DNA of 64,000 nucleotides from Calliopum simillimum (taxonomy: Eukaryota > Arthropoda > Insecta > Diptera > Lauxaniidae): the NCBI GenBank assembly GCA_951812925.1, contig OX638370.1:110932897-110996896 (forward strand), written 5' to 3'. This document shows, one piece after another, positions 1 through 64,000 of this stretch. Numbering within the stretch: the stretch's first letter is position 1; each line of letters starts with the position of its first letter. Under the pieces are notes generated by a model. That model saw only the letters and a program-made list of their open reading frames with translations. It did not search any database and was not told the DNA's origin. A program made the position numbers and the translations under genes.

Positions 1-53
1 ATTTTTAATCGTCTATATCCTAACTTGAATTTTAATTTATTTTCATTTAACAG

Positions 54-3000
54 AAAGCACTGCAGAAGCAACAAATGCAGACAGAAATGGTCATCAACAC
101 TGCGCCACAGAAGAAAAAGTTTCAAGTAGCAAAGAACCTAAAGAGTAAGTCAGAAAAGTGGGTTAATTTTCCGTTTTTTGGTTTTAACGTTGCTTCGTCG
201 TCCCTTGGGAAAACCAGGACTTGAAGACTTATTTGGCCAAGTCAAAGACTTATAACGCCATCACTAATTACACTTCCATTTTGGAAATTAATATTTCAAA
301 TTTATAGTTTTTGCAATTTCTTTGTTTAATTTTATTTTTTGTCCCTACTGTACATTTCACAACCTTGAAAAAGGCATATGAAACGATTCTGACGCTAAAA
401 CCAAGATAAAGTCCGAAATATCCTATTCTTAAAATTTAAAAATTTTGAAAAAACAGGTTTGGAGACTACAAAATTTTACTGCTCTTTTATACTTACTGAA
501 TGACTTCCAGCGAAAATAAATCACATTATTAAGAATCTCTATACATCACTAAATCATGTCTTATGTACATGAGTCCCAAATTTGTAGTTTGATGGTCTTT
601 GCTACATATTTAAATCTCAGCACTCATTTTTAATATATTGTTTTCATTTATTATTCAGACTCGACCTTCCACTATTAGAAAACGTTGAAGAACTATGTCC
701 TGTTACTTGGAAAGAATTTCGAAAATACACCAATGTCACAGACTTAGTCATTGAGGATACCAAGAGAGCAAAACCGAATACTTATGAAGAGCGCATAAGA
801 AATGAAAAATATTTGACTGATATGATACAAAAATTTTATTTAATATTCTATACACAACCAAAGTATCGACAAGCACGTCCCATAACCTATTTGAAATTGC
901 TAAAGGAATGCCCGCTAGATGTTAAAAACTGCATTTATAGCATACCAGAAGCTTTTCAAAAAAAGAAAAAGCACAAACATAAAAAAAAGGATAAAAGAGA
1001 TGCTACAAACGAATCAAAAACAACCAACACTGATAATGAAAGTAATATAAATCATAGTGAAGATTTGATAAATCCTAAACCAGCCTCGAGTAAAAGGTAC
1101 TTGCATAGATCATTGGATAAATGCAACTAATCAAGTTTGTCCATATTTTTCTTTTATAGTGCAAAATCAACGCAAAAGTCACCAACTAAAGATTTTAATG
1201 AGGAAAATTCAATTTCATATCCAGTAACATTAAAAGAATTTAAAAAACATGTTAATTTTGACGAGGACTTTGATCATTATTTATTAAAGTTAAGCAAAGG
1301 AGATGATAAGAAATTTGAAGAACTTCGTCTAAAGAAGATTTTGCGCTTAGAGCACGGTGAAACATTTTATAAGAAGTTTTATGCAATGCCATGCGTACGG
1401 CATAAATTAAAATTTAAATTCAAATCATGTCCACAATCAATTAAAGATAAAATATTATTAAGGGCATCTTATGATACAAAAACGAGTCAAACATGTGGTA
1501 TGTTTTCCTTCTATTTTTATTGTATAATGCCCCGGACGGACGACAGCTTAAATCTATATTATAGACGTAATAATGCGAATCTTTTTATTGCATGATTTTA
1601 GACATTTTTAAACACATATTTCATAGGCATTGACTAAAAGCAAATTTCCCACATTATTGCGTCTGTAATGTGCATTAGAGCTGCCGTCTGTCTGGGGCAT
1701 TAGACAGATTTCCTAAGCGTCAGTTGCTTGCAAAGCAAAAAATGTTGCATAATTTTAGGTCTTTTACTATATATTTTTAAAGAGCAAAGTTTATAAAAAG
1801 CATCAACTTTGTTATTGATGTGCTGAGTAATATGCATTATGTTCGGCATTATGAAATGCAAAAATATTGCAGCAAAAAAATAAGCTCCTAAACTTATGCA
1901 AAATTTTTTTAAGAAAATGCTGTATCAAAACAAAACAACTGATGTTTAGGAAGAAACCCTAAATTTATTTCTTTTAATAAAATAGAAAAGTCGAATGCAA
2001 ATGCCAGTAAAAATTCAGAAACCGACAACTTTAAGAAAGGAGATAACAGCAATGAGGAGAATCAATTTGAAAAAATGTAAGCATAACGTATTTAATTTTA
2101 ATATTTTGATTTTTTCCATAATATTGAGCACTCAACAATATATTGATTTGCGTTCTTAATTTTTTTGCAGTATACAACTACCTGACGTAGACAATGAAGC
2201 GAAAAAGCGATTTCCCATTACTTTTAGTGTGTTTTTAGAACACACAAATGTACTCGATATTATCGATCAAGAAATATCTCAAAGCAAGCAAAGCGATATC
2301 CATTGCATGCAAAAACTTGCAAACAAATTTTTTATAGCTTTCTACACCAAACCTGAGCTTCGAAACAGTAAACCGCTTAAAGCACTCAAATGTTCACAGT
2401 CTATACAAAATATAATGTTTGAAATTCCCTCAAAATATCAAGTTAATGAATTGCCTGAAAATGATCATGATGAAGGCGCCGAAACATGTAGCAAAACAAG
2501 TAAGGAAACTGATACGAATATTGCAGTAACAATGCACGAGGCAAACATAGCTCAGAACCAAGCTGATGGTATGCTAACAATTTATCACTATAAAATGTTA
2601 ACCAACTAACTATTTCTAGATCCTCATCGAGTCGACAATTTACCAACAACAAGTTGTGACAATTTGATGAAGCTGTTCAAAAAATATCTGAATTGTGATG
2701 AAATTATTGATGAAATTTTTAAGGAAGCTGCTAAAAATAATTCAGAAATATTTAAAAAATTACAAAATGATAAAGTCTTGCGCGCGAGAGCACTACGCAA
2801 TTATTACGAAGCGTTCTACAAAAAACCAGAAATACGCCAACGTTATAAAGTTAGAATGAAGCCATGTTCATCGAGTATAAGAAAATTGATTTTACAAATA
2901 CCAGGGAAAGATTGCTTCAGCGTTGGTAAATCAAACTTATTAAATTGTTTCAATCAATACATTTATAATTGGCTTTATTATAAGGTAATTCAAGTCAACA

Positions 3001-6000
3001 ACTTAAACGTTCCGTAGCTGAAGTTGAAAATGATCCTGAGGAAAAACTACAATCGAAAAAGCAACGAATTTTGGAAACTGAAGTAAATGTGGACAGTCCT
3101 ATGACAAATGTAAATCAAAGTGTCACACACATTAAAGAAAGACAATCTGAAAGCCAACACATTCCAACCAATTTAAAAAGTCCTCATGTTAATATGCAAA
3201 ATAGTAATGCGAAAAATTTACACTTTAGCGATTATGCAGCTAACTTAAGTGAAGATTTTTTTAAAAAATACTTAACCCGAAAGTCGTTAGATTGCTATAC
3301 TGAACAAATGACACCGCTGTTATTGCAACGTATTAAAGAAAAAGTTTTAAAAGCGAAACCTCTTACGGTTGAACCGTCAGCGAAAGCGAAAATTCACATA
3401 AAATCTGTTGAAATGATTAAGCCACCAGATACGAATTTTAAAACTTCAAAAAAGGTTAGTCTGCTTGATAATAGCTTGTTCAAAACAGATATATAACATT
3501 TTTGTTATTTATGTATAAACTTATGTACGTACTATAAAAATATTTCAATTCTTAATTTTTCAGCGCTTTACACTCGCTTATGCTGCCTATTTAAGTGTAG
3601 GTCTTAAACAACGCATACTATTTGCCGTATTAGATATGAGTTTCGATGAGTTTCAAAAATATACTCGCATACATAGTGACGCAGAGTTTAATGAAAATGA
3701 ACACACATTACAATTATACAACAGTGCTATTGCAGTTGAAAAATTGTGGCATCCACGCTTATACATGAGTTTGCTAGACTTACAAGAGTATTTAACAACT
3801 AAAGGAATACGAATCAGCGATATCGATTTTAAGCATATTTCACCGATAATTTTAAATCGTGAAGAAATTTCATTAATAACAAACTTTGATGATATTGTAT
3901 GCTTGGATTACTTTAAAGAAACAGCGAAAAGACTAAAAGATGAGGAAAGTTTACTTAGCGAGAGACGAATACATTTTTATAATAAATGCAAAAGCCATAA
4001 TCAGTGGTTATGGAAGACACCAGTTCTTGAATCAGTAAGCAAATAATTTGTTAATGTTCTATTTAAACACTTAGTTTTATAATTTATTTAGAACTGGAAA
4101 ACAATTTTACAGAATAATGCTGCTGAATATATGCCGAAATTAATAGTGTCGCCAAGAAGAAGCGTAGAAAATGATAACTGCATCAAAGAAGCGTCTGCGG
4201 AAGAAAATAATTGTACTACAGGTACATCATAATTAATTTTTTTTTTAAACTGAAGTGATCGATTTATATACATATTTTAGATTCAACACTTGTTTCAAGT
4301 TATGAATCTCAGTGAACATAGTCTTTAATGTTTATATGCTAAATAATCCAATAATCCAATTCCAGTACAAGTGATTTCAAAAATATTTAATTTTAAAGTT
4401 AAGTCTTTTTTCGGAAGCAATAGAAATTTAAAAACTATACTTTCGTCTCAATTTTTTTGCTTTTGTAAGCAGTCTTTATGCTGAGAATATTAAAGACTAT
4501 TCACTGTCTTGCTGTGCTTTTTGTTAAGTGTTCGTTTTAACATATTTCTATCGAACTATTTTACATTCACAACAGCTAATATCAAGAATTTAGAAAATTG
4601 GAAACTATTTACACATTTTCAAGGATACCCTTATGAAAACGATGATATTGAAACTGTGTTTTATCCACTTGATAATAAATCATATATAGTGGAAGATCAT
4701 CGTTTCGTAAGTGATTCTGAGCAAGTACAATGTTTTTGTTCGAAAATGTCTACGTTCACTGAAACTGTAGAGGCATCTCAAGAAACAGTAATTTTTCCTC
4801 TTACGCGAAAATTATCCCCTACGAACAAACTAAATTCAATATCTAAAAGAAATATAGGCAATACTGATGATAAAGGTAACACAACACACTACACTACACT
4901 TCATTTTTGTCTGTAGGCAATAAGGCTCAAGAAAATATTTCCAAATCAACTCCAGAACAAAACAAAGCCTTCAAAACAAAAAAATATCGCAAAGGGTTAA
5001 AACAAATATGTACATATGTATTTCATACTCATGTCTCAAATTTTTTGAAAATATTTACTTTCTTTTTTGATGATATTTTCGTGTGCGCTATTGTCTACAT
5101 GCTAGGGTGACACTTAAAATACCCGTTCCTGTGCGGTCCCCTCAACAGACTCTAAACAAATAAAACAAAAAAAAAAAATCCTCTGAGAATTTCAGCCCTT
5201 TACCTCATTTCTAAAGCGCAACCCAAGAGTCTTGTATTTTCCTATATTATGCGGATTTTCATTAAAAAAATTGTATCAAGTAAATCAATCAATCCCTGTC
5301 ATGTCACTAAAAATTTTATAAATATCAATAATGGGCTTTGTCATAAATAAACATTCCCAATATTTTCCCAGATTCTAATATGCAATCAGCTATATATATT
5401 AATCGCATTTTGAGTCCTTTAATGTGGTGGCGCGTCAAAAATTCCGGAAAAGTGTTTGAAGTGTCACCCTAATACATACTAACATCATTCATAATTTTTG
5501 GAAACATTTATACTATGTCTATTGAATTGTACGAGAGAGTCTTAAGACCTTTGAGAATATAGTATCCTCAGTGTTTTCCGATGCAAATCTTTCTTGAAAT
5601 GTTTGACATTTTTTAGAATAAATTTCTTCAGGCCTTATCTTTCAGTTCCATTGTAACATTGTTTTATTGGCGTAAAAAAACGCCCAAAATCAAAAACAAA
5701 ATAACGCCGAAACTATTTTCATATAAATTTGGGCGGCAATAACACCTAAAATTTGGGCATTATTTCGTTTTTTTGGTGATATTTCGTTTTTTTTTTTAAC
5801 TAAATAATAATAATAAAATACGCTCAAATTATGTACATATAAATAAATTTTGGGCGTTATTTCCAAAATGATTATCGCCCAAATTTATATGAAAATAATT
5901 TGGGTGTTATTTCGTTTTTGTTTTTGGGCGTTATTTCATTCTTGTTTCGGGCGTTATTTCATACTTTTTGGGCGTTATTTCGTTTTTATTTTGAGCGTTA

Positions 6001-9000
6001 TTGCGTCATTTGATTTTTTGGGGGATATATCGTTTAAAAAAAAAAATCGAAATAATGCTCAAAAAAACGAAATAAACCGAAATTTTTTCGACGTTATTTC
6101 CAAAATGATTTTTTGGACGTTATTTCGTTTTTGTTTTGGGTGTTATTTCGTTTTTATTTTGGGCCCTATTACGTATTTTTATTTTTTGGGCTTATTTCGA
6201 TTTTTTTCCTACCCCTGCGGGTAAGGGGTCAGAATATGCCCGAGGTAAGCATGCCTGTCGTAAGAGGCGAGTAAAAGCGGGTGACCAGCCAGGGTGTGGA
6301 AGGGCGTAGCGTTGGACAGCGTTGCGCCTTGAAAGAAAACCCACAATGCCCGTAACTGGCACTGACAAGGCGAGTCGATGCCGCCTTAAAATAAGCATCT
6401 TGTCAAAATCCTGAAGCGTCTGACCCAGAGTGGGCGGCTGAAATTAAAAGTGAATTTGGCCACTATATTTGCAGCGCTTGCCGGATCCAGCTTTAAGCTT
6501 ATAACTTACTTCGTGGGGCGTTGCCGAGAAGATTATACTAATGAAGCATGGATCGAAAAACGATGGAAAATAACTCTCCAAGTGGTACCCACCAGAGTGT
6601 GGTTAATCCACCTGCCTCGGCAGCATGCACATCGGATTTGGAGCAAGAAACATGCATAGTTAGGAATGATTCTCCCATAACTGGAACCAATATGGTTTCT
6701 CAAAATTTTAAAATCCTTCCGATGAAAACTCGAACACGCATCGGCTCTTGGAATGTCCGAACTCTAAATGAACCAGGCAAAATACACCAAGCCGTTAGAG
6801 AACTCCACAAATTAAATAAAGGAGGAAACATACATACATTTCGATTTTTTTGGTCACCAAATTTATATGAAAATAATTTGGGCGTTTTTTTTGTTTTTGG
6901 GCGCTATTTCATTGGGCGTTATTACGTATTATTATTTTTTGGGTTCATTTGGTTTTTTTTTAAACAAAATAACGCCAAAAAAAATATTAAATTTTGGTAA
7001 TTTTTCCGCGGACAACGATTTACATCACCCGAAGAAGCGGTTGAGGCGTTTAAAACTCATGCTATCAGAGCTATCTTCTTCGGGCTAGTCAAAGTGCTTG
7101 GACAAATGGTCTAAGCGCATAATGTCTGAAGAAACATACCCTAATAAATGTCAAACTTTTCAACTGTAATAAAAATTTACATTGGAAAACACTATATATT
7201 CGCTAAAAGGTATAAGTTTTCCCAAGAGCTGATATTTCATTGATATTAATTCTTCGAGAACGCAGATATCAGACAAAAGTTGGAGGGAATCAAAGACAGT
7301 TACAATTCACCGTGCATAATGAAGAAATTTTATGCATACCCTATGCTTCGAAAGATGATAAAGAACACAAAAAGACAGAAAATATAATAGTTTTTCTAAA
7401 CAAATAAATTTTTTAATTAGTTATGTTAAAATCTAATGAAACTTATTTTATACTATATTTTGGAAAAGATTTTTAAATTAAATAGATATATAATTATATT
7501 TGTAGATGATAATATAGATGAAAACAATGCAACCCGTGATAATGTTTTTCAATCTGAAGCTACATCTATAGGAATTTATCAAAATTTAGAAACTGGTAAA
7601 TCAATCAAATTTTATTTCACAAAAGTAATAACGGAATCTCTTACTTAGCTACGCAAGCTCCAGAACCTAGTGGCATTGAAACTCTGTCAATTATCGCTGA
7701 AAAGTCTACACAAAATCTTTTAGCATGGAGTAGCGGTTCAGCTGAAAAAGAAGAAAACTTGGACCTAAGTAAATTTATTTATTTATACATATTTTTTTCT
7801 TTATTGAACTAATGAAAAATAAATTTTATTACAAAGCTGTTACGAGTCGCAAATTGAATGATGTACCTAATCAAGTCACAGCCAAGAATGTATCAGACGA
7901 TATTTTTTTACCAAGCAGTAATGAATCGATTGGGCAACATATTGCCGCCGTGCGAGTTTCACAAGATGTTTTACTTTCAAGTGCATCGTCTGAAATTAGT
8001 CATTCGCAATCGGCAATAGATTTATATTATTCTCATCTTGTAAAAACACCTTCAAAACTTACGCCAACTCTAGCAAATAAAGTAGAAAACCAGCCAAGAA
8101 GTTCTTCAAGTAAACAAACACAATTTCCTGCAACTAATACGAAACCTAAAACTACAATACCATTGTCACCAAATATTTTTACATCAAGTGGTTCAACTAA
8201 TTCACAACCTCAAAGTCAAAATTTAGCACAAGAAAAGACTATAGTTGCTTGTTTAAATGAATTACATGATAATGCCGAGACTTCTACACACTATAATGTT
8301 AATGGTGAATTTTTTATCAGCATGCCAAATACACAAACTCAGATTCAATCGTTGCCTTCAGATGAGCATTTAAATTTCGATCCATTGAGCGATGTACTTG
8401 AACAGCAAATGAAAGAGCTGTTTGAAGGAGAAGATGAAACGACCGCAGGTATTTATAGATACAATTTTCCGCATGCTAAAAGTATTGCTAAAATATTTAA
8501 TTTTTTAAAGTTCTATATGAAGATGTATTATCAAAGCAAAGTACACAGGACGTACTTAATCGTTTACAAAATGACGCCATTGAGGGTACGTATGTCAAGA
8601 TAATTTTTAAGGCATTTATTGCTGCGATAGTATTGTTAAAGTGAACGTAACTATTCAATGAATTATATGTATAAATTAAAATGCATAAATTTTACTCTTT
8701 TCATCAGGCACATCCAATGATGTAAATACATATGTACTTCTTGAGAATAATGAGAGAGAACCAGCATTGTTACCAGTACTAGAAGATATCAATAACACTG
8801 GTAAGAATTAAGAATATAATAATCGCTTATTCAGGAAAATTGTGAGCTCATAGTCTTTCAGAATAAGTAATTGGATTTATTTTTTAAAAATCAAATGGAT
8901 TATATTATTTTAGCACTAAACAATAACTTTCCTACGGATGCTAATAACAAAATTGTAGAAAAGCAAATTGCTGAAAATTTAACAGAAACTCCAGCAGTAT

Positions 9001-12000
9001 CGTTACATTTACATACGTCCACAGAATTACTTGCTGATGAGACCAACGAAAATACTGGTAAATTTTATTTGTTGTAGTTTTCAAAAAAGTCATATATTTT
9101 ATTTGAAATTGAATTCATTATTTTAGTGCAAAACAGCAGAAATTTGGAAGACGTGGTCAATATCGAGAGTACAATAAGTTTACCGTCTGAAACAGCAGTA
9201 TCAACTCTTGTTGTGTCAAATGTAAATTCAGTACAGCCTATAGAAACAATTTGTACATCAGCTGCAGAAGACTTACAACATTTTCCTGTCGCCGATACGC
9301 AATCTACAGGTAAGTTAAAAATTTCTAACATTTTATACAGCATCTATATCCCGTACCAAAATTCAATGTGCGAGTATAAACTTATCACAAAAGTTAACAA
9401 TTCAAAATCTTTTGTGCTTAAATTTCAGGAAATAATCAAACTGAGGCCGTGTCAAATACAATAAACTTACCATCTGAAACATCGCCAAATGTAAGATCAA
9501 TGGAAGCGAAAGAAACAAATTCTTCAAAAGCTGTAGAGAACTCAGAACAATTATTCGTTGACAATACGCATACATCAGGTACACTTACAAATTACATTCA
9601 ACACGAAGCTTTCGCAATTTTGACATATTCGCCTTATTATTCATTTGAACTATAAGTTTTTCTATTTTATTTATATGTGTTATATTGTTATTATAAAAAA
9701 AACATGTCCAAAATATATGGGGCCCTATTATAAATTTATCGAGCGACTCCCTCTATTGAATTTAGTCCCTTCTCGAGAGGGAGCATTTGCAATCGTAAAT
9801 ATTTCGAGAATGGAAATTCGCCTTTCAGCAGTGGTACTTGGTTTCAATTTTCTTTTAATTTTCGCCAACAAACAACTATGCAACCCTGGTTTTTGCCATT
9901 TGATTTTGACAGCTAAGGTTAAAAAAAAAATAAAAAAAAATATAAAGGGTTATCGTGAATAAAGATTCCCGGGGAATTTTTCTGAGACTGCCGTGCATTT
10001 TCCATTGCATAACCCTTTATATTTTTTTTTTTTTAACCTTAGCTGTCAAAATCAAATGGCAAAAACCAGGGTTGCATAGTTGTTTGTTGGCGAAAATTAA
10101 AAGAAAATTGGAGTACCAAGTACTGCTGAAAGGCGAATTTCCATTCTCGAAATATTTACGATTGCAAATGCTTCCTCTCGGGAAGGGATTATCTTTATCC
10201 ACGATAACCCCCATAAACATCTATATTTCATTAAAAACAAGCAAAACAAAGTACAATAAAATTACAAAATTGTGGAAGGCGATAAAAAAAAAACTACGAG
10301 TTTGTCTGAACTATTTCCAAACCTTCACACTTTTCGTTCTTTTAAATAAATTAATTTAATCCAATAACTTTCCCATTAATCTTTAGATGTCGCCATTAAG
10401 AAGGAAGCTGGACTACCAAATAGATTGCAGTTTTTATTAAACGATTCAGAAATTCAGATAATCGAAACAAATGAACCCAGTCCGATTATAATAAGTGATG
10501 ACGATGATGATGATGGTAATAATGAAAATAAAACGGAAATTCAACCAAAAATTGGTATGCAGTTGCTTACTAATTAACCAGCAATTATTTTCAATTTCAC
10601 ATTTGTTAAATTTTAGCCGGTGACGGAATTAAACAAGAAATTAAATTCTTGGATAAATTACAATTCACTATGGATGACTCAGATAGTACCCCGCAAATTT
10701 GTCCCTTGGAACCATCACCATTCATTGTGCTAGATGATGATGATGACTGCAGTACAGCTTTAATTGAACAACTAATGAATCCAGTAGATGAAACTACCGA
10801 TAAAAGTGTGGGAATTAGTAGAATTTCATCTGCAATTAGTGATGAAACTGGCACATTCTGTGAAGCACAAAAAATACCCAGTTCTATTGAAGAAAATGAG
10901 ACAATACTAGGAAATCAACAACAGCAACAGATTACTGATAGTGATGACATTGAATCTGTACAAACTGTTGAAAATATTTGTGAAGTACCTGCAAATTCGG
11001 ACAACATTGAATCCATTTTAGCAACCAATAATGACCACGATAGTCAGCAAAACGTTCAAGTATTTGCAGACAGAAGTAATTCTTTACAGAGCTCAGAAGA
11101 ATTAGTTTATGAATTCTACATACCATCGACCGAAATTGATTTTAATTACGCTGAACACATAGGGATAGCTGGAACTATAGAGTTACCTGAACAGGAATGC
11201 GTAAGCGTAGACAATGGGTTACAAAAAGTAAATATTGATACAACTGCGGAACCTCAAGTATCAACAGTCGATAATTGTGACACTGCAAAAGAATACAGTA
11301 GTAACATGCATAACATTGCCTTGCCAAACATAAATGTTTTTTCTTCAAATATAACACAAAGAAAAAGACCAACTTCAGCAAAACGAAAGCAAACAAAAAA
11401 CACTGATATTGTACCACAAATATTGCATTCGTTTCGGCCACTTGAAATATGTCCAGTTACTAAAGCACATGAAAATCAAAGACAAAACCAAACATCTGAT
11501 GTCAGCGATGAACAAGAAGACACTGCAACACCACCATCTCAAGTAATCACAACTGAAAGAAAAAGTGTTATAAGTAGCAGTGATGCTACTAAAAGTTTTT
11601 CAGCTTCACAAGCGCTTGCTACAGATTGCACACTATTCAATAATACAGAACTTTTAAGAGACTTACAACAGTTACAGAACAAAGCACCGGAAGAAATAAG
11701 TTCAGTTAATGTGCAGGCCACTTCTTCGACTTGTTCGCTTGCTTCAACCGTGAGTGCTACATCAACTGCCTCAGAACAGGTAAATCAAATTCAATCAAGA
11801 CATAAGACAATATTTTATCGATATATTAGTGAATTTCATTTTTTTGATGCATTAACTGAAACGCACATTGCTCAATATGTATTGCCTGATTTATTAGCAA
11901 TTGGGCAACAGTATATGCAGGCCCAAGTGAAAAGCCGGCATAAGTTTAATTTATATGGTGACTTTTTGAAAGGAATCTTTCCATATTTTTCCCAAGCTAA

Positions 12001-12307
12001 TATAAATGATTTACGTTTCTTGCTTGACGATTTGAAAGAATATCATTTTCGTGCTTTTCAAGAAAATATGATTACTGCACCAGCTGCAGATTTACGTGAA
12101 CGCACACTTTTCTATTTGTTTCGTTTTTCACCAGTTACTTGCTTTTGCCATATTAAATTTGATTGTAACTCATGTGAAAATGGCAGAGTTACGCTGTCAT
12201 ATGCAAGACACATATCACGGCAGCCGCATAAACCGTTAATAGAGGCTATTAAACCTAAAATTTTGGAAAAAATTTCACTTTTAAAATCAAAATTATCAGA
12301 AATTTGA
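54..12307 (+). CDS. Large repeat-domain protein with two SUMO-interacting-type motifs; multi-exon, 5'-truncated, family not recognised
   Basis: I do not recognise this protein. Exons joined by GT-AG sites with matching phase: 54-144, 659-1096, 1160-1497, 1986-2076, 2171-2568, 2620-2925, 2985-3454, 3564-4034, 4092-4221, a short one from 4281, 4576-4875, 4917 to about 5000, perhaps one near 7260-7390, then 7506-7595, 7649-7768, 7837-8448, 8511-8585, 8708-8800, 8914-9057, 9127-9309, 9429-9578, 10387-10554 and 10617-12307. The window opens inside an intron, so the start is missing; about 2,100 residues are visible. Order: four related 80-95 residue domains, a divergent helical block, a long Ser/Thr/Asn/Glu-rich linker, two SIM-like motifs, a basic patch (RKRPTSAKRK, near 11360) and a C-terminal region with a Cys cluster. 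No signal peptide or membrane segment is visible. The basic patches and SIMs suggest a nuclear protein; that is inference. Least certain: the joins around 4281-4576 and 5000-7506. It could be two genes, but phase continuity argues for one. Confidence 0.72.
659..2925 (+). other. Four tandem copies of an unrecognised 80-95 residue domain
   Basis: The exons at 659-1096, 1160-1497, 2171-2568 and 2620-2925 each encode one copy. Shared pattern: an opening Pro-(Val/Ile)-Thr-x-x-x-Phe or equivalent, a Tyr/His-(Thr/Leu)-Asn element, a charged helix, then an aromatic core of the type FYxxFYxxPxxR (FYLIFYTQPKYR, FYKKFYAMPCVR, FFIAFYTKPELR, YYEAFYKKPEIR), and finally a Lys-x-Cys-x-x-(Ser/Asp)-(Ile/Val) turn leading into a hydrophobic helix ending in Ile-Pro. 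Roughly one domain per exon suggests growth by exon duplication. Copy 1 is followed by a very basic Lys/His run near 955-1000. The exon at 3564-4034 starts with a similar Phe-x-x-x-Phe-x-Lys-Tyr-Thr element and may hold a diverged copy. Confidence 0.7.
3564..4221 (+). other. Divergent helical block of the large repeat protein
   Basis: Two phase-0-joined exons (3564-4034 and 4092-4221) encode a well-folded-looking stretch rich in Leu, Ile, Tyr and Trp, unlike the acidic low-complexity linker further on. It opens with an EFQKYT element like the start of the upstream domains but lacks the FYxxFYxxPxxR core; a weak equivalent may be the LWHPRLYMSL segment. It could be a degenerate fifth repeat or a separate domain. 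Function unknown. Confidence 0.55.
5660..6205. repeat. Minisatellite with GGGCGTTATTTCG units
   Basis: About 20 degenerate units of 25-35 bases built around GGGCGTTATTTCG plus T-rich spacer, some inverted: the arm around 5716-5736 is mirrored at 5876-5899. It lies in the long intron between the exon at about 4917-5000 and the one at 7506. The array resumes at 6840-6990 after a retrotransposon fragment. Confidence 0.75.
6208..6830 (+). mobile_element. 5' fragment of an RTE-like non-LTR retrotransposon
   Basis: GC-richer than its surroundings. A reading frame from about 6548 runs into IGSWNVRTLNEPGK (near 6740-6782), the opening strand of the apurinic-type endonuclease domain in RTE-like LINEs; the Asn after Trp is the usual first active-site residue. 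The sequence stops right after it, so the rest of the endonuclease and all of the reverse transcriptase are missing. The upstream 340 bases look like a LINE 5' untranslated region. Minisatellite flanks both sides. Truncation at the 3' end is unusual for target-primed insertion and suggests later deletion. Confidence 0.6.
6840..6990. repeat. Continuation of the GGGCGTTATTTCG minisatellite
   Basis: Units matching the array at 5660-6205 reappear immediately after the RTE fragment, including the shared CCAAATTTATATGAAAATAA stretch. The RTE piece therefore interrupts one array. Confidence 0.65.
7012..7170 (+). mobile_element. C-terminal remnant of a mariner-type transposase
   Basis: One frame reads FTSPEEAVEAFKTHAI and, after a frameshift, a SQSAWTNGL-like piece. 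This resembles the C-terminal tail of mariner transposases (SPEEAVxAF...H followed by a conserved Trp segment). No catalytic core or terminal inverted repeat was found. It lies in an intron of the large repeat gene, just 5' of the possible decayed repeat exon. Confidence 0.45.
7256..7392 (+). other. Possible decayed or partial extra repeat exon
   Basis: One frame reads IRQKLEGIKDSYNSP followed by MKKFYAYPMLRKMIKN. This matches the aromatic core of the four upstream domains (compare FYKKFYAMPCVR in copy 2). The opening Phe-x-x-x-Phe half is not visible and a stop follows almost at once, with no good donor site. It lies just after a mariner remnant, so the exon may have lost its 5' half to insertion. 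Whether it is still spliced in cannot be told from sequence. Confidence 0.4.
9764..10191. repeat. Foldback (hairpin) element in an intron
   Basis: Arms of about 185 bases at 9764-9954 and 10009-10191 are near-perfect inverted copies around a 54-base spacer; the inner ends read ATATAAAGGGTTAT and ATAACCCTTTATAT. A GTTATCGTG(A/G)ATAAAGAT motif occurs in the spacer and, inverted, at the outer right end, so the element may extend to about 10215. It sits between coding exons 9429-9578 and 10387-10554. Paired short ORFs here are mirror artefacts. Confidence 0.8.
10482..10750 (+). other. Two SUMO-interacting-type motifs in adjacent exons
   Basis: At 10482-10515 the protein reads PIIISDDDDDD and at 10721-10750 FIVLDDDDDC. 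Both fit the classical SIM layout: four hydrophobic residues with beta-branched Ile/Val, followed by a run of acidic residues. They sit in consecutive exons about 70 residues apart in the spliced protein. Known SIMs of this layout bind the groove of SUMO; paired SIMs often favour poly-SUMO chains. Binding by this protein is inferred only. Confidence 0.6.
11790..12307 (+). other. C-terminal conserved-looking region with Cys cluster
   Basis: The last 170 residues change from low complexity to a globular composition rich in Phe, Tyr, Leu and His. Near 12140-12175 a C-x-C-x5-C-x2-C cluster (CFCHIKFDCNSC) could bind zinc. The end is a Lys-rich helix before the stop at 12305-12307. I know no family with this pattern. 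It is probably the functional end domain of the protein, because the reading frame stays open for 550 codons without decay. Confidence 0.5.
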
Positions 12308-12358
12308 AATTATATAAGTATTTCTACATCTATTTGTTTTTATTTGATGTTAAATTTT

Positions 12359-12383
12359 AATAAAATGTTATATTTGAAATAAA
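12359..12383 (+). terminator. Poly(A) signals of the large repeat gene
   Basis: Two AATAAA hexamers at 12359-12364 and 12378-12383 lie 50-75 bases after the stop codon, a normal position for 3' end processing of this gene. Confidence 0.55.
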
Positions 12384-12765
12384 AATTCGCGTTTTATTTC
12401 AAAATAACTAAATAATTTCTACTTTTTTTTTAGGGCGCGAAAAAAGCATGATGGAAGTTGATGAAATTTATTCCTTTTTAATTTGTTTTAAGGCGTTATT
12501 AAATGATTGCTTTATGTCTTAAATTAAATAAAGTTTTATACATTTGTAATAATGACTTAAACTTGGTTCAACCTGGAGGTTCTTTTTTTTATATATTTCG
12601 TAGCAAGTAAACTTAAAAAAATGTTAATAAATTATAAGTTTTGTAATACATAATTTGTTTGTTTTTTTGTTTTATAAATTCCCACCTAACTTCATTCCAT
12701 TCCAGCTACCACTGTACTCACAATAACCGCATTCTATTTTAATTTTAAATGAATAGTAGGGGTGT

Positions 12766-13163
12766 AACCTTTAGCTTGGCCAAAAATTGAATACCCTAGT
12801 GTTCAAAAACACGATTTTGGGGGGTTATATTGTTTTCCTTTGAATCGCTCAGCACTATTTTTTATCTTCAAAATAAACTATGAATTGGACTTTTATGATT
12901 TCCTTTTAAAAAGTTATGACCATTTGAAAATGACATTATGGAGTGGAAAATCATATGATCAATCATACAATTTTAAACTTTCATGTATCGTATTAAAGTG
13001 GTCATAACTTTTTAAAGAAGAATCATACAAGACAAATTAATAGCTTATTTTGAAGACGAAATAAAGTGGTAAGCGATCCATTTAGTAGCAGATAGTAGAG
13101 AGCAAAACAATTTTGTGAGCCCCCTATATAACCTCAAAAATCATATTTTTGAAATTTAAGGTT
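12766..13163. repeat. Imperfect foldback element downstream of the large gene
   Basis: Arms around 12766-12925 and 12990-13163 are inverted copies. They include ACTTTTTAAA-type inner segments and GGGGTTATAT mirrored by ATATAACC near 13125-13132. No ORF. The divergence between arms suggests an old copy. Confidence 0.6.
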
Positions 13164-13703
13164 AGAATATCTCAAAAACAATACGGAGAGAGAGGTATTA
13201 TGTCCTCTTATCCTAGTTTTTTCTCCAAGGATTGAATTGCAATTGAAAATGGATACAATTCTGCGGAAACAACCTAATAGTGCTTTCTATTGTAGATTCA
13301 TGAAGTGATTTAGCCGTAACTCACCTCATTAATCATGTATTAAACGTCAAATAATTCTAAAAAAGCCGTAAATCACCTTATAAATCGCCGGTGGAAACAC
13401 ACTATAAGTCCCTCTTCCTGAGAAAAGCAAAAGCACATTATGTGTACAGACACAAGAACAAGTTATTTGCTTTTTTTAATAGTGCACTTCCACCAGAGAT
13501 TTTTGAAGTGATTTAGCCGTATCTCACCCCATTTATCATAAATTAAACGTCAAATAGATCTCGAAATAGCCGCAAAACATAAATCGATTTCTGCCGAGGT
13601 TTATCTTATAGCGCGCTTCCACGGATATTTATAAGCTGATTTAACCGTAGCTCACCTTATTCATCGTGCAATTAACCCCAAATAAATCTGGAAACAGCCG
13701 TTA

Positions 13704-13806
13704 GTGCTGGTTCACACGACAAACTAAATTGTCGGGCGATAGTACTTTTTGTAGGCAAGCGGTGGGTAGCGGTCCCTCCGCTTGTCTATAAATTGTGAAC
13801 CAGCTC
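13704..13806. mobile_element. Second MITE type inserted into the cluster, TTA target-site duplication
   Basis: A 103-base element with ends GTGCTGGTTCACA and GAGCTGGTTCACA (inverted) and a palindromic centre (AGCGGTCCCTCCGCTTG). It is flanked by TTA at 13701-13703 and TTA at 13807-13809. Removing it with one TTA restores the surrounding MITE. A 3-base TTA duplication is typical of the PIF/Harbinger superfamily (known); assignment is inferred. Confidence 0.7.
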
Positions 13807-14250
13807 TTAATCATCTCTTAAATCTTCGGTAGAAAACCACTATTAAATCAGTATATAAATGACAGTAATAGTGCGTTTCCACCGGAGATTCAAGAGGTGA
13901 TTTACTGTTTCCAGATTTATTTATAGCCTGTTTCCACCAAAGATTAAAAATGAGATTAAGCCACAACTCACCACATTCATCATGCACATTAAACGTCAAC
14001 TAAGTCTGAAAATAGCCGTAAATTCCATTTTAAACCTTCGGTAGAACCAGGTTATTTGTTAATGCTCGATGAATAAGGTAAGTTACGGCTAAATCACTTC
14101 TTAAATATCCGGTGAAAACAGGCTATAAGACTACGAGCAAGTAGCACACCTAAAATTTGACAATTGGCATTAAACGTCATTATACACAAAGCAATTGGAA
14201 GATGAAGATGGTTGTTTCCAGATTTATTTGACATTTAATACATTATGAAT

Positions 14251-14345
14251 GAGCTGGTTTACACGAAGCGGTGGGAAGCGGTCCCTCCGCTTGCCTAGTA
14301 ATAGTACTATCACCCGAAAATTTGGTCTGTCGTGTGAACGAGCAC
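14251..14345. mobile_element. Second, inverted copy of the GAGCTGGTT MITE
   Basis: Starts GAGCTGGTTTACACGA and ends GTGTGAACGAGCAC, the reverse orientation of the copy at 13704-13806, with the same AGCGGTCCCTCCGCTTG centre. It lies within another copy of the flanking palindromic MITE. TTA follows it, but the left flank is AAT, so the duplication is not intact here. Confidence 0.65.
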
Positions 14346-14390
14346 TTACGGCTAAATCGTCTCATAAATCTCCGATGGAAGCGCCCTATG

Positions 14391-14679
14391 CCCTATTATA
14401 TTAAGTTTTACTGTAAAATTTTATTAGTTTGATATAATCTAGCAGACATCACTGTAAGACATTTTTGTAAAAGATTTTGGCAACAACTGTCAAATTGTCA
14501 GCTGCAAAAAAAAAAAAACATTAAATTGTAAAGGAACACAATTGCAGAAATTTTCGGGTTTCTTTTTGCTTGGTGTGGTTCTTTAAATTAAGTTTGTGCC
14601 TGTGTTGAAACATTTTCAGTTCCTCGTAAATAAAAAAAAGTAAACCAATTTGATTGCATTAAATTGTTGCAACTTTGAA
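14391..14679 (+). promoter_or_regulatory. Presumed promoter and 5' leader of Yeti
   Basis: This stretch between the MITE cluster and the Yeti ATG is unique-looking. No TATA box is clear at a sensible distance, and the transcription start cannot be placed. The MITEs end within 300 bases of the ATG, so they form the immediate upstream flank. Confidence 0.3.
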
Positions 14680-15972
14680 ATGAACCAAGAAGTAGACTAC
14701 GGAAGCGACAGCGATCAAAGTGATGAAGATTTTCGTCCAAACAAAGAACCCGGCGTCGATTCTGATGTCGAAAGTGGAAGTGGAGAAGACTCTGCAGAAT
14801 CTGCGGATGACGATAGCTCTGGTTCTGAGGAACAAAATGAAACTGTTAAACGTAGGCAGACAGCGAAAAAATCCAAATCGAGCACTAAAACGAAACCAAC
14901 TAAGAAGTCTGTGGATACGGAAGAGCAAAGCACCAGCAGAAGAAGGAGTACTCGTCAGACAGAAGATACTAATGGCGGAGGAAAATTCCGTGCTGATAAA
15001 AAAGAACTGGAATCAGATGATGATGAAAAATCGCGCACAGATGCATTGTGGGCAGATTTTTTAAGTGATGTTAAACCTGCATCTAGCACTAAAGTAAAAG
15101 CGGCGATTCCAACAAACAAAGTAATTAATATTGAGGCCGGAATTTCAGCAAAGGCTGTATCTAACAATGTTACCACCCCGAAAGCAAATGAAAAGCATGT
15201 TGAAAAAATTGCTGAAACTACCTATTCTCCGAAGCAAATTCAAGTGACCGAAATTGTTGATTTTGCGGGTGAAGAAGTGCGCATACAGAAAACTGTAAGC
15301 GCTGATAGCATTAAGGAAAATAAAGCTTCGTCACCACAAAGTCAGTCCAAATCATCATCAAGTTTGACTTCACGTAGTCCAGCAGCAGTGACGAATTATA
15401 GTGGAAATTCCAAACGAATTGCGACATCCGCTGGCTTAGGTTCGATTTTAAATCAACTTGGCAAAAAGAAAAAAATTTCTGTGCTAGAGAAGACTCAACT
15501 TGATTGGAAAAGCTTTAAACAAGATGAAGGCATCGATGAGCAACTACAGACTTTTAACAAGGGAAAAGATGGGTAAGCAAACTAAAGTTTTTCCATATAA
15601 GTGGCAGGCACAAAACATCTTGGAAATATAGTGAACTCTTTTCTACTCGTACATTTAACACCAAATTGAAGTATTTAAGAAATTTGATTTTTGATGACAT
15701 TAAATCAATTTTTTTTCCATTGCAACAACCGAAAATTTGGCGAAAATCACATACATAAATTGAATAACTAAACTTAAACTATGTACATATATGTTTTTGA
15801 TACGGAGAAAGTTGCAGATCTACATATTTGCCTTCTTCCTTTAAAAAGGAATTGTTGTAACTGTATAATCTTTTCTTTCAGATACTTGGAACGTCAGGAC
15901 TTTTTGCAGCGAACTGATCTACGTCAATTCGAGATTGAGAAAGGTTTGCGACAATCAAAGCGGAACAATTAG
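14680..15972 (+). CDS. Yeti: Yeti: BCNT/CFDP1 family chromatin-remodelling protein
   Basis: Two exons, 14680-15572 and 15882-15972 (327 residues), joined by a 309-base phase-2 intron. The C-terminal 80 residues are a classic BCNT-C domain: QLDWKSFKQDEGIDEQLQ, then after the intron YLERQDFLQRTDLRQFEIEKG. The N-terminal half is acidic and Ser-rich, as in the family, with a Lys/Arg patch near residues 65-90. BCNT/CFDP1 proteins (Swc5 in yeast) belong to SRCAP/SWR1-type complexes that exchange histone H2A variants; Drosophila Yeti binds chromatin and interacts with HP1a and Tip60-complex members (known). The start is the ATG at 14680 (MNQEVDYGSDSD), matching the usual acidic family start; no upstream in-frame ATG fits. 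Full length and no visible defect. Confidence 0.93.
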
Positions 15973-16290
15973 TGTCGCAGTAGAGCGATTTCAATTATAT
16001 GAAATTATTTTATTTTGATTTTATTTTGGGTTTTAACCAAAGCAACAAAAATTATTATTACTAAATATTAAAATTGTAACTATTCGAAATATTCCATAGA
16101 CATAAAGAATTAATTTAATTTACATATAACAACAAAAACAACAATAATACAAAGCCTAGGTTGACACGCCTACCGGTGTCTGTATGCCGTGGGTTTAACT
16201 TTCTGTACAAACATAAAATAGTTTTCATTACATAGTTGGCTGCATCTGCATCAATAACTCATAAATCGTGAAAATGTGCTTAATTAATTA

Positions 16291-16296
16291 AATAAA
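16291..16296 (+). terminator. Poly(A) signal candidate of Yeti
   Basis: AATAAA about 320 bases after the Yeti stop codon and the first exact hexamer downstream. The 15973-16290 stretch would be the 3' untranslated region. Confidence 0.4.
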
Positions 16297-16599
16297 ATTT
16301 TGAAACGCTTCCAGTGTCCAGTGTTTCAAAATACAAATAGTTTTTTTATATTTTGTTTATCAACAGAGGTCTAGAGTGAATTGATGGTTTGTTCTCTTTA
16401 TTGATTATTTCATGCCTTAAAGCTAAAGCTCATCCAAATATCTGAAATGAAGAAACAACAAAGAAAAGGTAAAGCCCATTACCTACCGATGAAAGCTATT
16501 CCGTATTGCAAAGCTAAGGAAAGCCTAGATGTTAGCCCCGATGGAAGGTGAATGTTGGGAGTGGTGAATTGCAAGCTTTCCCTACTTTTTATTGATTAA

Positions 16600-16984
16600 G
16601 GCCTCAAAATAAACGCGCAATATTACTTGGACGAAGTACTTGCCAACCATTTTTTGCCTCATACATCTGAGCTCTTCGGCAATGAGCCATATTGTTTTCA
16701 GAAAGAATTCTGCTCCGGCACACAAAGCAAAAACCGTTCAGCACTGGTGCATGTTCCATGTTTTATTCTGGTAGATGAATGGCCTCCATCTTCCGATCGA
16801 AACCCTCTGGATTTCTGCATATGGAGATATATGCTGGTGAAGTTAAAGAACCTCAAAAACATGAAATTGGAACAATTCAAAAGCCGTTTGAAAAAAATTT
16901 GTGAAATTTGTGAAATACCAGACGAAGTCGTTAGTGCCGCCTGTAAGAGTTTCCCAAAATGTTTGAGGCTCGCAAATCAGACAT
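16600..16984 (+). mobile_element. Decayed mariner-type transposase (C-terminal half)
   Basis: The frame from about 16618 reads YLDEVLANHFLPHTSELFG, then EWPPSSDRNPLDFCIW and a C-terminal AACKSFPKCLR. These correspond to the second half of an IS630-Tc1-mariner DDE domain; the Asp in NPLD would be the third catalytic residue. Near 16706-16735 the +1 frame reads NSAPAHKAKT, the usual DSAPAH block, so a one-base frameshift lies just before it and the second catalytic Asp is replaced by Asn. No N-terminal half and no inverted repeats seen. Dead fossil copy. Confidence 0.75.
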
Positions 16985-17049
16985 AACGTAAGCCAATTAC
17001 ATAAATTAATAAAAAAAAAAAAATAGGTTTTCAGACCAAAATGCCCTTT

Positions 17050-18895
17050 AGTTATTTTTTTCTTTGGAGTATAAGGTGTGACAATTATTAGGGCCCACGC
17101 TGTCAATGAAAAATAATTGATACAATTTTCTTCTCTTCATGCTGACGTTGTTGTGTCAAATTCATTTATAACAACGCGATGACATTTTCCTCTACCAATC
17201 ACTTGCAAGTGAGTGGTGAGTTATTCTTAACTGAATCATACAGATTTTGTCTGCTATGAGTCGCTAGCACACTGATGACTCAATGACATTATCAGTATAA
17301 TCATCAGTGAATTTTGGGAAATTTGTTCGTCATTGAAATATAGAAAAAGGGAAACATAAGGTATCTTGCTTTAAAGTTTCAAAAAAGCGTTATTTGTGAA
17401 TCAATGAGTATGAATTTTCTTTGACAATATGCTCTTAGCTATCACTAAACTTTTTTAGTGAGTTCTCTTTAATTTAATTTTCGTTTCTTCAAATTAAGAA
17501 GATCCCAAAGTATAAGAGCACGTAAAAGAGATGAAGAGAATAACAACAGTAAGTGATGAATGAATAGAAGCAACCATAGGCACACAGTTGATAAAAACGC
17601 TTCAACAGCGCTACGATGACGATTTTCTTGCAGTTAAGACAATCAACAGCGGCAGGCAGCAACAGCAAGCAAGTGAGGCCAAAATGTTGCTGCTTTATCA
17701 AAACAGCATTCAGTTGAAATTTTTGACTACGTTGGATAACTTCGGTGTTTTTTGTACGCTGCTGCTCTTACTAAATATTTATGCTGTTGCAAGTGTTTGG
17801 GGCTAAAAGTGGTCAAGCAATATTAATTAAAAAATAAAAAAATAAAAATGAAATGATATGTTAAAAGTGTTATTTCATATGTGGAAGAAAAAAACCAATT
17901 TTATCATTCATTAAATGAATGATGCTTCTAAATTATAACAAAAGTTAAAAGTGCAAAAATAAAACAAAAATTTATATATTTTTGTTTGTGTGAAAATTTT
18001 ACATTTACATGTGTAATCTAGTTTTCCAAATTAAGCAAATATTATAAAACAAATCATAAAAAAATAGTATATATTCGTTTTGGCAGCGGAGAAAGTTTGC
18101 TAATGTATTTATTTAAAAAAATATTCAAAATATTAAAAGCAGCTTTAAACTAGTTTCTTTCCATTGCATTGGTTTTTCCAAGGCAACATATATATTTTGG
18201 TGCTTGCTGGCTGGCTGCAAATAAGGAGAGTTATAAGCAAAACACAAATAACAAAAAAAGGATAACAAAATAAGAGAATTTGCGCTTTGCTTATATAAGA
18301 GATAACATAAGGTAAGTGCACGTACATATGTTTAAAAAAAATATTAATATCACAGTCCTACAAAATTTTTTTTCAATTCTCGATTTTTTCAGCTGATTAC
18401 GCGGACTTGGGACTTTTATATTTACGAATCTGAGCTTGGTTTTTCTCTATCAAGTCTGTATTCTGAATTATCCTTTTTTAAATTGTAGAAATCGTTGTAT
18501 ACAGTCATATGCATCAGTAGCTATGCACTTCCTCTACATTTCTACGTTTTTACTTTTCCAATTGGCTTCTTACTTTCCGAATTTCCATTGAAATACAAAT
18601 ATGGTAAAGGCATTTCTTTGGAGTTGAAAAACTTTTATTTCAATGGCTGATAACTGGAGAGTAATGATTCAAATAAAAAAGTTGAAAGGTAAAGCTTAAT
18701 GAGTAAGATAATGACTATTAGCGATATCTGCACTTTGGAGCAGAATATCTTAGAATCCTAACATGATCGAAAAAATAAAAAGTTCCCTCATAATCAGCTA
18801 CAAAATACTGAAATAGAAAACCAATTTAGGACTGTTTTAATGATAGAGGGCATGTAAAAAATACGTTTTGTTTTAATTAAATTGCTTGATGAAAT
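17050..18895. other. Gene-poor intergenic stretch
   Basis: AT-rich DNA with short stop-riddled frames, A-tracts and a small CAG/CAA-like patch near 17640-17675. I see no supported gene, RNA or element. Confidence 0.5.
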
Positions 18896-18899
18896 TTCA

Positions 18900-19290
18900 G
18901 TCCCCCACGTTGGGCGCTAAATAATTACGAATGTTTATTTTAATTATTTTTTGCGTTTTCAAATAATTGGACATTAGTCCAATTTTAAATATTTTATTTT
19001 CAAATTAAAGCTATGAATCAGACATTAGTCCACGAGCTATGTTAATATTGTGCCCAGTTCACTTTGCCGTTGGTTATTAATTCTTACACAAATTGTACAA
19101 TCAACGGCTCATGCCGTTGCTGTGCCCGTTGCATGTCAATATGTGGGTTTGCCAGATACGTCAGTATAACGCGATCGTTGGATATAGTATCGAGTTAACT
19201 TGTATGCAAAAATCAAGTGCTCCACGTTGGGCGCCAAATAATTTAGTATGTTCATTTTAATTATTTTTTATTTTCAAATAAAAGAAATAA
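18900..19290 (-). mobile_element. LTR-retroelement leader fragments with two lysine-tRNA-type primer sites
   Basis: On the minus strand the sequence GCGCCCAACGTGG occurs twice, at about 18902-18919 and 19220-19238. This matches the 3' end complement of lysine tRNA used as primer site by gypsy-type elements (known). Each is preceded on that strand by the same A/T-rich segment (about 60 bases), so the end of an LTR plus leader is repeated 318 bases apart. No gag or pol frame is present. Confidence 0.55.
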
Positions 19291-19294
19291 ATAG

Positions 19295-19414
19295 GACGTT
19301 AGTCAGCATTATTAATCGCTAATTATCATTATTTAACAGTTACGTAAAAAAAAAACTAAAATGTGAATTGACAAAACATTTAACTAATGCATTTGAAACG
19401 GGTTCGTTTCCAAA
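19295..19414 (+). repeat. Local duplicate, copy 1 (partner at 21768-21875)
   Basis: The ATTATCATTATTTAACAGTTACG to AACGGGTTCGTTTC stretch recurs, diverged, 2.4 kb downstream. Copy 1 breaks off after GTTCGTTTCC, exactly inside the 25-base motif that copy 2 keeps whole. Confidence 0.55.
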
Positions 19415-19547
19415 CTAGATATTGATGCAAAGCGCGTTTATATTCCGTTTGGTCTAGTGACGAAGCAGATTTTCTCGCTAGCGAATACCAACTGCAAAAC
19501 GTTAGCAACTTACAAGATATCCAGTGCAATCTGGCTCGCATATAACA

Positions 19548-20783
19548 GTAGGGGAATGTCGTATAGGTTGGGACGCCGTATAAGTTGGGACAGCCGTTTT
19601 TCTTGAATTTCCAATACTGCCGACACCTATGTTTCAACTGTCGAAGTAAAGTCTGTTTATAACCTAACGTTTCATGTGCAAAAGATCGAAGAACTACTGT
19701 TGATTACATCCATTCCAAACAAAGAGTAAATTGTCATATCAAAAAGATCTTTTCGATAGTTTCTGCGTGTTCGTATTTTGCCGAACATAAACCAATTATT
19801 TCATGTAAGTGTGTTCAATGTGTCTTGTATTCAGTGTATTTTCATTGCGTGAAAGAGTGATTGAAATGTATTGTTGTGGCAAATATTATTTTTGGGCTTT
19901 CACGAAATGGCCACTTTGTAAAGGATGGGACACTCATGTCGTATAAGTTGGGACAGCACTTTTTTTTATTCCAAGGCATTGCGATACCACTTAAATTATA
20001 TTTTTACAATATTTGATGAATGCAATTGTATTTATAATAATTAAAAAGCATTTATTAATAAATTTTTGAAGATTGTGACGCATTTATGTGCCATGAGTTT
20101 GGCAAGTTCACTAACGCATGAAAAACCGATCGTGGAATTATTGATTTCAATGCATTGGTCGCAGAAATCAAGGAAATAAAATTGGCTTAGGCGTTCGATC
20201 CACCAGAAAAGCCCATAAAACCCCAAAAAGCAGTTTGGCGAGGTATACCCAAAAAGTGAATGATAAAATTAAGGACATTTCAACCATTGATGACGATGCA
20301 TTGTTAAAGCTGGTTAAAAGAGTTGCTTCGCACGCCAATCCGTTGATGGTATCTTATGTCTCGCACAAGAAGTACCTTAAAAATAAAATATGCGGAACAG
20401 TTTCTTCACCTGTACAAACTGCGAATCATATTAGGCGGAATATTATATATTTTTACCCAAATTGTTTCTTTAAAACATGACGTTTGAATAAATGTTCTAA
20501 TAAAAATAATATCATGCAGATTAACTTAACTTTTTGGCTCACTTTGTGATTTTTGAAAGTGTCCCAACTTATACGGTAATTTTTTTTTCGGCAAAAAAAG
20601 TTGTCTTCATTAAAATGGCTATAACTTTTGACTTGATCACGATGTCAAATAACTTTCTATGAAAAAGTTGTAGCCGATGACCATACCTTTTTATTGGTTT
20701 ATTTAAATTAACAATTTTTCCATCCGTTTCAAAACCACTGACCAAAAACAAAACCCGTCCCAACCTATACGACATTCCCCTAC
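19548..20783 (+). mobile_element. 1.24 kb DNA transposon with 28-base terminal inverted repeats
   Basis: Both ends carry a 28-base inverted repeat starting GTAGGGGAATGTCG and containing GTATAGGTTGGGAC. Related GTATAAGTTGGGACAG boxes lie inside at 19578-19593, 19941-19956 and, inverted, 20561-20576, making five boxes with the ends. Short frames inside (for example 20235-20480) match no transposase I know, so this looks non-autonomous or decayed. No clean target-site duplication is visible. The near-perfect ends suggest recent mobility. Confidence 0.8.
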
Positions 20784-21767
20784 AAAAATCTGCATAAAAA
20801 AAAATCTGATGGTAAATTAACTATAAATTTTGTATTCTATAGTTTTTTCAATTTCCTATAGGAAACAAAAACAACAATTCAAAATTTCAGAATTAGTTTT
20901 ACTTTTCTATAGTAGAATTCAACTGTACATTTGCATTCCACACATTTTTTTTTTTTCATATGAATAAAAGTTTGAGTTGAGTTTTTAGAAGGTTTATAAA
21001 ATTCTCACATTGTTTAAGAATAAATCAACATAAGTTTCCTAGAGTTGAATTGATATTTTGCCATTTAAAATGGTGCCGCTGTAGATGTTGTTTCCTTTAA
21101 TTTCAATGGCTTTTTGAAAACGGCTAGTTACAGTGCTTCTGGTGTGCTAACTATTAAACCGTTGCAAAACAGTGTATAGTAACAGTTGATGACCTTTTTT
21201 GAAGGTTATTTTTACTGTAACTGTGTTTAATAGTTTCTAAACCGAGCAAACTGTAAATTTACAGAGTTTATCAGTTCAAATACAAAAACTCCGGGTTGGT
21301 GCAATTTCTATCGTGAATCTAGGTTAAATTGACTGTTTTTCACAGTATCTGTACAGTACTATTTTCACAGTAATTTCACTGGACTTCACAGTCAATTCGG
21401 GTTGGTGCAATTTCTATTGTTGAAATCGATTGGATTGACCGATTTCTTTTTACTGTGTGCGTTTTTACTACATTGATTTAGTAAGAATCATCATTGTTTG
21501 CACTGGTCGAGTAAAAATCTCTTGAACACTACCGCTGCAACTGATCTGCTCTAGATTTTGATGTTTAAGAAAGCCCTACACATCAAAAAACCTCAGTGAA
21601 ATTGCCGGCATTGAAATGGAATCGCTGCTTAATTATCTTAAGAGGACTAACTTCATATTTATGATTTATATTTGACAATCACATGCATCCATATACCAGT
21701 TTGTCGAAAAAAATATGCGGCATTTAAACGGCACCATTAGTGCTTTTTAGGGCTTTATAACTTAATC

Positions 21768-21875
21768 TAGCATAACTATTTATTATCATTTAACAGTTAC
21801 ATAAAAAAAAATACCAAACATTTTTTATGATAAAAATATTCAACTGCTTCATTTCAAACGGGTTCGTTTCTTAAG
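21768..21875 (+). repeat. Local duplicate, copy 2 (partner at 19295-19414)
   Basis: Diverged copy of 19295-19414, again ending in AACGGGTTCGTTTC, here continuing into TTAAGTCTTTTGTTTT, the inverse of the 25-base dispersed motif. Confidence 0.5.
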
Positions 21876-21886
21876 TCTTTTGTTTT
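21862..21886 (-). repeat. 25-base dispersed motif, copy 1
   Basis: Minus strand: ACAAAAGACTTAAG followed directly by AAACGAACCCG. One of five copies in the gene desert; function unknown. Confidence 0.6.
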
Positions 21887-23384
21887 GTTATCACTAATTA
21901 TGCAAAATCGTTCAAATTAAGTAAGCAAATGATGTTGGTTTTTTTAAAATAAACGTTGATACCACATGTTTTTTTTTCGCTTTGGACTACTTTTGCTTCT
22001 TTTCAATAATTGATTAAATTATGCAATTTTCCAAAAAAAAGCGTCAAAAATGCTGTTCCATTCCATGTATAGTAGGTGCTAAAAACTATTTTTTGGCATT
22101 ATATTACTTTTGAGACAATTTTGTCAGCTTTTTTTTTATTGCAAAATATTTTCAAATCCATAAAAGAGCTCTTCACATATGAAGATACGCATACAAGCAA
22201 ATAAAAAAATTGCATATTTGCTTAATTTTTGCAAAAACCACCGCGCAAAATCTCGCAAACGCACATTTTAATCATTATGCATTAGCTGTTGACATTTCAT
22301 AGCGCTGTCAATAAACTAAATATTTTTTATTTGTTTTTTGTTTGCTTTTTTTAACTAAAAGATTGACTTTAATTTATAGTTTAGAGTCAGTTGGTTGCAC
22401 CTAAAAAAAGAAAAGAAAACAAAAAAATAACACACTTACTGTTGTGTCGCATTACAGCATCGCTTTTTTATGCATTGACCTTGAGATCATGCTTTTTGTT
22501 TAATTTTTATGCCTTTTGCTATTTAGTTTTAGATGTTTTTTGGTAGTGTTATTGTCTGTCGATCAATCAAGCAGGAAAAACTGGAATATGTGGAATTTTT
22601 GGATAACATTTTTTCAGTTAATTTTTTTTTTTTTTTTTTGCGGAAGTGAAAGGCCTGCCCGCATTCGTTTGCAATTGCATTGTTTTTTATTTGCTACATT
22701 TTCATTGACATAAGGAACTTAAAGCATGCGACAAGGACATAAAATGCTTGGGTATTCTTACCAAGTTCTAGTTCAGTGACAGCAAATTCTGATTAAACAT
22801 AATAAGGTACTGATTGAACCTGTTCAAAAATTATCATTTTATAGTAAATCATTAAATGTTAAAAAAAAAAAAAAATTAAATAAAAAATTTCAGAGAACAA
22901 CACGCTTATAACATAAAAATCGCGCAGATAAGATAACAAACGAAAAGATATGCAAGATAAGTATAATATCAAAGAATAACAACAGCAGGGCGATGCATAT
23001 GATTCACAACAAATCTATGCTAAAAGTCAAATATAAGTAGATATATAAATACATGTAAGTTCTTCTAGATCTCGGCAAATTTGTCTGATGAGGTTGACCC
23101 ACGGTGAGCTCCGAAAAGCGTAAAGAAAACCAGCTCTCCAATTTTTTTTTTGTATTTTGTTGGTGTTTACAAAAACACTGAACAGTAGACCGGGTCGATT
23201 TTGTATGAAGCAAAATAAAATCATCCCCAAGTCGATTTAAAAATAAGAGGGACTCTGAAAACCGATATCTGCATCATTTTTTTTTTTTTCATTCCGAGAA
23301 AAATCAATGATTCTGATTCTGCTGAAAGCCCATTTTGGCTAAAAAAACATGTTTTTTGGTCATAACTTTTTTTTATTACAAATG

Positions 23385-23578
23385 GTTGACATTTTGTTAG
23401 GGATGAATAAAATTGATTTCTGTTTTCACAAAAAATTTACTAGATGATATGGAATTGTTGAGATTAAGTTGAAAAAATGATATCGACCAAATAACCGATC
23501 ATTATGGCACATAATTTATATGACATTACTTTTGCCTCGTTTTGTAGTTGCACCATTGTCATTTTTATTACCGTGCTA
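23385..23578 (+). repeat. Copy of a foldback-core repeat family
   Basis: About 190 bases (ACATTTTGTTAGGGATGAAT through ATTATGGCACATAATTTATA to TGCACCATTGTCATTTTT) match the cores at 34790-34990 and 57970-58200. Only the right arm is kept here. A GGTACCACGCCC-type dispersed repeat follows at 23590-24000. Confidence 0.7.
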
Positions 23579-24784
23579 TATTTTTGTGAGCGGTACCACG
23601 CCCTTCAACGAGTTTTTCCAATATAACGGCATACCACATATTAATCCTTGTTTGCAGAGGTTAAATCTCCTAAACTTCCATCAAAATTGTTGGAGTCGTT
23701 TTCGAGTAATATTAAATCAAAAATTTCAAGAGTTAAGAACGTGGGCGTAGCACTTCTTTGATCCCGCCTATTTTTTGTCCAATAGAAGCCATTGATAGTC
23801 AGCAGCTGTGTACTAAATTTCATTAAAATACCTTTAATGGTTTGGAATTTGTGACTAGATCAAATTTAAAATTTGGGGCGGTGCCACGCCCCCTAGTGGG
23901 CAACTATAAAGTGAAAACCTTGTTTATTCTTCATTCTATGCTAAAGTGGATCTTTTCCAAAGTCTTATTAAAATCGCTGCATCCGTTCTCGAAAAAAGTT
24001 TTAGCACATATATATTTACATATTTATATACATACATACAATTTTAGCTGGTATAAAAAGAGTAGATGTTATTGAAAATATTTTGAGTTATAAAATATGT
24101 TTCTCTTAAATTGTTATTTATTTTATATAAAATGGTTTAAAATACTTTCATATGAACTTCTATATAAATTTTATACAAAAAAAGTATAAAAGATTTTTTT
24201 ATAGTGATGCTATAAAATTTAAACCAAAATAGTTTAAATCAGTGTTGCCAAAATATGGGGAATTCCTCGAAATCGGAGGAATTCAGAATCCGCTTGAGGA
24301 ATCTTTATTTGAGGAATTGTCTTTACACACGTATAGTACTTGATATTAACCATTTATTATTGGCTTTCTTTTTTACTACAATATAATAAGTGTGGGTTAG
24401 AAAAGATTTAAAGATTTTCGGCAATATTTTTCAATAGGAATCCACTAAATTCCTTTATCTGTTTTGACGCGGTGGCTTTCTATTAAAAATGTTTATGAAA
24501 CTTTGAAATCAAACTTGCCCTTTTGAGGGTCCGTCTATAGACTAAGATTGATTTTTAAATATGTTGGAAACACATTCTAAGCTTGAAGCTTGCTTAAGAA
24601 GCGGTTTGAATTTATTGATATTAACCTGCAATACTTGAATGGAGGGAACACGCATTGTTAGATCACAAAATTTCTTCCAGAGTGCAGTTGAAATAAGATT
24701 TTTTAAGAAAAACACATTGTGGAATCACCAAAATGTCCTAATTTAAAGACAGTTGTATGATTATAATTAAACTGTTTTTTTTTA

Positions 24785-25743
24785 TGTCGTTTTCCATTGG
24801 GCAAAAAAGAGCAATTTTTTTTTGATCTAGATTAAAATCTATTACAAAATTTTCTGATCTCAGATCATTTTTTTCAAATCTAAATTTTTTTTAGATTTCA
24901 TTTGCTCGCACTCATGCTATTACAATCATGTAGGGCAAGTGTCAAAGTGGCAGCATCATTAATTAAAAAATCAGGCCTATCATTGAATTCATCGTAGATA
25001 CGAACTTCGTGAGATCTACGAAAATGCTATTATTGATTTCAAAAAATTACGAACGTAACTTCGTAATTCGTGGAGTTTGAAGTATTTCTTGAATAAAATT
25101 ATGATATTTCTTCGGTAGTCATATCTAGTTGTCGAAAACTAAAAAACAATTTGAGTTTCGGATGGAGTAAGTGATCCTAATCTACGAATTTTGAATTCAC
25201 GTCGTAGCAATTCGGATTCAATGATAGCACTTTCGTAGATTTCACGAAATTCGTATCTACGATGGATTCAGTGATAGGCCTGAATATTTATTGTTTTTGA
25301 AAAAGTCAACCAAACTCATTTAAAGTTCAATACAAAAAACATTTGTTATCAAATATAGATAAATTTGTATTTGGAAATTTGACTCAAGCTGTACATATGG
25401 TAGAAGCCAATCTTTGAAATTCGGAGCGGGCTGCGAATGGCACTCAAAAACAATTCGCCAAAAAACAACTACATATGATGCAGACAAAAATCTTGTTGAA
25501 CAGCTGGCATTCATTTAATTTCGACTTTCAATTTCCAATTGGATGTTTTTAAAAATTCAAACTTCACATAATTTGACGATACAATACGCAAATACAACCT
25601 TATTTGTTACTTCAAATGCCAAAACATTTGTACCCGTTATCCGCCCCAGTAAAAACAAAATACTTGCTGTTTTCGTGTTCCATTCAACAAAAAAAAAAAT
25701 TTGATCTGAGAGCAAAATCTAGATTTCCCAATGGAAAACGACA
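24785..25743. mobile_element. PIF/Harbinger-like element nested inside the hAT element
   Basis: A 17-base terminal inverted repeat, TGTCGTTTTCCATTGGG, at both ends, flanked by TTA on each side (24782-24784 and 25744-25746). The TTA duplication is typical of PIF/Harbinger (known). Inner GATCTGAGA-like boxes mirror each other. No transposase. It contains the smaller element at 24972-25282. Confidence 0.8.
24972..25282. mobile_element. Innermost MITE of the nested set
   Basis: 311 bases with about 59-base inverted repeats starting CAGGCCTATCA and containing ATCGTAGATACGAA. AAT flanks both sides, possibly a 3-base duplication. No coding capacity; superfamily not assigned. Confidence 0.8.
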
Positions 25744-26269
25744 TTAATAACATTCATGAAATTTTATAACAAATTTTATGACTTTTCCCATCAGATTAAA
25801 GTTTAAATTCTATTTTTTGGAATTCTTTAAAATTGGACGCATCATATTTCGCCGTCTTTTTTCAGATTTGAGGAATTTCACTTAAAATTGAGGATTTCTT
25901 CTCGATTTTTGAGGATTTTGAAAGATTTTTATTGGCAACACTGGTTTAAATACATTTTTTACTAACAAGCATAAACGGGTTGTATACTAAATTGAGGCAT
26001 AGTTTTTATACCAAGTTTGGTGTGGATCTGTATTGATTCCAATTTGGTTTGAATTTTAAACCTAAACTTTTTGATGTGTGGGTTTTAAGTGGTTTATCTA
26101 TTTCTTATTCACAGATCATAATTTTTGTTGAATGGAACATAAAAACTAATGAAATTTGTAGTTTTGCTAAGGTAGATGCCGAGATGAAACTATAGAACTG
26201 AAAAATTTTGCGCAGATTAAAAGATTTTGCTCTTTTTTTCCCGATATAACGAGTAAATATATTAAGGCG

Positions 26270-26394
26270 ATTCTTGAAAACGTGTAAAAGCCTTGAAAAC
26301 CTCGTAAACTCGTAAAACTGTCAAATTTTGTATTGATTTTGACAACTTTTACGAGTTTACGAAGCTTTCGAGGCTTTCACACGTTTTCAGGAAT
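26270..26394. repeat. Small palindromic MITE
   Basis: Arms at 26270-26325 and 26337-26394 are near-perfect inverted copies (GAAAACGTGTAAAAGCC mirrored by GGCTTTCACACGTTTTC) around a tiny loop. No ORF. Confidence 0.75.
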
Positions 26395-26399
26395 AGATT

Positions 26400-28384
26400 T
26401 TGATCTACTTAGATCAAAATGAGATTAATCATTTTTGTACCATTGCACAACATTTTTAGAAAAAATTTTAATTTCACAAATTTTTAGTTAATTATGGAAA
26501 ATTTTGTTGCAAATTCTCGTATTAATTAGTGACAACTTTATAAGAATGAATTCAAATAATGTCTATACTAAAATTAATTTATGTAAATTTTGTTGTTCTT
26601 AGCAACCAAACGTGATTTACGAGTTGAATACACTTAAAAACTTAATGTTGCGTAGAAATTAATTAAGGATTAACATATTCATACAATTTACATAAAATTT
26701 GCAAAAGAAAACAAAAGAAAAAATAAAAAAAAAACAATAAAAAAATAAAAAGAAGTATTCCAAAAAACCACAAAATTTATAATATTCGAATAAATTTAAT
26801 ATTATACAAAAACAAATTTGTAAACATAGAATTAAATATACAATTTATATTAAATGTTGAAAAACAAAAAAAAAAAAAAAATAAAACCCAAGCTTCTAAA
26901 AGCATAAGCTATAACTAGTAAACAAAAGACTTAAGCGAGCAACTCGAACCAACTATGTCTACGCGTGCAATAAAAAATATTACCAAATTTTACTTGACAA
27001 TGAATTTCTAGCAATAGTGATGTTAAAGAAGAAGATAAAACATACATACACATTACATTGGTAATGATGATAAAACAACACCTGCAGAAGCAGCAACCAA
27101 AGTGCATAAAATAATTAAATGTCAACGACAATGATTTAATGTCTTTAGCGAAGCATAAAAATGAAATGACATTAGATGTTATCCTAATTTGCACAAGGTC
27201 AACGCCAATGTAAAGAGTCAACTAACTTATAATGTGGTTTTGGTTGCTAGCAAAGCTGGTGAAATTTTTGTGAAACCGATTGTTTATTAAATGGTTTTTT
27301 CAACTTTTTTTTTTTAAAAACGTTTAACAGCAAAAACTTGAAACAAACACGCAACAATGTAAGAGGTAACAACAACAAAAATTCGTGTAAGACAACAAAT
27401 CGCTCTATGCTACCGATGAGCAGAATAAATTACAGTTCATTTAGCAACAAAAAAAGTTAAAAAAAAAAAAAAATTGGCGGGAAAAATTAGTAGGCGTTTA
27501 ACAATAAATTTTAACCGCAACATGTACATTTATATTTCATTTAACCTTTTGCTAAACATTGACATTAAGTAATTTCAGTTTGTTGTTTTTTTGGGGACTT
27601 CTGTTATTTATTACTAAAAATTACATTTAATTGTTTGTTGCTTTTGCACTTGAGAGATTTCTGTTTCGAGGCTTGGATTTTATTTGAAAGAAGATCGTTT
27701 GGAATTAAGCCAGATGTTAATAATGAAATAAACTCTCTGTCTACTGAATGTAACTGAATTTGTATCAAGGTGATATTCCAGATAATTCATCTCATCATTT
27801 GCACATTCCCACAATTGGTTTCCATTCACGGTTGTTATAGCCAATTTTCAGAGTTTAATAAATTCTACCTACGAATTTGAACTTGGATTTCTTGCTATCA
27901 CATCAGGACTCTAAGAATTCCTTGCTACAATGCGCAGAAATCGCTGTTTCGAGGCATGTTAGAAGCTACTTAAAAAATTACGAAAATAAATTATAGCACT
28001 AACTAGATTTAGTCATTTTTCTTCTTTAATATAACCAAATTATACATCAAAGCAAAAGTTCCCCAAAAATCTTAATATATGCTAAGCCAATTTTTTAATT
28101 AAAAATTATTATTGGTCAATCACCTCGATCATAAGGTTTAACCGAAATGTGTGATACACACAAGTTACATAACAGGATAATGTAATAATTTAGCTTTTGT
28201 CTGCACAATCCTCTTCAAATCATATCGATATCTTTTATGTTCTCCCAAATATCGTAAGCTCAAAAAACCGAAATGACGAAAAATCGTTTTTTTTTCCAAA
28301 TTTTAATGTAGTGGAGAATTTTTACATACAGATATAAGAAATGTCAATTTGACTTCTTCGTTGTTAAGTTTAGCTTGGCGTCTC
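26400..28384. other. Very AT-rich gene-poor stretch
   Basis: A- and T-tracts (26700-26885, 27300-27475) and short unrelated frames. One copy of the 25-base motif at 26922-26946. No gene, RNA or full transposon recognised. Confidence 0.45.
26922..26946 (+). repeat. 25-base dispersed motif, copy 2
   Basis: ACAAAAGACTTAAG followed directly by CGAGCAACTCG. Flanks share nothing with the other copies. Confidence 0.6.
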
Positions 28385-29405
28385 GGTTCCCTTGTGCCGC
28401 GTTTGGATTGAAATGGATTAAATTTTAACAATCCATTCTGATCCAGTATTTGGTACCAGATTTCTCGGATAGATTTGGATTAAAAATCGAATCAATCCAT
28501 TCAAATTCAGAGAATATAGATTGTTACGAAGGATTGAAATGGACGAAAAAAGACGCAATCTATTTGTCTATCTCAATCCATATTCTGATACAGAATTGGG
28601 TACCAGATTTCTCAGATAGATTTGGATTCAGAATCGGATCAAAGCATTTTAATCCAGGGAATATGGATTGTTGCGAAAGATTGAAATGGTTTCAAATAGA
28701 CGTAGTCTATCAATCTTTTTGGATCCAGATTTTGATCGAGAATTGTGTACCACTCAATATTGATTTGGAAATTTTATGTACGTCGACATTTTTCCAAAAG
28801 CACGAACTACTTCAATTAATATCATCTCTAAAAAGTGCGGCAAGCGCAGACCATGTGCTATGAAAAAATGCGATGAATGCCACGTGAAATATTGCAGGAG
28901 CCAATCGCACGAGGAATCAAAGTCTCACTACAATCCATTTGAATCCTTTTCAGTCCAAGTAAGCACTTGGAAAAAAGCGCGATCAACATCAATCCAGTTA
29001 AGTCCATTTTTAACCCAACAAGATACTCCATGATTTCCAGCAATAACTGGACTTTGCTGATTTGTGATCATCGAGGAGCTAATATTTGGGCCTGAACAAT
29101 ATCGTGGGTTCCTCGCATTGTGGTATGAACTTGGAAAAATGTAAATCCAGTCCAATCCATTTTAATCCAACTGCAGTTATTTAAGTTTATGTAAACCTTT
29201 TTTGTTACTGCACTTTATAAACATCAAGTAAATGCCATTTTTAAAGTGAAAAAATTGAGTTAGAATTAGAGTGAAATAGATTAAAATGGATTAGTATTCA
29301 ATCCAGAAGTTTCGTGGTCTGGATAGTATGAATCCAAATATAATCGAATGGACACTTTCTTTATCCATATTAATCCATTAGAATCTAGACGCGACGTAAG
29401 GGTTG
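28385..29405. repeat. Inverted-terminus repeat element with internal tandem duplication
   Basis: The left end (CCCTTGTGCCGCGTTTGGATT) is mirrored, diverged, near 29380-29405. Inside, a 147-base unit starting GGTACCAGATTTCTC is repeated twice (about 28450 and 28597), and many TGGATT(A/G)AAATGGA boxes occur in both directions. The 137-codon frame at 28450-28863 is a by-product of this duplication. Confidence 0.55.
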
Positions 29406-29579
29406 GTCCTTATGAAAAACTATTAAATTATTCAGTAAATGGAATATAATTTCAAAGGTTAATTATAACTAGAGTTCGACTGTCGGCCGAAATTCGACCT
29501 ATTCAATTTGACTTTAAAGAGACTATGGAATAATAATTACACAGTGCTACAGTGATTTTACACTTTGCATGAGACTGAG

Positions 29580-30548
29580 CAGACATTGTAGGTCTGGTCG
29601 AGTACTAAACATGCCTATGCTTAAAAATTGTAATATACCCTCAAAATCTTAAGTTGCCCTTAATAAACTGTTTTTGGGTGACTTTGTGCGTTTAAAAATT
29701 TGTAGCTCAGTTATTTCTTAATGGATTTTGCATTTTTTCAATGATTTGGAAAGAAAAATTTATGGCCATTTTCAAAATGAATATTATAGTTTAAGATCAA
29801 TGGAAATATTCGGAGAATTTTTAGAGGAAAGTTAAAAAGAAAAAACTTTCTGTGTTTTGCAGTTTGTCGTCTTTTCTAAGCAATACTTTGAAAAGTATGG
29901 CATTTAAATTTTAATTTATTCATAAAGAACATGCAATTTTCTATAAAACAATTGGTTAAGATGACTTAAAAAATATTGTGCACAAAATTTTACTAAGGAT
30001 CACTAAAGCTCGTTTCGTTAAGTCAGTCCTCTTAAACGGGAAAGATTAGGCAAGCATTTTTTATTGGTTAAAAACTATTGTATATTGTGCGTATAATTTC
30101 GAATAAAGTAAGATTTTATAAAAAATCGTAACACCTTCATTTTTCAACCAATTTTAATTAGTATTTTTTAGTTTTATTAAGAATTGTATGTTCTTTATGG
30201 ATAAATGAAAATATATATGCCTAACGTTTCAAAATGTTGCTTAAAAAAGGCGTTAAGCTGTAAAAAACGAAAAAAATTTTTCCGTATTCTCACATACCTC
30301 TAAAAAGTTTCCACATATTTCTACTATTGGACAAAAGCTATAGTATATATTTTTAAAATGACAATAAATTCTTCATTACAAATTATTGAAAAAATTAAAA
30401 ATTGATTAAGAAATAACTGAGCCACAAATTTTTAAGCACACAAAGTCACCCAAAAACAGTTTTTTATGGATAACATAAGTTTTTGAGGGTGTTTTGCAAT
30501 TTTTAAGCATATGCAAATTATATATTTTACTAGACCTACAATATCTAC
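29580..30548. repeat. Foldback element, about 0.97 kb
   Basis: Diverged inverted arms of about 450 bases. Outer ends carry GACATTGTAGGTCT and its mirror AGACCTACAATATC; the next layer has CTGTTTTTGGGTGACTTTGT mirrored near 30445-30465. A truncated relative lies at 54480-54625. No coding capacity. Confidence 0.7.
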
Positions 30549-31775
30549 TAGGTCTTTTTTAAAATGTGTATGAAATTTTTGGGATTTTGTAGAACTGTGT
30601 TATCGATGTGAAATTATTCTCTTCTAATTTGCAATAAAGGAAATGAACCAACTTTTGTAGCTCGTGTTAGATCTAAGGTTTTTGATTTGACCTTAATCAC
30701 AAAATCTGATGAGTTAACAATGGATAATTGGCTCGTTTTGGATTCTGGTTGAAACTTAAAAAATCATTCTAAGGTTAAAAAGCTTAAAAATGGCATTTGG
30801 AGCAAAAGAGAATTCAGCTGACGATATGATGGATTATGTTTAGTTTGTCCACACAGAAATCTTCTCCTATACTATCACGCTGTGAAAATTTCTTCAAAAT
30901 CAGTTGAATAGCTTCCGAGTTAATACACGACAAACAGACACATATTCATTGATAATATTCGAATATGAGATATTTCACATTTTTATTGATAAGTTTGCAC
31001 TGCGAATTTATTAATTTGCATAATTTGCATCATCACTTGTAACATATTGCAAAGCAAATCATTGAAAAATAAACACGCGCAGGAAGTTCGTTGCTTCAGT
31101 CTTTTGTTTTTTTATTCATGAATCAAATCAAATGCTACGCATACGCAATTTACAACAAAGACAAAAAGAGAACTTGATTGAAATTATGTCAAGCATAATC
31201 AAGTCAAAATGAATCAATTTTATATAATTCATATCCACTTTTTTTTCTCATTTTGCACGCGTTGTGCTGAGAGCGATAATTGAATTGAGATAGACTTTGG
31301 TTCAATATCTCTGTGTTACTACATTGTATGCTGAATGGCATAATTTGTGCTGCAAGAACTATTTTACCTCAATTGTATGGTGTGCTTGCAACAAGTTGCT
31401 GTTTTGTTTTTTCTCACAATTTCTTGAACATTTTATTGCCACATTTTTTATCTTTTTTACGTTAATTTGGCATAAACTTCAATTCACATGCACAAAGTGC
31501 AATCCCAGTTTTGCAACAATTTGTTGTTTTCTTCGCATAAGTGTGTGTGAACATTTGTAAATTGCATGCTACATGAAATCAAATCAATTTAGAAAAAAAA
31601 AAAATTGTTATAATAACTTTTATTTGGTTCGATTAGTTTTCATCGCTGCGTTTAGCGCTGGCAGAAAAAAAAAGTATTCTGTAATCGAAGTTACATGGGG
31701 CAAAGGTTGAAGTGTGGCCAATTTGTCTATAAACTATTCTTTTTAATTCACTTTGTTCTTACGCTGGTAGTATAT
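30549..31775. other. Gene-poor stretch
   Basis: AT-rich; a common-looking ACAGAAATCTTCTCC..ACACGACAAACAGACAC segment near 30850-30945 is probably part of a dispersed repeat. One 25-base motif copy at 31083-31107. Frames here have no coding character. Confidence 0.4.
31083..31107 (-). repeat. 25-base dispersed motif, copy 3
   Basis: Minus strand: ACAAAAGACTGAAG followed directly by CAACGAACTTC; the most diverged copy. Confidence 0.5.
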
Positions 31776-32921
31776 AGGGTGTAAATGATAAGGTTACAAA
31801 GCTTCCGGGAAATAACAAACGACCCTTAGACTAACAAAAAATTGCATCTGGGGGTTCGAAAATGTACTCCTGTGCAGTTAAGGAAAAAAACAAAAAGATT
31901 TTCTGACTTGTTTTACAAAAAAAAAATTTGGGGCACCCTAACGTTTTACAGAAAACTTTTTTATGAAAAACTTTTAGATAATTGCATGAGCTTTCTAAGA
32001 GTGTATTTGGTTTAAAGGGTTTAAAAGGATTTTGTAAAGTTCTAGACCTTTAAAATTGGCATATGTATGCATAAATTTTTTCCAATTTTTTGGGTTTGGC
32101 GGCTCTTTTAGTAAGAAAAAGGTCCTATTAACATACTCTTTTATAATTTTTTTTTTTTGGAATTCTCGTTAAATTTCCTTTGGTAGTGCATTTGTTGCAC
32201 TAATTTTTTGATTTGAGTTCAGAAAAATACTTTTATGTAATAACACATGCGTTTCTCGTATGCGTTGCGCTGCCATTTATTTAGCGGAGAATTCAAACGA
32301 ATTGTTCTTGAAAAGTAATTTTTTCTGACCTCAAATCAAATGAGTGGGATGATAAATGCACTACTAAATTAAATGAAAGTTAGCAAGGATTTCAAAAAAA
32401 TTATAAAAGGGTATATTAATAGGACCTTTTTCATACTAAAAGGGCCGCCAAAGCCAAAAAGTAGGAAAAAAATTGAAAATATCAACTTTAAAAGTCTAGA
32501 ACTTTGCAAAATCGTTTCAAACCTAAAAACCAAATACATTCTTACAAAGCCCATAAAATTAACTAAAAGTTCTCCATAAAGAAGTTTTCTGTAAAACGTC
32601 AGAGTTACCCATTTTTTTTTGTTTTTGTAAAACAAGTCAGAAAACCATTTGTTTTTTTCAGAACTTTGCAAAATCTTTTCAGACCCTTTAAACCAAATAC
32701 ATTCTTGGAAAGCTCATACAATTAGCTAAAGATTTTCCATAAAAAGTTGGCTCTAAAACGTTGGGGTGACCCAAGAAATTTTTTTTTGAAAATAAGTCAG
32801 AAAATCAGTTTTTTTCCTATAACTTCTTAGTGGTATATTTTAGACCCCTGTACAATTTTTTGTTAGCTTAGGACTTCTCTATCACATCCCAGATGTTTCG
32901 TTATCTTATCGTTTACACCCT
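31776..32921. repeat. Foldback element, about 1.15 kb, GGGTGTAAA ends
   Basis: Outer ends AGGGTGTAAATGATAAGGTTA and the mirrored TTATCTTATCGTTTACACCCT. Long diverged arms repeat ACCCTAACGTTTTACAGAAAA-like and AAAAGGTCCTATTAACATA-like segments in opposite directions around a centre near 32240. Frames at 32369-32671 and 32373-32579 are mirror artefacts. A partial relative is at 41840-42310. Confidence 0.75.
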
Positions 32922-34105
32922 GTGTATTGAAATAACGAGGTCAATAACTAAAGTTTGTAGACAACAATTGGGTATACTTAAGTTTTTTTATTTCAAACTA
33001 AGTAGTTACTGAAAATTCAACACCAAGTCACCATGCTTATGCGCCCGTTTCCAAGACATTAACAGTCGTCATATACTTTGAAGACACTTAGTGAAAGTAT
33101 TCTCAATTGACTTTTCGTGAATTTATTTCATTTTATTTATACATTGGCTAAAGTGTTGCAAATACCTTGTTACTAACTTAAATACTTGGCTTATTCAGGT
33201 GTTGCAACAACAAAAGCGTAATAGACAATGAAAGCATTTCTTTGGTATTGATATGGAAAAACAACAACAAAGCAACAACAACAGCAACAATAACAACAGC
33301 GATGGTATAGTTACTCTTTTTGGTTTTATTAAATACATTTGCAAAACCATTTGCGGTATCTTTTTTTTTTTTAAACCAATTGAATATTTTTGCCGATGTC
33401 TGTCTGTCTGTCTCTATTTTTGCCAAATGTGAATGACTTTGTTTCAACTTCACCAAAGTGACTTTCGTTGTTTCATTGTATTTTTCTGTGTTTTTTTTTT
33501 TTATATTTGCATATGTTGTAGTAACATGTCGGTATGTATCTACTCGTATATTGTTGTTATGTTTGTACAATTTTGTTTTGTTGTGTTTTGTGTCTTTATT
33601 TAATCAACGATATCACATGTCTATCGGCATTTTTTTGTCAGTTAAGACTATCTATTAATTAATAACTGTATTTTTGTAAGATTAAAATCTTGCTGTTAAA
33701 TAAATTGTACATATGTATTGGCAACACTTAACCTGTTAAGTCTTGGAATGAATATACTTGAACTTTGCTTCAGGCTCTTATAAGAGTTAATGTCTGGAGA
33801 TCAATCCTTGTTCGGTCGTTAGTCTAATAAATATATTTTATGTAAGTAAAATTTTATTAATTTAATTTTATTTATTTAAAGCTTCTTCAGTTGAATCGAT
33901 TCGTGTCATTTCATCTTAAAATTTTAAATTTAAAATATGCCAGATTAAAAAAATATTTACATATTATACCGTTCGACACTACATTGCACAAATAAAAAAA
34001 ACCAATATATTCTAAAAATATGGCTAAAAATAATTTATATGTGTCTTCCCGATTTTTTGGTTCAGGTCGAATTTTTTTCTTATCGGTCTTTGAAGTTTTC
34101 TATAC
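32922..34105. other. Gene-poor stretch with microsatellites
   Basis: CAA/ACAAC-rich tract at 33255-33300, T-tract at 33360-33373, GTCT repeats near 33398-33415. The frame at 33178-33570 follows these simple repeats and is not a supported gene. Confidence 0.4.
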
Positions 34106-35734
34106 ATGTGTTAAGTCGACACACTAAGTTTCACGATACTTCCTTCTGAGGTATATCACGTGTTCTGAAAACTTATGGAGGATGTTAAGGGGAATATTTT
34201 TATAGAAAACTTTAACCCTCTACATCCCACACAAATGGGTAATTTTTGATCATTTCTCAAAAAGGCACAAAAATTAATCCTTAAACAGGGGAATAATGGA
34301 TCAATGAGTACCACAGAAATATTTGCTATAAAACTTGACTAATAGTTACCGAACACTAAAAAGTCGAAAATTTACGGCAAAGCCCAAAAAATCGTCTATA
34401 TCAATAAAGACCTCACACATTTCATGTTAATTAAATTTTTTTGAAGGTATTATTCTTAAGTTTTAAGCATTTCTTGACTGCGGTGACCACTAATGAAATT
34501 TTTCGTAAAATATTTTGTGTAATATTTTAACCCATTATAACCCGATTTTTGGGAGAAGAGTTCAAACACACCCACAAAAATAGGATACAATAGGTTAATG
34601 TGCTTAAAAAACTGTTTCTTATGTGATTTTGTTACGATCTTGGGACAACAATTTTTATCCAAAACGTGGTTTTAAAGTTTTACAGTGGGGTGAAATTACG
34701 AAAATTCGATTCTTTTGCCTAGTTTAGCTTAAAAAACAATATATGAGCCGTTCAAAATGGCAATGGTGCAACTCCAAAACGAGGCAAAAGTACTGTCATA
34801 ATATTAAATGGCTGATATTTTGTTAGGGATAAATAAAATTGTATTCTATTTTCACGAAAAGTTTACTTGATGATATGAAATTGTTGAAATTAAGTAGAAA
34901 AAATTATATCGACCAAATAACCCATCATTATGGCACATAATTTATATAACATTACTTTTGGAGTTGCACCATTGTCATTTTGAACGTTTCATATGTCTAA
35001 TGTTAAGTAAAGGATATAATTTTTTTTCTATACCTTGACTCATGGTGAAAAATTTGAGATGCCGTTTGATTCACTCCAAGTAATTAAATTAAAACCAAGT
35101 CATTTTATTAAAAACCTCGGCTTGATGTGGTTTTTATTGAATTGCGATCTCAAAAATACCCGAAATGAAGCGTGTGATATCTCAAATTTTTCATCTGGAG
35201 TCAAGGTATGAAAAAACATGGTATCTGATACTTAACCTTAGAAATATATTGTTTTTTTTTTAGCTAAAATACTCACAAGAAACGTATTTTCGAATTTCAT
35301 CCCAATGCAAAACTTTAAGGCTACGTTTTGGATAAAAATTGTTGTAACAAAATCAAATAAGGAACTGTTTTTTAAGCACATTGACCTATTATATCATGTT
35401 TTTGTGGGTCTGTTTGACCCCTTTTCCCAAAAAAAAAGCAGGTTATAATGGGTTAAATTATTACACAAATTATTCTACGAAAAATTTCGACTTTTTCGCA
35501 TTCGGTAGCTATTCGGTAGAAATTTTATAGCAAATATTTCTGTGGTACACATTGATCCATGGGTAATTTTTATGCCTTTTTGAGAAATGGTCAAAAATGA
35601 CCCATGTGTGGTGGATATGGAGTGTAAAAGTTTTCTACAAAAATATTCCCCTTAATATTATCCATAAGTTTTCAGTACACGTAATATACCTCAGATGTAA
35701 GGATCGTAAAATTTAGTGTGTCGACTCAACACAT
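34106..35734. repeat. Compound foldback element, about 1.63 kb
   Basis: The outer ends mirror each other (GTGTTAAGTCGACACACTAA against TTAGTGTGTCGACTCAACAC). Arms of roughly 550 bases include AACCCATTATAACCCGATTTT and TTTTTATCCAAAACGTGGT segments and their inverses. Inside are two further hairpins: the repeat at 34743-34993 and one around 35005-35245 (AAAAATTTGAGAT mirrored by ATCTCAAATTTTT). The mixture of palindromes suggests stepwise insertion of hairpin elements into one another. Confidence 0.75.
34743..34993. repeat. Inner foldback repeat with conserved core
   Basis: Arms ATGAGCCGTTCAAAATGGCA at 34743 and the mirrored copy ending near 34993. The core (GATATTTTGTTAGGGATAAA to ATTATGGCACATAATTTATA) is shared with 23385-23578 and 57960-58210, although the arms differ. 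Confidence 0.7.
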
Positions 35735-36789
35735 CTACTTTGTATGTATACCAAAGTAATATATTTTAAGTACATAATATTAATTTTATAAACAGCAACG
35801 CGCAAAAGTGTCAAATAAATTGCACACAGTTAACGCTGATAAAGTGTCACGCATTATGCAACCGAGAAAAAGGTGTCGAGTTGTGTGTGTCGCATGTTGC
35901 ATTCAAAAGTTGATGTGCGGGTAATTTTTTTATTTTTAACATGGGGACTACACTCACATTTGTGGCAGCAATACAATAACAAACTGTTGATAGTAACAAT
36001 TTTTGTTGCTATTGCTGTTGTTGTTGTTGGTGCAACAGGTTTCTGCATTGGTTTGACCAAATGAATTTTCTGCATAGTATTGTTGTTGTTGTTGTATTTA
36101 TATTACCACTACGATATCTTTGCGAAAAGTAACAAAAAAAAAAATCAACTTTCGTTGGTTTCGTTGGCTACAACCAACTTTTTGAAAATTGAGTGTACTG
36201 ATGTAGTATTTTTATATACCTATTACTTACCCCCCACCTAAAAACGGGAAATTTTAGAAAAAAATTGTTTATTTCATTTTGAAGAAAAAATAAAATTGTA
36301 AAAGAAAATAAAAAGAAGAAGCAACAAAAATAAACCAATTGCATGCAGGAAGAAAATTGTTTATTATTATTATTATTACTTTTATATTGAAACAAATTGT
36401 ATGTATAAATTTAATCTGAATTTTAGTTTAGTATTTTGTTTTAACACGCAATTGTTTAAATTTGTAAATATACTAAGAAATACTTTTGTAATAGATATAT
36501 AGTAGGTATATCTGCAAATTGAAACAAATTCGAAAATTACTATACATTCAATCAAAAAAACTTTAATCATTATCATAATATTATGTATTACAAATTGTTC
36601 CAATTGTAATGACCCAATTCGATAAAGTTGTGACCAGTTGCGATGTCATTTTCAGTACTTTTACTGTGCACTGTTGGATAACTACTAACCGTTCCGGAAT
36701 TTTCCCTCTTGTTCCGGATTCAAAAATATCCCGGATTTTCATGTTTATCCCGGAATTGTCCCGAATTCGAGATGGACGCATATTATTTT
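35735..36789. other. Gene-poor stretch with microsatellites
   Basis: GTT-type repeats at 36000-36030 and 36080-36095, ATT repeats near 36362-36380. Small frames only. No gene supported. Confidence 0.4.
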
Positions 36790-37590
36790 CAGTAAATTTG
36801 TATACCCTACACCCAAGGTATATTCACTTTGTTCTTCCGTTTTTAACGCAAAGAAGAACGCGTGGCAGGTATAGAAAAGTATATATATTCTTGATCAGTG
36901 TCACCTCCTGAGTCGACATAGCCATGTCCGTCTGGCTGGCTGGTAGGCTGGCTGACTGGCTGGCTGGCTGTCCGTCTGTGGAAATATTTTTTACGGGAAA
37001 ACTACGCAAGATAATTCGATGAAATTTAGTACAGTAGATTTGCCGTAAAATTTAGCTCTAGGGATTGAAAATGAGCGAAATCTGTCAATGGGCACGCCTA
37101 CCACCCATCCAAAAAAATATTCAAAATGCAACTTTAAGCGTATTTTTTACGAAAATGCAACCACAATTCAAATAAATACTAGAAATGGTTAGCGTAAGCT
37201 CTGGGAAAAAACTAGGCGAATTCGGACAAGAGGGCGTAGCACCTCCCATTTAAGCAAAATTTTCATAATGCCATACTGAAAGATTTTTTTGAGATAACCC
37301 AACTAAGAACCATAAACGTAATTTCTGCGGAAAACTGGATGAACTCGGAAAAGAGGGCATGGCACTTCCGATATACGAGTAAGCAAAGTTTCAAAACGCT
37401 ATACTCAAAACGTTTTTTGAGACAATCCATCTAAATTATACACAAAACTATAAATGCAACCTTTGAACAAAAACTGGGTGAACTTAGACAAGAGGGCGTG
37501 GCACCTTCCATATAAGCAAAATTTACAAAATACTGCAGTGTAGGGTATTTAATGTTTGGCCAGGCCAAACGTAACACCCTTACTAGTTTT
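36790..37590. mobile_element. Dispersed repeat, copy 1 (CCATGTCCGTCTGGCTGG type)
   Basis: Starts with TATACCCTACACCCAAGG. Contains ATATATTCTTGATCAGTGTC and a GGCTGGCTG run, then about three diverged 110-130 base units with GAGGGCGT(G/A)GCACCT, and CAGTGTAGGGTATTTAA near 37533. TACCCTACAC at the left and GTGTAGGGTA at the right are mirror images. Similarity with the second copy (43286-43955) continues past this into TTTGGCCAGGCC. No transposase; class unknown. Confidence 0.65.
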
Positions 37591-37904
37591 ATTTTATTTT
37601 TCTACAGAAATTTTAGGTCCCTATTGCGTATATCTATTTATGATAAAATCGATGGTCATGGATCGTTTCTACTAGCCACTTATCTTCGAAGCTACTGCAC
37701 TGATTTGAATAAAATTTCCACCATTTGCTCAGTGCAATCGATGCAGTAGGGTTAATAGAAATCATCGATTCATAAAATTTCAGGAGGGGAAATTTCCGGT
37801 TTTTCAAGTGGTTTTTCTAAGGACTTGCGTGTCCTAAAGCAAAAAAATAAAAAATCTCTAAACTACATAACAGATTTTCACAAAAAATTGCTCGATACCA
37901 CCTG

Positions 37905-38180
37905 AGCACAGAAATATTATGGATCATAGACCATAAAGAACACATCACTGATCATATACAGTGGACCAAAGACTGTAAAGGAAAGATCATAAATCATATA
38001 TAATGGACCATGGTCTACATATAAAGGACAGATTGTAGATCATATATTATGGACCATAGGCCATAAAGAACAGATTATAGATCATATGTTATGGATCATA
38101 GGCCATGCAGAAAAGATCGCAGTTAATATATTATGGACCATAGACCATAAAAGACAGATCATAGACTATAGATTATGAAC
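37905..38180. repeat. Minisatellite, 55-60 base units
   Basis: About five units of the type ATTATGGACCATAGACCATA plus AAGAACAGATCATAGATCAT. The array stops at 38180 and resumes at 38790-38920 beyond an inserted block. Confidence 0.7.
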
Positions 38181-38181
38181 C

Positions 38182-38785
38182 ATCTATATATATAAAAGCG
38201 AATGTTTGTATGTCTGTATAACCCTTATAGACTCTCAAACGGCTGGTCCGATCACTGTGAAAATTAACAAAAAATGTTTCTACTGTTTTCTTTGCATTTC
38301 ATGACTTTTTACGATATTTTAGTGGAAACATTTTTTTTTGGATGTCAGAACCAAAAATTAAAAATTTTTTTTTTCATTTCGCCTTTCCGTGTTCTCTACG
38401 CGTTTCACACCTTTTTCACGACATTTTATTGGAAACATTTTTTTTTTACACAAGGGTCACACAAGGGTCAAAAATTATTTTTGTCATTTATTTTGTGTTT
38501 CCAAAAAAATTAATTTATCATATCTCTGAAAATTTTTAACGGGCATGGATGAGATATGGTACATGTATTAAGAGTATCGGGACAAGTTATGTCGAAGCGA
38601 AAAAAGTGCGGCGCTATGCCCTTAGGAAAATGTCATATCTCTGAAACTATTTAACGCACATAGATAAGATTTGGTACGAATATACTTAAACTGCATCGGG
38701 ACAGTTTACATTCTTTGTTTTAATTTAATTGGAGATACCGCCCTCTGTACAAGAGAAGGTGTAGTAACGCACACACGGAAATGCT
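38182..38785. mobile_element. Block interrupting the minisatellite, unclassified dispersed element
   Basis: Opens TCTATATATATAAAAGCGAA, followed by TGTTTGTATGTCTGT and a CTGGTCCGATCACTGTGAAA-like segment, a layout seen in many insect short dispersed repeats, possibly Helitron-derived. Internal duplication: TTTTAGTGGAAACATTTTTT and TTTTATTGGAAACATTTTTT. It splits the ATGGACCATAG array, so it is younger than the array. Confidence 0.45.
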
Positions 38786-38789
38786 TGTA

Positions 38790-38920
38790 GACTATAAAGG
38801 ACAGATCATATATAAATATATCAGATATAAGCCATAGGCCAGGAAGGAGAAATAATAGTGCATATACTATGGATCTTAGACCAGGAAGGACAGATAATAG
38901 ACCAAAAACCATAAAGGGAC
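38790..38920. repeat. Continuation of the 55-60 base minisatellite
   Basis: Degenerate units with GACTATAAAGGACAGATCAT and ACTATGGATCTTAGACCA continue the array of 37905-38180. Confidence 0.6.
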
Positions 38921-38929
38921 ATATTACTT

Positions 38930-41835
38930 TGACCCTATCTTTTAAAACAATTTTTTTTCTGTTCCATTTTTTCCATCAAAAAAATGGTCAGCCTAATTTA
39001 CGGTATTTTTTTCAAAAGATTCGAGCTGTGAAATATCTACAAAGACAACTGCATTCTGCATTCGAGGAAAAAAAAAAATAAAACAAAAAATCTAACAAAA
39101 ACTAACAATTTAAAACTGTAGGTATGACCAATATATCAATCATTTCATTCAGTACAACTCAAAAACTAATAATTTTATTTTTTGTCTTTCCGTAAATGCT
39201 AAAGACTTTAACGTCTGCAAAGAAAATATTTATTTATTTTTATTGTTACTGTTGTTGTTTATTGGCACTCATTGTTGGTTTAACATTGTTGCCGGGTTTT
39301 TGTTGTTGGCAGTTTTTTTCGCTGTGAGTCACTTGCTATCCGCTACCTGTTTAGCGTTTATTAAACCACTTTCGATTTCTTCTGTTGTGAGGAAAAAATG
39401 TTTGTTTTCTCTCCCTCTCTTTGAAATTGATTTGAAATTGGAGTAACACTTTTGTTTGCTTTGAAAAAATATTAATGCAAAGTAAATGCTGTGGGTATTT
39501 AGGTCTAGTACACAACTTTCTGAACATATGTACATATGTCTTGGCATCAAAATAGATGAAGTATTAACACAGTACAGTACGAAACAGTAGCTAACAAGCG
39601 TCATTCTCCCTGCTGTCCCTAACCGCTTCTTAGTGAACTTAATTTGCCCGTTTCACATATTACGTTATTTTCTTAAAAAAAAACTCATACGACATTGTTT
39701 GTATATATATTTCAGTTACTGTTTTTCTGTCTTAGCTATTCGAAAAAAAAGGTTTATATTGAATTGACATTCATAGAAGTTGGTCCCTCATTTTCGACTA
39801 TCTCGGCTCAGTTTTTCTTATTTTAACTGTAACTTTATTATGTATTGAGTAAAAAATTAGCCGAAAGTGAAGAGAAACAGGAGACTCAGTTCTTTATCAA
39901 CTCAGATAGTTTTGATTTTTCGATAGTGAGTGTTGGTGCGTTTTTTTGCTAAAAAGTTTAAAAATTAAAAAAAAAACGCAAATGTGTGTCATTCTCCCTG
40001 CGAGTTTTTTTACATTACTATGCGAATTCATTTATCTTTACATAATTGGCTATCCAACAGTTTCAACCTTTTTAAAAATTATAGCTATTTTCATTGTTTT
40101 TGTAACATTTTGTCATTCTCCCGTATAGTAATTCTCCTTTCAAATTTACTCATGGAGAATGGTACTCTTACGAGACATTGTTGTTTATTAGTCAATTCGT
40201 TAGGCTTGTGGGAACCAATTTTCCTTTTTATGATAAGGGTCTGTCCATAAACCTATCGACGCTCCAACATAAATTCTTATGGTTGCCACCTGGTTATTTT
40301 CGAAAATCTTGTTTAGTTCTGACTTTTTTTGATTAAATTGAAATTTTCGGTTTCAGAAACGCTCAGCTAAACTTTTCTTAAAATTATACAAAAACTTTCG
40401 GTGTTGCCATCTGGTTCTTTTTTTTGTTAGTTTTGCTTAAATCATATTTCGGTTTGGTTGACGTCAAAAATTTCTAAATTTTCCATCGATTGGCTATGGC
40501 AACTATTCTTCAAAACCAATGCCTATGAGCACAAGAAAAAAGCATAATTTCATTGAAAGATTGGTTCGTGCAGTAATCAAAAAAATAAAAATATTAAATT
40601 AAAGCATGAAAAAATATTTTAAACAAAAAAATAGCTGACCCCATAGCGAATGAGTCAAACCCAAAAATTCACCCAAAAATTCTTCGAATTCACCAAAGGC
40701 AACATAATTTAATGTATTACTCGTTATTGCGCACATGTGATTGTTTTTTTATTGCTATCAATTATTCGCAGTTTGCTTGCACGTAAAAACAAAAGACTTA
40801 AGCGACAAACTTGCTTGTTAATTTCGCTGTCCCTTGCTTACTTACGTTTTTGTGAATAAACGCACATGATGTTTCTTCTTCTTTTTCACTATGAAGACTC
40901 CTTTAAAATGCAATGATTTCAAGTGAAAGTTGGCTATTGCACTACAGTCAATTTTAGTGTTAATTATGAAATTTATAAATATTTTTTTTCTTAATTTTTT
41001 ATTTTTTTTGTCTTAATTAGCAATTTTTGTACGAAAATAAATAAATAAACAAAACAAAACAAAATTACAAGTCAAGCACCTGCTGTACATTGTTTCTTTA
41101 AAGTGTTTTGCCGCAACGTAAAATTGACACCGTGACCAATTAACACTTTGTGTTTTTGTTTGTTTGCTTTGCTTTTGACTGATTGTTTAAAATTTCATTA
41201 AAATTAAAGCGTTCAGCAGCAATTGTTTTTTAAGTTTTTACTGCAAAAAATAACTATTTTTAATTGTCATAATATATAAAAACATAAAACCATATCGATT
41301 TCAAAACAACATTTATATTGCAATTATTATGCGAATAAACATCATATGGTGTAATCTGTAACAATGCGTGGCTTAGCGTTATCTTTGGTAATCTTTTTTT
41401 TCTCACAGTGTATCATGGGAAAACACATGTTCAACTGTGCGCTGTTGGTGTAGCAATTTCACGTGTGCAGCCTAAGTTTATGCGCTGTTCGATGGACATG
41501 CGTCAAACATTGGCTTGGATTTGTAATATTAAAAATTTAGTACATGGCGTTTCTTAACAAAAGCGCATTGGCTTGTTGGCTTGTAGACAATTTAATTGCA
41601 GGCGCTGTTTATAATCGACATATATTTTTATGCTTTTATATGTAAAAATAAATAAATTATAGTACATGCATATCGGATATGTCGTAAGTTGTGGCTTGTT
41701 GTAAATCTTAACATGATGAGATTGCATAATAAAATGCGCCAAGGGTATAAAATGAGTTTTTTTTTTGTTGATTTTAATACAAAAATTTTTGAACACTGCA
41801 AGCTGAACATATTTTACCCATGCCCTTAATTAGTT
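38930..41835. other. Gene-poor stretch
   Basis: AT-rich, with repeated GTCATTCTCCC boxes at about 39601, 39988 and 40112, a CATCTGGTT/CACCTGGTT pair near 40285 and 40408, and one 25-base motif copy at 40789-40813. No supported gene or RNA. Confidence 0.4.
40789..40813 (+). repeat. 25-base dispersed motif, copy 4
   Basis: ACAAAAGACTTAAG followed directly by CGACAAACTTG. Confidence 0.6.
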
Positions 41836-41839
41836 CAGT

Positions 41840-42310
41840 GAAATCAGACTTTTTGATCAAAAAAATGAGAAAATTTCATAAAATGTTGGTCCATAATTTT
41901 TTAGCTTAGAGAATTTTCTACAGAAATGTTTTCAAAGTTGGCTTCTTAGAAGTAATAGAGGACGCCTAAAGTAACAAAAAATTGCACCTGGGGAGTCTAA
42001 AATGTACCCCTGAGAAGTTATAGCGTGAAAATTGATTTTCTGACTTTTTTTGGATCACCCTAACGTTTTATGGCGATATTTTAGCTAATTTTATGGGGTT
42101 TAAAAGGATTTCGCAAAGATCTGGATCTTTAAAGTTAATATTTTAATTTTTTTTCCTATTTTTTGATTTTGGTGGCCATTTTAGTATGAAAAAGGTCTTA
42201 TTAACATATCCTTTTATATTTTTTTTTGAAATTCTCGTTTAATTTTCTTTTATCTAATAATGCTTTTGTTATACCAATTTTGAATTTGTATCATATATAT
42301 CCCAGCATTA
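41840..42310. repeat. Partial relative of the 31776-32921 foldback family
   Basis: Shares AACAAAAAATTGCA(T/C)CTGGG, ACCCTAACGTTTTA, GGTTTAAAAGGATTT and GAAAAAGGTC(C/T)TATTAACAT with the left arm of 31776-32921, in the same order and spacing. No right arm follows, so it is a half copy. Confidence 0.7.
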
Positions 42311-42429
42311 ACTTTCACTGGGTCACATACGTATGTTCCAAGAGTGTCGTGTTAATGACTAAGTAATTTAATTGTTTCTCATAATCAGCGAATGTGTTCT
42401 TCAAAGGAAAGGGTCAGATGATAAAAACC

Positions 42430-43285
42430 TAGAAAAAAATTCGAAGATTATTGATTATTGAGCATTTCCCTCACGTAATCATAAATAACACCCAACGTGG
42501 GGCCTTAATGAAAGTGCCAAAAGCTTTTTTGGTGACAGAATTCTAGATCCAACTTTATCAAATAAAAGTGATAGCTCATCTGAAGAGAACTCTGATTTCA
42601 AAAGTGAAAACATTTAATTTCTAGGAGAATATGCTACGCAGGGCCCACTTACATTAATAATTTTGCTTGAAATTTAACAAACAACTTCGGACACGTTTCG
42701 GCAGCTTAGCTTTCTGTTCCCCGTTTTACCCTGGCGTAAGTACAAATGGCGCCCAACGTGGGACCTTAATGAAAGTGGCAATATATGTTTTTGGTGACAG
42801 AATTCTAGATCCAAATTTTTCAAATAAAAGTTATAGCTCATCTGAAGAGGACTCTGATTTCAAAAGTGAAGAACAGTAGGGCCTACATTTATGAATTTGC
42901 TTGAAATTTAACAGACAAACTCGAACACAATCCGGCAAACTTACCGAGTTGTGCTCAGTTTGTTTTTTCCCGTATTTCCCTCACGTAATCATAAAAGGCG
43001 CCCAACGTGGGGCCTTGATGAAAGTGCCAATAGCTTTTTTTGGTGACAGAACTCTAAATCCAACTTGCTCAAATAAAACTGACAGCTTGTCTGAAGATAA
43101 CTCTGATTTCAAGAGGTAAGAACCTCTAGAGGAATATGTAACGCAAGGCCTGCACTTGAAATTTTTCTTGAAATTTAACAAACAAATTGGGACGCGTTCT
43201 GGAAAACATCCTGGCTAGGCTTCAGTTGGTTTTTCCCCGTAATACCCTGGCTTAAGCAAAAATGGCGCCCAACTTGGGGTTTTAA
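42430..43285 (+). repeat. Tandem array of about 250-base units each carrying a lysine-tRNA-type primer-binding-site sequence
   Basis: Four GCGCCCAACGTGGGG-like boxes lie at about 42488, 42747, 42997 and 43263 (first and last degraded), spaced 250-265 bases. Each of the first three is followed by GGTGACAGAATTCTAGATCC and TCATCTGAAGAG-type sequence, whose frame reads an acidic SSSEEDSDFKSE peptide; each of the later ones is preceded by GAAATTTAACA(A/G)ACAA. The match to the lysine-tRNA primer site of gypsy-type LTR elements is clear, but no LTR, gag or pol is seen. It looks like a retroelement leader multiplied as a short satellite. Confidence 0.65.
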
Positions 43286-43955
43286 CAAAGTATTTGTACC
43301 ATACACCCAGGGTATATTCACTTTGTCCTTCCGTTTGTAACGCAGAGAAGGAGGCGTGGCTGGTATGGATAAGTATATATATTCTTGATCAGTGTCACCT
43401 CCTGAGTCGTTTAGCCATGTCCGTCTGCCTGGCTTGCTGGGTGGCTGGCTGGCTGGCTGTGTGTGGAAATAAATTTTTTGGGAAAACTGAGCAAGATAAT
43501 TCAATGAAATTTGTTACACTGCCACCGTGGTCGAAGTTAGCTTGTGGGATTGAAAATAAGCTAAATCGGTCAACGGACACGCCCACCGCCCATACAAAAA
43601 ATATATTCAAAATGAAACTTTAGGAGTATTTTTCAAGACAATGCAAACAAACTACACATAAATACTATGAATTGTAAGCGTAAGCTCTGAGAAAAAACTA
43701 GGTAAATTTGGACAAGATGGCGTGGCACCTCCTATATAAGCAAAAACTTCAAAACGCTATACTGAAAACGTGTTTTGAGATAATTCAACCGAATTTCATT
43801 TAGACACTAAGAACTATAAATGCAAGCTCTGGGCAAAAACTAGGTGAACTCGGACAAGAGGGCGTGGCACCTCCCATATAAGCAACATTTTTAAAATACT
43901 GCAGTGTAGTGTATTTATTTTTTGGCCAGGCCAAAGGTTACAACCTTACGAGTTG
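43286..43955. mobile_element. Dispersed repeat, copy 2
   Basis: Second copy of the 36790-37590 repeat: GTACCATACACCCAGGGTAT at the left, the same ATATATTCTTGATCAGTGTC and GGCTGGCTGG, two to three GAGGGCGTGGCACCTCC units, CAGTGTAGTGTATTTA and TTTTGGCCAGGCC at the right. The frames 43175-43504, 43294-43623 and 43395-43610 lie over it and are artefacts. Confidence 0.65.
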
Positions 43956-45955
43956 CTGATTTGTTTCGTTCCAGAGATTGAGTATTTGTTTAAGAATTTC
44001 AAAATAATTAAAGGACTTAGCTTTTTGGATCAAATCCAAATTCACTGAAATATACTCGTATCTGTCAAGCTATAAGCCTCAGGAAAACAACTGAGCTTCA
44101 AAATAGTAGGCTGGCCTTTTTTTGAGAAGTTACCATTGTCGAAATATTTGCAAAAAACTGATTTTTGCAACATTTGAGCCTGAATAATTTTCAATGCGGC
44201 AAAGATCTCAGTGTCGATTTTTAAAATTTCTTTTAAAACAACTAATTTCTTATTCAATAAGTGCTGAATCTGATATGTTTGCTCAGAAATCTCTCCAGAG
44301 TCTAATTTTATTTAACTATAATACTATATTGCGTTATACTAAGGAAATATTATTTAAACTATGTGTGGCCTTAGACGAATGAACCTCACCACTTCAAATC
44401 AAAGGTCATAAAAACAATGCCTCAAGTACAATTCCAATAGAGAAGTTCATTTGTCTCGCAATGTGAATATACGCCTTTTAATATGAGTTTTTGAATGCAA
44501 TGCATTTTTTTCATCTAAGTATTTGGCTCTAGGGTTGGTCCCATTAAAATTTTGTACAAATGAGTTATTTATTTAATAAATATTAAACACTCCAATAACG
44601 CTTAAGTGCGCCCTAAAATAATTTAAAATTCATTGGCATATAACATATTATACTTAAATGTCATACGTACGTACAAAACGAAAGACTTAAGAAACGAACT
44701 CGCTGCTGCTATTGCTATTGCCTACTCCATATACTTACTAAGAGTGTTTGTTTTGAATAATAATTTGGTCGTACAATTTAATACAAAATACATTTTTGGA
44801 TATTATGACTACCGTAAAATGCATAGGTGAATGGGGTAAGAAAAAAATCAATCATTTAATTGCATACAAATACAATACAAATGTTTGGAACCATTAAAAT
44901 TGTGTTTTAAATGATGAAAATATTGAAACTGCTAACTGTTGGCAATGCGTTGCAATTACGTCGCACCAACGTCATCATCATCATTAAAGCAGTAATGAGA
45001 AATGTAAAACACCACCATCAACAGCAGCAGCAGCAGCAGCAGCAACAACACGTGATGTTGATCGTCGTCGTCGCGTCGTCGTGAAAGTAGCAACGCTTCA
45101 CTGAGGAATTTGTGCAGCGTAACTGAAAAACAAAAATTAAAAAATTCGATGAAATTTGATTACAGCTCAATGTATGTATAAGTATACGTATATATATGTA
45201 GTACATACATATGTATGTGTGTAGTATCTTAGCGAAAAGTTGAAGTTCGTTAACGTTTTTGTTGATTAAAGGTTTCGACTTTAAGGGTGTTGTGGTATGA
45301 TGCGTATGGTCAAGTTAAAGACAATGGGCTGCATATGCGAGGTAATGTTTTTTTATGTTCCACAAAAGTTTGGGTTGCCCAAAACAAGAAATGAATAAAA
45401 ATTGCGAAACATTTTCTCAACTACACACATACATTTTTGTTGTGGTTTTTCTTTTTATTTTATGAGCAGCCGTTAATGATTTTAATTTTTTTTTTTTACA
45501 TGGTGTTTCATTAAAAGTTACAACCCGTGCAAAATATGCCATAAAATGTGCAAATTTGATTAAGAGCGTTACCGAACAAAGTTGTGCAGGGCTTTTTTTT
45601 AAGATTTTTCTTTGGAAAAAGACTTAATTGTAACTTGCATTAAAGCCCATAGCTTTGTGTTGAGAAAAAAATTACACTATGTAGCTTACAGCCAAAATTT
45701 TTAAGAAATGCAACTATTTTTTTTCCGATGCACTTTGGTCCCATCAACTCGAAAATCAAAAAAAAAAAAAAAAAGAATTTTTATAGGTTTTCAAGATATG
45801 AGTTCCACATTTTTTTCATGTCATACATTTTCAAAATGCTTAAATTTGGTACATAAGCGTAGTAGTAAACAATTAAACTTTAAAACAAATTTACATATAA
45901 GGCCGTATCACAAGAAAAAAGTTAAACTATCACCAGACAATTTAAATAAGAGCTG
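43956..45955. other. Gene-poor stretch with CAG and TCG microsatellites
   Basis: CAG repeat at 45022-45045 and TCGTCG tract at 45061-45080; TATGTATG repeats near 45170-45220. One 25-base motif copy at 44678-44702. No gene supported. Confidence 0.45.
44678..44702 (+). repeat. 25-base dispersed motif, copy 5
   Basis: ACGAAAGACTTAAG followed directly by AAACGAACTCG. Confidence 0.6.
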
Positions 45956-45959
45956 TCGG

Positions 45960-46240
45960 ATCACGTGAATTCGTACTACACGTGAGTACGTGAATTCACG
46001 AACAGAGGTACGAAATCACGTACCTCCAAGTCACATGAATTTGAGGTTCGCACAGGTACGTGAATTTGGTAAAGTTCCTACCTTTGATACGAACTTCGTA
46101 CTTTTCGTACCTCGTACTTTTCGTACCTCACACTTTTCGTACCTCGTACTTTTCGTACCTCTTACTTTTCGTATCTCATACTTAGTACTTTCGTACCCCG
46201 TACTTCGTACTTTTCGTACCTCGTGTGAGTTAGTACGAAA
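45960..46240. repeat. Minisatellite of CGTACTTTTCGTACCT units
   Basis: About nine units of 15-18 bases (CGTACTTTTCGTACCT and variants) at 46095-46225, preceded by an older palindromic zone with ACGTGAATTC/GAATTCGTAC boxes. Frames on both strands (45990-46268, 46031-46324) are products of the short period. Confidence 0.8.
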
Positions 46241-47465
46241 GTTCAGAAGCGGCCAAAGTATCAAATAGGTGCCACGCCCACTATGAAAGCTATTTCCATA
46301 AAACTCGGCAGGTAGGTGCCCCACATAAATAACATCCGCTGACCAAGAAGTGGACGTAAACGAACAATGCCACGCCTTCTTTTGAACGATTCTAAGAATA
46401 GGAACTTTAGCATTATGCTTACCTCAAAACATTTTCAAAGAATTTTTTGTTGTTGTTAATGCTGGGGTCTGCCATTTGACATCCGATCTGCAAATAATTC
46501 CATATCATTTTAAAGATCTCGATAAGAGCTACATTTCGTATGTAGGGGTTATTTACGCTTCTTTTGGTATAATCACCATATCCCTATGGTTTCCAGTTCC
46601 AGAGATATAAGGGTGTCCCATAACTCACGCAAGATTTGTGGCGATTTTTAAGGAATTATAGATTCCATTTCAGCTTAAGTCAATATTAAAACAAACACCT
46701 CATTTGATCTTCTCAGATTGAAAAAGCCATCCAAGTTAGAAACCATCCAATCGAGAAATATAAGATAGACCTTGCGTCATTGATAAGAGTAATGGTGGCA
46801 TCGCACCTTATGATGAGCACAAGCCGAAAAATATCAAATGATAAATGCTCTTAGATTATAGCTTGCGGAAATACTCGAAAGTTTTTTTTTTCAATTATTT
46901 ATTAGGTTGTGGCTTGGAGCTTGCGGTGTTTTCAATTGTAAACAATACCCAGATGGGCAGTCAATTGAATTGGACAGTTGAATAAGCCAAGCCGCTGAAT
47001 GTTCAGTCAAAGTAAACGCGCGCTAATTGTCATTTGTGAACGCACGCAAGGTACAAAAGCTTAAAATTTAATTTTTTGCTTATGCTACGCAGCTTCAGAA
47101 GAGCTCAATACATACAAACATACATTCATATATATTTTTTACTTTTATCGCTACCTTGAACTTGACAGTGATTTGCAAAATAAACAACAACTTAAGAAGT
47201 TGCTGCTGTAAAAGATCTAAGAGAGAAAGAAAAAACAAATTAATTTGTTAAGAAATAATTCAAAATAATCGAAGAATCATTCCATGCGGGAGTTTACATA
47301 AATTGGAATGGTTTTGGGTATTTAGTTACTACTTTGTTGCTTTTCACTTCTCTTGGTCTTTTTGATGATTTTCGATTTTTGTTCACTTGCCGACTTCTTG
47401 GATTTAAAATTTTTTTGTAAACTATACCATGGGGGCGACCGACTAGTCCAAATTCTGGTTCCGTC
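46241..47465. other. Gene-poor stretch
   Basis: Starts with a GTGCCACGCCCACTATGAAA-type dispersed repeat (46270-46400), then a CTGCCATTTGACATCCGATC segment with a weak relative near 63735. No gene supported. Confidence 0.4.
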
Positions 47466-47469
47466 ACAT

Positions 47470-48316
47470 CCCAGTTGGGTTAGTCTACAAGAAATCATCA
47501 ATGACGGGTGCACGACCAAATGAAATCATTGATGACGAATGCGTATTTTTGTATGGCAGTCGTTAACGAAACTTCCATACAAGTGTCCCATATTTCATCA
47601 ACGACTAAAAGAGCGACAGTTTCCCTTACGATGTCGTTGATGACATAAAGAGCGACAGTTTCCTTTACGATATCATTGATGACGTTTAGGGCGACAATTT
47701 GAACATATTTTCGTTGTTGACATTAAGAGCGACAAATTTTACATACTTTCATCAAAGAAAACATCAGCGACTGTGTCCAAACATTTTGGTTAATGACAAT
47801 TTTGTGTAAAATTTTGAAAGTATTCATGTCATCGAATCAAATCCATTTGAAGATGCTGACTAAAATCCTAATTTCCTCATGGTGAATAAATGGTATGTTG
47901 AAACGATGAAGGAGGGTTTACGATGTGAATTACCACTAACGAAGATTGATTGCTTTGTTTCCCTAAGACCTCGATAAATCCTCTTCGCCATTTTAATTTA
48001 CTATTGTACCTCCAGAGTCCAAATGGTTGCATGCGTTTATTCACGAAATTAGGATTTACCTTCAAACTGATTTGATTCGATGACAGCTTGATGCTTCCAA
48101 AATCCAAATATTGAAAAAATGTATGCTTCAAATGAAATTAAAATTTTTGTTTAAGAATTTAAAATCTCCGCACTCTGAAGTATTTTTGAATTCATTGCCG
48201 ACATCTTACAAGACTTTGTCATCTATCATGTCCCCAAAATTCTGAATGTAGTCATTGTAGATGACATAGTCGTTATCGAAAATATCTTCGACGACTATTG
48301 GCCCAACTGGGTTGAC
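47470..48316. repeat. Foldback element with CCCAGTTGGG ends and an internal 46-base minisatellite
   Basis: Bounded by CCCAGTTGGGTTA (47472) and GCCCAACTGGGTTG (48301). At 47580-47740 about four 40-46 base units of the type GACATAAAGAGCGACAGTTT occur. An inner hairpin pairs TCATCGAATCAAATCCATTT (about 47829) with its mirror near 48060-48082. No ORF. Confidence 0.55.
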
Positions 48317-49300
48317 AATGCTTGTCATTGGACGTAACCAAGTCTTCTTATGCATTAGATTGAGACCAGAAAAAGGTCAGTCAATCAAGAATCAATTTCA
48401 AAACATTTGAAATCACACAAAAACCACAGAAGTTATCGCAACCAATGTACTAAAAAGTTTGTAATATAATTATTTTTGAGCATTGTGTTCCAGGTTTGAA
48501 TCCCAGTGCAGGTGAATATTTATTTGTTTTTTTTTTTTATTATTTTATACCTCTACAATGATTACAAATGTCTCATTTTCCGCTCCGAAAACCCTTTAGA
48601 AGAATTGTGTTTAATTAATAGAAATTGAAAAATAAGAATTGAAAATTAAAAGGCGGAGGTTTTGAAACTGAGTCTTTCCACGTATTGCAAGTCATGAGAC
48701 CGCTACAATATCAATTGCACTTCAGTACACTGGACAAACTGCCAGTAAGACCCGGCAGAAGATAGTGTCAGTTAGCAGTCTCTCTTGTTCTGTAGCAGGT
48801 AAGGTTGTGGAGAAGATTGCCTATTCTACAACTCAGAAGGGAGGCAATGCATAGGTCTGGTACAGCCTTTCTTACCTTGTGTTTTGCACTGTCGGTTATA
48901 AGGGGTGTCAAAGTTGTTGACTGAATGGTCGCAATGGCGGCGAAAGATGGTGATGCATGCAGGTTGTTGAAAGATGGCGAAGCATGGGGTGATGGTGGGC
49001 CAGCCCCGACCTACCATCACTCAGTTATTTGGAGGGGGATGGGAGACCTGATCAGGCAATTCGGATCACCCATCACCAGATCTGGTTGTTTCATCGAAGG
49101 ATTTGAAGGCGTAGTCTTACTTATGGTATGAAGATTGATAGATTAAACGTTGGTTAACAGGAGGTTAATATAGGAGTGATGGTGAAACAGAACTTGAGAG
49201 GCTGTTGGCTAGACATTGTCCCATGTCTGATCTCAAGCAGCCTGCTGCCTCCTAGCGGCAACCCCTGGTAATGGCGCTGTGCCGCTGTCGGCTACCAGCC
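48317..49300. other. GC-richer island of unknown origin
   Basis: 48660-49290 is clearly richer in G and C than anything nearby (for example CTCCTAGCGGCAACCCCTGG at 49248) and resembles LINE 5' leaders in composition, but no endonuclease or reverse-transcriptase motif is seen. Probably a retroelement fragment. Confidence 0.35.
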
Positions 49301-52300
49301 ATAGCAGGAATGCGGAAACACGTTACGCATATGGCAAAGTGGTAAAATGCAAATACAAGAACGGATTTCGAGCTTTTTCCTGAGAAATCCGCATCCGATG
49401 AATGAAGCCAAATGGGATCCATAGAATATAAAATAGTGTTTAAAACAATATATCGGTTTAGTGTAGTTTTTTCTTCCTAAAACCAGAATTTTATCTTTGA
49501 AAATTAGAACTTTTGATACTAATGACCCAATATGGTCACTGTCCATTGGAATATGAATGTTCGCTAATTGAACAGTGTGGTTATCAGATGAGTGGGTTCT
49601 ATTGATCATAAATAACAGTTTATAAATGAAACTTGCAAAAGCTTTACAAAAACCAGTTTTGTTCCGAATTGAGTAAATGTATTGGTTCAAGGGGTTGCAA
49701 ACTACCCGAACCGTAACTCGACAACCGTTTGAGATATCCAAAAAATTCTAACGGATTTTTCTTTATTAGGCTCAAGGGTATGTCTATACAATGCCATTTA
49801 AAAAAAAAAGCATTTAACTTTTTCCTGTAGCTACGCTAAAAGCCTGAAAACAGCGTTTTCTCCAACTTCAAGCAATGATATCTCAAAATCCTGCTAATAT
49901 ATTAAAAATTCTGAGAATGCAAGAGTGATGCAATTTAAGGATTTGCTAGTAAAATTGAGTGAAATATTTTGCAAAAAATATCACTTTTCTACCTACTTTA
50001 TGAAATTGCCCATTATATGCCATAAACAACCAAACACTTTAAAATAATATAAAGCTGATTAATGACCAAAAAATCTCTTACCAACGGATCAAAATGTTTT
50101 AATGATTTGATTTGATTTTTCATTTTATCTCATTATTTATTCACTAATTTGCAATTGAACGTTTAATTGTTTATCAATAGCTACTGTTTTTTATTTTTCT
50201 TTGTTTTTTTTAGTAATTGTTGTTGTTGTTATTTTTGTTGTTGCTGTTCAAGTGTTTAATCGATTTTTTTATCTCTCGAATGTTGTTGCTTTTGTGATGA
50301 TGCGCTCAAATGTAAATTTAAATGTTACCGGCATATTTTGATTGTTGTTGTTGTTGCTGTTGCTGTTTTTATGTCACATTTAAATTCAAATTTGTTGTTG
50401 TTGTTACACGAGTACAGTTTTAACGTTTAACTAACGATTGTTAGTTGATATTTTTATTTTATTTTTTTATTATTAATGATAACCGGAAGTTATGTTGAAA
50501 ACCTATCTATCGGCTGATTGCGCGTTTTAAGTAATATCATATTACCATTAGTAATAAATGTCCCATAAATGTTTGACTTAAAGATTGATAACCTTTATTC
50601 ACTAACATTTATATGGTCATAAATCAGGGAAAACCAACTTTTATAGATGTTGCAATTTTTTATTGCCATAAAATATTTCATTAATGAAAACTGGTCAAAC
50701 TTGGTCTGACATTTTTATCCAAAGTATTAAACATTTTATTATTTTTGTTTTTATTGATTAATAAAGAAATCGATTAAGTTATGTGAACATATATTTCATT
50801 TAAGTAATTTTTAACTGTCTTAGCTCCTCCTTATTCTGAAGCTAAGGAAATCAAACTGTTGTTGTTGCATAAAAACTTTTGGTTCATCGACACAGCTCAT
50901 GGTTGCTATCACGCAAATATCTTTTTCGCATAATTTGTGAAGAATTTTTCTCCACTCTTATCTTCTTAGCCAGCTGTAAAATATATGTTTAATGTTGCTC
51001 TTAGTTCGAAAATAAGAGAGAGGTCAGCGATCTCCGCTTCCACTAGCAAACCTGTATCTCTGAAGACACATACCTATATTTATTATGCTCTATGTTTTGC
51101 TATTCAGTAGAATGACACTAGAACTTCTTCAATTTCAACAATTTGAGGAAATTTCGCATAGATGAATTTTATGATTTTTTATGGGCTTCAATTTTATGAA
51201 GTGTTCTTGGCACCTTAGAGTTATAGAGCAATAGGAAAAAATCAAATAGCCTATTACTTAGAGGTCGAAAAAATTTTTGTTTTTTCCTTAAAAATCAAAA
51301 CCGATAAACTTTCAAAATGGGCGGTTCAGAGCAAACTTTTTTTTGTGATATACGTACCTACTGTCTAGTAAACATATCGACTCAATAATTTTTATGTGTC
51401 CAATAGGAAATATTCATAACTGTTTCAGTTATTAACCACAATAAAACATTATTTAACAGGATGGTTTATTTTACTTATTGTTTTGCTAATTTGGTAGAAG
51501 GTCATTTTAAAACAGAGTTTCAGTCAACTTTATTAAAATGATGGCAGTGGTGCTGACAGCTAATGCGGGCATCTTCACAACGCTAGTATCTATAACATGA
51601 CCGGTTCTCCCAGTTCAAATCTACCGCAATGCAAAACAACAACAAAAAAAAAAAATTTTTAATTTTAATTGCTTTTTTTTAATTGTTTTTTTTTTTTTTA
51701 ATTGTTCTCTTTTTTTTAAGATTTATTGCTTATAAAAAAAAGTAAAAAAAAAAAATATTATTCCTGTTTAATAATATTTACTATGCTAATATTAAAATAC
51801 ATATTTCATTCCAAGCAAGTTTGAAATTTTTATAAAACTTTTAGGCAGTTTTTAAATGACGTGTAATATGAGCGAAGATAATACAAGTTCAGTAATGACC
51901 TGTGGTGGGTCCTGAAACCAGTAGCACAAACCAGCCTTATCAAAAAGTTTTTTGTTTATTATTGTAGCTTAAAATTAACATATTAAAATAATTTCAGCCT
52001 TGTGCAAATCTACACTTAAATACCTTTTCAATGGTATATAATTCAAAGTCGTACTCCATTTCTAACATTGTAAAAAAGGAGGACACGTTTTTGCCGTGGG
52101 TATTAATATATAAGTAGATTGTTGTTTTATTTAGAATAATTGACAAAACGCTCGGCACGAAATTTTAACTGTTTAATGTTTTAATTCAATTGTGAAGTAA
52201 TGGTTGTTTAACCCTAATAAAACTTAGACATTGTGAGATAACAAGTTGCTGGGTGCTCATTTGATGCCTCCACATATTCATTTCATATCGATCATTAAAT

Positions 52301-52415
52301 TTAAATTGATTGAGTAAGATTTACTTTGTAAGTGAAATGTGTTTATTAGTATAATACGAAATTTGAAGCCAACCACCAAATAGTTGGACGATAGATTAAA
52401 GTACAATAGTTTAAG
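49301..52415. other. Gene-poor stretch with GTT microsatellites
   Basis: GTT/GCT repeats at 50218-50250 and 50342-50365; poly-T/poly-A runs at 51640-51760. A 149-codon minus-strand frame at 49292-49741 has no family resemblance I can name and is not supported as a gene. Confidence 0.4.
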
Positions 52416-52420
52416 TAACA

Positions 52421-53090
52421 TGTGGCAACACCAGTAAACACTGCATTCAGCTGTTCACCGTACTGAGGTGAGTTGGGATGGTTATAACCTCAGTGTCGGG
52501 AGGAAATATCAGGATTCCGGCGGCGACCTGCAGCGAGTAAAGGTGGTAAGCATAGTAGTTAGTGGCATTTAGTTAGCACGGTATTGAGCCAAGTCGATAC
52601 TGTGAATGTGGGAAACATAGTAATTAGGTGTATTTAGTTAGAAAGGTATTGAGCCAAGCCGATATTGCAAGGGCGGAACGAAGAGTAGACAACCCTTTTT
52701 ATCGTTGTATATTCGTTCGCATTGAGCCAAGCCGATACTGCGAAGCTGGAACGGACGAGAGAGCGAATAGATTGATAGTCGGGATAGTTATATTGGCGAC
52801 TTATTCTCGCTAGTGTTTCGGCACTTGTGCGAAAGGAACGGCACTAAACATTAGTCGTTGCGTATTCATCTTTATTGAGCTAAGCCGATACACTGAAACC
52901 GGAACGGGCAACAGGGTAGAGCTTCAAAGAAAGGAGCAAGGCAGGACGTTCGAACCAATTGCAACGCGCAAAAATATGTAAATAAGGTACCGTAATCGTA
53001 AGAAATTTGTAAATAAATGAAATAAAAGAAAAAAGACGGTGTTTATATTCAACTTGAAACTAGAATAAAAATATTTTGTGATGCAAACCT
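52421..53090 (+). mobile_element. LTR-like unit with internal ATTGAGCCAAGCCGATAC repeats
   Basis: GC-richer block starting TGTGGCAACACCAGT. ATTGAGCCAAGCCGATACTG occurs at about 52583, 52648, 52721 and 52873 (spacing 65, 73 and 152 bases, the last close to two periods), with GGAACG boxes between. AATAAA-type signals follow near 53015. Start sequence, size and poly(A) signal suit a solo LTR, but neither a terminal CA nor a target-site duplication could be fixed. Confidence 0.4.
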
Positions 53091-54479
53091 TGGCCACTGG
53101 CGAGCCAAGACCTCTGCCTTAGCAAAAGCTTCGTCTTAACATTTTCATTATTTTATTTGTCGCTTTCGTTGATGTAGAATGCAGTTTCCGCTAGATGGCG
53201 TAGAAATTAGACACCGTAAATTTCTTTTCACCACTTGCATAATTCACCTCATGTTGTTCTTAATAGCATGGACTTTTATTATGGATTGTGGAATAGCTAT
53301 GTATACTCTTTCGTTTAAGAAAGAAGAGAGGAGTTATGAACAATAATCTTTTCTGGTATCTTCTACCAATGTTTTAACACCCGAAACTGAAATGCACTGG
53401 CAAAATTTTTCATATACACTAAATGAAATGCACTAATTGTTACACAATTAAATTTATTGAGCAAATTTTCATGCCAAAAAAACTCAGTATAATTCAAGCA
53501 AATATTACACAAACGACGGGGTGTCGAAAGACATAAGTATTAAGAAATAAGTATAGCATGATCCATATTAAAACATTTAATCAAATACCATTAAAGCTGA
53601 TCAAAAGCAATGATTGTACACAATACTTAAGTACACTTGTAAGTTGGCCAATTTGAACGTAGTAGCAGCAATTAAAAGTAAAAAACAAAAAAAAAGTTGT
53701 TAATAAATATTGCTCCAATTGAAGCCGGTTTAATTCATGCCAAATTAAAATTCATAGAAAATTGAAAACATTTCGGTTAAATTTTTTTATGAACTGACCA
53801 AACAAGCTGTCAGCAGCAGTAGAAGCAGCAAAAAACATATTCCAAAGCGCAGCAGCAGAGTGCAGCAGCAGCAGAGTGCAGCAGCAGCAAAGTGCAACTG
53901 CTGCTGTTGAGCACTAAAATGTTGCAATGTGCTGCCTTGAACCTGTCTGAATTTAAGAGAAAAAAATTAATCATTGATTGTTTGTTGTTGTTGTTGTTTT
54001 ATCGTATTTAAGTAATCACGCAAAATGCAAAAGTTTTTTTTTCGATTTTGGAAAATTTATTTTGAAAATAGAAACCGAATTTCATGGTCGATTAACGAAT
54101 TTATTTATTGTTGTTGTTTTTGTTGGCCGAATCATCGAACTTTTTTTTTTTGAATGATAAATATCATTCCTAATGTTTTTGCTTAATTGAGTTGAAAAAT
54201 GTTGTTGTTGTATGTTGCTGGCTGGTTCTACACTTTGTTTTTGTTTTTGTTTTTCAGCACCGATTATGTGAAGTACCAAATTTTGATTTGAAATTTCTCG
54301 GCGTAAGCCAAGCGTGCTGTACGAATTTATTTTGCAATCACTGTATGAACATTTAAAACGCCATTTTATAGTAATTTTTTATAATAATACTAATGGAAAA
54401 ATATTTAAAATATATAACACAGGTCAACAAAAAAAATCAACCGTTTTTTTCTTTATTTTGGTGAAAATTTTAGAAATTG
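53091..54479. other. Gene-poor stretch with CAG-rich patch
   Basis: CAGCAGCAG imperfect repeats at 53813-53905, GTT repeats at 53983-53998. No gene supported. Confidence 0.45.
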
Positions 54480-54625
54480 TACAAAAATCAAAAAAGTCCA
54501 TACAATTTTTAAGAGACCTAGTAAGTAGATATTGTAGGTCTCGTCGTGTACTTAATTTGCCTTTATAAGTATAAAATGGCAATACACGCTCAAAATCTAA
54601 AAAAAACTGTTTTTGAGTGACTTTG
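54480..54625. repeat. Truncated relative of the 29580-30548 foldback family
   Basis: Shares AGATATTGTAGGTCT and CTGTTTTTGAGTGACTTTG with that family and, upstream, the inverse of its right flank (30550-30600), so the family extends beyond the arms seen there. Confidence 0.6.
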
Positions 54626-54639
54626 CTTTGTGTTGGATT

Positions 54640-56165
54640 CTCCTCAACGTCCTACCGACTAAAACTTCTCCTCTTCATCGGGGATATTTTCCCCTGGGAA
54701 ACCGTATTGTGGCATTCCATCAGAGAGATTACCTTAAGGCATTTATTACATTCTCTTCATTTGCCCACGCTATAAGAGACGGAAGCTGAGTAGTGCTGCA
54801 GCAGCCCTTGCTAACTTCTTGTTTAACCAAGTTTTTACTGAGGTATTAGGTGCGCTGTCCAGTGTCCTATTCTTTCGCTTTGGCATCTCTCTTGTCAGCT
54901 TTGTAAGGTGTAAGCCCTGGCACCTTGAACTGTCCAATTATCTACCTGTTGGTTTATTTGCGTCCACAGTCTTTGATGCTCCAGAGCCAGCAAATCTATT
55001 GGTATCGTTCCGCTAATTATCACCTATATTTGTTGTTCTGACCGCTGGCATGAGTTATAAACCAGGAGCCACAGAATTCTTTTTTTTTTTTTTTTTGGGA
55101 AAATGTGGCAAAAATGTGTGCCTCTCTCCAGATTAACACCTTGCCGGTACGTTGCTTGAGGTAAATCGCCTGCACGTCGTACTAATTCCGAAGACTTTGG
55201 CACTGCTTGGCCACGTGATGTAAATCAGAAAAAAACCCACACTGGACAGCGCCGATACGAAAGAAAACAAAACTGTTTTGATGTACAAATGTTATGATGA
55301 ACTCTTTATTGAGACTTTAATATTAATTTATTGATTTTAATTTTATGCTGCAGCCAAAGCCGTTTCAAAAGTGGTTAAAAAACGAATGTAAAAAGAAAGA
55401 GAAGAACGAAAGAATTTAACAGTTGTTAACAGTAAGGCGTTGCTTGTTGAGCAATGAAATTGCGTTGCCAACTATGGGGAATCTATCCCTCTTTTGGGTA
55501 TTATGCGTATTCGCATAAACTTTTGTCATTAATATTGACAGTGATGCCGTTGCCTGTTCTGCTTTAGTAGCTGCATACCGTATCTGCGCCCAGATATACT
55601 CATCGAGTTTGAAACCGTGTTCGTCCTTTCATGTCTGCACGCTTATTAATATCTGGTTTAGCTACCGTTGAGCATCCTCAGTATTTCTGGTTGATATCAC
55701 AGCTGCAATATCATCTTCGTAGCCAACCAAATAGGATTCGTCTGGCGTCTCATTGCGTAATATTTCGTCATAGCATACATTTCAAGAATGGAACTTTGCG
55801 ACGCATGCCAATCTTAATATAGTAACCTAGAGTTCTGTTGCTGTAGTAACTACGTACTGTTTGCCTCAGATATTCGGGAACCTGAAAATAATTTTCCAGA
55901 GCATTGATCCCGGGCAATCTGTACTCTTTTTATGACATCCTCTATGGCATCGACTGTGTATCTACCAGGCCGTAAGCCGTACTATCTGTTTGATAGATCT
56001 CTCCCGGTTCTTTGGCTCTTGCGATAATCGCGGTTTTTATAAACTTTTGTAGAAGCTTTTCTGCTGTATCCAACTTACACAGTGGGCGATATTAGGATGG
56101 TGACTCTGGATTGTCTTTGTTTTTGCTAATTATTACAAGTTGTTGAGTTTTCCATACTACCGGAA
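54640..56165 (-). mobile_element. Decayed R1/jockey-type non-LTR retrotransposon
   Basis: Minus strand, 56165 down to about 55600: frames read PVVWKTQQLVIISK, YRPLCKLDTAEKLLQKFI and YGLRPGRYTVDAIEDVI. These are the successive fingers-region blocks of non-LTR reverse transcriptases (known pattern: W+xxxLVxIPK, SYRPLxLLDTxGKxLE, QYGFRxGRSTxDAI). Several stops and frameshifts interrupt it, and the catalytic YADD block was not found. GC-rich sequence to 54640 is probably the degraded 3' part. It lies directly 5' of the glycosyltransferase start exon. Confidence 0.7.
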
Positions 56166-56628
56166 GAACTTTTTTCTAGGGTCAGTAAAATAAGAAGAAT
56201 AAACGAAGTCATGACAGAAGTTTGTTCTATTTTTAATATAAAAATGGACTGAAATAGGCATAGTTTCCTTAAAATCCATAATAGCACTTCCTCGGATTAA
56301 ACGATTTTTTCCTGAATAAGTGATATTGAAGAAAAAGAAATCAAACATCCAGAATCAAAATTATTGTTAACTAGTGTGATCAGTAAAATATATTGTTTTT
56401 TTTTCTGATATTAATAACAGCAATTAAAATTGTCAAAATCTTAGATTAAAAAAAATCTATAAAGCTGGGCTTAACATTTGGGCACAACGTTAATTTGTGT
56501 ATTGGTTTTGGAAGACGATTGTTCAAAGGTGCGCTCGCTTACTAATTATAATTATTTTTTTCAAAGCTTAATCAATAATTTTTTGCTTAAATACTCGTAA
56601 TAAAATATTTTTTTTCTTTTCTTTTAGC

Positions 56629-59600
56629 ATGACGCGTTCCTCAAGAATACTCGGAGTATTTCTCCTATTTTGTATGGGCTCTACACTCGGTGCGGATATT
56701 CTTATGGTTACTATGGGTGGCACAAAATCACACAAAATTCCTTTTTGGGAATTGGCAAAAGGTTTGATCGATCGGTAAGTTTTTCAAATATAAGTCAAAT
56801 GGATGTTGATGAAAGCGCTTAAGGACAGACGGGGAGAGGATTCTTGATTGAATCAAATAAAATTTGATTCTTTTTTTTTTGATTTTACTTCATATAGTAC
56901 TTGGAGTACCTAAAGACCAATAATTGCTTGCAATGTCATTTTATTTGGAATTAAAGAAATTTTAAGAAAGTCTTACCATTGAGAAATACAAATAGTTAAA
57001 AGAACTGGAAAAGTAATGAATAGTATCGGAAACATCATCAAAAAACAGGAAAAGTAGAAAAATGTAGCAAACAGAATTAAAATCAATGATAACTAATCCT
57101 TGCGGTTTCAATTACTTTTCGTTCCGAAAGAATTTTGATGAAAGCGCTGAGTCGAGCTTAAAATTTTACCACAAACGTATTAAATAATGTTGGTACTTTT
57201 TGGACAGTTTTAGTACTTTTTTGCTATTTGGTGCAAAATAGAAAAGCTCATTTATTATCCCAGGTACAATGGCAAATGTGAAACGAAAAGAAAACAAAAA
57301 ACATGAAGTCAGTGTCCGTCAGCTTTTGCTATATCTCTTTTGCTATATTCTCTTTTCAGCTCTGTGTGACCGAGTGTTTTGTCTTAGTTATTATTGAAAA
57401 TTTGCATTAAATTTTACCTGACTTAAGGGACAATTTCACAATGTCCAGTTAAGCATTAACTGGAACTTTAATTGGCACTTTGACATAAAATTTCATACAA
57501 TATTTTTATTTATCTGAAAGTTAAATTTTAACTGAACATTGTGAAAACGGCTCTAAATGGCAAAATATTAAAATAATTTAAACTTTGTGCAAATTTACAC
57601 ACAAATACGTTTCTAATGGTGTATAATTCAAAGTCGTGCTCCATTTCTAACATAGTAAGAAAAGTAGGACAAATTTTTGTCTTGTCGATTGAGCAAAGTT
57701 ATTAGGCGGCCGCAAGTGGTATTTGAGTCAGATATTAACGATTGTGAATGCAAGCTCTCGTCAGATACTTGATCGATTTGGACCAGAGCACACTGGGGCT
57801 ATAGTAGTGATTTGGTTCAAAGCCACCCAGACATCGCAATTTTCATCGAAATATAAAAATCCTTAAAGTAGGATATTCGTTTTGTCAAACTGAAGAATGG
57901 TACGAAGCTTAATTTCCTAAATGTGACTTAATCAATTTGCCGAGTGACAATGAAAAATGTAATTGAGCCCTTGATTTTGAAAGTGGTATAAGTCCATTTC
58001 GGAGCAAAAGTAATGTCATAATATGAATTAGGTGGCATTTTGTTCAGAACGAATAATATTGAATTCTGTTTTTACAAAAAGCTTACTCAATGGCGTGGAA
58101 TTAATGGCGTTATGTTTAAAAAATAGTATCGGAAAAAAACCGATTATTACAGCACATAATGTGAATGACATTACTTTTGCCCCGAAATGGACTTATACCA
58201 CTTTCAAAATCAAGGGCTCAATTCAATGTTCAAAAAATAGAGATACCATTAAAAATCTTTTTTTATTCAAGAGGATACCATCTTACGAAAAAAGTGTACT
58301 AGGCATTAAATGCTTAGAATCGTCGAAGCAATGCGTGAGATTTTTTTGGAATTTTTTAAACTTTTTTTTGAATAATTTTTGAAAAACTTTCAACAGTAGT
58401 ACACTTTTTTCGTAAGATGGTATCCTCTTGAGTAAAAAAAGATTTTTGCCTTCCGCGGGCGTTCAAATCCCATCTTGAGTCATATTTAGGAAATAAAGCT
58501 TTGTGCCATTCTTCAGTATGACAAAACGAATATCCCACTTTAAGAATTTTTATATTTCGATGAAAATTGCGACTTGTGGGTGGTTTTGAACATGGAGTCC
58601 CCAGTGTGCAGAGGGCGTGAACTAGGAGAACTCAAGCAAAATTTGAAATAATGTTATCAAATATCACACAGCGCAAGCTGTGAGCAAAATTTAAGTGGAT
58701 AAGACAATAGCACATAATGCCAAATATATGACAAATTTTGCCCATTTTATGACAACATAAGAGTATTAATATATTTAATAAATAAATCAAAGTTTTGATG
58801 CGAATATATTGCGCAATAAATTACTTAATTATCCATAAAAATCGCATCAAAGATGTTTTATAAAAAAGTGTCTGTCATGACAAACAATTTCAAAGGCAAG
58901 AAAACAAACAAAGAAATTATTTAACTCAATTGTTACACCGTCTATAAGGTTGTCAATATTTGAAAAAACCTGCATGGATCAAAATAATGCTTCAATTGAT
59001 TACACTAGTTTACAAATTAATTATTTTTTTCTGTGATCTGAGTGCCATTATCAAATTCTAATGTAAAATGACTCCCTGATTCCGAAAATAACTATATTTT
59101 TTTTTTTCTACGGAGGCGTTTTCTAGAAATCCCCCTTTTCCTGTTTTTGAAGGGGGGGAAAAATATGATCTCATATAATCACATATATCTCGTAAACCAA
59201 TAAAGCCAGCTTATTATGTAAGACAACAAACGAAAGATAATAAAATTTTACATAAACGCCTCATACTTTACTTTTCGATCAGTTTTTTAGTTTCTGTGTT
59301 ATTAATAAACATTTCGAAAAATTTTGATTTTTCTTTTGAAAAATCGAAAAAAAAGTTTTTCAATTGGGATATTTTCTTGAAAAAAAATTAGGTAAAAATA
59401 AAAAAACTTCATTGTGCAAAAGTCTAAAGAACCCCAGTAAAAACAAGATACTAATGAAGAAAATCGATGGATAAATAACGGAATTTTTGTAATAAAATAT
59501 ATACATGACAAAAGTAATAAAACTTGACTTTTTCTATTTTTTCGAACAAGAAAATGTTAACGGCGTTAAAGAAAGATTCTGAAAATCATCGAAATTTGCT

Positions 59601-60960
59601 TTAAATTTGAAATTTGGTTTACTATAGATTGGCTAGTTTTCATCTGATATCAACAAATGACCCAATGTTAAAAAGGCAATTTATTTGCCTTTTTAATGAT
59701 ATCCTCAGATAAGGAGTAAAATATGAAGTTCTCTTTACACATCAGTTTAATTTAAGTGACACCTCAAATAATTGTTTTTTTTTCTAATACGGCAACACTA
59801 CACGAGCGAAAAAAATAAAAACAATTTTTTTTTACTTATGATGGTCCACCAAATCAAAAAAAAAATATGAATCGGTCGAATCGGAAAAAAAAATTTTCAA
59901 AATTGTATCCTTATGCAAGGAAAATTACAAAAATAGAGTAAAATTTGACTTTTGGTATTTTCACTTAATTGATTATAACTCCGTTATTTATCCATCGATT
60001 TTCTTCATTAGTATCTTGTTTTTACTGGGGTTCTTTAGACTTTTGCACAATGAAGTTTTTTTATTTTTACCGAATTTTTTTTCAAGAAAATATCCCAATT
60101 GAAAAACTTTTTTTTTCGATTTTTCAAAAAAAAAATCAAAATTTTTCGAAATGTTTATTAATAACACAGAAACTAAAAAACTGATCGAAAAGTAAAGTAT
60201 GAGGCGTTTATGTAAAATTTTATTATCTTTCGTTTGTTGTCTTACATAATAAGCTGGCTTTATTGGTTTACGAGATATATGTGATTATATGAGATCATAT
60301 TTTTCCCCCCCTTCAAAAACAGGAAAAGGGGGATTTCTAGAAAACGCCTCCGTAGAAAAAAAAAATATAGTTATTTTCGGAATCAGGGAGTCATTTTACA
60401 TAAGAATTTTATAGTGGCAACCAGATCACATTTTTGCTGTAAACTAGTGTTATTCGCGTATTTGTAAAGGCATTGTTTTGTTTAAAATTTCATTTATTTC
60501 AGCAGTTGACACTGCAACATTTGCATTGTTGAAGCTTTTGTTGCATAGTTCTAGGAAACGTTTTTGTTCCCTTTGATGTGCAGTGCACTACAAATGCTAA
60601 GTAATTGCTCAATTAGGTGTAGTTAAGGTCTTTTGAGTAATCTCGCAATATGTTATAGGCTAAACGTTGTAAACAATTGTTAATTCTTTGTTAGCCTTTT
60701 GTCTTATTTTGTCATGTAATTTGTTAATACATACTTACATTTATGTAACTCATTAAATTTTGTTTCTACATTTCAGAGGTCATAACATCACCTTTCTTAA
60801 TGGCTTTCCATCAGATTTTCATATAAATGGGCTGCATGAGATAACACCTGCTGGCCTAGTCGAATACATACATAATTATACAAACTGGGATTTGTTGGGT
60901 GCACGCATGTCAGGTGAAATGCCAATTTCAATTTGGGATGGAGTTCGCTATGCTTTTCAG
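56629..60960 (+). CDS. UDP-glycosyltransferase, UGT50-like, exons 1 and 2 (partial)
   Basis: Exons 56629-56774 and 60777-60960 join in phase (splitting an Arg codon) into 110 residues and end at a good GTATGT donor; the rest lies outside the window. UGTs move a sugar from UDP-sugar to small lipophilic molecules at the ER membrane, facing the lumen. Residues 1-22 (MTRSSRILGVFLLFCMGSTL..) are a signal peptide; then the typical N-terminal acceptor domain follows: ADILMVTMGGTKSHKIPFWE with the His of the SH motif as likely catalytic base, GHNITFLNGFP, and NYTNWDLLGARM. N-glycosylation sequons occur at NIT and NYT. A splice acceptor (CTTTTAG) directly precedes the ATG, so there is a noncoding exon upstream. 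Wording of these motifs resembles the insect UGT50 group; that assignment is from memory and moderate. No defect seen. Confidence 0.88.
57788..58609. repeat. Foldback element in intron 1 of the glycosyltransferase
   Basis: Outer ends GCACACTGGGG and CCCCAGTGTGC mirror each other; arms include GCAATTTTCATCGAAATATA and inverse. Two more hairpins are nested: 57962-58220 (CCCTTGATTTTGAAAGTGG mirrored) and 58268-58430 (GGATACCATCTTACGAAAAA mirrored). The middle shares the core of 23385-23578 and 34743-34993. The 116-codon frame at 58032-58382 follows the palindrome and is not a gene. Confidence 0.8.
59060..60402. repeat. Large near-perfect foldback element in intron 1 of the glycosyltransferase
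   Basis: Arms of about 420 bases at 59060-59481 and 59980-60402 are almost identical inverted copies around a 0.5 kb spacer; outer ends are ATGTAAAATGACTCCCTGAT and the mirror. Mirror-image frames at 59302-59511 (minus) and 59969-60184 (plus) encode the same peptide, which only reflects the palindrome. High arm identity points to recent insertion or gene conversion between arms. Confidence 0.88.
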
Positions 60961-61679
60961 GTATGTATGTAAAGATCACACTTATGTATGATCCAAAATA
61001 AGTTTTCAAAATTTGTTTTCATTTTATTATGCTCTCACTACTTGGCGGTAATCAAACATAAACCGTATTCACGATCTTGTTGCATCGTAGCAAATGCAAT
61101 AATTAATCGAAAATTTTTTTCAATAGGATTTGTTTTTGTTATTTAAATTTATTTCATATATAAAAACATATAGCGCAGTCTTTTTTTGCGTAACCGACCA
61201 AGATTCGATTTGGCAACTCCGATTTTTATGAAAATTGGTGAAAAGTTAGTATTTGACACACATATAACTGTGGTGAAATCATTATCTGGAATTCCGAAAA
61301 TTTCGATCCATCCTTTGGGTACTCACATATTTGAAAATTCATAGCTCCTCGGCTTTTTATCCGATTTTAATGAAATTTTCAGGGTTTTTGTAGAAAAGTA
61401 TGAGCTTTTGTATTTGTTTTTTTCGTATGACCTATAGTTTAAGAGATATTTTTTCAACAAAACTAAAATTTAGAAAAAACCGTTTTTTCAAAATATTTCC
61501 AAAACAGTTTGTCCTAGAAAAAAATTGTCATGTTTATTTAGAATTTCATGCCCTCAAGCCCTTTGTTTGGAAGTATTTCTTCTTTCCAAACCGTTTCGAA
61601 CACAGTGATCTAGATTGCGACTCTAGCCGGTCATAAGACTTTCCTGATTATTTTTTAATAAAAAAAAAAAAATATCAGC

Positions 61680-62060
61680 TGTAGTGTTTTTAGGGTCGCT
61701 GATTCCAAATCTGGAATCTTTTTTTAAAGTCAAAATGGCTGATCCAAAGTGGAGGACAATTTTCTTGAAAAATTATTACATCACGATCTTACTGTGGGTA
61801 GGTAACGAGTTTTGGATGTCACTGATTTCGTATTTAAGAACAACTATTTTGAAAACAAAATGGCTTACAATTTTCTCAAAAAATTATTATATTACAACAA
61901 AATTGTGTGCTGGAGTGTTTTTGAGGTCGTTGATTCCAAATTTGGGATCACATTTTTTCAAAACAATTTTCTTAAAGTTTAATCATCACGACAAAACTGT
62001 GCCTAGGTGGTTTTCGAGCTCACAGACTCCAAATTATTGATAAAATTTTTCAAAATCAAA
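61680..62060 (+). repeat. Three diverged tandem units of about 115-120 bases
   Basis: Units share TTTTTGAGGTCG(C/T)TGATTCCA, CAAAATGGC(T/G) and TTTTCTTGAAAAATTATTA. Located in intron 2 of the glycosyltransferase. Confidence 0.6.
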
Positions 62061-62079
62061 ATGGCGGACAATATCGGAT

Positions 62080-62530
62080 TGTATGAAAGGTTGGCGTGTG
62101 CTTAAGTCGAATGCTCTCATTTTCGATTAAGAGCAAGATGCCAATGATTATATCGCTGACATCAAATATTTTTGTTGTACTTAAAATAGTTCCGAAGTTA
62201 TAGCGACTTAAAATGTTGGTCTATAAGGAAGGTAGACCTGTATTCAAGCCGATTACGCTCATTTTCAACTGATAGCTAGATGCTACTTAGTATACTTTAA
62301 ATATCAAGTATTATTGTTGTACTTTATATATTTTTGAAGTTATGACGATATCAAATTTTTGGACTATATGTGAGGTAGGCGTGTCCTTGAACCTATCACG
62401 CTTATTTTAAATGGTACCAATTTTATCTTAGGTGTCAAATAATATTTTTTTATTTTAAATATTTTCGATGTTATAGTGATTTAAAATTTTGGGATATAAG
62501 GGAGATGGGGGAGTCCTTGACCCGATTACG
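62080..62530 (+). repeat. Three to four diverged tandem units of about 130 bases
   Basis: Units share GATTACGCTCATTTTCAA, TATCAAGTATTATTGTTGTA and GAAGTTATAGCGA(C/T)TTAAAA. Directly follows the tandem units of 61680-62060; no coding signal. Confidence 0.6.
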
Positions 62531-62539
62531 TCGAAATAA

Positions 62540-64000
62540 ACAAATTTCTTTGTTCTACATGAATTTTTCAGTACCTCGCTGTCAGTTCCTGGTAGTTATA
62601 AGAGTGACAACAACAAAACCGATTTTGTCAAACGAAGTGTCAATCTTGTGGGTTCACTAAGTAGGCTGGTATAGGGGTAATGTGAAGTTTTCCAAATACA
62701 TGTATTCACATAGAGTGCACTTTAACCAAAACGTTTATCATTCTGAGTTGAACCAATCATGTGATGTCAATTAAGCGGCAAATTTACAAGATTTTCATAT
62801 GCATAAGCAAACAGGAAGTGCTATGAGTTGTAGAAATACCCGAACAAGTGCTGATATGTCATCCTCAAAATGATTTATAATAATTTATTAAAACGGTCGA
62901 TTTTTCATTTAAACAATTTTTAATTTGCAGCCATTTTCACAAATTGAATGACGAATATGAAATTGTAGAAAAATCACTAAACAATTAAAATGACAGATGA
63001 CTAAATTTTAAAAAAACTACAAAACTTTAAAAAGATGACAACTAATTAAGTTGACTGTAGATAGATAGATGACAGGTCAAATTGAGAGAAAAATGTGCAA
63101 CATGATTCTTCAATTAGAAAAATGTATTTGTACAGCCTGAAAAAAAGTGCACACGGTTGCAAAAAAAAAAAATAAAAATGCACTTAATATGTGTACATAC
63201 GTGTACATAAATGTTATCTACGTTTTGTGCGTACATTAATATGCAATGTGTTCATTAACGTTAATTACGTATTTTGCGTTCATATGTTTTTTAACTGCAA
63301 TTTCAATTTCGTACATTTTTGTTGCAATTTTATGTTGTTATGTTGCCAGCAATGCGGTTGCAAGCGTTTTACTTTTTGCTGTTGAAAAATATCACAAGTA
63401 GATGCACCATATTGCTAGCTACTCGCATGATTTGTTGTTGTTGCTGTTGTTTTTGTAATGAAATTGAGCACAGTTCAAGGCTGCAATTTTCATCGTAATA
63501 AGTGCGTGCCATGCGTTACAGAATGTTGCATCAACATAAAGCAGACCTGCTCTCTAGGGTAAAAACTTCGAAATTTGGCACGCACATTACATATACTGGT
63601 CCGCCATATAGGTTAGGGTGGCGGCAATACTGCCACACATAGACCACAAGGGTCAATAGTGATGAAAGTTGTTTAAAAGTATCAGTTTAGATTTTTAAGG
63701 AAAAACAATTTTTTTTTCGACCTCTAAATGATACGCCATTTGACGTCCGATCATCAAGTATGGCATATCGTTGTAAATGTCTTGATATGAGCTATATTTC
63801 ATTCACAATAGTAACTTATCTCAAATGTTTTTTTCGATTATTTGTACTCATTATCTCAGTTTCTACCACTCTAATATGCCAAAGACACTTCATAAAATTG
63901 AAGCCCATAAAAACTCATAAAATGCATCCCTACAAAGTTTCCTCAAATTGTTGAAATCGAAGTTAAAGCGAATCTAAAACATCAGTACAAAATATGAAAA
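62540..64000. other. Remainder of glycosyltransferase intron 2
   Basis: AT-rich with a GTT repeat at 63433-63450. I searched for the next UGT exon by motif and did not find it, so intron 2 exceeds 3 kb. The last 400 bases include a CGCCATTTGACGTCCGATCA repeat segment. Confidence 0.4.

What the first reader, a model, noticed from the sequence alone, without database searches (positions are those of the whole stretch)
659..4221. Unrecognised repeat-domain family in a large, probably nuclear protein
Four exons each encode one copy of an 80-95 residue domain with a FYxxFYxxPxxR core, followed by a divergent helical block. I cannot match it to a named domain. Combined with SIM-like motifs and a Cys-cluster C terminus it may be a fly-specific chromatin, telomere or piRNA-type factor.
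Basis: partly seen in the sequence, partly recalled or inferred. Interest (0 to 1): 0.75.

Follow-up and report, generated by a model that had tools for sequence, protein, structure and literature searches.

The report
Fly telomere-capping gene tea, four-repeat form
The odd repeats belong to the gene for Tea, a protein already known from Drosophila that guards chromosome ends, found here complete in a different kind of fly and carrying four copies of one of its domains.

Summary
Four exons (659-1096, 1160-1497, 2171-2568, 2620-2925) each carry one copy of an 83-95 residue domain. The domain is Pfam PF24236 Tea_helical: 91 bits and four stretches (each E up to 1) on the spliced N-terminal part; three copies pass the curated cut-off alone, the first does not. 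The "divergent helical block" is PF22889 Tea_mid (E 1e-38) and the C terminus PF22884 Tea_C (E 6e-24). So this is an orthologue of Drosophila tea, the large subunit of the Moi-Tea-Ver complex that binds and protects single-stranded DNA (PMC5105952). Upstream DNA gave exon 1 and a complete 21-exon, 2147-codon frame. The neighbour gene, yeti, puts the fly outside the sampled Drosophilidae, Tephritidae and calyptrates. The 2016 paper knew no Tea outside Drosophila. Smaller new points: a duplicated module with a SUMO-consensus site plus a SUMO-interacting motif, and a PCNA-box-like N terminus. Structure prediction never ran, so the fold and role of the repeats are inferred.

The parts
54..144 (+). 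tea exon 2 (exon 1 lies outside the window, L004:8905-8989, 95 to 11 bases before window base 1)
   Evidence: splice sites and phase
659..1096 (+). tea exon with Tea_helical repeat R1 (675-959)
   Evidence: Pfam PF24236 below cut-off alone (15.7 of 27.1 bits); found by a profile of R2-R4, E 6.7e-11
1160..1497 (+). tea exon with Tea_helical repeat R2 (1200-1475)
   Evidence: PF24236 E 4.7e-8, 33.4 bits
1986..2076 (+). tea linker exon
   Evidence: splice sites and phase
2171..2568 (+). tea exon with Tea_helical repeat R3 (2193-2441)
   Evidence: PF24236 E 1.1e-6, 29.0 bits
2620..2925 (+). tea exon with Tea_helical repeat R4 (2640-2915)
   Evidence: PF24236 E 2.4e-12, 47.2 bits
2985..3454 (+). 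tea exon, basic linker; its last residues begin Tea_mid
   Evidence: no Pfam family alone; Tea_mid match extends into it on the spliced protein
3564..4034 (+). tea exon, Tea_mid domain
   Evidence: PF22889 E 1.3e-38, profile 14-159 of 159
4092..4221 (+). tea exon
   Evidence: splice sites and phase
4576..4875 (+). tea exon, first of ten exons in a row with phase 1 at both ends
   Evidence: no Pfam family (4578-4874)
7506..9578 (+). eight short tea exons of the acidic linker: 7506-7595, 7649-7768, 7837-8448, 8511-8585, 8708-8800, 8914-9057, 9127-9309, 9429-9578
   Evidence: splice sites and phase
10387..10554 (+). tea exon with SUMO-consensus IKKE (10395-10406) and SIM-like IIISDDDDDD (10485-10514)
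10617..12307 (+). last tea exon with stop; second SUMO-consensus IKQE (10628-10639) and SIM-like IVLDDDDD (10724-10747)
11810..12283 (+). Tea_C domain, with the Cys cluster at 12140-12175
   Evidence: PF22884 E 6.3e-24, profile 2-161 of 162

Best explanation
This is the intact tea gene (telomere ends associated) of a schizophoran fly outside Drosophila. It encodes a 2147-residue Tea with four Tea_helical domains, one Tea_mid, a long acidic linker with two SUMO-type modules, and a Tea_C domain. Most likely mechanism: Tea_C joins the two small OB-fold subunits Ver and Moi into the MTV complex; the basic N-terminal repeat array helps Tea reach and hold the chromosome end; together they cover single-stranded terminal DNA regardless of its sequence and so prevent end fusion. 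Shown here: the gene, its domains and their order. Known for D. melanogaster and carried over by orthology: MTV membership, ssDNA protection, and that the C-terminal fragment of Tea is the one that binds Ver with Moi. Inferred only: the part played by the repeats, the SUMO modules and the PCNA-box-like N terminus.
For: All three Pfam Tea families are matched in one reading frame: Tea_helical 91.2 bits with four stretches and Tea_mid 133.9 bits on the spliced N-terminal 978 residues, Tea_C 85.1 bits; mid and C over nearly the whole profile. 2147 codons without a stop over 21 exons, with ATG and an in-frame stop just before it. Genome search with PF24236: 3 matches at E<=0.001, all in this gene (41 of 41 candidates scored). 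D. melanogaster Tea is close to 1900 residues and its C-terminal fragment binds Ver plus Moi; MTV binds and protects ssDNA. The repeat region has pI 9.1, net charge +19 over residues 65-590.
Against: No Drosophila Tea sequence was in hand, so no direct or reciprocal comparison was made; two protein-database searches found no relative although the database holds fly proteins. R1 alone misses the Pfam cut-off. Genome searches for further Tea_mid or Tea_C copies did not complete. A 2021 paper saw Ver-Moi bind ssDNA without Tea and questions a DNA role for Tea (passage). Expression, Ver and Moi in this genome, and the fold were not examined.
Confidence: 0.85

Rival explanations
1. A Tea-derived paralogue that kept the domains but took another job, such as heterochromatin or transposon silencing, while a second Tea caps telomeres.
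For: Function here is carried over by orthology only; the SUMO-type modules would also fit a silencing factor.
Against: PF24236 found no other locus in the 690 Mb genome. All three domains are kept.
Confidence: 0.08
2. An inactive copy: tea domains present but the gene is not expressed or not joined as drawn.
For: Gene model rests on splice rules alone; a large intron (4876-7505) holds tandem repeats.
Against: 2147 codons without a stop across 21 exons in DNA of roughly 30-35% GC, with matching phases throughout.
Confidence: 0.03
3. The repeats are a new, unrelated domain family and the Pfam matches are chance.
For: R1 is below the Pfam cut-off; conservation with the profile centres on the second half of the repeat in R2.
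Against: E 2.4e-12 to 1.1e-6 for three copies alone and 4.4e-26 together, in the same gene as Tea_mid and Tea_C.
Confidence: 0.01

Closest known systems
[quoted passage not shown]
   Same: Tea_helical, Tea_mid and Tea_C Pfam families; similar size (2147 against close to 1900 residues)
   Different: Different fly lineage; four recognisable Tea_helical copies and doubled SUMO-type modules here, number in Drosophila not examined; sequence too far apart for the word-based search to link
CST (Cdc13/Ctc1-Stn1-Ten1) and TPP1-POT1 complexes
   Same: Works like: a large subunit with small OB-fold partners protecting single-stranded ends, as PMC5105952 argues for MTV (abstract passage)
   Different: No homology shown: sequence searches of solved structures with three Tea segments and the repeat profile gave only E 0.05 or worse, none a telomere protein; fold not predicted

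Membership tests
Tea (telomere ends associated) | Tea_helical domain, PF24236 | tested here: met
   R2, R3, R4 above the curated cut-off, R1 not; 91.2 bits together
Tea (telomere ends associated) | Tea_mid domain, PF22889 | tested here: met
   E 1.3e-38, cut-off 27 bits, score 133
Tea (telomere ends associated) | Tea_C domain, PF22884 | tested here: met
   E 6.3e-24, cut-off 27 bits, score 85.1
Tea (telomere ends associated) | Best reciprocal match to Drosophila Tea sequence | not tested
   no Drosophila Tea sequence obtained; two searches returned no relative
Tea (telomere ends associated) | Binds Ver and Moi through the C terminus | not testable with these tools
   known for D. melanogaster
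Tea (telomere ends associated) | Sits at telomeres and prevents end fusion | not testable with these tools
   known for D. melanogaster
CST / TPP1-POT1 | Homology of the large subunit (OB folds) to Ctc1, Cdc13 or TPP1 | tested here: inconclusive

The most novel reading that the evidence does not exclude
Outside Drosophila, Tea carries a four-unit helical array, grown by doubling of a two-unit block, that works as a many-handed grip on the chromosome end, tied to SUMO through doubled consensus-plus-SIM modules and to the replication fork through an N-terminal PCNA-box-like motif. The MTV end-protection system would then be older than Drosophila, with the number of grips varying between flies.
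Probability: 0.2. Interest if true: 0.55.

Novelty: new member of a known kind. Interest (0 to 1): 0.33.

Why it matters
[quoted passage not shown] A complete Tea gene in another fly lineage dates this end-protection protein before Drosophila and offers a natural variant (four repeats, doubled SUMO-type modules) for asking which part of Tea finds the chromosome end. Pfam already names the domains, so the family is not new, and other non-Drosophila members may already be in Pfam; I could not see its member list.

Tried and rejected
Protein-database searches with the repeat-plus-mid region (867 residues; only lengths up to about 1517 could be candidates, shorter than D. melanogaster Tea) and with residues 690-1010 of a 1369-residue piece gave no homologue. 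A control with the neighbour gene yeti gave 450 homologues, with many flies among the 120 listed. So the database holds fly proteins, and Tea was missed through divergence, the word filter or the length limit. That used 3 of 3 searches.

NCBIfam (max E 1) and sequence search of solved structures gave only weak, unrelated matches. A weak WWE_1 match on R1 (E 0.0054, 17.4 bits, cut-off 27) was set aside as chance; for R1 alone it scores above Tea_helical. A fifth repeat was sought in the rest of the window and in the 9.5 kb fetched around the 5' end: none. Exon 8511-8585 has a faint likeness to R4 (z 3.8, 1 of 200 shuffles, one of 210 pairs; E 0.03 in one run), too weak to count. Telomerase_RBD was sought in the genome: none, but none of the 14 control genomes gave it either, so this shows nothing. 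SUMO-consensus sites are not enriched in the whole protein (4 seen, 7.5 expected by shuffling, 285 of 300 shuffles reach 4); only the duplicated pair with SIMs is notable. The PCNA-box-like pattern was chosen after the fact and loosely; it occurs twice in the protein, 0.33 expected, and 6 of 1000 shuffles place one in the first 25 residues.

Full report
Observation. Joining open stretches at GT-AG sites with matching phase gives one frame on the + strand: 20 exons in the window, 54 to 12307, and one more upstream. The four repeat exons are 659-1096, 1160-1497, 2171-2568 and 2620-2925. The repeats are real: in 6 of 6 pairs the alignment score exceeds all 1000 shuffles, and in 4 of 4 leave-one-out runs a profile of three copies finds the fourth at E between 6.7e-11 and 1.9e-15, the best other piece having E 0.03. 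No fifth copy was seen in the window or upstream.

Identity. I suspected Tea from memory; the test was Pfam. R2, R3 and R4 each pass the curated cut-off of PF24236 Tea_helical; R1 does not (15.7 of 27.1 bits). The spliced first 978 in-window residues give 91.2 bits and four stretches, each with E up to 1. The block ending at 4034 is PF22889 Tea_mid (133.9 bits) and the last exon ends in PF22884 Tea_C (85.1 bits), both matched over nearly the whole profile. A search of the whole genome with PF24236 gave 3 matches at E<=0.001, all in this gene; the same was asked for Tea_mid and Tea_C but did not complete.

Completeness. The window cuts the gene. Upstream DNA gives exon 1, L004:8905-8989, coding for MSTRKRNINDYFSPSANKMRR and on, with an in-frame stop two codons before the ATG. 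The complete protein has 2147 residues. D. melanogaster Tea is close to 1900 (PMC5105952 section 8).

Which fly. The next gene, from 14680, is BCNT/yeti (PF07572, E 1.7e-14). Its ten best listed relatives are 52-58% identical, nine of them from named flies such as Ceratitis, Bactrocera, Eurosta and Calliphora. In trees of the window's copy with 33 of the 120 listed proteins, picked by me, the tephritid, calyptrate and drosophilid rows each form a group that leaves the window out (support 100, 99 and 100; 1.000, 0.988 and 0.999); deeper branches are poorly supported. One short protein cannot name the family, so I say only: a schizophoran fly outside these sampled groups. The genome has 690 Mb in 334 contigs.

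How it works. In D. melanogaster loss of Tea causes telomere fusion; of three Tea fragments the C-terminal one binds Ver and Moi, and only when both are present; the three-protein complex binds ssDNA as short as 10 bases without sequence preference, not dsDNA, and shields it from exonuclease I, which Moi-Ver alone did not. Tea reaches telomeres without Moi or Ver (discussion passage). Against a DNA role of Tea stands a 2021 paper in which Ver-Moi bound ssDNA without Tea (passage). The natural reading is that Tea_C is the Ver-Moi dock and that other parts, perhaps the basic repeat array (pI 9.1, net +19 over residues 65-590), give the targeting. That second half is inference.

Anatomy that looks new. 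By alignment score R1 is closest to R3 (120) and R2 to R4 (128), the other pairs scoring 68-101, and a four-tip tree groups them so with support 0.856; percent identities (24-30%) hardly separate the pairs. This fits doubling of a two-unit block but is weak evidence. Exon 10387-10554 and the start of the last exon are duplicates (z 9.9, 0 of 200 shuffles), each with I-K-x-E and an aliphatic-plus-acidic SUMO-interacting motif (the motif definitions are recalled). Exons 9127-9309 and 9429-9578 are also duplicates (z 6.7). Ten exons in a row (4576-10554) have phase 1 at both ends, so they can multiply without breaking the frame. KRNINDYF near the N terminus resembles a PCNA-interacting box with K for Q (recalled); 6 of 1000 shuffles have such a match starting in the first 25 residues, and the pattern was chosen after the fact.

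Literature. A search for the full name and the Pfam names found one paper; a search for the gene number found 8, of which only that one is about Tea by its title (listing). Of PMC5105952 I read the sections on Tea, the interactions and ssDNA binding and passages; of PMC8596017, PMC3650302 and PMC9498494 passages only; the rest are search listings. Searches joining telomere or Tea terms with other flies (15 of 44, 10 of 127 and 1 of 1 papers listed) showed no report of Tea outside Drosophila. The library lacks most subscription journals, and listings were cut, so this is not proof.

Verdict. A good catch by eye with the right guess at the kind of protein, but the domain is named and the gene is an orthologue of a known one. 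New member of a known kind; interest moderate to low.

Noticed in passing
14680-15970, + strand: BCNT/Craniofacial development protein 1 (yeti) gene, two exons, 327 residues as joined, next to tea.
   Followed up: partly
4876-7505: Large tea intron with 23-base tandem arrays (5899-6002, 6111-6205) and an open stretch that by eye recalls a non-LTR retrotransposon endonuclease start (6545-7000); Pfam gave nothing above its cut-off there.
   Followed up: partly
9800-10190: A tea intron that by eye holds a long inverted repeat; not run through the repeat finder.
   Followed up: no
8511-8585: Short tea exon with a faint likeness to repeat R4 (z 3.8, 1 of 200 shuffles, one of 210 pairs), perhaps chance.
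   Followed up: no
33181-33603, - strand: Open stretch with a below-cut-off Pfam match (PF20682, E 0.00079, 19.6 of 28.5 bits), low-complexity and probably chance.
   Followed up: no
16000-64000: Eleven open stretches tested here gave no Pfam family above its cut-off; no tRNA and no Rfam match in the window. Tandem arrays include 147-base units at 28435-28752, 163-base units at 32498-32815 and 42-base units at 37914-38183.
   Followed up: partly
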